This document shows positions 1 through 37,546 of a DNA stretch of 37,546 nt, piece after piece; position 1 is the first letter of the stretch, and the number at the start of each line of letters is the position of its first letter. The stretch comes from Campylobacteraceae bacterium. GTDB lineage: Bacteria; Campylobacterota; Campylobacteria; Campylobacterales; Sulfurovaceae. Below the pieces are notes generated by a model that was given only the letters and a program-made list of their open reading frames with translations, had not been told where the DNA came from and did not search any database. The DNA lies in the NCBI GenBank assembly GCA_026996165.1, contig JALWMP010000142.1:1-37546 (forward strand), in the 5' to 3' direction. The position numbers and the translations under genes are program-made.

Positions 1-2
1 TA

Positions 3-749
3 ACCACTAAAAAATTACCTGCTAATTTAGATATGAAAATGGGTAAGTTTAGAAGTGGATTTGGTAGGATTAATGCCATTCACCAACATGCTCAACACTT
101 TTCTGACCAACCTTTAGTATATGAGGCGATGTTAGGGGTAGATGGACTTAACGATGCAGGGGTCGCTTTGCATTGGGTTGCTCCTACCGATAACTACTTT
201 ATGGCAGGAGTTGAAGCTATGCAAGGTACAAATGAGCGAAGTTTTGGAAAGAGTAGCGAAAACAATCTATATGTAGGTTATCTAAAGAGTGGATTTGACT
301 TAGGTGATAGTACTTTTGTGTTAACAGGAGCAAGTGTTGCTACAGGGAAAACAGAAGATAACAAAGATAGTAAACTCTATAATGGTGAGTTGACACTTAA
401 ATATATAATAGATAGTTATAGTAATTTAACTTGGCAAAGTGAGTATCTGTATCGAGATAGAGATGATGTAAAGCAGGGTGGTTACTATACTCAACTGCTC
501 TATAAAAAAGATAGCAACTGGGAGTTTGGAGCTAGATATGGTGCATTAAATAAAAATGCTAAAAACAAACCTGATGACCTTAAAAAGTATTCAGCTATTG
601 TAAGCTATTCACCGTTTGAGTTTTCTAAGATTAGACTTCAAGCTACTAAAGACAAATCAAGAATGTTTGGTGGTGTAAGACGTACCGAAAATCAAGTGCT
701 TTTGGAATTTTTAGTTGAGACTGGGGCTCATGGGGCTCATGCGTTTTAA
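3..749 (+). CDS. Outer-membrane beta-barrel protein, C-terminal part (5' end outside window); probably metal-uptake associated
   Basis: Frame is open from base 3 through ORF 33..749, so the true start lies upstream. Alternating beta-strand-like sequence ending in a C-terminal Phe (VLLEFLVETGAHGAHAF). Followed by a metal ABC binding protein and permease on the same strand. Confidence 0.6.
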   Translation, partial: TTKKLPANLDMKMGKFRSGFGRINAIHQHAQHFSDQPLVYEAMLGVDGLNDAGVALHWVAPTDNYFMAGVEAMQGTNERSFGKSSENNLYVGYLKSGFDLGDSTFVLTGASVATGKTEDNKDSKLYNGELTLKYIIDSYSNLTWQSEYLYRDRDDVKQGGYYTQLLYKKDSNWEFGARYGALNKNAKNKPDDLKKYSAIVSYSPFEFSKIRLQATKDKSRMFGGVRRTENQVLLEFLVETGAHGAHAF

Positions 750-777
750 TCTACTGACATAATGTAAACTCTAGACT

Positions 778-876
778 GGTAACGAAGCTCCAGCTTCGTT
801 ACCCAATATTGGAGTTACAATAGCTTTAATTTGTTATTGTTTCTCCCATATGCATCCCAAAGCTGGAGCTTTGGGA
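778..876 (+). repeat. Composite palindromic repeat, copy 1 (palindrome A 778-803, spacer 804-854, palindrome B 855-876)
   Basis: A: GGTAACGAAGCT-CC-AGCTTCGTTACC (12-bp perfect arms). B: TCCCAAAGCT-GG-AGCTTTGGGA (10-bp perfect arms). The spacer shares CTCCCATAT next to palindrome B with the copy at 24575-24664. Confidence 0.8.
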
Positions 877-909
877 CGAGTTCAAAATATAAATGTAAAG
901 GAACAAAAA

Positions 910-1791
910 ATGAAAAAGATAATAACATTAACAACACTTTTAACAACAGCAATATTTGCACAACTAAACGTAGCAACAACCTACAACTACTTAGGAAAAG
1001 TAACCAAACGAATAGGAGGAGATTTAGTAAAAGTAGATGTCTTAGCTTCTCCTAAACTTGACCCACACTTTATTACCCCTAAGCCTTCACTTATTGGTAA
1101 GCTTAGACGAGAAGATTTACTCATCATAAATGGTGGGCAACTTGAAATTGGTTGGATTCCACCTCTTTTAAGAAGTGCCAATAACAGTAAAATCCAAAAT
1201 GGAGGTAGTGGTTTTTTAGATGTAAGTAGAGCAGTTACACTCATAGATAAACCTGTAAATGTATCAAGAAGCATGGGTGATGTTCACCCTGATGGAAACC
1301 CTCACTTTGCTACGAATATAGATAATATTGTTCCAATAGCAGAGCTTATTAGTATGAAGCTCTCACAGCTTGACCCAACTCATCAAGCTACTTACAATAA
1401 AAATTTTGAAGAGTTTAAAGGAAAAATGGAAGAGCTTAGTAGCAAACTGAAAAAAGAGTATGCCTCATGTCAAGGTAAAAAAGTGGTACAGTATCATGAG
1501 CTTTTTAACTATGCTATTGAGTTTTATGGTATAAAAAAGATAGGAGATATTGAACCACTACCAGGTATAAGCCCAAGCTCTAAACATACATTAGAACTTA
1601 TCAATACTATGAAAGAGCAAAATGTTAAAACCATTCTTCAAGATGTCTATCATGAGAAAAAAACAGCTAAGTTTATTGCCAATAAAACAGGGGCAACAGT
1701 TAAGATTGTTCCTCATGATGTAGGAGCAGTTGAGGGAACAGATACGTTAGAAGATTTCTATACTACCATTGGTAAAGAGCTATGTCAATAG
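910..1791 (+). CDS. Metal (zinc-type) ABC transporter substrate-binding protein, ZnuA/TroA-like
   Basis: ORF 850..1791; the ATG at 910 begins a signal peptide MKKIITLTTLLTTAIFA. Conserved LDPHFITPKPS, DVHPDGNPHF and YHELFNYAIEFYG metal-ligand regions. Confidence 0.85.
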   Translation: MKKIITLTTLLTTAIFAQLNVATTYNYLGKVTKRIGGDLVKVDVLASPKLDPHFITPKPSLIGKLRREDLLIINGGQLEIGWIPPLLRSANNSKIQNGGSGFLDVSRAVTLIDKPVNVSRSMGDVHPDGNPHFATNIDNIVPIAELISMKLSQLDPTHQATYNKNFEEFKGKMEELSSKLKKEYASCQGKKVVQYHELFNYAIEFYGIKKIGDIEPLPGISPSSKHTLELINTMKEQNVKTILQDVYHEKKTAKFIANKTGATVKIVPHDVGAVEGTDTLEDFYTTIGKELCQ

Positions 1792-2540
1792 TAGAACTCT
1801 TCTACCCTGCGTTTATTTTAGCAATTTTGTTAGTCTTTATCCATACAATTTTTGGTTTAGAGATTATTAAACGAGGGGTTATTTTTACTGACCTTGCTAT
1901 TGGGCAGTTTGCAGCCATTGGGGTGGCTGTAAGTTTGCTTTTTTTTGAGGGGCATTATGCTTTTATGTTGACCCTTGCATTTGCTCTTTTAGGAGCATTG
2001 CTTATTGCTATTGCAACCTATAGAGTTAAGCATATTGAGGCTTTTATTGGAATGTTATATGCTTTGGGGGCTAGTGCTATTATTGTAATTCTTTCAAACA
2101 CTACACAAGGAACAGAACTTTTTAATAAACTTCAAGCGACGGATATTCTCTTTACTACATTAGATGATTTAACCGAACCACTACTGCTTTATAGTTTTGT
2201 AGCTATACTCTTTTTTGCTCTCTATCATCGTTTGAGTGGACTACTAAAAGAGGTGCTATTTTTTGGACTTTTGGCTCTAACTGTTACTTCATCGGTACAA
2301 CTAGCAGGGGTTTTAGTGGTTTTTGTACTGCTTATTGTTCCTGCTTTTTTGGCTCTGTTACAGTCACGCTTTAAGCCTCTGTTTTTTGCTTGGAGTGTTG
2401 GCTCAACCATTGTAATTTCAGCAATGATTTTCTCTTATTGGCTCGATTTACCTACAGGGTATACTATTGTTTTTGTGGGGTCATTTTGTGGAATTGTTGG
2501 AGCTTTGTGGATTGGGAAAATAAAAATTATTAAAAACTAA
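1782..2540 (+). CDS. Metal ABC transporter permease (ZnuB/MntB family)
   Basis: Multi-spanning hydrophobic protein of the ABC-3 permease type; overlaps the end of the binding-protein gene, suggesting translational coupling. Confidence 0.8.
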   Translation: MSIVELFYPAFILAILLVFIHTIFGLEIIKRGVIFTDLAIGQFAAIGVAVSLLFFEGHYAFMLTLAFALLGALLIAIATYRVKHIEAFIGMLYALGASAIIVILSNTTQGTELFNKLQATDILFTTLDDLTEPLLLYSFVAILFFALYHRLSGLLKEVLFFGLLALTVTSSVQLAGVLVVFVLLIVPAFLALLQSRFKPLFFAWSVGSTIVISAMIFSYWLDLPTGYTIVFVGSFCGIVGALWIGKIKIIKN

Positions 2541-2588
2541 TTCAATTATTTAATACTATTTTTAAACATAAATTGTATAATCTCTACT

Positions 2589-3584
2589 ATGAAAAATATT
2601 ATAATATTAATGCTACTACTGTTAGGATTTGGACACGCTACAAAGTATGAGATTGTACATATAAAAAGAGGAAAAGCACTTAATGTTCGTGATACACCTT
2701 CGTTAAGAAAATCATCAGTTGTTGGAAGGTTATCTGCTTATACAACAGATGTAAGTGTTAAAGAGTGTTTAGAAGATAAAAGAGGTGAGGAGTGGTGTTA
2801 TATAAATGTACCTAGAGGTGGGTCACACCTTGAGGGGTGGGTAAACTCTTATTATTTAGAACCAATGGCTAAAACTTCAAAGTTTTCACGGCTTCATATT
2901 CAAAACTTTTTACAAAATTTTTACTTGGCAGACCAAGAGAACTTTTTAGATAAATTACAAGTATTTTATGCTTTTCCAATGCAACAATATTTTAGAAGTA
3001 GAAATGTCTCTTTAATGGAGTTACGTCAAAAAAAGGTTTTATTTTATCAAAAATGGCCTAAACGACACTATCGTTTTACTTATTTAAAAATTTTAAAACG
3101 TAAACATAACTATATTGATGTTCAGACAACAGTACGATGGAGAGTAGAGGGACATGGTGACTATGAAGCAGGAAAAGATATTCAAAAAGTTCGTCTTGTT
3201 CCAAGTGGAAATACTTTTAAAGTCTTGGCTATAAAGTATCTAAGACATACTGTCTATCCTAAACCAAAACCAGTTGATGAAAATTCAACATTAGTAATTA
3301 ATAACGAGGCTAATCAAACAGTAGTTCCAAAAGAAGAGCCTTTAGATGGTAAAAAGTTCTATATTAAAGCAGGTAGTTTCTTCTCTGAGATTAATAAAGA
3401 TTATCTATCAAGCATATCTAAAAATGGTTTCCCATATATGATTCAGAAAGTACGTCAAGATGACAAAGTGATTCGTAGAGTCTTTATTGGACCATTTAAC
3501 TCAGAAGAGGCAGTAAAAAAAGCTCTAACAGTAGTTAGAGCTAAAATCAATGAGTATGCTTATATTCAAACAGTTATTAAATAG
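2589..3584 (+). CDS. Exported protein with N-terminal SH3-like domain and C-terminal SPOR-like domain
   Basis: Signal peptide; KRGKALNVRDTPSLRKSSVVGRL...EGWVNSYYL is typical of bacterial SH3; C-terminal KFYIKAGSFFSE...RRVFIGPFNSEEAVKKAL is SPOR-like. TATAAT-like -10 just upstream. Confidence 0.65.
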   Translation: MKNIIILMLLLLGFGHATKYEIVHIKRGKALNVRDTPSLRKSSVVGRLSAYTTDVSVKECLEDKRGEEWCYINVPRGGSHLEGWVNSYYLEPMAKTSKFSRLHIQNFLQNFYLADQENFLDKLQVFYAFPMQQYFRSRNVSLMELRQKKVLFYQKWPKRHYRFTYLKILKRKHNYIDVQTTVRWRVEGHGDYEAGKDIQKVRLVPSGNTFKVLAIKYLRHTVYPKPKPVDENSTLVINNEANQTVVPKEEPLDGKKFYIKAGSFFSEINKDYLSSISKNGFPYMIQKVRQDDKVIRRVFIGPFNSEEAVKKALTVVRAKINEYAYIQTVIK

Positions 3585-4632
3585 CAGAGAGTATCTCTTT
3601 CTCTCTCCTATTTTTCTTCATTTTGAGTTTAGCTAAAGCTCTCATGTCTTCTGTTGTATCACTCTCGTCCATAATTTCGATTCCTAAGACTGTTTCGACA
3701 CAGTCTTCTAAAGTTACAATTCCCTCTGTTTGGTCATAGTTATCAAGAACTAAAAACATGTGTTCTTTTTTAGATATAAAGAGGTCTAAAGCTTTTGCAA
3801 CAGGAATGTTTTCATTAATAGAGAACATATTAAATTTTATCTCTTTTAGGGTAACTGAATCATCTTTTAGTAGTGCTTGTTTAAATAGCTTTTTAACTAA
3901 TATGATTCCTGTTACATTATCAATAGTTTCATTGTAAATAGGAATTCTTGAAAATTTGAAAATTTCTGATTTTGTCTCTAAAACCTCTTTTACTGTAAGA
4001 TTTTCATCAAGAGCAAAGACTACTGAACGTGGGGTTAAGATGTCCTTTACTTTATGCTCATCTAGTTTAAGTACATTTTCTATATAGTCAGACTCTTTTT
4101 CATCAATGACTCCTTCATCTTCACCCATTAGCATACTTTCTAAAAGTTCATCTTTAGTTAGACTATTTGAGTCCTCTTTTCCTTTAGAAATTTTATCGGT
4201 AACAAATAGTGTTGTTAAGATAATAGGATATGTAATCCAGACAAAAAATTGAATTAGTTTTGCTGCCATTGGAGCTAATGATTTCCAATAGATAGCTCCA
4301 ATAGTTTTTGGAATAATCTCTGAAATATAAAGAATAGCAAATGTCAAGACAATAGAGACATATGCTACAACTTCACTACCCCAAATAGAAGATGCCTGAG
4401 CTCCAACAGCTGCTGCACCTAGTGTATTAGCAATAGTATTTAAAATTAAAATTGAAGCAATAGATTTGTTAATGTTCTCTTTGTGCCATCGTAAGAGTTT
4501 TCCTACTTTTGGTTTCTCTTTTTCTAGTACTGAAACGTAAGACATATTGATAGACAATAGCACTGATTCAAGGACAGAACATACAAATGAGATACCCACT
4601 GATGCAAAAAAGAAAATAATTAATAGTTCCAT
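3577..4632 (-). CDS. CNNM/CorC-type membrane protein (DUF21 plus CBS domains)
   Basis: N-terminal DUF21-like transmembrane region followed by a CBS pair (ILTPRSVVFALDEN...; GIVTLEDCVETVLGIEIMDESD). Confidence 0.85.
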   Translation of the reverse strand: MELLIIFFFASVGISFVCSVLESVLLSINMSYVSVLEKEKPKVGKLLRWHKENINKSIASILILNTIANTLGAAAVGAQASSIWGSEVVAYVSIVLTFAILYISEIIPKTIGAIYWKSLAPMAAKLIQFFVWITYPIILTTLFVTDKISKGKEDSNSLTKDELLESMLMGEDEGVIDEKESDYIENVLKLDEHKVKDILTPRSVVFALDENLTVKEVLETKSEIFKFSRIPIYNETIDNVTGIILVKKLFKQALLKDDSVTLKEIKFNMFSINENIPVAKALDLFISKKEHMFLVLDNYDQTEGIVTLEDCVETVLGIEIMDESDTTEDMRALAKLKMKKNRREKEILSAI

Positions 4633-4648
4633 AAAATGTAATAAACCT

Positions 4649-5980
4649 TTATATTAAAATGAGGGTCGCAAGACCTAAAAAACTGAAAAAACCAACAATG
4701 TCAGTTACTGTAGTTAAAATAACTGTACTTCCAATAGCTGGGTCAACATCCATTTTCTTTAACAGAAGAGGAATTGTTGCTCCAAAAAAACCTGCCATAA
4801 GGAGATTAATAAGCATAGAAAGAGCAATAACTACTCCTAATAATACACCATTGTCAAACCAAATAGAGGCAATTATACCCATGATAATAGCAAAAATTGC
4901 TCCATTGAGCAGAGAAATACTCACCTCTTTTTTAATAATTCTAGTTGCATCTGTATGAGAGATGTCTCCTAGTGCTAATTGTCTAACAACAACAGTTAAT
5001 GTTTGTGTTCCTGCATTTCCTCCCATAGATGCTACTATTGGCATTAAGATAGCAAGAGCAACAACGCTCTCTATTGTATCTGAAAAGAGACCAATAACTA
5101 TTGAAGCTAATATGGCAGTAACTAGGTTAATTCCTAACCAAGAAGCTCTTTTTTTCCCTGCTTTTAAAATATCTTCGTCCTCTTCAGCTTCATCATCAAG
5201 ACCTGCTAGGTTATACATCTGTTCCGTTGCTTGTTCAGAGATAATGTCATAAATATCATCAGAGGTAATACGTCCAATAAGCATATTTTTATTATTGACA
5301 ACAGGTACAACAGAGAGGTCATACTCTTCAAAAGTATGAACAACATCGGCAATGTCATCGGTATCTCTTACAGAAATAGGCTCAAAATTTTCATTACTCT
5401 CTTTTATATTTTCATGTAAAGTTTTAGAAAAGTCAAAAATGAGTAAATCTTCTAGGTCAATACTGTAGCGTAAAATTTTCTCATTAGTTGTAATAAAGAG
5501 AGTATGGACATTTTCTAGTTCATTTGCCTTTTTAAGCTTTGCAAAGTCATCAACCACTTTTTGAACAACTTCATCTTTATTGGCAACAAAGACCTCTGTT
5601 TGCATATATGCACCAGCTTGGTCTTCATCATATTTTTGAAGTCGAATAATATCTTGTTGATCCTCTTTATCTAATGACTTAAAGACCTCTGAAGCTATCT
5701 CTTCGTTATGTTCTTGAAGCTTTTGCATAAAGTCAGTTTGGTCATCTGACTCTAATTCAGATATAGCCTCTTTAAGTTCCTGAACATCTAGTGATTCAAT
5801 AATCTCTCCAAAGTACCTATCAGGTAGAGCAAGAGCAACATCTCCTATAATCTCTTTTGGAATTAGTGTAATAGCTTTAGAGAACTCCTCTTCATCAAGT
5901 TCTCTTAAAATATTTGCAATTTCAGAGGGGTGTAGTTCGCTCTCTTTGTTCTCTTCTAAATATAGTTTGAGTCTGTTCAT
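4649..5980 (-). CDS. mgtE: Magnesium transporter MgtE
   Basis: MgtE N-domain, CBS pair (DDIADVVHTFEEYDLSVVPVVNNKNMLIGRITSDD) and TM domain with MPIVASMGGNAGTQTLTVVVR. Confidence 0.92.
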   Translation of the reverse strand: MNRLKLYLEENKESELHPSEIANILRELDEEEFSKAITLIPKEIIGDVALALPDRYFGEIIESLDVQELKEAISELESDDQTDFMQKLQEHNEEIASEVFKSLDKEDQQDIIRLQKYDEDQAGAYMQTEVFVANKDEVVQKVVDDFAKLKKANELENVHTLFITTNEKILRYSIDLEDLLIFDFSKTLHENIKESNENFEPISVRDTDDIADVVHTFEEYDLSVVPVVNNKNMLIGRITSDDIYDIISEQATEQMYNLAGLDDEAEEDEDILKAGKKRASWLGINLVTAILASIVIGLFSDTIESVVALAILMPIVASMGGNAGTQTLTVVVRQLALGDISHTDATRIIKKEVSISLLNGAIFAIIMGIIASIWFDNGVLLGVVIALSMLINLLMAGFFGATIPLLLKKMDVDPAIGSTVILTTVTDIVGFFSFLGLATLILI

Positions 5981-6023
5981 GAATCTCTCTCCTCTAATTT
6001 TTTTGGAATTATAGCTTATAAAA

Positions 6024-7064
6024 TTAAATTATTAACATAGCATCACCATAGGAGAAGAAACGGTACTCTCTAGCGATAGCTTCTTGATAGAGTTCAAGTG
6101 TTTTTTCACGTCCAACAAAGGCAGAGACCAGCATAATAAGGGTACTTTTAGGGAGATGAAAATTGGTTAGAAGATGGGTAACCCTTTGAGGCTTATTGAG
6201 TGGGTGCAAAAATAAATCACACTCCCCAAAGGTCTCTTGGGTTCTAGCAAAATATTCTATAGTTCTAGTTACTGTAGTTCCTATGGCTAAAATATCTCTT
6301 TTGGAGTTTAAAACATCGGCACTTGCTTTAGAAATCTCAAAATATTCTGAGTGCATAGGGTGTTCAAGAATATTCTCTGCTTCTACAGGTTTAAATGTTC
6401 CTGCTCCAACATGTAGGGTAACTTTATATGTTCTATGTCGTTTTTGGAGTGCTTCAAAGAGTTCAGCTGTAAAGTGCAAAGAGGCTGTAGGTGCTGCCAC
6501 AGCTCCTGCTTTTTTGGCAAAGAGTGTTTGGTAGTCTCTCTCATCCTCTTTGTTATCTTTGCGTTGCATATATGGTGGTAATGGAATATGACCTATCTTA
6601 TCAAGTAGTTGTACTAGCTCTTCAAAGCGTATCTCTTGTTCTTTATGTTTAAATGTAACAACACGTGAACCATCACTATTAAGTCTCATAACTGTTGCAA
6701 CTAAATCATCATCAAAAAAGAGCTGAGTTCCTTGATGTACTTTTCCACGTATCATGACTAAGTACTCACGAGCTGTTAGAGGTTTATTAAAGAGTAGTTC
6801 TACTTTTCCTCCTCCTTGTTTATTAGCATCTGCCATTTTTTTACCAAATATTCTAGCTTTTATCACCTTTGTATCATTTAGAAAGACATCACACTCTTTT
6901 GGTAAAAAATCAAGTAGATATTTAAAGGTAGTATGTGTAGTGGTATTAGTTGCCCTATTGTAGACTAAAAGCCTAGCATGGTCACGAGGTTGAACAGGGG
7001 TTTGTGCTATGAGATGAGCAGGAAGCTCATAGTCATAGCTACTAGTTAAAAGTTCTATATCCAT
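6024..7064 (-). CDS. queA: S-adenosylmethionine:tRNA ribosyltransferase-isomerase
   Basis: Typical QueA: YDYELPAHLIAQTPVQPRDHARLL, GAVAAPTASLHFT, HVGAGTFKPV, TNFHLPKSTLIMLVSAF. Confidence 0.95.
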   Translation of the reverse strand: MDIELLTSSYDYELPAHLIAQTPVQPRDHARLLVYNRATNTTTHTTFKYLLDFLPKECDVFLNDTKVIKARIFGKKMADANKQGGGKVELLFNKPLTAREYLVMIRGKVHQGTQLFFDDDLVATVMRLNSDGSRVVTFKHKEQEIRFEELVQLLDKIGHIPLPPYMQRKDNKEDERDYQTLFAKKAGAVAAPTASLHFTAELFEALQKRHRTYKVTLHVGAGTFKPVEAENILEHPMHSEYFEISKASADVLNSKRDILAIGTTVTRTIEYFARTQETFGECDLFLHPLNKPQRVTHLLTNFHLPKSTLIMLVSAFVGREKTLELYQEAIAREYRFFSYGDAMLII

Positions 7065-8059
7065 TAGTTTTTGTTCTCTAAAAGGTTTTCTTCATCTTCA
7101 TCATCTTCATGTGGATTGACATACTTTAAAATAAGAATAGATACACCATATAGAATAATCAATGGTGCAGCCATAAGAAGTTGAGTTAAGACATCAGGTG
7201 GGGTTAAGAGTGCTGCTAAAATAAAGATAACAACTACAGCATACTTAAAGAAGTCTTTGAGTGACTTATCTGTAATAAGCCCAATCTTCCCTAAAGAGTA
7301 GGCAACAACAGGAAGTTCAAACGCTAGTCCAAATCCAGCTAAAATCTTAGTAAAGAAGCCTACATAGTCTTCAATATTAATAAGTGGTGTATAGAGAAAA
7401 GAACCAAAAGTAATAAGGAACTGAAAACCAAATGGTGTTACAACATAGTAAGCAAAGAGTACACCTACAAAGAACATAAATGCTCCACCAATAACAAAAG
7501 GGTAAACCATCTGTTTTTCATTTTCGTAAAGCCCAGGGGCTATAAACATCCAAAGTTGATAGAGAATAAAAGGTAATGCACCTAAAATAGCAGCAAAAAA
7601 CGAGACCTTTAGAGCAACAAAAAATGCTCCCCCTACTTGGTGGGTAGTTATTTTACCACCAAATGTATTTTTGTCAACATTGGTTTTAAGTCCTTTTAGA
7701 GACTCTTTAAGCTCTTGAACTGCTTTAGTTGCCTCTTTTAGTAGAATGGCTAACTTATCATTAGCTACTTTTGATGCTTCGTTAAGAGCATTTTCAAGTT
7801 TAGTAGCAGATGAGAGGGGAGTAGCTTTTTGAGATACTGTTTTATTTTCATCTATAGATGAGGTGTGCCATGTACCTTTGTTTTGTTCATTTACAATTCT
7901 ACCAACAGCAGTAAGTGCATCGTTAAGTGGTTGAGTAATCCATGTTAAAATAGTATTATGAAAAGTAAATGCAATTACAAAAGCAACTAAAAGTGAAGCC
8001 ACAGAGAGGCTAAGACGTAGGCGTAGTTCAGCTAAATGGGGTTTTATCTCTTCAAACAT
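7064..8059 (-). CDS. tatC: Sec-independent translocase TatC, with a large insertion in predicted periplasmic loop 1
   Basis: TatC core motifs HLAELRLRL and PFILYQLWMFIAPGLYENEK; insertion of about 80 residues between TM1 and TM2. Confidence 0.92.
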   Translation of the reverse strand: MFEEIKPHLAELRLRLSLSVASLLVAFVIAFTFHNTILTWITQPLNDALTAVGRIVNEQNKGTWHTSSIDENKTVSQKATPLSSATKLENALNEASKVANDKLAILLKEATKAVQELKESLKGLKTNVDKNTFGGKITTHQVGGAFFVALKVSFFAAILGALPFILYQLWMFIAPGLYENEKQMVYPFVIGGAFMFFVGVLFAYYVVTPFGFQFLITFGSFLYTPLINIEDYVGFFTKILAGFGLAFELPVVAYSLGKIGLITDKSLKDFFKYAVVVIFILAALLTPPDVLTQLLMAAPLIILYGVSILILKYVNPHEDDEDEENLLENKN

Positions 8060-8061
8060 TG

Positions 8062-8514
8062 TTACTTCCCATCACTTTTTTTATTCTCTTTTTTGACCTC
8101 TTCTATATTGGTCTCTTTGATTTTTTTCTTTTTAAAGCTAATCTCTTTACTCTGTTTTGGTTCTACTTGGGTAGTTACAGATTCAGTAGGTCGTTGAGTC
8201 ATACGCTCGAAGTTCTCTTTAACAGAGCCTAAGTTTGCACTCTCTTTAAGTTCATTAATTGGGTTGATATTTTTAAACCCTCTTAGCTCATCATTTGCTT
8301 TGTCAAGTTGCTCTTTGTAGCCTAAAGCTTCACGCTTAAGCTCTTCTAGGTTGACCTCGTCATTAAGTGCATTTTTTGCATCACTAATGGCATTTTTTAT
8401 ATTTTTAATAAATTTAGCAATATTTACCATAGCATCAGGTAGTTTCTCTGGTCCTAAAAAGATAATGGCAACAATGGCAATAAAGAGTATCTCGGTAAAT
8501 CCCATTCCAAACAT
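8062..8514 (-). CDS. tatB: Sec-independent translocase TatB
   Basis: MFGMGFTEILFIAIVAIIFLGPEKLPDAM; directly upstream of tatC. Confidence 0.9.
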   Translation of the reverse strand: MFGMGFTEILFIAIVAIIFLGPEKLPDAMVNIAKFIKNIKNAISDAKNALNDEVNLEELKREALGYKEQLDKANDELRGFKNINPINELKESANLGSVKENFERMTQRPTESVTTQVEPKQSKEISFKKKKIKETNIEEVKKENKKSDGK

Positions 8515-8561
8515 GTAGTTGTCCCTTGTTTTTTCAATTAGTGTATTTTAGCGAAATAGGT

Positions 8562-9617
8562 TTAACCTAAGAGATAAAGTACCAATTCATCAGCAATAAA
8601 GTAGTTCATATTTTTATAAACTGTACCCTCTTTAACCAACTTATTCTCTTTAACTAAAAAATCAGCTCGTCTTTTCATCTCTTTATCTAGTATCTTTTCA
8701 TCTACACCAATATTTGAGCGAAGTCCCAAAAAGAGTTTTTCTGTTAGTAACTCCTCTTGGGTTAAAGTCTCCTCTTGAATATTTAGAGGGTTTTGAATAT
8801 ATAGCTCAATATCTGTAGTAGGGTAGTAGCGTCTATCTTTTAAAAAACCAACAGCTCCTGCTCCAACTCCTATGTAATATTTAAGCTTCCAATAGCCTCT
8901 ATTGTGTTCGCTTTGGTATGTTCCAAAGTTAGAGATTTCATACTGCTTAAAGCCTCTCTTTTTAATCTCTTTTGCTACAAAAAAAGCCAACTCATCATCT
9001 GCCTGTTGAACATTTGGAGTAGAGGCAAACTTTGTGCCATGCTCAATGGTGAGTTCATAGGCTGAGATATGGTTGATAGGAAGCTCAAAAGCCTGTTCAA
9101 TGTCAGATTTTAAAAGCTCTTTAGTATCATCTTGATAGTTATAGATGAGGTCAAGTGAGATATTTTTGAAACCAATCTCATAAGCTCTTTTAATGGCTTT
9201 TATGGCTTGTTGTGGTGAGTGGGCTCGATTTAGGGCTTTGAGCTTTTGTGGGTTAAAACTCTGTACTCCAAAAGAGATACGATTTACTCCTAACTCAAAC
9301 ATGCCTTTTAGCCATGTTTTGGTAGCAGAGTTGGGGTTTGCCTCTGTGGTAATTTCAGCTCCTTTTTTAATGAGGGGTTGAATGAGTTTAAAAATGGGTT
9401 GGTAGAGTAGGGGAGTAACCGTCGAGGGAGTACCTCCTCCAATGAATATAGTCTCTATAGATTGCTCTGTAACTTCAAAACGTTTGAGTTCAAATTTTAG
9501 TTGTTTTTCTAAAGCTAACATATAGTTTTTACGTGTATCAAACTTGTCCACATAGGAGTTAAAAGCACAGTAGTGACATTTGGAATCACAATAGGGAATG
9601 TGGATATAAAGAAGCAT
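8562..9617 (-). CDS. hemW: Radical SAM coproporphyrinogen III oxidase-like protein (HemW/HemN family)
   Basis: ORF 8562..9716; start at MLLYIHIPYCDSKCHYCAF (codon at 9617..9615) is more likely. CxxxCxxC radical SAM motif, FIGGGTPST. Confidence 0.85.
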   Translation of the reverse strand: MLLYIHIPYCDSKCHYCAFNSYVDKFDTRKNYMLALEKQLKFELKRFEVTEQSIETIFIGGGTPSTVTPLLYQPIFKLIQPLIKKGAEITTEANPNSATKTWLKGMFELGVNRISFGVQSFNPQKLKALNRAHSPQQAIKAIKRAYEIGFKNISLDLIYNYQDDTKELLKSDIEQAFELPINHISAYELTIEHGTKFASTPNVQQADDELAFFVAKEIKKRGFKQYEISNFGTYQSEHNRGYWKLKYYIGVGAGAVGFLKDRRYYPTTDIELYIQNPLNIQEETLTQEELLTEKLFLGLRSNIGVDEKILDKEMKRRADFLVKENKLVKEGTVYKNMNYFIADELVLYLLG

Positions 9618-9639
9618 TTTTTCACCATCAATTAATGAG

Positions 9640-9665
9640 TATTTCGATAAAATTTTATCGAAATA
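9640..9665. promoter_or_regulatory. Perfect 26-bp palindrome in the divergent hemW/rppH promoter region
   Basis: TATTTCGATAAAATTTTATCGAAATA is identical to its reverse complement; sits in the 71-bp gap between the two start codons. Confidence 0.6.
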
Positions 9666-9688
9666 ATGATGAAAGATGAGTAATAAAA

Positions 9689-10183
9689 ATGCAGAAAGAG
9701 AAGCGATATAGACCAAATGTCGCAGCTGTTATACTCTCTTCAAATTATCCACATAAATGTGAATTTTTTTTAGGTAAACGTTCCGATGTTCGGAACACAT
9801 GGCAATTTCCCCAAGGTGGTATTGATAGTGGTGAGACACCAAAAGAGGCACTTCTTCGAGAGCTTAAAGAGGAGATAGGTTGTAATGATGTTGAGATTAT
9901 TGCTGAGTATCCATATTGGATATCTTATGACTTTCCTGTAGGTGTTAAGTCTCGTAAAATGTACCCTTATGATGGACAGAGACAGAAGTATTTTTTAGTT
10001 AAATTACAGGAGAACGCAAAGATTGACCTAGAGAGTTACCATGAACCAGAATTTGAAGACTACAACTATGTAGAGTATAAGCAGTTGCTAAAAAAAGCGA
10101 CCTATTTTAAACGACATGTCTACCGACGTGTCATAGAACATTTTGTGAAAGAGGGGCATATTGTCGATGTTAATCGTACATAA
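9689..10183 (+). CDS. rppH: RNA pyrophosphohydrolase / Nudix hydrolase
   Basis: MQKEKRYRPNVAAVILSSNYPHKCEFFLGKRSD..TWQFPQGGIDSGETPKEALLRELKEEIG contains the Nudix box; adjacent to lysC as in H. pylori. Confidence 0.88.
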   Translation: MQKEKRYRPNVAAVILSSNYPHKCEFFLGKRSDVRNTWQFPQGGIDSGETPKEALLRELKEEIGCNDVEIIAEYPYWISYDFPVGVKSRKMYPYDGQRQKYFLVKLQENAKIDLESYHEPEFEDYNYVEYKQLLKKATYFKRHVYRRVIEHFVKEGHIVDVNRT

Positions 10184-11372
10184 ATATGGAGGAACTAGTG
10201 TTGGTTCTTTAGAGCGAATAGAAAATGTTGCTACAAGAGTAGCCAAAGCAAAAGAAGAGGGAAATGATATAGTTGTTGTTGTCTCTGCTATGAGTGGAGA
10301 GACAAATAAGCTTATTGAGTATGCTAAACACTTTTCAGATAACCCATCAAAACGTGAGATGGATATGTTGCTAAGTTCTGGAGAGCGTGTAACTGCTGCA
10401 CTTTTAGCTATTGCTCTTCAAGAGAAGGGTTACCCTGCTATTGCAATGACAGGGCGACAAGCAAGAATTTTAACAGACGATTCTCATACCTATGCAAGAA
10501 TAGAGTCGATAGACCCTACAGCTATGCAATCAGAAATAGATGAAGGTAAAATAGTAATTGTTTCAGGTTTTCAAGGGATTAATGCTAGTGGTTCGGTTAC
10601 GACTCTTGGGCGAGGTGGTTCAGACCTCTCAGCAGTAGCGATTGCAGGTGCATTAAAAGCAGATGTTTGTGAGATTTACTCTGATGTAGATGGTATCTAT
10701 ACTACTGACCCACGCATTGAACCAAAAGCAAAGAAGATGGATTTTATCTCTTATGAGGAGATGTTAGAACTTGCTTCACTTGGGGCAAAGGTGTTACAGA
10801 ACCGTTCTGTAGAGTTGGCAAAAAAATTAAACGTAAAAATAGTAGCAAAGAGTTCTTTTTCTGACGCAGAGGGAACAGTTATTGGAGAGGAGACAGAAGA
10901 GATGGAGAAAGTTTTAGTTAGTGGTATAGCTTTAGATAGAAATCAAGCACGTGTAACAATTAGAGAGGTTTCAGATAAACCTGGTATTGCTGCTGAGATT
11001 TTTACAAAGTTAGCCGAAGAGCAGATTAATGTAGATATGATAATCCAAAATGCTTCAACAGATGGAAAGACAAACTTAGGTTTTACTGTTCCTCAAAGTG
11101 AACTAACACAAGCTAAAGCTGTTATTGAGTCGTTTGACCATGACATTGGTGGAATGGATTTAGATGACTCTGTCTGTAAAGTATCTGTTGTTGGTGTAGG
11201 TATGAAGTCTCACTCAGGTGTAGCAGCAACAGCATTTTGTGCTTTAGCCAATGAGAACATTAATATTGAGATGATTTCAACATCAGAGATTAAAGTCTCT
11301 ATGATTATTTCAGAAAAATATGCCGAACTAGCTGTTCGCACACTACATAACGCATACAATTTAGATAAATAA
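10161..11372 (+). CDS. lysC: Aspartate kinase
   Basis: VHKYGGTSVGSLERI..., TLGRGGSDLSAVAIA, C-terminal ACT repeats. A start at 10167 is also possible. Confidence 0.95.
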   Translation: MSMLIVHKYGGTSVGSLERIENVATRVAKAKEEGNDIVVVVSAMSGETNKLIEYAKHFSDNPSKREMDMLLSSGERVTAALLAIALQEKGYPAIAMTGRQARILTDDSHTYARIESIDPTAMQSEIDEGKIVIVSGFQGINASGSVTTLGRGGSDLSAVAIAGALKADVCEIYSDVDGIYTTDPRIEPKAKKMDFISYEEMLELASLGAKVLQNRSVELAKKLNVKIVAKSSFSDAEGTVIGEETEEMEKVLVSGIALDRNQARVTIREVSDKPGIAAEIFTKLAEEQINVDMIIQNASTDGKTNLGFTVPQSELTQAKAVIESFDHDIGGMDLDDSVCKVSVVGVGMKSHSGVAATAFCALANENINIEMISTSEIKVSMIISEKYAELAVRTLHNAYNLDK

Positions 11373-11373
11373 T

Positions 11374-11919
11374 ATGACATCTATCTTAAGCTGGACACTT
11401 GATACTATTCGAGAGGAGGACTCTTCTTTCTCTTGGATGGAAGAGTGTCGTTACGACTGGGTTCCTGTAGTTCAATCGGCTGTCAGCAAGATTATAGAGG
11501 GTCAAACTATACTTATTTTAACTGATGATAAACGAGGTTGGTACGCTAAATATGTAGCAAGTAAAATCAACAATCTTCAAAATGAACGACCATTTTTACC
11601 TGTATATACATTAAAATCAATGTTTCCAAATCTTGATAAGATGAACAATAAACAAGAGTTAGATTTATTAGAAGATATGCTTGACATCTCTTATCCTAAT
11701 GGTTACTTTATTTGGTATATTGGTTCAGCAGAGAGTGCCTACACTAAGTTTGTTTTTAGAAATGATGAAAATCTTTTATGGATTATCGACGGAGATGTTC
11801 CTAACTCATTTTATCTACGTGGAGGAAATGCCTCACTAGATATTAAGCTTATTCAACTATTTAAACTCTTTAACAAAACCATTGATGCTGCTCTCTTTGG
11901 TGATATAAGCTTGGATTAA
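11374..11919 (+). CDS. hobA: DnaA initiator-associating protein HobA
   Basis: 181-aa protein between lysC and holB, matching the position and length of H. pylori HobA; SILSWTLDTIREEDSSFSWMEECRYDWVP is HobA-like. Confidence 0.8.
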   Translation: MTSILSWTLDTIREEDSSFSWMEECRYDWVPVVQSAVSKIIEGQTILILTDDKRGWYAKYVASKINNLQNERPFLPVYTLKSMFPNLDKMNNKQELDLLEDMLDISYPNGYFIWYIGSAESAYTKFVFRNDENLLWIIDGDVPNSFYLRGGNASLDIKLIQLFKLFNKTIDAALFGDISLD

Positions 11920-11922
11920 CAG

Positions 11923-12555
11923 ATGAATTTGGCATCTGGAATTATCGTTACTTACAATGCAGAAGCCATTTTAGATGAGCTAGAGTCTCAAAGAACCACT
12001 GAAAGATTTACTGTTATAAGAAGTGAAGATGACAAAGGTAAACCAAAAGAGTTTTTGGTAGAACATGCTCAAAAAGCGATAGAAAAAGCTTATGTAGCTT
12101 CTGAAGAGCTAAACTACATTATCTTAGTTGCTCCAAAATTCTCCGATATTGCACAAAATAGACTCTTAAAAGTTATCGAAGAGCCTCCCAGAAACAAAGC
12201 TTTTATCATTATTACCGAGTCAAAATCTGCACTACTAGACACCATACAGTCAAGACTACCTGTAACAGTTCTACATGACATTAGTTCAGAAGAAGAGTTA
12301 AGCTTAGACCTAGAGAACCTAAACTTAGCAAGGATTTATGAGTTCGCACAAAAACACTCACGAATCTCTGCTGTTGAGTGTAAAGTTTTGGTTGAAAAAA
12401 TCTCTTTAGGTGCTATGAAGTCTCAAAAGTATAATCTTGACGAGTCAGCTCTAAAGCTCTTTTCAGACTGTATAAAAGCTCTTGATATGGGGTCTCCTAC
12501 TGCGTTTGTTTTGAATGGTTTGCTTTTGAAGTTGTTGGCTTGTAAGAAGAGGTAG
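11923..12555 (+). CDS. holB: DNA polymerase III delta-prime subunit (short epsilonproteobacterial form)
   Basis: FLVEHAQKAIEKAYVASEELNYIILVAPKFSDIAQNRLLKVIEEPPRNKAFIIITES...LLDTIQSRLPV is typical of delta-prime. Confidence 0.8.
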   Translation: MNLASGIIVTYNAEAILDELESQRTTERFTVIRSEDDKGKPKEFLVEHAQKAIEKAYVASEELNYIILVAPKFSDIAQNRLLKVIEEPPRNKAFIIITESKSALLDTIQSRLPVTVLHDISSEEELSLDLENLNLARIYEFAQKHSRISAVECKVLVEKISLGAMKSQKYNLDESALKLFSDCIKALDMGSPTAFVLNGLLLKLLACKKR

Positions 12556-12621
12556 AGTATTTAATTTGGCTGATAGTGTATCTTTAAATTATAAAAAAAA
12601 TTCCAAGGAGTCAAAATCACT

Positions 12622-13764
12622 ATGAAAATCTACCAATTAAACAAAATAAAAAACAAAAAAAAGTTCCTAAAAAAACTAAAAGTCCATGGTGGTGGTGTGC
12701 CTATTATGGCTAAGAAGATGGAGCTACTTTACTTTCAGATTAAAGGTTTAAAGACCCCTGCTGTTAATATCTTAAAGCAAGATGCACTAAGTATTGGAGC
12801 TGAGTTGGCTACTCCTTCTGGGGTGATAACTTGTGAGAAAGAGAGCTATGATTGTCTGCTTATTGGAACACGTAAACATATTGAGATATTGTCTAAAAAG
12901 GAGTTGCTTCAACCCTTTGGACTGAAAGCTTTAGCTTTGGAGTTGCAGGAGTTTTTAAAGGTCAAAGAGTACCCTGTAAAGATAATGGGAATAATCAATG
13001 CCAATGATGACAGTTTTTTTGAGGGGTCTCGTTTTAGAGATGGTGAGGCTGTTGAGAAGATAGAGCAGATGATAACGCAGGGGGCAAAGATAATTGACAT
13101 TGGAGCTGTCTCTTCTCGTCCTAATGCAGATGTAGTTTCAGATGAGGTTGAGCTAGAACGTATAAAGCCTATTTGTGATGCAATAAAGGCTAAAAAGCTC
13201 TATGAAGAGGTCTCTTTTTCGGTGGACTCTTACACTCCATCGGTTATTGAGTATGCTTTAAAGTCAGGCTTTAACTTAGTCAATGACATTACAGGGGCTT
13301 CTAATGATGAGGTGGTGAAGTTAGCTGTAGAGTATGGGGCTAAGTTGTGCATAATGCACATGCAAGGAACACCACAAACCATGCAACAAAATCCAACTTA
13401 TGACGATATTATGGTAGAGATTTCAGACTTTTTCAAGGAGAGAATAGCAAAGTGTGAAGCGTTTGGAATGAAGCGTGAAGATATTATTTTAGATGTTGGC
13501 ATAGGGTTTGGAAAGACGCTAGAGCATAACTTAACACTTATAAAAAATATGGGTCACTTTAAGAAGTTTGGGTGTGAAGTATTGGTGGGGGCTAGTAGAA
13601 AGTCTATGATAGACAAGGTCATTCCTACCCCAACGCAGGAGCGATTGGCAGGAACTATTGTTATTCATACACGAGCCATAGAGAATGGAGCTTCTATTGT
13701 GCGTTGTCATGATATCAAAGAGCATCGACAGGCTTTGGCTCTGTTGGAGGCTTTAGATGCTTAA
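12622..13764 (+). CDS. folP: Dihydropteroate synthase with about 118-aa N-terminal extension
   Basis: DHPS core IMGIINANDDSFF, IIDIGAVSSRPNA, FSVDSYTPSV, NDITGA, CIMHMQGTPQTMQ, LDVGIGFGKTLEHN, GASRKSMI. Confidence 0.92.
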   Translation: MKIYQLNKIKNKKKFLKKLKVHGGGVPIMAKKMELLYFQIKGLKTPAVNILKQDALSIGAELATPSGVITCEKESYDCLLIGTRKHIEILSKKELLQPFGLKALALELQEFLKVKEYPVKIMGIINANDDSFFEGSRFRDGEAVEKIEQMITQGAKIIDIGAVSSRPNADVVSDEVELERIKPICDAIKAKKLYEEVSFSVDSYTPSVIEYALKSGFNLVNDITGASNDEVVKLAVEYGAKLCIMHMQGTPQTMQQNPTYDDIMVEISDFFKERIAKCEAFGMKREDIILDVGIGFGKTLEHNLTLIKNMGHFKKFGCEVLVGASRKSMIDKVIPTPTQERLAGTIVIHTRAIENGASIVRCHDIKEHRQALALLEALDA

Positions 13765-14502
13765 TGTAGTTGTTTGATTATTCTCTTGCTTCTCTTTAAC
13801 CTCTTTTGTTGCTTGAGTCACTTTGTCTTTAATAACTTGTGGGTCAAGGGTAGGAGTAGGCTCTTTTTTTGTTACAACACTTCTGTTCATTTGAGATTGC
13901 ATCTCTTTTAATGCACGGTTAATCTCAATAAGTCCATACTCAAGATTACACTGTTTATCATATTTAAGTGTGTCCTCTTTAAGATTCTCTATGGAGTATT
14001 TATCTAATGGTAATGCCTGTTTTTTTCTCATCTCTTTGGCAAATCTTGTACGAGCTATCTCTACCCCCTTTTTTATTTCAGGAGAGAGAGCATTTCTATA
14101 TGCTGTTTTCTCTTCTGTTGACTCCTCATTGTTGTCTAAAAAGACAGCTTTAGCTGTGTTTGTAAGGTAGTCAAGACCAAAGAGCTTACTTACCCCTTCA
14201 GCAATATTTATGTAGAGAGAGTTATTTTTAGCTGTATTGTTAGTTTTTTGTAGAGGTTGATTGAGATAGTTGGCACATTGCATATCTGACTTAAGAAGGA
14301 ACTCTTCCATATAACTATTACGTTCATCAACTGTTGAAGTCTTATTTAGCGAGTGCATAAAGTTATGCTCATTTGTAGAAAAGGTAAGTGTTTTTGTTGT
14401 TGAGTTATTATTGAGGTTACTGTTTGTATTGATAGATGGTTGAATACAGCCAGTGACTAAGATTAGTACAAATGTCAATAAAAGTGTTGTAGAAGAGTTC
14501 AT
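13753..14502 (-). CDS. Putative lipoprotein, unknown function
   Basis: Lipobox-like LVTGC after a hydrophobic N-terminus (MNSSTTLLLTFVLILVTGC); charged, low-complexity C-terminus. Convergent 12-bp overlap with the folP end. Confidence 0.6.
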   Translation of the reverse strand: MNSSTTLLLTFVLILVTGCIQPSINTNSNLNNNSTTKTLTFSTNEHNFMHSLNKTSTVDERNSYMEEFLLKSDMQCANYLNQPLQKTNNTAKNNSLYINIAEGVSKLFGLDYLTNTAKAVFLDNNEESTEEKTAYRNALSPEIKKGVEIARTRFAKEMRKKQALPLDKYSIENLKEDTLKYDKQCNLEYGLIEINRALKEMQSQMNRSVVTKKEPTPTLDPQVIKDKVTQATKEVKEKQENNQTTTLSI

Positions 14503-14578
14503 AATACTATTTCCCTTTAATAGATTACTCTATTATACTTATTTTAGTTAAAATTTAAGTAGAGGGAAATAGTAAATA

Positions 14579-15145
14579 TTAGTTTATTTGTGCAACCATT
14601 ATTTTATCAAAACTAAGTTTATCTTTACTGTTTAAGATAATATCTTTTTTAAGACCATTATTAAAAGTAATGTCTATAACACTCTTTTTTACTTTATAGG
14701 CAAGAGCATAGTAAGCCATATCGGCTGTGCCTACCTCTTTCGTTTCTCTATTTATAACTATCTCTACATGAGCATTATCTCCCTTTGGTGGGTCTATGGT
14801 TAGTTTTGTAGAGCCTGAACTCTCTTTCATGGTGTAGATAAGTAGATTATACTTTGTAAAATCAATAGGATTGATTTTTAAAGAGCCAATAAAGTTTCTT
14901 TTCTCCTCTTTATTCCAAGAGTGTTCTGTTTTGATTTTATCTATAAAAGTGTTAAAATCACTTTTTGTAGTATAGAGTTTGGTTGTAAGGTTACTGTATC
15001 CATTTGCTCTAAAAGGTATAGGTAACCTAAGAATTGTATCTTGACTCAATATCTTTTTAGCTGGATTAGAGATAACAATGGAAGAGCTAGGATTACAAGC
15101 AGTAAAAAATAGCGCTATAGTAAGTATTGTAAAAAAACGTAACAT
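14579..15145 (-). CDS. Putative lipoprotein, unknown function; C-terminal half tentatively PrcB_C-like
   Basis: MLRFFTILTIALFFTAC lipobox; YNLLIYTMKESSGSTKLTIDPPKGDNAHVEIVI... loosely resembles a PrcB_C-type domain. Confidence 0.55.
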   Translation of the reverse strand: MLRFFTILTIALFFTACNPSSSIVISNPAKKILSQDTILRLPIPFRANGYSNLTTKLYTTKSDFNTFIDKIKTEHSWNKEEKRNFIGSLKINPIDFTKYNLLIYTMKESSGSTKLTIDPPKGDNAHVEIVINRETKEVGTADMAYYALAYKVKKSVIDITFNNGLKKDIILNSKDKLSFDKIMVAQIN

Positions 15146-15300
15146 AAAAACTCCTTTTTTGTTTTTTTATATTATAAGTTAAAAAAGAAGTTTTGTAAAG
15201 GGATTATTAGCTTTTATGTTCTAATCGTTGAACTGCTTCCTCTATTTCTGTTCACATTATATCAAATATGTTACAATTCCTAAAAAACTTTGAGGTCAAG

Positions 15301-16008
15301 ATGAGATTAGACAAATACTTAGTTAAAAAGGATTACTTTGAGAGTCGTAACCGTGCATTAGATGCAATTAAACGTGGTAAAGTATTTGTCAATGGTCAAG
15401 TGGCTAAAGCGTCGATGAAGTGTGATGAGAACTCTAACATTGACATTGACCAAGAGAAGTTCTATGTGAGTCGTGCAGCTAAGAAGTTGGAGCTTTTTTT
15501 AGAGGAGTACCCTTTGAACTTAGAGGGAAAACGAGCTGTTGATGTAGGTTCAAGTACAGGTGGTTTTGTGCAGATACTTCTTGAAAGTGGTGTTGCGTCT
15601 GTAGCGTGTGTAGATGTAGGAATAAATCAGCTTCATCACTCATTGCGTAATAGTAGTAAGGTCTCTATCTTTGAAGAGACTGATGTTCGCCTGTTTAAGC
15701 CAACAGAACCCTTTGACCTACTCACTTGTGATGTCTCCTTTATTTCGCTTTTGCAGATAATAGAAGCCATAGATAGACTCTCTAAAAGTGAGATGATTTT
15801 GCTCTTTAAGCCACAATTTGAAGTGGGACGCAATGTAAAACGAGACAGTAGAGGTGTAGTTGTAGATAGAGAGGCTATTTTAGAGGCTAAGAGTAGATTT
15901 GAAGCTAAAGCTAAAGAGTTAAAGTGGGAGTTGGTCTATAAAACTACCTCTAAGCTTACAGGAAAATCAGGAAATGTAGAGTATGTTTACTACTTTAGGA
16001 AGTCATGA
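15301..16008 (+). CDS. tlyA: TlyA-family rRNA (cytidine-2'-O)-methyltransferase / hemolysin-like protein
   Basis: N-terminal S4 domain (MRLDKYLVKKDYFESRNRALDAIKRGKVFVNGQ) plus FtsJ-like methyltransferase (AVDVGSSTGGFVQILLESG). ORF 15268..16008; internal ATG at 15301 preferred. Confidence 0.88.
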   Translation: MRLDKYLVKKDYFESRNRALDAIKRGKVFVNGQVAKASMKCDENSNIDIDQEKFYVSRAAKKLELFLEEYPLNLEGKRAVDVGSSTGGFVQILLESGVASVACVDVGINQLHHSLRNSSKVSIFEETDVRLFKPTEPFDLLTCDVSFISLLQIIEAIDRLSKSEMILLFKPQFEVGRNVKRDSRGVVVDREAILEAKSRFEAKAKELKWELVYKTTSKLTGKSGNVEYVYYFRKS

Positions 16009-16820
16009 AGTTAACAAATAAGATAAAATCTATTACTATCGGTTCATTTGATGGTATTCATTTGGGACATCAAGTATTAATAGAACAAGCTCAAGCAGTA
16101 GTTGTCATAGAGCGAAATAGTGGCTACTTAACCCCAGGATATAGACGAAGTAACTACTTAAAAAAGCCTTGCTTCTTCTACCACTTTGAAAAAATTTATC
16201 AGCTATCAGCCAAAGAGTTCGTCGATAGACTCTGTATAGATTTTCCTAAATTAGAGACTATTGTGGTTGGGTATGACTTTGAGTTTGGTCATAAAAAAGA
16301 GGGCAATACAGCTTTGCTAAAAGAGCTATTTTATGGAGAAGTGATAGTAGTAGATGAGATAAAAATAGATAATATATCTGTTCATTCAAGAACTATTAAT
16401 AGATATTTAAAAGAGGGGAATTTATATTTAGTCAATAGACTTTTAGGACGACCTTTTAGTGTAGAGGGAGATGTTATTTTAGGTCAAGGACTAGGAAAAA
16501 GAGAGTTAGTCCCTACTATTAATCTTAATATATATGACTATCAGTTACCAAAAAATGGTGTCTATATTACACGCACTAAAATTGCTGATGAGTGGTTAGA
16601 GAGTATTAGTTTTGTTGGTATTAGACAAACAACAGATGAAGCTTTTGCAGTAGAGACACATGTTATAGATAACGTTTTAGGAGAGCTTAAATGTAACATT
16701 ACTGTAGAGTTTTTAGAGTCTATTCGAGAAAATAGAAAATTTAATAGCTTAAAAGAGTTGAAAACTCAGATTAATTTAGATATAACTTATGCTAAAAATT
16801 ATTTTAAGGACAATAGATGA
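16005..16820 (+). CDS. ribF: Bifunctional riboflavin kinase / FAD synthetase
   Basis: ITIGSFDGIHLGHQVLIEQA; LLGRPFSVEGDVILGQGLGKRELVPTINL; ATGA overlap with tlyA. Confidence 0.85.
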   Translation: MKLTNKIKSITIGSFDGIHLGHQVLIEQAQAVVVIERNSGYLTPGYRRSNYLKKPCFFYHFEKIYQLSAKEFVDRLCIDFPKLETIVVGYDFEFGHKKEGNTALLKELFYGEVIVVDEIKIDNISVHSRTINRYLKEGNLYLVNRLLGRPFSVEGDVILGQGLGKRELVPTINLNIYDYQLPKNGVYITRTKIADEWLESISFVGIRQTTDEAFAVETHVIDNVLGELKCNITVEFLESIRENRKFNSLKELKTQINLDITYAKNYFKDNR

Positions 16821-17218
16821 AAAAGACATTGTTAACATTGGCTATTTTAAGTGTAAGTCTCTTTGCAGAGTTTAAGAGTATAGATGTACCAGAGTTTGAA
16901 AAGATGAAAAAAGATGGTGTGCTTGTAATAGACATACGAACTGCACCAGAGTGGAAAGAGACAGGTATTATAGAGGGGGCAAAAAAGATTACCTTTTTTT
17001 CTGAACGAGGACAAGCTTTGATTGCTGATTGGTTTTTTGAACTTGGACACCTTATTAAAGATAAAAAGACACCATTTATTATCTACTGTGCCCATGCAAG
17101 TCGTTCAAAATCACTAGGTGAGGGTTTAGATAGCTTGGGGTTTGAACATGTCTATGAGCTTAAGGGAGGCATTGTAAATGGTTGGATTAAGGCAGGAAAG
17201 AAGACTGTAAAAGAGTAA
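16817..17218 (+). CDS. Exported rhodanese-domain protein
   Basis: Signal peptide MKKTLLTLAILSVSLFA; VLVIDIRTAPEWKETGIIEGA...FIIYCAHASRSKSLGEGLDSLGFEHVYELKGGI with active-site Cys. Confidence 0.85.
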   Translation: MKKTLLTLAILSVSLFAEFKSIDVPEFEKMKKDGVLVIDIRTAPEWKETGIIEGAKKITFFSERGQALIADWFFELGHLIKDKKTPFIIYCAHASRSKSLGEGLDSLGFEHVYELKGGIVNGWIKAGKKTVKE

Positions 17219-17266
17219 AATTTAAAACCATTTAAAAAAATCTAATATTTTATTCTTGATGTATGG

Positions 17267-17272
17267 TATAAT
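17267..17272 (+). promoter_or_regulatory. Candidate -10 box (TATAAT) for greA
   Basis: TATAAT 34 bp upstream of the GTG start, preceded by an AT-rich stretch. Confidence 0.45.
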
Positions 17273-17305
17273 AGCTCTCTTTAAAACATATAATGAGGTG
17301 ATACC

Positions 17306-17791
17306 GTGCAAAAAGAACCAATGTTAAAAGTAACATTTGATAGATTATCTACTGAATTAGAGCAACTAAAAACTGTTGAACGTGCAAAGATAGCAAAGGT
17401 CATAGATACAGCTAGAGAGTTAGGTGACTTAAAAGAGAATGCAGAGTACCATGCAGCTAAAGATAAACAGGGGTTAATGGAAGCTCGAATTTTAGATTTA
17501 ACTGATTTGGTAGGTAGAGCTCAAGTGATAGACCCATCAACTCTACCTCATGAGCGTGTTAGTTTTGGTTCAACAGTTGAGTTGGTAGACCAAGAAGATG
17601 ATTCGGAGGTGACTTATACTTTAGTTGGTACACAAGAGTCAAATCCTGATAAAGGTTTAATCTCTATTGGCTCTCCAATGGCTCGTGCCTTACTTGGAAA
17701 AGAGGAGGGTGATGAGGTTGAGATTGTTCTACCTTCTGGTAAAAAAACTTTTGATGTTGAGGCTATCTATTATAAAGAGATAGAACTATAA
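17306..17791 (+). CDS. greA: Transcription elongation factor GreA
   Basis: ERAKIAKVIDTARELGDLKENAEYHAAKDKQGLMEARI and C-terminal GreA domain; GTG start, alternative ATG at 17321. Confidence 0.94.
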   Translation: MQKEPMLKVTFDRLSTELEQLKTVERAKIAKVIDTARELGDLKENAEYHAAKDKQGLMEARILDLTDLVGRAQVIDPSTLPHERVSFGSTVELVDQEDDSEVTYTLVGTQESNPDKGLISIGSPMARALLGKEEGDEVEIVLPSGKKTFDVEAIYYKEIEL

Positions 17792-18798
17792 TGATAAATG
17801 TTGGTGTTGTAGGAGCAAGTGGTTATACAGGTCTTGAATTAGTCAAGATGTTGCTTAATCACCCTAAATTTGTTCTAAAATATTTAGCAACTACTACTGG
17901 TGATACTCTTATTGAAACATTGCACCCATCATTGGTAGATGTTATTACTTTCTCTGTAGAAAAAGCTTCAGTTGAGAGTGTATCTAAAAATTGTGAGTTA
18001 GTCTTTTTAGCACTACCTCATAAAGCCTCTATGGGTTTTGCAAAAGAGTTAATAACTAAAGGGGTTAAAGTAGTTGACCTTTCGGCTGACTATCGGCTAG
18101 AGCTTGATACCTATGAAGAGTACTATTGTAAGCATGAAGATAAAGAGCATTTAGATGAAGCTGTCTATGGGCTTATTGAGTACTATAAAGATGAGTTAAA
18201 AGAGGCTAAGTTAGTAGCAGGACCTGGATGTTACCCAACAGCTACACTACTTGGTATTTTACCTTTTATTCCATATCTTGACCATAATGCACCTCTCTTT
18301 GTAGATGCAAAGTCAGGTGTTAGTGGAGCAGGTAAAAAGCTTTCAGAGACAACTCATTTTGTAACAGTTAATGATAACATTTTTGCTTATAATCCACTAA
18401 AACACCGTCATGCTCCAGAGATAGAAGAGAAGATTGAAAAGATACATGGGGTAAAGATGAACGTAAACTTTGTTCCACATCTTATTCCTGCTACTCGTGG
18501 TGAGTTAGTATCGGTCTATGCAACTCTAAAGGAGGATATTGAACCTTTAGATATATTAAAAGAATTCTATAAAGATGAGAGTTTTATTCGTATAAGGGAA
18601 AGACCAGTAGATATAAAAAGTACAGCAGGAACACACTTTTGTGATATATTTGCTACTAAAAATGGTAATGGGTTATTTGTAAATTCAGCTATAGATAATC
18701 TACTTCGTGGAGCATCTTCTCAAGCTCTGGTTGCTGGAAACTTAATGTGTGGCTTTCCTGAAGGAATGGGTATTCCTACTATTGCTTATGTACCATAA
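17791..18798 (+). CDS. argC: N-acetyl-gamma-glutamyl-phosphate reductase
   Basis: MINVGVVGASGYTGLELVKMLLNHP, AGPGCYPTATLLGILPF, KSGVSGAGKKLSETTHF. Confidence 0.94.
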   Translation: MINVGVVGASGYTGLELVKMLLNHPKFVLKYLATTTGDTLIETLHPSLVDVITFSVEKASVESVSKNCELVFLALPHKASMGFAKELITKGVKVVDLSADYRLELDTYEEYYCKHEDKEHLDEAVYGLIEYYKDELKEAKLVAGPGCYPTATLLGILPFIPYLDHNAPLFVDAKSGVSGAGKKLSETTHFVTVNDNIFAYNPLKHRHAPEIEEKIEKIHGVKMNVNFVPHLIPATRGELVSVYATLKEDIEPLDILKEFYKDESFIRIRERPVDIKSTAGTHFCDIFATKNGNGLFVNSAIDNLLRGASSQALVAGNLMCGFPEGMGIPTIAYVP

Positions 18799-18801
18799 TA
18801 A

Positions 18802-18824
18802 GAAGAGAACTATTCATTCTCTTC
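18802..18824. terminator. Possible convergent terminator, argC / histidine kinase
   Basis: GAAGAGAA-ctattca-TTCTCTTC, 8-bp stem, at the junction of convergent genes; no strong T-tract. Confidence 0.3.
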
Positions 18825-20915
18825 ATCTTCATCAATAAGTTTTGGTGGAGGGGTAGGAATAGCCCCTTTATCTGGAAGTCTAATAATAAAGGTTGTCTTT
18901 TTGTTTAAAATACTTATAGCTTCAATATTTCCTTTAACTCTCTCTATCATATTTTTTGACATATAGAGTCCCAATCCTGTACCTTTTGTTTTATGTTTAG
19001 TTGTAAAGTAAGGTTCAAAAATATTTTTAAGGATTGGTTTTGGGATTCCTCCTGCATTGTCTTGAACAGCAATGACTAACTCATCTTTTTCATGATAGAC
19101 TCTAATTGAAATTTGACCATTTTCAATTTCACGCTCTTCCATCGCATCACGAGCATTGTTAATAAGATTCATAATAACATGTTTAAAGTCATTTTCAAAA
19201 CCTTTATATTTAATCTCTTCAGGACAGTCAAGTTTAATACTAATTTCAGATTTAATAAGAGTCTCGTGTATAAGTGAAATAGTTGCTTCTATAGCTTTTT
19301 TTACGTTAAAGGTTTGAGGTATATCAGATGACTTATCAACAAATCGTCTAAAGTCCTCAACCGTCTCAGATAAAAACTGAATGGAACTATTTACCTTTTT
19401 AGAGAGTTCAGCTATATCAATCTCATCTTCACGTCCAAGTTGTGCTTTAATAAGTGTATCATTCATAATCCAAGATACATGGTTAAGTGGTTGTCTCCAT
19501 TGGTGGGCAATATTTTCTAAAATTTCACCCATAGAAGCCAAACGAGATTGTTGGTTCATAATAGCATTTTGACGCTTCTCTTTTCGTACAGCATTTTTAA
19601 TCTTTACCTGTAGGTCTTTGTTAAGGTTATTAAGCTCTTCTGTTCTTTGCTCAACCATATTTTCAAGATTTTCAGCTAATTGATTTAGTTCACTTGCTGT
19701 TTTGTGCATAATAGAGTAAAGATTTTTGTTAGCAATCTCAAAAGGACCAATATTTTCATTGGTATATTTGGTTAGTTCTATATAGTCAGATGTTGACTCT
19801 GTAATAGCAGCCATAACAAAGGTATGATTATGGTATGTATTTGGTTGGTTTTCAGTATTGAAATACTCTTGTGCTGTACTATAACCAAAGATATGATTAT
19901 TGCTTTTAATAATTGATATATAGTGTAAAATAGGAATCCTAAAACCGTACTCATAAGAGATACAAGAACCAATCCAAAGTGCTTGAGCAGGTGTTTTACT
20001 TAAAAATTCATGAATCTCTTCAACTCTATTCATCATAGCATTGTAGTTACCAATAGAGAGTTGAACAACATCTCCTACCTCTAATGGTTGGGCTACTTTT
20101 AGACTTTGATTTTTGAAATCTATATCTAATATATGTGCCGTAGATGAGATATTGTTTTTTGTAATATAGAGTGGAACTTGAATCGATACTGATGGGTCTT
20201 CTTCAATATTAGGGAAATATTTTTTATAAATATCAAGAGAAGCAATATTGTCTATAGTTTTAATAAAGTTACCTTCTACCTCTGTAATTCTCTTTTTCTT
20301 TGAAATTGGCTTCCAGTCAAATGCTTGAAAAAGCTCAACATTTAGGCTCTCTCCGTGCATAAATATTAAGATAACAGCTTTAGGGTATATGATATTGTTA
20401 TGAAAAATAAATTCACACTTTTTTTGTTGACTATGAGTTGCCCCTCCTCCAAAGATTTTTAAGTGTCCAAAGTGTTGCCCAATTTGGTCAATGTAAGATG
20501 CAGTATATGATTCATTATAGCTTGAAAGAATCTCTAGTGCTTTTGTGTCTGGTTGAAGATGTTTCCCAATCTTTGTAATATCTAAAACAGGAGCTTTTCC
20601 TTTAACATAGTTAATCCCAATATCTAGCACTTCACATGTCAAACGACTAGTTTGAAACTCCATAATAGATATAATAGGGTCATTGTTTGAATCAGATATT
20701 TGATGATTTGACATAGATGTAAAGCTTTGCATTCCTACAATAATAGAATTGGGAAAGTTGTTGTGCATTTTATTTAGTAATTTTTGCAGTTTTTGCTGGT
20801 CAGAGTCTGGAAAGTTAATCTCTATTAGAAGTCTGTTCGAGTCTTTAATATGATGTTCATTGATCCATTTTTGAAAATTTTTATAGCTTTTATAGTAGTG
20901 TACAAGTTGTCTCAT
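18810..20915 (-). CDS. FIST-domain sensor histidine kinase
   Basis: N-terminal FIST-type sensor (IIVGMQSFTSMSNHQISD..., FGGGATHSQQKKCEFIFHN), coiled coil, H-box LENIAHQWRQPLNHVSW, ATPase motifs NLINNARDAMEE, DNAGGIP, TKHKTKGTGLGLYMSK. Confidence 0.85.
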   Translation of the reverse strand: MRQLVHYYKSYKNFQKWINEHHIKDSNRLLIEINFPDSDQQKLQKLLNKMHNNFPNSIIVGMQSFTSMSNHQISDSNNDPIISIMEFQTSRLTCEVLDIGINYVKGKAPVLDITKIGKHLQPDTKALEILSSYNESYTASYIDQIGQHFGHLKIFGGGATHSQQKKCEFIFHNNIIYPKAVILIFMHGESLNVELFQAFDWKPISKKKRITEVEGNFIKTIDNIASLDIYKKYFPNIEEDPSVSIQVPLYITKNNISSTAHILDIDFKNQSLKVAQPLEVGDVVQLSIGNYNAMMNRVEEIHEFLSKTPAQALWIGSCISYEYGFRIPILHYISIIKSNNHIFGYSTAQEYFNTENQPNTYHNHTFVMAAITESTSDYIELTKYTNENIGPFEIANKNLYSIMHKTASELNQLAENLENMVEQRTEELNNLNKDLQVKIKNAVRKEKRQNAIMNQQSRLASMGEILENIAHQWRQPLNHVSWIMNDTLIKAQLGREDEIDIAELSKKVNSSIQFLSETVEDFRRFVDKSSDIPQTFNVKKAIEATISLIHETLIKSEISIKLDCPEEIKYKGFENDFKHVIMNLINNARDAMEEREIENGQISIRVYHEKDELVIAVQDNAGGIPKPILKNIFEPYFTTKHKTKGTGLGLYMSKNMIERVKGNIEAISILNKKTTFIIRLPDKGAIPTPPPKLIDEDEENE

Positions 20916-20924
20916 CTTCTCTTC

Positions 20925-21599
20925 CTAATTAAATATTTTTGAACCTATACGTACAAGGTTAGAACCACACTTAATGGCAAGTTCATAGTCATTGCTCATA
21001 CCCATTGAGCAGATGGTTGCTCCATCATATTTTAGTGAATCAAAAATCTTATGTGTTAACTCAAAACTCTTTTGAATCTCTTTTTCATCTTCAACATAAG
21101 CTCCAATACACATAACCCCTTTAAGCTTTAGTTGAGGACATGTCTCTTTAATCTGTTGATATATATCAACAGCTTCATCAGCCTTAACACCAGATTTGCT
21201 CTCTTCATTTGCAGAATTAATCTGTAAAAGGCATGAAAGTTTTTGATTCTTCTCTACTAATTTTTTATTTAGTGCATTAGCTAACTTTATAGAATCTAAT
21301 GACTGTAAAAGAGTAGGACGTAGCTCTATAAGTTTATTTACTTTATTGCTTTGAAGATGTCCTAACATGTGCCACTCCAATGGTAGCTCATCTAAGTTTT
21401 GCATACGTTGTTGAAGCTGTTGAACTTGGTTTTCTCCAAATGCACGTTGTCCTAGTTCATAGAGGGTTTTGATGTTCTCTTCATCTGAGTATTTTCCTAC
21501 TGCAACTAGCTTTACAATATGGTGTTCATTAATACTTACTCTTGCTTGTTCTATATTCCAAATAACTTCATCTAAGTTTTTTCTTAATTGTTCTTTCAT
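20925..21599 (-). CDS. YggS-family PLP-binding protein (alanine racemase-like fold)
   Basis: LVAVGKYSDEENIKTLYELGQRAFGENQVQQLQQRM...WHMLGHLQSNKVNKLI; SMGMSNDYELAIKCGSNLVRIGSKIF. Confidence 0.9.
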   Translation of the reverse strand: MKEQLRKNLDEVIWNIEQARVSINEHHIVKLVAVGKYSDEENIKTLYELGQRAFGENQVQQLQQRMQNLDELPLEWHMLGHLQSNKVNKLIELRPTLLQSLDSIKLANALNKKLVEKNQKLSCLLQINSANEESKSGVKADEAVDIYQQIKETCPQLKLKGVMCIGAYVEDEKEIQKSFELTHKIFDSLKYDGATICSMGMSNDYELAIKCGSNLVRIGSKIFN

Positions 21600-21608
21600 T
21601 TTGTTATC

Positions 21609-22664
21609 CTATCCAAATAATCTATTTAAGTCGTTGTATAAGCCTAAAAGCATTAGACTAAGTAGTATTGCCCAGCCTAAAAGTGTCAATTTTATCATAA
21701 CAGAATCACTAGCAGGTCTTCTAGCTATAAGTTCATACAGATGAAACATTACATGACCACCATCTAGTGCAGGAATGGGGAGTAAGTTAATAACCCCTAG
21801 ATTAACTGAAATTAGTGCTGAAAACATAAGTAGTGCAACAAAACCCATTTGAGAGACTTTTGAAGTGGTATCAACAATACCTACTACTCCACCTAAGTTT
21901 TCCATAGGAATAAGACCAGAGATAACTCTTTTTAGACTCTCCACTATATATTGTGAAGCATTTAAAGTTTGATTATAAGCAAATTTTATACTTTTATCTA
22001 TAGGGTAAGATATAGTTGTATAGGCTTTTGGATTAGGGCTAATACCTAAAAGATAGCGTTTTTTTTCTTCTCCAAATCTATTTTTTGTATCAATAAGTTT
22101 TGGAGTAATAGTAAGGTCAATATATTTTCCATCTCTTAAAATAGTTAGTTGATGTTCATTATGATTAAATGCAGTATTTTCCCCAATATCTTGCCAATAC
22201 TTAATAGGATTTCCATCAATATTGACAATAGTGTCTCCTTTTTTTATACCAGCAAGTTGAGCAGGAGAATCTTTCATAACATCTCCAACATTAGCTAGTG
22301 GTGTTTGAATACCAATAAAAGCAACTATTAGGTAGAGTAAAAAAGCTAATAAAAAGTTGGCAAAAGGTCCAGCTAGAGAGATGACAATACGTTGAAGAGG
22401 TGTTTTTGTATTGTAGGAGTCCTTATCGTAACTCTTTTTACTTGGGTCACTGTCATCTTGTCCTTTCATACGAACATAACCACCAAGGGGAATTGCAGAT
22501 ATACTCCACTCTGTATTGCCAATTTTTTTAGTGAGTATTCGTTTTCCAAAGCCTATACTAAAGACTTCGACATGTACTCCAAAAAAACGAGCAGCAAGAA
22601 AGTGACCTAGCTCATGAAAAAATATTAAAAAGGAAAATACCAATAGTGATATAAAAATACCCAT
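21609..22664 (-). CDS. rseP: Site-2 intramembrane zinc metalloprotease RseP
   Basis: FFHELGHFLAARFFGV zinc motif, PDZ region, NLLPIPALDGGHVMF. Confidence 0.92.
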   Translation of the reverse strand: MGIFISLLVFSFLIFFHELGHFLAARFFGVHVEVFSIGFGKRILTKKIGNTEWSISAIPLGGYVRMKGQDDSDPSKKSYDKDSYNTKTPLQRIVISLAGPFANFLLAFLLYLIVAFIGIQTPLANVGDVMKDSPAQLAGIKKGDTIVNIDGNPIKYWQDIGENTAFNHNEHQLTILRDGKYIDLTITPKLIDTKNRFGEEKKRYLLGISPNPKAYTTISYPIDKSIKFAYNQTLNASQYIVESLKRVISGLIPMENLGGVVGIVDTTSKVSQMGFVALLMFSALISVNLGVINLLPIPALDGGHVMFHLYELIARRPASDSVMIKLTLLGWAILLSLMLLGLYNDLNRLFG

Positions 22665-22798
22665 AAAAGTCCTATATTCTTGAATTTGTGTAAAAAGAAT
22701 TATACCAAGCTTAGGTTAAAATGAAATGTTTTTTTTTTAGAGAGAAACTAAAGTTATTATGATAAAATAATTTACAAAATAAATAAGTCAAAAAAGGA

Positions 22799-23941
22799 AT
22801 GATTATGGATAATAGCAAAGAAGAGATAGATAAAATTGTTAAAGAGAAAAAGTCTGAATCTCCAACAGAAGAATTTATTGAGAATAGAGTAGATGAACTT
22901 CAAAATGAAGAAGAGAAAAAGAGAGAATCTCAAAGTAATGAACAGATTGATGAAGAGAGTGGTATTAAAAAGGTTGAACCTAAATCTACTGAAATAGTTA
23001 AAAAGAACAAATTGTCAGAGGCTAAAGAGTTAATAAAAAACTCTAAAGAGTTGCTTTCAAAAGTTGAAACTGAAGTAGAAGAGTGCAAAGTTGGTGTCTC
23101 AAAGGCTGCAGAAGAATTTGATAAAGCTAAGAGAAATTTCAACAATACAACATTTAAAAACTCAAAAATGCTTTTAGAGAAGTTAGGTTTTGACTATAGC
23201 TCTTATGATGAAGCAGAACCATTTGAGTTATCACTTGATAAAGATGATAGTGAAAATTTTTCAGTTAAAGATATTAACTCTGGTAAATTTACAGGTTTTA
23301 TTTTAGCTCTTTTAGTTGCCTTAGCTACAGTAGGAGGATTGGTCTATTTGGCATTAAGTAAATTAAATATAAAGATTGACCCAAAAACAATTACTCCTGA
23401 AACAGCAATGGAGCATGTCGACCCTGTATTGAATTGGATTGGAACATTAGGTGGTCATACAGGTGGGAACAGTATGATAGGTGCTATTATTTTAGGTTTC
23501 TCTGCACTTTTAGTGGCTTGGTTAGTTTATGCAGTTCGTGTTTACTTTAAAGAGAACAAAAACCTACAAATTGCTAAGCAAACATTAGAGAAGTCTAAAG
23601 ATTACTATCTAACCAAAAAAGAACATAAAAAAGAGATGCAAAAGATTGACTCTCATCTTCGAGAAGCGACAGCAGAAGTTGGTAATTTTGAGGCTATTTT
23701 AAATGAAAAAGTAGGAACATTAAAAAGAATTCTTCATATTGAAGGTGAATTTGACGAAGATAAAGAGTATCACCCAAGTTCAAAAAAGATTATGCGTGAA
23801 ACAGAAAAAATTATGCAAGGTATTGAAAATTTACTAAATACAGCAATAACAAAAGAGGGTAAATTAAACAGTAAATCTGTTCAAGCCTTAAGTAATGCTA
23901 AAGCAGTTTATGCTGATTATTTAGCTCGAATTTATGATTAA
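22799..23941 (+). CDS. Uncharacterised membrane protein with two TM helices flanked by long charged/coiled-coil segments
   Basis: 380-aa ORF with upstream aaaggaa RBS-like sequence; TM segments GFILALLVALATVGGLVYLAL and MIGAIILGFSALLVAWLVYAV; no family recognised. Confidence 0.7.
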   Translation: MIMDNSKEEIDKIVKEKKSESPTEEFIENRVDELQNEEEKKRESQSNEQIDEESGIKKVEPKSTEIVKKNKLSEAKELIKNSKELLSKVETEVEECKVGVSKAAEEFDKAKRNFNNTTFKNSKMLLEKLGFDYSSYDEAEPFELSLDKDDSENFSVKDINSGKFTGFILALLVALATVGGLVYLALSKLNIKIDPKTITPETAMEHVDPVLNWIGTLGGHTGGNSMIGAIILGFSALLVAWLVYAVRVYFKENKNLQIAKQTLEKSKDYYLTKKEHKKEMQKIDSHLREATAEVGNFEAILNEKVGTLKRILHIEGEFDEDKEYHPSSKKIMRETEKIMQGIENLLNTAITKEGKLNSKSVQALSNAKAVYADYLARIYD

Positions 23942-23947
23942 TTTTTT

Positions 23948-23980
23948 AAAGATGTAGAAAGGACTACATCTTTACTTTTT
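23948..23980 (+). terminator. Rho-independent-like terminator
   Basis: AAAGATGTAG-aaagga-CTACATCTTT (10-bp stem) followed by acttttt, just downstream of the stop at 23941. Confidence 0.65.
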
Positions 23981-24521
23981 TAAAAAAGTCTCTTACATAC
24001 TCATAACCTGAGTACAATGTAAGAGCAACGGCTATCCATAAAAGTAATTCACCTCCATACCAGTGCATTAATAAAAACCCAATAGCTATCATCTGAACTA
24101 CTGTTTTTACTTTTCCCATCCAAGATGCTGAGATGTCTATTCTCTCTGCAATAGCTGAAACACGAAGTCCTGTAATAAACAGTTCACGAGTAATAATAAG
24201 ATATATTGCCCAAGGAGAGGCAGAGCCCAACATCATAAGTCCTAAAAAACCTGCAAGAGTAAGCATCTTATCAGCTAGTGGGTCTAGTATTTTACCCATA
24301 GTTGTAATTTGATTAAATGTACGAGCTATATAGCCATCAAAGAAATCTGTAGCTGAAGCAACTACAAAAATAAAAGCAGCAGTATAGTTAAGCCATGATT
24401 GGTGAATACCTTCAAATATAGTCGCATCTTGATTTACAAGAAACATAAACATAAGTGGGGCTAAGAGTAGGCGAATAAAGGCTAAAATATTTGGGATATT
24501 TATGATTTTATTTTTTTGCAT
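23964..24521 (-). CDS. pgsA: CDP-diacylglycerol--glycerol-3-phosphate 3-phosphatidyltransferase
   Basis: IPNILAFIRLLLAPLMF; SATDFFDGYIARTFNQITTMGKILDPLADK CDP-alcohol phosphatidyltransferase motif. Confidence 0.92.
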   Translation of the reverse strand: MQKNKIINIPNILAFIRLLLAPLMFMFLVNQDATIFEGIHQSWLNYTAAFIFVVASATDFFDGYIARTFNQITTMGKILDPLADKMLTLAGFLGLMMLGSASPWAIYLIITRELFITGLRVSAIAERIDISASWMGKVKTVVQMIAIGFLLMHWYGGELLLWIAVALTLYSGYEYVRDFFKKVKM

Positions 24522-24574
24522 GAGAGGTCTCCGTAGAGTGCAATTTCTATCGCACTAATTTTAAATTAGACTTG

Positions 24575-24664
24575 TTCCCAAGCTCTAGCTTGGGAATTAA
24601 TATGGGAGTAAGATAAAGTATTCATAGTTTCAATAGAGGGTTACGAAACTAGAGCTTCGTAACC
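24575..24664 (-). repeat. Composite palindromic repeat, copy 2 (minus orientation: palindrome A 24639-24664, spacer 24597-24638, palindrome B 24575-24596)
   Basis: B: TTCCCAAGCT-CT-AGCTTGGGAA (10-bp perfect arms). A: GGTTACGAAACT-AG-AGCTTCGTAACC (12-bp arms, one mismatch). Reverse-complemented spacer has CTCCCATAT adjacent to B, as in copy 1. Confidence 0.8.
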
Positions 24665-24678
24665 GTAGTTTATATAGA

Positions 24679-25458
24679 TTATCTAAACGTAGTTCCACCA
24701 TCAACCACAAGTGTTTGACCTGTAATCCATGAGGCTTCATCACTACATAAGAAATATACAGCTCCTGCTAAATCTTCTGGTTTTCCCATTCTATTTAAGG
24801 CAGAACGTTTAATAGTCTCTGCTTTAACCTCTTCATAGTTAGTAAAGGCTTTAAGTGCATCGGTGTCGATTGGACCACCACTGACAGCATTAACTCTAAT
24901 ACCCATATCTCCAAGCTCAACAGCAGCATAACGACTCATAGCTTCAACAGCAGCTTTATTAGTTCCATGACCAGCATAGTTGTCTATGTAGATAAGATTT
25001 CCTGTAGAGCTAAGCGTAACTATAGCTCCCCCACCTACCTTCTGCATACGAGTAGCTGCCTCTTGAGAACCTCTTACAAAAGCACCAACAGTTGCAGTAT
25101 AGATATTTTGTAGACCTTTTGTTGGACGAAGTTTCATAAATTTACCATACCCACCAACAACACTTCTTCCATAAATCATAGCATTACTTACAAAAAAGTC
25201 AATTCTATCAAAATCTTCATCAATAGCTAAAAAAAGTGGTTTAAATTGGTCTAAATCTAAAATATCTAATTGGTAAGCTTTTGCTTTAACTCCATATTTA
25301 GACTCTAAATCGGATGCAATCTCATTAGCTATTTCAGCATTTGAGTTATATGTAAAGGCAACATTTACCCCTTCACTTGCAAACTTATAAGCAATAGCTT
25401 TTCCTATACCTTTTGTTGCACCTGTGATTACTACAGTTTTTCCTTTATTGTTTGACAT
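24679..25458 (-). CDS. Short-chain dehydrogenase, FabL-like enoyl-ACP reductase candidate
   Basis: SDR Gly motif TGATKGIGK; VNAVSGGPIDTDALKAFTNYEEV closely resembles the FabL signature; directly downstream of dapA, as in Campylobacter. Confidence 0.75.
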   Translation of the reverse strand: MSNNKGKTVVITGATKGIGKAIAYKFASEGVNVAFTYNSNAEIANEIASDLESKYGVKAKAYQLDILDLDQFKPLFLAIDEDFDRIDFFVSNAMIYGRSVVGGYGKFMKLRPTKGLQNIYTATVGAFVRGSQEAATRMQKVGGGAIVTLSSTGNLIYIDNYAGHGTNKAAVEAMSRYAAVELGDMGIRVNAVSGGPIDTDALKAFTNYEEVKAETIKRSALNRMGKPEDLAGAVYFLCSDEASWITGQTLVVDGGTTFR

Positions 25459-26352
25459 TTATACTCCTACTATGTTGTAATTTTTTATAACTTCTTCGAT
25501 TTTCTTCATATTCTCTACAGATGGTGGAACTAAAGGTAGTCGGTACTCTAATGTATCAATAAGACCTGCAATATACATTGCTGCTTTAATTGGAATAGGA
25601 TTACTCTCGCAGAACATTATTTTATTGATATTGTATAGTTTATCGTTAATTGCTTTTGATGCCTTGAAATCACCTTTTAAAGCTAGGTGAGTAAGTTGGG
25701 ACTTTAAGTCTGGTAACAAGTTTGCAGTTACAGAGGTAATCCCTTTTCCTCCATTAGCTAATATAGGGTAATCAATAGCATCATCTCCAGAAAATACATA
25801 AAGCTCTGGGCGTTTAGCAAGAAGTTCAACTGTTCTCTCAATAGAGCCTGTTGCCTCTTTAATTCCAAAGATATTTGGAACATCATCAAATAGTCTACAA
25901 ACAGTATTGGCTTGAATATCTACACCTGTTCTGCCTGGAACATTATATAGCATAAAAGGAAGCTCAACTGAAGAGGCTATTGTTTTGTAGTGTTGGTATA
26001 GTCCCTCTTGACTTGGTTTATTGTAGTATGGACTTACTGAAAAGATTGCATCAACACTACAATCTTGGGCATGTTTTGCAATCTCTACTGCTTCATGGGT
26101 AGCATTGCTTCCTGCCCCAGCTAAAACCTTTGTATTTGTCCCCTTACATACTTCTACTGCAATCTCAATACATCTTTTATGTTCATCATGGGTAAGTGTT
26201 GCAGACTCACCAGTAGTTCCTACAGGACAGATAGCATCAATTCCATTATCTATTTGCCGTTGAATTAGTTTGGCAAATGTTGCCTCATCTAATTTACCAT
26301 TTTTAAATGGTGTAATTAGTGCAGTTGTTGCACCTGAGATTAAGTTACTCAT
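25459..26352 (-). CDS. dapA: 4-hydroxy-tetrahydrodipicolinate synthase
   Basis: GATTALITPFKNGKLD, CPVGTTGESATL, FMLYNVPGRTGVD, FGIKEATGSIER. Confidence 0.95.
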   Translation of the reverse strand: MSNLISGATTALITPFKNGKLDEATFAKLIQRQIDNGIDAICPVGTTGESATLTHDEHKRCIEIAVEVCKGTNTKVLAGAGSNATHEAVEIAKHAQDCSVDAIFSVSPYYNKPSQEGLYQHYKTIASSVELPFMLYNVPGRTGVDIQANTVCRLFDDVPNIFGIKEATGSIERTVELLAKRPELYVFSGDDAIDYPILANGGKGITSVTANLLPDLKSQLTHLALKGDFKASKAINDKLYNINKIMFCESNPIPIKAAMYIAGLIDTLEYRLPLVPPSVENMKKIEEVIKNYNIVGV

Positions 26353-26363
26353 CTACTTTTATC

Positions 26364-27674
26364 CTATTTACTATTTTTCTTTAATATTAATGTGGTTGAG
26401 AAATCATCATTAAAATATTTGTTGGCTACTTTTGTTACCATTTCAGGCGTAATTTTAGCTAAATTCTCTTCATATTCAAGTAAAGGTTTTAAGTTTCCTC
26501 TAACAAAATAAGAACCAAAAAGTGAGTTAACACTTGCTGAGTCCTCCAAAGAGTAGATAAAGTCAGCTTTTGTATTAATTTTTACCTTCTCTAGCTCCTC
26601 TTGGGTTACATCACCTTTTTTTATTTTATCTATCTCTTCATGAATAGCTTTTTCTAAATCTTCAATTTTTACATTAGGATTTGCAAGTCCCATAAAAAGG
26701 AAAATCCCATCATCTGTCATATCCATATTATAAGCATAAACTTGGTTAGCTAATTGTTTTTTATCTATAATTTCTTTATATAGCCTTGAAGAACGTCCTG
26801 CTGAAAGAAGTTCTGAAATAGCAGAGAGTACTACTTGGTCTTTATGTTCATAGTTTGGAATAGGGTAAGCAATAGCAATAGTATCTATGGTATTGTTGTC
26901 TTTATGTATAATCTGTCGTATACTACCATCTCTTTTGGGTTCAGATAGATTTAGTTTAGGTATTTTGGTATGGTTTTTAATATGTCCAAACTTCTCTTTT
27001 GCAATTTTAAAAACCTCTTTTTCATCAATATCCCCTGTAACAATTAAAATAGCATTATTTGGTTGGTAGTATTTAGAGTGAAACTCTCTAATATCATCAA
27101 TAGTCCAGCTTTGAATATCGTGCATAAAGCCGATTGGTGTCCAGTGATAAGGGTGTTCAACATAGTGTGTGTTAAATAGTCTAAAGTAGAGGTAGCCAAT
27201 AGGAGGGTTGTCTGTTCGAACACGACGCTCTTCTGCTACTACATTTCGCTCTACCTGAAACTCTTCATCTTTTAAGTTTAAGTTTTCCATAAGCTCAGCA
27301 AAAAGTCCTGCTGATGTTTCAAAATTTTTAGAAGAGGATTTTATGTAGTAGTGTGTATAGTCAAAAGAGGTTGAAGCATTGTTAACGCCTCCTTTAGACT
27401 TTACAATCTTGTCAAATTCACCAGCTTTAAGGTTTTTAGTAGATTTAAAGTTCAAGTGTTCAAGCATATGAGCAATTCCTGTTTTCCCCATGACTTCATT
27501 ACGAGAACCAACTTTATAAAAGATGTCTGTTGTAATGACATTGGAGTCATTGTGCATGGGAATAGCCACTACTTGTAAGCCATTTTCTAAGGTTTCAGTG
27601 TAGTATTTTGGTAGAGAGTTCGCCATTAAAAATCCTATGGTTGTTATCATTAGTATAACTGTTTTTTTTATCAT
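26364..27674 (-). CDS. Exported M16-family zinc peptidase
   Basis: Signal peptide; inverted zinc motif HMLEHLNFKST; downstream NVVAEERRVRTDN. Confidence 0.9.
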   Translation of the reverse strand: MIKKTVILMITTIGFLMANSLPKYYTETLENGLQVVAIPMHNDSNVITTDIFYKVGSRNEVMGKTGIAHMLEHLNFKSTKNLKAGEFDKIVKSKGGVNNASTSFDYTHYYIKSSSKNFETSAGLFAELMENLNLKDEEFQVERNVVAEERRVRTDNPPIGYLYFRLFNTHYVEHPYHWTPIGFMHDIQSWTIDDIREFHSKYYQPNNAILIVTGDIDEKEVFKIAKEKFGHIKNHTKIPKLNLSEPKRDGSIRQIIHKDNNTIDTIAIAYPIPNYEHKDQVVLSAISELLSAGRSSRLYKEIIDKKQLANQVYAYNMDMTDDGIFLFMGLANPNVKIEDLEKAIHEEIDKIKKGDVTQEELEKVKINTKADFIYSLEDSASVNSLFGSYFVRGNLKPLLEYEENLAKITPEMVTKVANKYFNDDFSTTLILKKNSK

Positions 27675-27846
27675 GATTTTATCTATCCTTACAGTTTAAA
27701 AAAGAGTAGTATTTTAACTAAAAAGTATTAAACAATGGTAGATAATGACAAGTGTTCACAAAGTAATACTAAATAGAGGTTAAAAATTTTTAGCAATTAG
27801 CATTGTAAAAGTTTGTTATAATACATAAAAAAATGGAATATTATAG

Positions 27847-28851
27847 ATGGAAGAAGAAGTAGAAGTATTTTGGAATTGGTTTAAAGAGCATAAAGATGAT
27901 GAGATAACTCTCCTTATAGAAGAGGCAAATAGAGAACTAAGAGCTATCTATAAAGGTGTCTTTATTGAGTTTAATTTACAAACTGAGCCGAAAGAGTTAA
28001 TAGTTACTCCACATGGAGTTAGAGAGTTCTTTGCTACAGCTTATGCTTTAGTCAATAATGCACCTCAAATAGAAGGGTGGAAGATTACTGCTTGTAAACA
28101 ACCAATGGAGTTTTATGACTTTAAGATAGATGATATAGAGTTTAAGCTATCTGAACTTACTTTTATGCCTTTGGAGTCAGATGAGTACCTTGAAGATATT
28201 GCTGTTCGAATCTATCACAAAGATTATGTTTCACAAGAGGGAGAGAAACAAAACCAAGTCATAGAGGGAATATACAGAATCCTAGACAATCTTTTAGGAG
28301 AAGAGAGTGTAGCGTTTGATTTCCAATATATAGATTTTGATGATATGCCACACCCAAAAGAGAAGGACTACCCACTTAGCACTCTACCTGCCTTTGTAGC
28401 TCATAAAAAAGCAGAGAGAAAAAATGCAAAACAGAAGTTTCCTAAAGATGATATGGTATTACTAGAGGGAAAGTTAGAGAGTCTACCAACACTTTTAGCT
28501 ACTAATCAAGGGTTAAGGTATTATGGTTTTACAAAAGAGTTCCCTTATCTTTTACATCTCACTTTAAATATAAAACAGATAGGACAAAATGGTCTACCAA
28601 ATGGTAATACTGATGAATTGTATTTGATTGAAGATATTATCTACTCTGTCATTGTTAAAGAGAAAAATGGGCATTTTATAGCAACAGATACTTTTAAAGG
28701 AAAGAGAGATGTTTTCTATTATGTGAATAGTTTAGAAAGTATTGAAAAGGCTTTAAATAGTTTACCAACAGAACCTGTGAGTTGTGATGTCTCTTACACT
28801 GTTGAGTATGATCCTTTTTGGGTAAAGACTACAGCCTATATTTATATGTAA
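27847..28851 (+). CDS. Uncharacterised protein, C-terminal part DUF695-like
   Basis: N-terminal FWNWFKEH...APQIEGWKITACKQP and C-terminal FIATDTFKGKRDVFYYVN...VEYDPFW resemble the DUF695 protein group. Confidence 0.55.
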   Translation: MEEEVEVFWNWFKEHKDDEITLLIEEANRELRAIYKGVFIEFNLQTEPKELIVTPHGVREFFATAYALVNNAPQIEGWKITACKQPMEFYDFKIDDIEFKLSELTFMPLESDEYLEDIAVRIYHKDYVSQEGEKQNQVIEGIYRILDNLLGEESVAFDFQYIDFDDMPHPKEKDYPLSTLPAFVAHKKAERKNAKQKFPKDDMVLLEGKLESLPTLLATNQGLRYYGFTKEFPYLLHLTLNIKQIGQNGLPNGNTDELYLIEDIIYSVIVKEKNGHFIATDTFKGKRDVFYYVNSLESIEKALNSLPTEPVSCDVSYTVEYDPFWVKTTAYIYM

Positions 28852-28893
28852 AAAATTAGTTATAATACGAATAATAAACATGGAGTAAACCTT

Positions 28894-29622
28894 TTGGAAA
28901 CAGTAGATAAAAAAGCAAAACAAGAAAAAATTGTAACGATGTTTGATGACATCGCTTCAACTTATGATTTAACCAACAGAGTCCTAAGCATGGGCATAGA
29001 TATTCAATGGAGAAGAACAGCTTGTGAAAAAGCTTATGAGATATTGAATAGTAAAGAGTTAGAGCAGATTACTGATGTAGCTTGTGGAACAGGTGATTTA
29101 CTTCTTTTTTGGAAAGAGTATGCAGATAAAAAAGGAATAGATGTTCAACGATATGTAGGGGTTGACCCTTCTGTTGGTATGTTAGAGGTAGCACGAAAAA
29201 AGATAGACTTTGCCGAATTTAAAGAGGGTAAAGCTCAAGAGCTACCTGTAGATGACTCTTCTACTGAGCTTATCTCTATTTCTTATGGTATCCGTAATGT
29301 TGTTGATAGAGTAGAAGCTTTACAAGAGTTTTATAGAGCTTTAAAACCTAAAGGAATTGTGGTTATTTTAGAGTTTACTAAACAAGAGCGAGAGGGGCTA
29401 TTTGATAAAGTGGTAGATTTTGGAATGAAAAAGGTTTTACCTAGAGTTGGTGGGTTAATCTCTAAAAACTATGAAGCCTATAAGTATCTTCCTGACTCTA
29501 TTGAGGGGTTTTTAACTACAGAAATGTTAGAAAAAGAGCTAGTAGAAGCAGGATTTGAGATGAGATACACCAAATCTTTTACAATGGGTATCTCAACACT
29601 TCTAATTGCTCAAAAACCATAA
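28894..29622 (+). CDS. ubiE: Demethylmenaquinone/ubiquinone methyltransferase
   Basis: TTG start; MFDDIASTYDLTNRVLSMGIDIQWRR; VACGTGDL; SYGIRNVVDRVEALQEFYRALKPKG. Confidence 0.92.
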   Translation: METVDKKAKQEKIVTMFDDIASTYDLTNRVLSMGIDIQWRRTACEKAYEILNSKELEQITDVACGTGDLLLFWKEYADKKGIDVQRYVGVDPSVGMLEVARKKIDFAEFKEGKAQELPVDDSSTELISISYGIRNVVDRVEALQEFYRALKPKGIVVILEFTKQEREGLFDKVVDFGMKKVLPRVGGLISKNYEAYKYLPDSIEGFLTTEMLEKELVEAGFEMRYTKSFTMGISTLLIAQKP

Positions 29623-29626
29623 ATAT

Positions 29627-29650
29627 GTACCAAAGTTTTACCTTTGGTAC
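29627..29650. terminator. Candidate bidirectional terminator, ubiE / lon
   Basis: GTACCAAAG-ttttac-CTTTGGTAC perfect 9-bp stem between convergent genes; no clear T-tract. Confidence 0.45.
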
Positions 29651-29663
29651 AGTCTGATTAAAT

Positions 29664-32096
29664 TTAAACCAATGCCTCCTTTAAGACATCACCTATCTGA
29701 GATACAGCAATAATCTCAATAGCCTCTTTTACATCACTAGGAATATCCTCTAAATCACGTTCATAATTTTTTTCTGGAATAAGAGCTTTAGTTACTCCTG
29801 CTTTATAAGCTGCTATAAGCTTCTCTTTTAGTCCTCCAATAGGAAGAACTTTTCCTGTTAGGGTTAGCTCTCCTGTCATAGCTATTTTATTGTCTACTTT
29901 TTGTTCTGATAAGATTGATGCAATGGCAACTGCCATAGTAATTCCTGCACTTGGTCCATCTTTTGGTGTAGCTCCCTCTGGAACATGAATATGTAGGTCA
30001 AAACGTTTGTAGATTTCACTAGCCTCTATGCTTTGGCTAGACTCTTTTTCTTTTAGAGGTATAATGTTTTTGTTAATAGCTAATGAACCATTTTCTATTA
30101 AACTTTTGACAACAGAAAAGGCTATGTGTGCTGACTCTTTCATAACATCGCCAAGGCTACCTGTAAGTTTAACAGCTCCTTTTCCTTTGAGTTTAATGGC
30201 TTCTATTTTGAGTACATCTCCACCTACTGATGTCCATGCTAGACCATTAACTACACCTATAAGAGGCTCTTTGTCAACATTGGAGATTTCAAATACCTTT
30301 TTGTTGGCAAATTTAGGTAGGTCTTTGATTTTAATCTTTATCTTTTCTAGTTCATCATTTAGGAGTAGTTTAGTAGCTACTTTACGCATTATCTCTGCAA
30401 TTTTACGTCGTAGACCTCTTACTCCTGGTTCTCTTGTATACTCATCAATAAGTAGTTTTAGAGCTTTGTCTGTTATCTCAAATTCCTCCTCTTTGAGTGC
30501 ATGTTTTTTTAACTCTTGAGGAATAAGGTACTGTTTTGCAATCTCTAACTTTTCATTTGGTGTATAGGAGCTTACCTCAATAAACTCCATACGGTCACGA
30601 AGTGGTGCAGGTATCTGTCCAACATCATTTGCAGTAGCAATAAATATAGCTTTGCTTAAGTCAATGTCAAAGTTTAGGTAGTAGTCACGGTACTCTTTGT
30701 TCTGTTCTGGGTCAAGAATTTCTAAAAGAACAGCTGTTGGGTCACCTCTGTGTCCTCGTCCTACTTTGTCAATTTCATCTAAAACAACTACAGGGTTCAT
30801 GCTCTTAGCTGTAATAAACCCTTGAACTAAACGTCCTGGCATTGCACCTACATATGTTCTTCGGTGTCCTCTTAGTTCATTGACATCTTCTAGTCCACCA
30901 AGTGCTATACGTACTAAAGGTCTATCTAATGCTTTAGCAATAGAGTTAGCAAGAGAGGTTTTACCTACTCCTGGAGGTCCAGAGAAACATAAAATCGCTC
31001 CTGCTGTTCCATCTAATGTAATATCGCGTTGTTGGGCAAGTTGTCGTACAGAGAAGAACTCTACTATTCTCTTTTTTGGCTCTTCTAGTGAAAAATGGTC
31101 AAGGTCAAGTCTCTCTTGTACCTCTTTTACTTTTAGTTCTTTTTCACTAAATTTACCAAATGGAAGTTCAAAAACATACTCTAAATAGGTCTGAATCTGT
31201 GCAGCGTCAGCAGACTCTGGGTGCATTCTTGCAAAACGGTTAAGTTGTTTTTCTATCTCTTTATAAGCATCTTCTAAAAGATGAGGTTTTAGCTCTTTTA
31301 GTTTGTCTCTAAAATCCTCAATCTCTTTTTCTCTTTGGACATCAACACCTAGCTCTTTGTTAATCTCTTTAAGTTGTTCTTTTAAAAAATACTCTTTGTT
31401 AATCTGCTCAATCTTTGAGTGTACCTTAGAACGAATTTCACGCTCTACTCGTGCAGACTCCATCTCATTTATAATAATGTCAATAACTTTAAGTAGTCGT
31501 TGCTCTACATCGTCATTGGCATAAATCTCATAAGCTTCTGTTTTTGAGAGTTTAAGCAGAGATGAGACCAAGTCTACAACTCTGTATGGATTATCGGTCT
31601 CTGAGATAGTCTTTAGTAAATCAGAGGGAATGGAGTTGTTAACTTTTGAAAGAAGTTTAATCTTTTCGTTGAGTAGGGTTATAAGTGCATTTGTTTTTAG
31701 TTCATCATACGGTTTATTTTCAAGTAGGTATACCATAGCACTTTGAAAAGAGGTATTGTCATCTATCTCAATGGTCTCTAAATCACTAACAATTTCACCT
31801 CGTGCAAGTCCTTGAAAAAGAATCTTAACACGACCATCTGGAATATTTACTTTTCTCATAATAGAGCCAATAACTCCAATCTTGTGAATGTCCTCTTCTT
31901 TTCGTGAACCCTCAAAACCCTCTTTTGTAGTAGTAAGTAAAATTAAGGAGTTTTTCTCCATAGCAAAAGTAGCAGCGTCTATGTCCTCTTTTTTAGTTAA
32001 AAAAATAGGAGAAATCATAAAAGGGTATAAAAAGAGTTCATCTTCTATGATAATAGGTACTTGTGTAGGAAATGGTTCATAGTTACTTAGTTGCAT
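29664..32096 (-). CDS. lon: ATP-dependent protease Lon
   Basis: Walker A FSGPPGVGKTSL, Lon N-domain, catalytic PKDGPSAGITMA. Confidence 0.97.
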   Translation of the reverse strand: MQLSNYEPFPTQVPIIIEDELFLYPFMISPIFLTKKEDIDAATFAMEKNSLILLTTTKEGFEGSRKEEDIHKIGVIGSIMRKVNIPDGRVKILFQGLARGEIVSDLETIEIDDNTSFQSAMVYLLENKPYDELKTNALITLLNEKIKLLSKVNNSIPSDLLKTISETDNPYRVVDLVSSLLKLSKTEAYEIYANDDVEQRLLKVIDIIINEMESARVEREIRSKVHSKIEQINKEYFLKEQLKEINKELGVDVQREKEIEDFRDKLKELKPHLLEDAYKEIEKQLNRFARMHPESADAAQIQTYLEYVFELPFGKFSEKELKVKEVQERLDLDHFSLEEPKKRIVEFFSVRQLAQQRDITLDGTAGAILCFSGPPGVGKTSLANSIAKALDRPLVRIALGGLEDVNELRGHRRTYVGAMPGRLVQGFITAKSMNPVVVLDEIDKVGRGHRGDPTAVLLEILDPEQNKEYRDYYLNFDIDLSKAIFIATANDVGQIPAPLRDRMEFIEVSSYTPNEKLEIAKQYLIPQELKKHALKEEEFEITDKALKLLIDEYTREPGVRGLRRKIAEIMRKVATKLLLNDELEKIKIKIKDLPKFANKKVFEISNVDKEPLIGVVNGLAWTSVGGDVLKIEAIKLKGKGAVKLTGSLGDVMKESAHIAFSVVKSLIENGSLAINKNIIPLKEKESSQSIEASEIYKRFDLHIHVPEGATPKDGPSAGITMAVAIASILSEQKVDNKIAMTGELTLTGKVLPIGGLKEKLIAAYKAGVTKALIPEKNYERDLEDIPSDVKEAIEIIAVSQIGDVLKEALV

Positions 32097-32112
32097 TGAT
32101 TCTTTTTATCCT

Positions 32113-32769
32113 TTAGTTAAAAATACTTTCAAAAAAGCCTACTTTTGGAGGCTTAATATCTGCCATGTTAAGTGGAGAGTTTGCATTCTTTTCTTTATAT
32201 ATTTTAGCTGCTTTCTCTTTACCCAATCTTCTATATAGACTAGCAATATTTTCATTGAGTATATATTGAGCCATATGCAGACGAACTTTAATTGTATCTA
32301 CAACAGGAAGATAGATAGAGTTTGGGTACTGTTTAACAAATTTATCTACATTGGTTAAGGTATCAAGCATTAGTTTTTGTTCTTTGTTGATGTCTTTTAT
32401 TCCTAAAAATGCTGCTTTGATTTTTAAGAATTTTGCTTGTTCTATCTTTGTCCCTTTGGCATACTTTTTAAGATACTCATCTAAGTAGTAGTCTGCCATA
32501 ATATACTCTTGGTCTTCCATATGAGCTTGAGCTAAAAGCATAGTAGCTGTAGGTAAAAGTGGAGAACGAGCATGTTCACTTCTAAGTGATATATAGTAGT
32601 TATCTGCTTTGTCTAGGTTAGATGAAGCAATCTCCTTTACAACATGATTGTACCAATAGAGTGCTGGTTTGTCATATTCATTAACAGCATCTTTGTTACT
32701 ACAAGCTGTGAAAAATAATATAAAGAGCAAAATTGCCCCTATTTTTTTATTTAATTTAATTCTCATCAT
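32113..32769 (-). CDS. bamD: Outer-membrane assembly lipoprotein BamD (ComL-like)
   Basis: Lipobox LFFTAC; YDKPALYWYNHVVKEIASSNLDKADNYYISLRSEHARSPLLPTATMLLAQAHMEDQEYIMADYYLDEYLKKY; adjacent to lon as in Helicobacter/Campylobacter. Confidence 0.85.
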   Translation of the reverse strand: MMRIKLNKKIGAILLFILFFTACSNKDAVNEYDKPALYWYNHVVKEIASSNLDKADNYYISLRSEHARSPLLPTATMLLAQAHMEDQEYIMADYYLDEYLKKYAKGTKIEQAKFLKIKAAFLGIKDINKEQKLMLDTLTNVDKFVKQYPNSIYLPVVDTIKVRLHMAQYILNENIASLYRRLGKEKAAKIYKEKNANSPLNMADIKPPKVGFFESIFN

Positions 32770-32858
32770 TAACCTTATATCTTATTTTAAAAAAATATAA
32801 TACCTCAATATCTATTATATTTTGCTATAATCACCAAAAATCAAAAAGGGGTTTTACT

Positions 32859-33605
32859 TTGACATTGACAATTATTGGACCTGGTTCTATGGCAATGGCG
32901 ATTGCTTATGGACTAAAAGATACCTATAAATTAGAGTTTGTAGCACGAGATATAACTAAGTTAGAGAAGATAAAAGAGGAGTTTTCAGCTAAGGTTTATG
33001 CTTTAGAGAATTTTGATATTACTAAGAAAAATATTTTACTAGCTGTTAAACCCTATGCCTTAAAGAGTGTAGGGGAGCAACTTAGAGGAAAAGCTGAGTC
33101 ACTCTACTCAGTTTTAGCAGGTACTACAATAGAGGCTTTAAGAGCTAATGTATCTACTAAAAATGTAGTAAGAGTTATGCCTAATGTTGCGGCTAAGTTT
33201 CAAGCTTCTACTTCTGTAATGACAGGTGATGTTGCTAAAAAAGAGGAAGCAAAGGCTATTTTCTCTGCTATTGGAGATGTCTTTTGGGTAGATAGTGAAA
33301 AAGAGGTAGACATAGCTACTGCCATAGCAGGTTCTGGTCCTGCACTTTTAACTTTAGTTGCTGAGGCTATGATGGACGGTTTGGTTAAAGAGGGTATGAA
33401 GCGAGTTGATGCTATTGGGGTAACTAACTCTCTGTTTAAAGGTTTTGCACCACTTATTGCCTCTAATCACCCAGCACTCATTAAAGATTCTGTTATGAGT
33501 CCAGCAGGAACAACAGCTGCTGCTTATGGAGCATTGGAAGAGGGGGCAGTAAGAAGTGCCTTTATTAAGGCTGTTGGGGAAGCTTTCAGGATTACACAAA
33601 AATAA
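32859..33605 (+). CDS. proC: Pyrroline-5-carboxylate reductase
   Basis: TTG start; LTIIGPGSMAMAIAYG; VVRVMPNVAAKFQASTSVMTG; C-terminal SPAGTTAAAYGALEEGAVRSAFIKAV. Confidence 0.93.
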   Translation: MTLTIIGPGSMAMAIAYGLKDTYKLEFVARDITKLEKIKEEFSAKVYALENFDITKKNILLAVKPYALKSVGEQLRGKAESLYSVLAGTTIEALRANVSTKNVVRVMPNVAAKFQASTSVMTGDVAKKEEAKAIFSAIGDVFWVDSEKEVDIATAIAGSGPALLTLVAEAMMDGLVKEGMKRVDAIGVTNSLFKGFAPLIASNHPALIKDSVMSPAGTTAAAYGALEEGAVRSAFIKAVGEAFRITQK

Positions 33606-33713
33606 ATAATAGATAATATTAAAATAATTTTATATTACTTATCTAGTTTAAACTTTAAGAAATTATAAAAATATTATAATTGTAATAATTTATATTTCTT
33701 AAAGGAATAACTA

Positions 33714-36700
33714 ATGCTTGCTTTTTTAAAAAAACTTCTATTTATATGGGTACTATTTTTTAATACCTCTTTGTTAGCTGATAGTATATTACTAAAAGAT
33801 ATTTCTATCTCTGATGCCTCTTCTGTTTATGAGTATCAGAACTCTTTACAGTTTGCTGTTACCATAGAAGCTTCTCCAATGTATGGGTCAATTACTGTTC
33901 ACTATAAGACTATAAGTAATGGTTCAGCAACATCAGGAAGTGATTATACATATACAGAAGGAGACCTTAAATTTACTAGTGATGGTCCTACAACAAAAAT
34001 AATTACAGTTCCTGTTTTAAATGACACTATACATGAGCCTACAGAGCATGTTACCGTTGAAATTACAGAAAGTGCTTTGGCATATGAGATTATAGACAAC
34101 CAAGGAAATGGGACTATTTATGATGATGATTTAAAACCATTGAAGTTGACAACTTTTAATGATAAAAGTATAACAGAGACAGATTCAACACAAACTCTCT
34201 ATATGGTTGCCTATTTTAATCAAAATCTTCCATCTGATGTTAATGTAACTTATCATACCGTAGATAATACAGCTCATGCAGGAGATGATTATGTAGCAGT
34301 TTCAGGAGGTACAGTTACAGCTACAGCAGGTAATAATAGAGTTTTACTTCCAATTACAATTAATGGAGATACCTCTCCTGAATCAACAGAAGATTTTAAA
34401 GTTATTATAGACTCTATATCTAGTGGAATTATTGGTGATAGCCAAGCAACAGCAACTATTGATGATGATGATACTATTGAGGTATATAATGATTGTAGTC
34501 ATGTAGAAGAGGGCAATGAAGGAGAAAGTAGAAATTTAGTTTGTCATATATATCTAGCCAAACCATATCCAGAAGATGAACCAGATTTAAAAATTGATTA
34601 TAATTCAGAAGATGGTAGTAATCCATCAGCAGTAGCAGGAGAGGACTATACTTCTATTAGTGGTACAGTTACTTTTAAAGCAGGAGATACAGAGAAGCTA
34701 GTTTATATTCCTACTATTGGAGACAATAATATTGAAGATGATGAAAATGTCAAGTTGGTTATTTCTGGAAGTTCTGCTATTGTTGATGCTGTAGGTAAAG
34801 GAGAGATTATAAATGATGATGGAGATTTTCCAGGAGTTAATTTTTCATCAGCAAATGTATCGGTAGTAGAGGGAAATAGCTCAACTAGAACACTTAACTT
34901 TCATTGTCAATTAGATGCTGATGCTGTTGCAGATAGTTATTTTTATTATTATACTAAAGATCGTACAGCTAAAGTAAGTGACAATGATTATGTTGCTATC
35001 TCTACTACAAGATACAATATCCCAGAAGGAACTCGTGATATTAATATTCAAGTTACAGTCAATGGAGATAAAAAGATAGAAGAAGATGAACAATTTTATT
35101 TAAAAGTTAAAAATGAACATAATATTATTATTCATGGGCATACAGCCAAAGGAACTATTGTAAATGATGATGGAACATTGGCAACTTTAAGATTTGATAA
35201 GCCATCTTATGAGATTGTTGAGGGAAATAGTAGTACTAAAACATTAAATTTTACTTTAAGTTTGGATAGTCCTGCATTAGCAGGTTCATCTTTTGATTAC
35301 TATAGTTCTGATAATAGTGCTAAAGTGGCCGATAATGATTATGTTAAAATAGAAGATGATAAACATATATTTAGTGGTGGTGAGACCAGTGTAACTATTC
35401 CTGTAACAATTAATGGAGATACAAATATAGAAGATGATGAGAAGTTTTATCTTCATATCTGTAATGAGACAAATCTTACTATTTCAGGAACACAAACTGC
35501 TACTGGTAAGATTGTTAATGATGATGGTACTTATCCTAAGTTAGATATAGAAAAGAGTAGTTATAGCACCTATGAGGGAAATAGCTCAACTCATACTATA
35601 GATATTAAATTAGTATTAGATAAACCAGCATTAGAAAATACATCTTTAGACTACTATACTTATGATAAAACAGCACAAGACGGTAGTAGCCCTACAGAAG
35701 ATAATGACTATGTTGCTACTAATGGAGCATTAAATATTCCTAAAGGTAGTACTTCTGCTACACTTAAATTGACAATTAATGGAGACACCAATATTGAACC
35801 AAATGAGATGTTTATAATAGCATTAAAGAACCCTAAAAATATTACTTTTGGAAGAAGCAGTAGTGGAGTTTACATCTTAAATGATGATGAGCATAATAAT
35901 GACCCATTTGTCTGTGATGAACACATGTACCTCTCTAGTAGTAAAAAACGAGGCAGTGAAGAGACAGGGAAGATGTGGTTACATAGAATTGACACAAGTA
36001 CAAGCCCTTTTAGATTTGAAGTAATGGACGATGCAGGAGAAAATAACCTATATAATGCTATTGGGTATAACCCTGAAGATAACTATATTTATGGACTCTA
36101 CTATAGAAATTTAGTTAAGATTAGTAAAACAGGAAAGGTTATTGATTTAGGAAAAATTACTAGCTTACCAAAGGCTTTTGACTCTTATCAACTCTTTGCT
36201 GGTGCTATTTATGACAATGAACACTATTATGTAGCAGGAGTTGGGCTAAATACTAATAAAATGTATATTATTAATCTTAACGATAAGAGTGTGACTGAAA
36301 AAACTCTTTCTAAAAGTATAAATATAAAAGATTTTTCTCTCTCTCCTCATGGTAATTATCTTTATGGTATTATTGATGGTGGACAGTTTGTTAAGATAAA
36401 TACTATTTCAGGAGTGGTACAAGAGATAGGAGAGGCTCATAGTGGGGAGTTTGACTCTACTTTTTCAGATAAAAATGGTCGATTTTTTGCAAATGATAGT
36501 AAAGGTAGTGGATTTTATGAATTTAATACCAAAACTGGTGCAAAAGCTTTCCTATCTAACTCACAACCTGCTACCTTTAACGATGGAACAAACTGTCTAA
36601 ATGCTGAACTTCTCTTTACAGATTATGGAGATGCTCCTATTAGTTATGGTCCTGCATGGCATAATATTGCAAATGGCATATATCTTGGAGATAAGGTAGA

Positions 36701-37546
36701 CCACGATATTAACTCTTACGATACAGTCAATGCAGATGGAGATGACCTTAATGGAGTTGATGATGATGACGGTGTAACTTTAGTTGATGGAACAGATATT
36801 AATGGTACATACTTTGAGACAAATACAACTCATCAGATAAAAGTTAAACTCTCTAAATCTGCATATCTTAAATTATGGATAGACAAGGGTATAGATGGTC
36901 ATTTTGATGATTCAACCGACTTAATATATAGTTCAAGCTCTAAGTTATCAGCAGGGGAGCATACTATTACTTTTTCTCTTGCTGATGGATTAGTAACCAA
37001 TAAAATTACTTATCTACGGGCAAGAGTCTCATCATCTGCTAGTATGAATCCTTCAGGGTTTATAACAGATGGAGAGGTTGAAGACTATGCTATCTATTTT
37101 GGAACAGGGTTTACTCCAATACATGGAAAGTTTAATGTAGAGCGAACCAATAGTGGTAACTACACTATTAACTCAAATGAACGAAATGCGTGGTATACCC
37201 AAATAGTAGGTCGTGACTTTGACTACTCTTTAGTATTTTATAAAGATGATTTTTCAGCAGAGCAAAATATCTCAAAAATCCCTGCTAAGATAGAGCTGTT
37301 TGATATAGATAAAAATGTAACTATTTATGAACGATATATCTATATTAGTGATAGTGACTCTAATAGTAGATTTTACTTTCTCTCATCGGGAGAGAATCCA
37401 AACTCACCAACAAACGATTTAGGTGAACTCCCTGCATCTAAAGAGGTGATTTTTAGAGTTACTTACCCAAAAGATAGTTCTGGAAATATTATACAATCCG
37501 ATTGTCTTGGTACGGCTAAAGAGTGTTTTGATGCACAAACAAGTTT
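33714..37546 (+). CDS. Very large exported Calx-beta / beta-propeller-like / GEVED domain surface protein (3' end outside window)
   Basis: ATG at 33714 with aaagga RBS; signal peptide MLAFLKKLLFIWVLFFNTSLLA; frame open to the window end (at least 1277 codons). Six Calx-beta modules ending in GTIYDDD, ATIDDDD, GEIINDDG, GTIVNDDG, GKIVNDDG, YILNDDE; then MYLSSSKKRG... DUF6923-like region; then DYGDAPISYG...DGEVEDYAIYFG GEVED domain. Confidence 0.88.
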   Translation, partial: MLAFLKKLLFIWVLFFNTSLLADSILLKDISISDASSVYEYQNSLQFAVTIEASPMYGSITVHYKTISNGSATSGSDYTYTEGDLKFTSDGPTTKIITVPVLNDTIHEPTEHVTVEITESALAYEIIDNQGNGTIYDDDLKPLKLTTFNDKSITETDSTQTLYMVAYFNQNLPSDVNVTYHTVDNTAHAGDDYVAVSGGTVTATAGNNRVLLPITINGDTSPESTEDFKVIIDSISSGIIGDSQATATIDDDDTIEVYNDCSHVEEGNEGESRNLVCHIYLAKPYPEDEPDLKIDYNSEDGSNPSAVAGEDYTSISGTVTFKAGDTEKLVYIPTIGDNNIEDDENVKLVISGSSAIVDAVGKGEIINDDGDFPGVNFSSANVSVVEGNSSTRTLNFHCQLDADAVADSYFYYYTKDRTAKVSDNDYVAISTTRYNIPEGTRDINIQVTVNGDKKIEEDEQFYLKVKNEHNIIIHGHTAKGTIVNDDGTLATLRFDKPSYEIVEGNSSTKTLNFTLSLDSPALAGSSFDYYSSDNSAKVADNDYVKIEDDKHIFSGGETSVTIPVTINGDTNIEDDEKFYLHICNETNLTISGTQTATGKIVNDDGTYPKLDIEKSSYSTYEGNSSTHTIDIKLVLDKPALENTSLDYYTYDKTAQDGSSPTEDNDYVATNGALNIPKGSTSATLKLTINGDTNIEPNEMFIIALKNPKNITFGRSSSGVYILNDDEHNNDPFVCDEHMYLSSSKKRGSEETGKMWLHRIDTSTSPFRFEVMDDAGENNLYNAIGYNPEDNYIYGLYYRNLVKISKTGKVIDLGKITSLPKAFDSYQLFAGAIYDNEHYYVAGVGLNTNKMYIINLNDKSVTEKTLSKSINIKDFSLSPHGNYLYGIIDGGQFVKINTISGVVQEIGEAHSGEFDSTFSDKNGRFFANDSKGSGFYEFNTKTGAKAFLSNSQPATFNDGTNCLNAELLFTDYGDAPISYGPAWHNIANGIYLGDKVDHDINSYDTVNADGDDLNGVDDDDGVTLVDGTDINGTYFETNTTHQIKVKLSKSAYLKLWIDKGIDGHFDDSTDLIYSSSSKLSAGEHTITFSLADGLVTNKITYLRARVSSSASMNPSGFITDGEVEDYAIYFGTGFTPIHGKFNVERTNSGNYTINSNERNAWYTQIVGRDFDYSLVFYKDDFSAEQNISKIPAKIELFDIDKNVTIYERYIYISDSDSNSRFYFLSSGENPNSPTNDLGELPASKEVIFRVTYPKDSSGNIIQSDCLGTAKECFDAQTS
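33783..35890 (+). repeat. Six tandem Calx-beta coding modules, about 340-365 bp each
   Basis: Approximate modules 33783-34130, 34132-34473, 34474-34822, 34823-35172, 35173-35526, 35527-35890; each ends in a (N/D)DD motif. The last three share EGNSST. Confidence 0.75.

Follow-up and report, generated by a model that had tools for sequence, protein, structure and literature searches.

The window analyzed here, meaning the whole 37,546-nt stretch of DNA, is contig C142 of a MAG of 1.86 Mb in 192 contigs that is 87% complete (hereafter the own genome, G000). Its intergenic DNA harbors two copies of a non-autonomous, hairpin-bounded element. Copy 1 (W1) occupies positions 776-880, from CT(G)G to CGAG, as supported by further copies and by an end-to-end alignment with the ends of RAYT gene-bearing elements of related genomes. 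It contains hairpin A (778-803, plus strand; GGTAACGAAGCTCCAGCTTCGTTACC) and hairpin B (855-876, minus strand; TCCCAAAGCTGGAGCTTTGGGA), and both palindromes were found in the sequence, separated by 51 bp, as the first-pass annotation had reported. A third inverted repeat within this spacer (806-851), composed of the inner arms of both units and of residual parent end sequence, prolongs the unit. When the 109-nt stretch of copy 1 was folded as single-stranded DNA, three hairpins formed, corresponding to A, the inner stem, and B, with energies of -27.0 and -27.3 kcal/mol compared to -8.5 and -8.8 kcal/mol for shuffled sequences (z -7.5 and -8.4; 0 of 200 shuffles as good).

Copy 2 (W2; 24571-24666) has the opposite orientation, with hairpin B at 24575-24596 on the plus strand and hairpin A at 24639-24664 on the minus strand, so that the second pair, claimed to lie in the same order on the other strand, was recovered as well; its single-stranded DNA fold also departs from shuffles (z -4.8 and -5.8). 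R1, a covariance model built from the units of this family, matches copy 1 at 774-825 (plus strand, 70.5 bits) and 832-882 (minus strand, 65.2 bits), and copy 2 at 24569-24619 (plus strand, 54.9 bits) and 24617-24668 (minus strand, 48.8 bits). An Rfam search of the window gave no family match. Adjoining copy 2, at 24533-24555 on the plus strand, lies what remains of a single unit from an unrelated REP family tagged with GTAG, identified by a pattern match with two mismatches and by an intact GTAG doublet at this site in sister species.

Downstream of copy 1 lies a gene for a ZnuA-type metal-binding protein (910-1791, plus strand; PF01297, E 5e-47). Its longest ORF begins at an ATG at position 850, inside the element, and the ATG at 910, which is preceded by AAAGGA, appears to be the true start codon. 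At the far end of the window (33714-37544), the gene for a large surface-type protein runs off the contig end; the protein contains six Calx-beta repeats together with DUF6923 and GEVED.

The hairpin unit and its copies

A and B had been described as two different palindromes. When A and the reverse complement of B are both read inwards from the outside, they instead align as diverged copies of one unit of ~42 nt, inverted relative to each other and consisting of CT-N-G, an 11-12-bp stem with a short loop, and NNATATTGGAGTAA. The stem is maintained by compensatory change. In 20 units of the own genome 95.4% of stem cells are paired and 8 of the 12 pairs change on both sides; for 103 distinct units these values are 97.2% and 10 of 12, compared to 23-46% pairing when the partner is slid as a control. 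Neighboring unit pairs are inverted with the tags outside in 27 of 28 cases, the sole exception lying between two adjacent elements.

The own genome contains 15 matches to the B-type palindrome pattern (1 in the control) and 11 to the A-type pattern (4 in the control). A blastn search with the whole element detected further spacer-bearing copies (best E 1e-26 and 1e-19), located on contigs C134, C80, C179, C157 and C138, among others. At E <= 0.01, R1 gave 28 matches in the own genome and matched 78 of the family's 151 genomes; when 200 genomes were drawn from the phylum, 9 had matches at E <= 0.001. Together with the fold z-scores, the pattern counts and the spacer-bearing copies exclude chance as the source of the palindromes, and the search for further copies proposed in the first-pass annotation thus revealed A-spacer-B copies both in the own genome and across the family.

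The intergenic placement and the strong folds would also agree with independent regulatory hairpins, i.e., terminators or mRNA stabilizers of the adjacent genes that are alike by convergence, and in a terminator scan the A hairpin of copy 2 was flagged as resembling a terminator on the plus strand. However, both genes adjoining copy 2 are on the strand opposite to this hairpin, copy 1 has no terminator-like site, the T-runs are on the wrong side of the hairpins, and the same spacer and inner arms recur next to unrelated genes. Moreover, the W1 and W2 sites of sister species are without the CTNG element and hold intact GTAG doublets instead. We consider a regulatory origin to be refuted and the regulatory explanation as a whole very improbable; secondary co-option of the hairpins as RNA elements, such as near the ZnuA-type gene, may have occurred. 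The interpretation of A-spacer-B as one mobile REP/BIME- or MITE-like unit is supported as essentially right by the copies found genome- and family-wide and by the orthologous sites that are empty in sister species.

The doublet shares with REPINs the arrangement of two inverted REP units as the repeated entity. The tetranucleotide at the hairpin foot is CTNG, mostly CTCG, and not of the GTAG type. Because of this tag, and because a separate GTAG family coexists with it, we term the doublet REPIN-like rather than a member of the GTAG REPINs. This separate family (GTAGGGTGCGAT..ATCGCAC) is represented by the relic at window positions 24533-24555 and by sites on contigs C64, C117, C130 and others, and has 8 exact matches in the own genome, compared to 0 in the control; GTAG doublets are nested in CTNG elements in genomes G128 and G058. 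A CGTC-tagged REP family was considered and rejected, since its terminal CGTC, its 8-9-bp stem starting with A-T and its tail CCA, as defined in PMC3733652, all differ from the units described here.

Two further loci of the own genome carry altered forms. A single hairpin on contig C16 (L017 1501-1518; G000:C16:3251-3272) joins the left arm of A to the right arm of B and is probably the central-deletion product of a doublet. It resembles the 'double foot' REPs, which are derived from central deletion (PMC6006769). The doublet on contig C108 is interrupted between A and B by the insertion of another repeat, apparently accompanied by a TAATA duplication. This repeat belongs to a second MITE-like family, whose inverted ends are 31 bp long (ACCTGAGTTCGATGGAATATCATATCCACA) and which has 54 matches in the own genome, including sites at L005 (G000:C108:3046-3310) and on contigs C171, C153, C31 and others; another of its copies lies beside an IS200 remnant.

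The parent element and its RAYT gene

In related genomes, the same units form the termini of a parent element of ~660-720 bp, in which two inverted hairpin units (5' CT-C-G-TTCC...hairpin...GGAATGCATA 3') have a single RAYT gene directly between them. Inverted R1 pairs ~622 bp apart enclose an ORF of 177-180 aa in three of these genomes. The 177-aa ORF scores 104.8 bits against NF047646 REP_Tyr_transpos (cut-off 80), a model matched by all 29 of its 29 aligned relatives, and its Pfam Y1_Tnp score is just below the cut-off (22.7 compared to 23). At the sequence level, the TnpA_REP 4er8 is its sole significant match in the PDB. The predicted structure model (pLDDT 77, pTM 0.74) likewise has 4er8, TnpA_REP on a REP hairpin, as its best fold match, followed by the IS608 and ISDra2 transposases. 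The residues N60 H61 x H63 and Y139 are invariant in the alignment, and the motifs NHLH/NHIH, W[EQ], YIHxNP and SS are present. By family cut-off, by its HUH and catalytic tyrosine motifs and by its TnpA_REP fold, the parent gene is a REP-associated tyrosine transposase.

The association between this gene and the hairpin units is specific. Of the family's 30 best RAYT loci, 18 have R1 units on both sides, inward-oriented and at a near-constant distance. Such bracketing is absent from all 33 Y1 loci of other kinds (IS200 type, longer RAYT-like and fusion); one of the latter, L120, has two weak R1 matches and also holds a RAYT fragment. A model-free test gave the same picture, with an exact inverted repeat of at least 12 nt across the gene in 58 of 79 RAYT loci versus 18.0 when left and right flanks were re-paired. 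These 79 named loci are nearly all from Campylobacterota (Sulfurovum, Sulfurimonas, Sulfuricurvum, Arcobacter and others). The hairpin sequence varies between elements and usually matches at both ends of one element. RAYT relatives were found in 102 of the 151 family genomes, many of which have several copies and fragments, and the host range of the parent transposon comprises Sulfurovum-like and other Campylobacterota.

The RAYT link proposed in the first-pass annotation therefore holds in relatives, where the same ends enclose a RAYT gene; the cognate gene itself was not detected in the own MAG, of which 13% is missing. A RAYT-like gene does exist in the own genome, as that annotation had suggested looking for, on contig C62 (L057 1462-2232; G000:C62:40434-41204); it encodes a 256-aa protein with an HTH-like tail, its terminal repeats differ, and it is not the cognate gene. 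Mobilization of the doublet by this gene or by an IS200 copy might be proposed, as both are Y1 genes of the same genome. We regard this as very improbable: R1 units bracket neither the C62 gene nor the IS200 remnant, nor do they bracket any of 30 additional Y1 loci from relatives, and the inverted repeats on either side of the C62 gene are GGGTCAGGTRRTGAAAATAAAC (TIRYT-like) rather than A/B units. A Y1 fusion of the own genome, also considered as mobilizer, was rejected as it is not flanked by A/B units. Another ORF on C62 (L059 1414-2814; 466 aa) is Y1_Tnp-like in its N-terminal part, and its C-terminal part appears SapC-like by eye.

The ends and the ancestry of the window element were established by comparison with the RAYT elements. 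In an alignment with eight parents, the ~105-bp element consists of ~48 bp of one parent end and 55 bp of the other. The W1 spacer resembles both parent ends, the one adjoining the gene start with z 6.6 (0 of 300 shuffles as good) and the other with z 4.7; the spacers of the C134 copy and of one G058 copy agree with this result, and for the C179 spacer the similarity to the parent ends is not significant. Hairpin A of copy 1, supported by stem covariation, is assigned as the end unit 3' of the deleted transposase gene, and hairpin B as the inverted end unit 5' of it. Intermediate forms of 254 bp, which keep both gene ends, are present in G011 and G055, representing two genera, with a common deletion junction at parent positions 113|545. 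The doublet thus has both ends in common with a gene-bearing element and is without the gene, as in MITEs.

From these results, the A-spacer-B element is very probably a MITE/REPIN-like, end-only derivative of a hairpin-ended RAYT transposon that was mobilized in trans. Deletion of the RAYT gene from the parent left the two ends as the ~105-bp doublet. The HUH/Y1 RAYT would bind the hairpins in single-stranded form, cut next to each hairpin foot, at the nearly invariant CT, and move or copy the strand between the two cuts; since the enzyme would act on the hairpin ends, deletion derivatives could be mobilized in trans. One observation runs counter to a simple derivation: the stems of A and B differ within one element, whereas full elements usually have matching ends, and some doublets may therefore be chimeric or old.

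Insertion sites and mobility

The evidence for mobility is comparative and comes from draft genomes, in which repeats assemble poorly. Empty orthologous sites, which the first-pass annotation had asked to be looked for, were found in sister and other species: the C73 site is empty in G058, the C179 site in G044 and G100, and the C134, C40 and C62 sites in further species, while element sites of G092 and G044 are empty in several genomes. Occupied and empty sites are therefore polymorphic, as in MITEs. The exact insertion points are mostly blurred in sister species, since many of the sites are occupied by other REP elements or have diverged too far. In G092, the full RAYT element (C18) was rejected as an empty-site case, as its flanks map to different contigs in relatives.

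Next to the foot of the unit, C and T are nearly invariant, in 121 and 124 of 125 units, respectively. The two positions immediately outside show no constraint, and T predominates farther from the foot (86% at -2). As this holds at both ends, the elements sit between a T-run and an A-run. These flanks suggest a preference for TTT|AAA-like target sites. The empty sites at C179, C73, C40 and C62 read TTT|AAA or similar, with the exact points blurred by divergence. Characterized TnpA_REP enzymes cleave at the CT beside the REP (PMC8266576), and since CT is nearly invariant in these units, the RAYT is likely to cut there, by analogy.

Inverted ends could also indicate MITEs of a DDE transposase, generating target duplications, and two elements do have an 8-bp flank repeat (GAAATATT and AAAAATGT). 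Across the 49 elements analyzed, however, the longest shared flank words equal those of shuffled pairing, so that target-site duplications, for which the first-pass annotation had proposed a test, are not general, and the gene between the same ends is a Y1 RAYT rather than a DDE transposase. This explanation is hardly credible, and the ends are best attributed to the RAYT transposon.

The gene-bearing element itself appears to be duplicated as a unit. Sulfurovum sp. HLG_WM_MAG_03 (G122) has two full RAYT elements that are 98.9% identical over 660 bp and have unrelated flanks, located 931 bp apart on one contig (L281 604-1263 and 2195-2854). Both copies have a common stop codon and a broken HUH motif (HLH to HLY; NHLY), and for this reason cannot be self-mobilizing. 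A defective unit was apparently copied, which points to action in trans or to another copying route. In G136 two full copies are 91.7% identical. Close pairs were found only in these two genomes, and other full pairs within genomes are 67-76% identical, so current activity may be low.

These observations bear on whether the family is instead a classical REPIN/BIME one, with a RAYT that is immobile and domesticated and with gene-bearing forms that are non-moving REPtrons. This would agree with the inverted doublets, their hairpin-foot tags and high copy number, with the few divergent copies in which the RAYT usually occurs, and with the literature, in which REPtrons are held not to transpose as a unit (PMC6006769) and RAYTs to be single copy (PMC3116915). 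In contrast, the RAYT described here occurs in several copies and fragments in many genomes, and there are near-identical full copies with different flanks. The units lie exactly at both gene borders in most loci, full and small elements have end sequence inside the hairpins in common, and the graded internal deletions retain both gene ends. We consider the immobile form unlikely, though with appreciably more in its favor than the other alternatives, and prefer derivation from a mobile RAYT element.

REPs and REPINs are among the commonest bacterial repeats, and their transposon origin and usual single-copy transposase are unsettled. The chances are about even that the RAYTs of Campylobacterota are not domesticated but remain true transposons, the REPs being their own hairpin ends. 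If true, one lineage would contain the whole path that starts with an autonomous RAYT element and leads by internal deletion to free doublets of the REPIN-like kind, a state that has so far only been postulated as ancestral: Bertels and Rainey proposed an ancestral mobile element whose ends became REPs (PMC3116915). A RAYT moving as a unit would be of note, since RAYTs are held to be single-copy and immobile. The coexistence of gene-bearing elements, partial deletions and end-only doublets in related genomes provides a system for testing origin, mobilization in trans and target choice, and explains a widespread intergenic repeat of Sulfurovum-like bacteria.

Comparison with known systems

The literature searched contained no account of such REPs in Campylobacterota; Sulfurimonas gotlandica is listed in the RepRanger paper (PMC12306157), which has no RAYT analysis. 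The REPIN/BIME and RAYT system (REPtron) of Pseudomonas fluorescens SBW25 and E. coli (PMC3116915, PMC8266576) is similar in its inverted pair of hairpin units with short conserved outer-foot tags, its many intergenic copies, the RAYT link and the CT next to the unit. It differs in the tag, which is GTAG there and CTNG/CTCG here, and in that the present units have stems of 11-12 bp with a short loop, enclose the gene directly, appear to move with it and show graded internal deletions.

IS200/IS605 elements likewise have a Y1/HUH transposase, hairpin ends and no general target duplication, but IS200 ends are subterminal asymmetric hairpins, whereas the ends described here are mutual inverted repeats and the transposase is of the RAYT family. 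In TIRtrons (TIRYT; Di Nocera et al. 2013, PMC3733652), a tyrosine transposase gene lies between inverted repeats, some of them self-complementary, and repeat dimers are dispersed in the genome. The TIRs described there carry GGGGWSAS in most cases and go with proteins of greater length (subclass 2.1); TIRtrons resemble the other RAYT of the own genome (L057) and not the 177-aa RAYT.

The 177-aa RAYT fits TnpA_REP subclass 2.6 (group 5; Quentin et al. 2018, PMC6006769), an assignment made by motifs and length rather than by a tree. Its length is close to the subclass median of 179 aa, it has the NH[LIV]H, YIH[QN]NP and SS motifs, and it is flanked by hairpins without GT[AG]G that have copies elsewhere in the genome, in line with the atypical flanking hairpins reported for the subclass. 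It differs in that the subclass is reported mostly from Bacteroidetes and not Campylobacterota, in its W motif, which is WE or WQ, and in that its hairpins are the strong inverted ends of a compact element.
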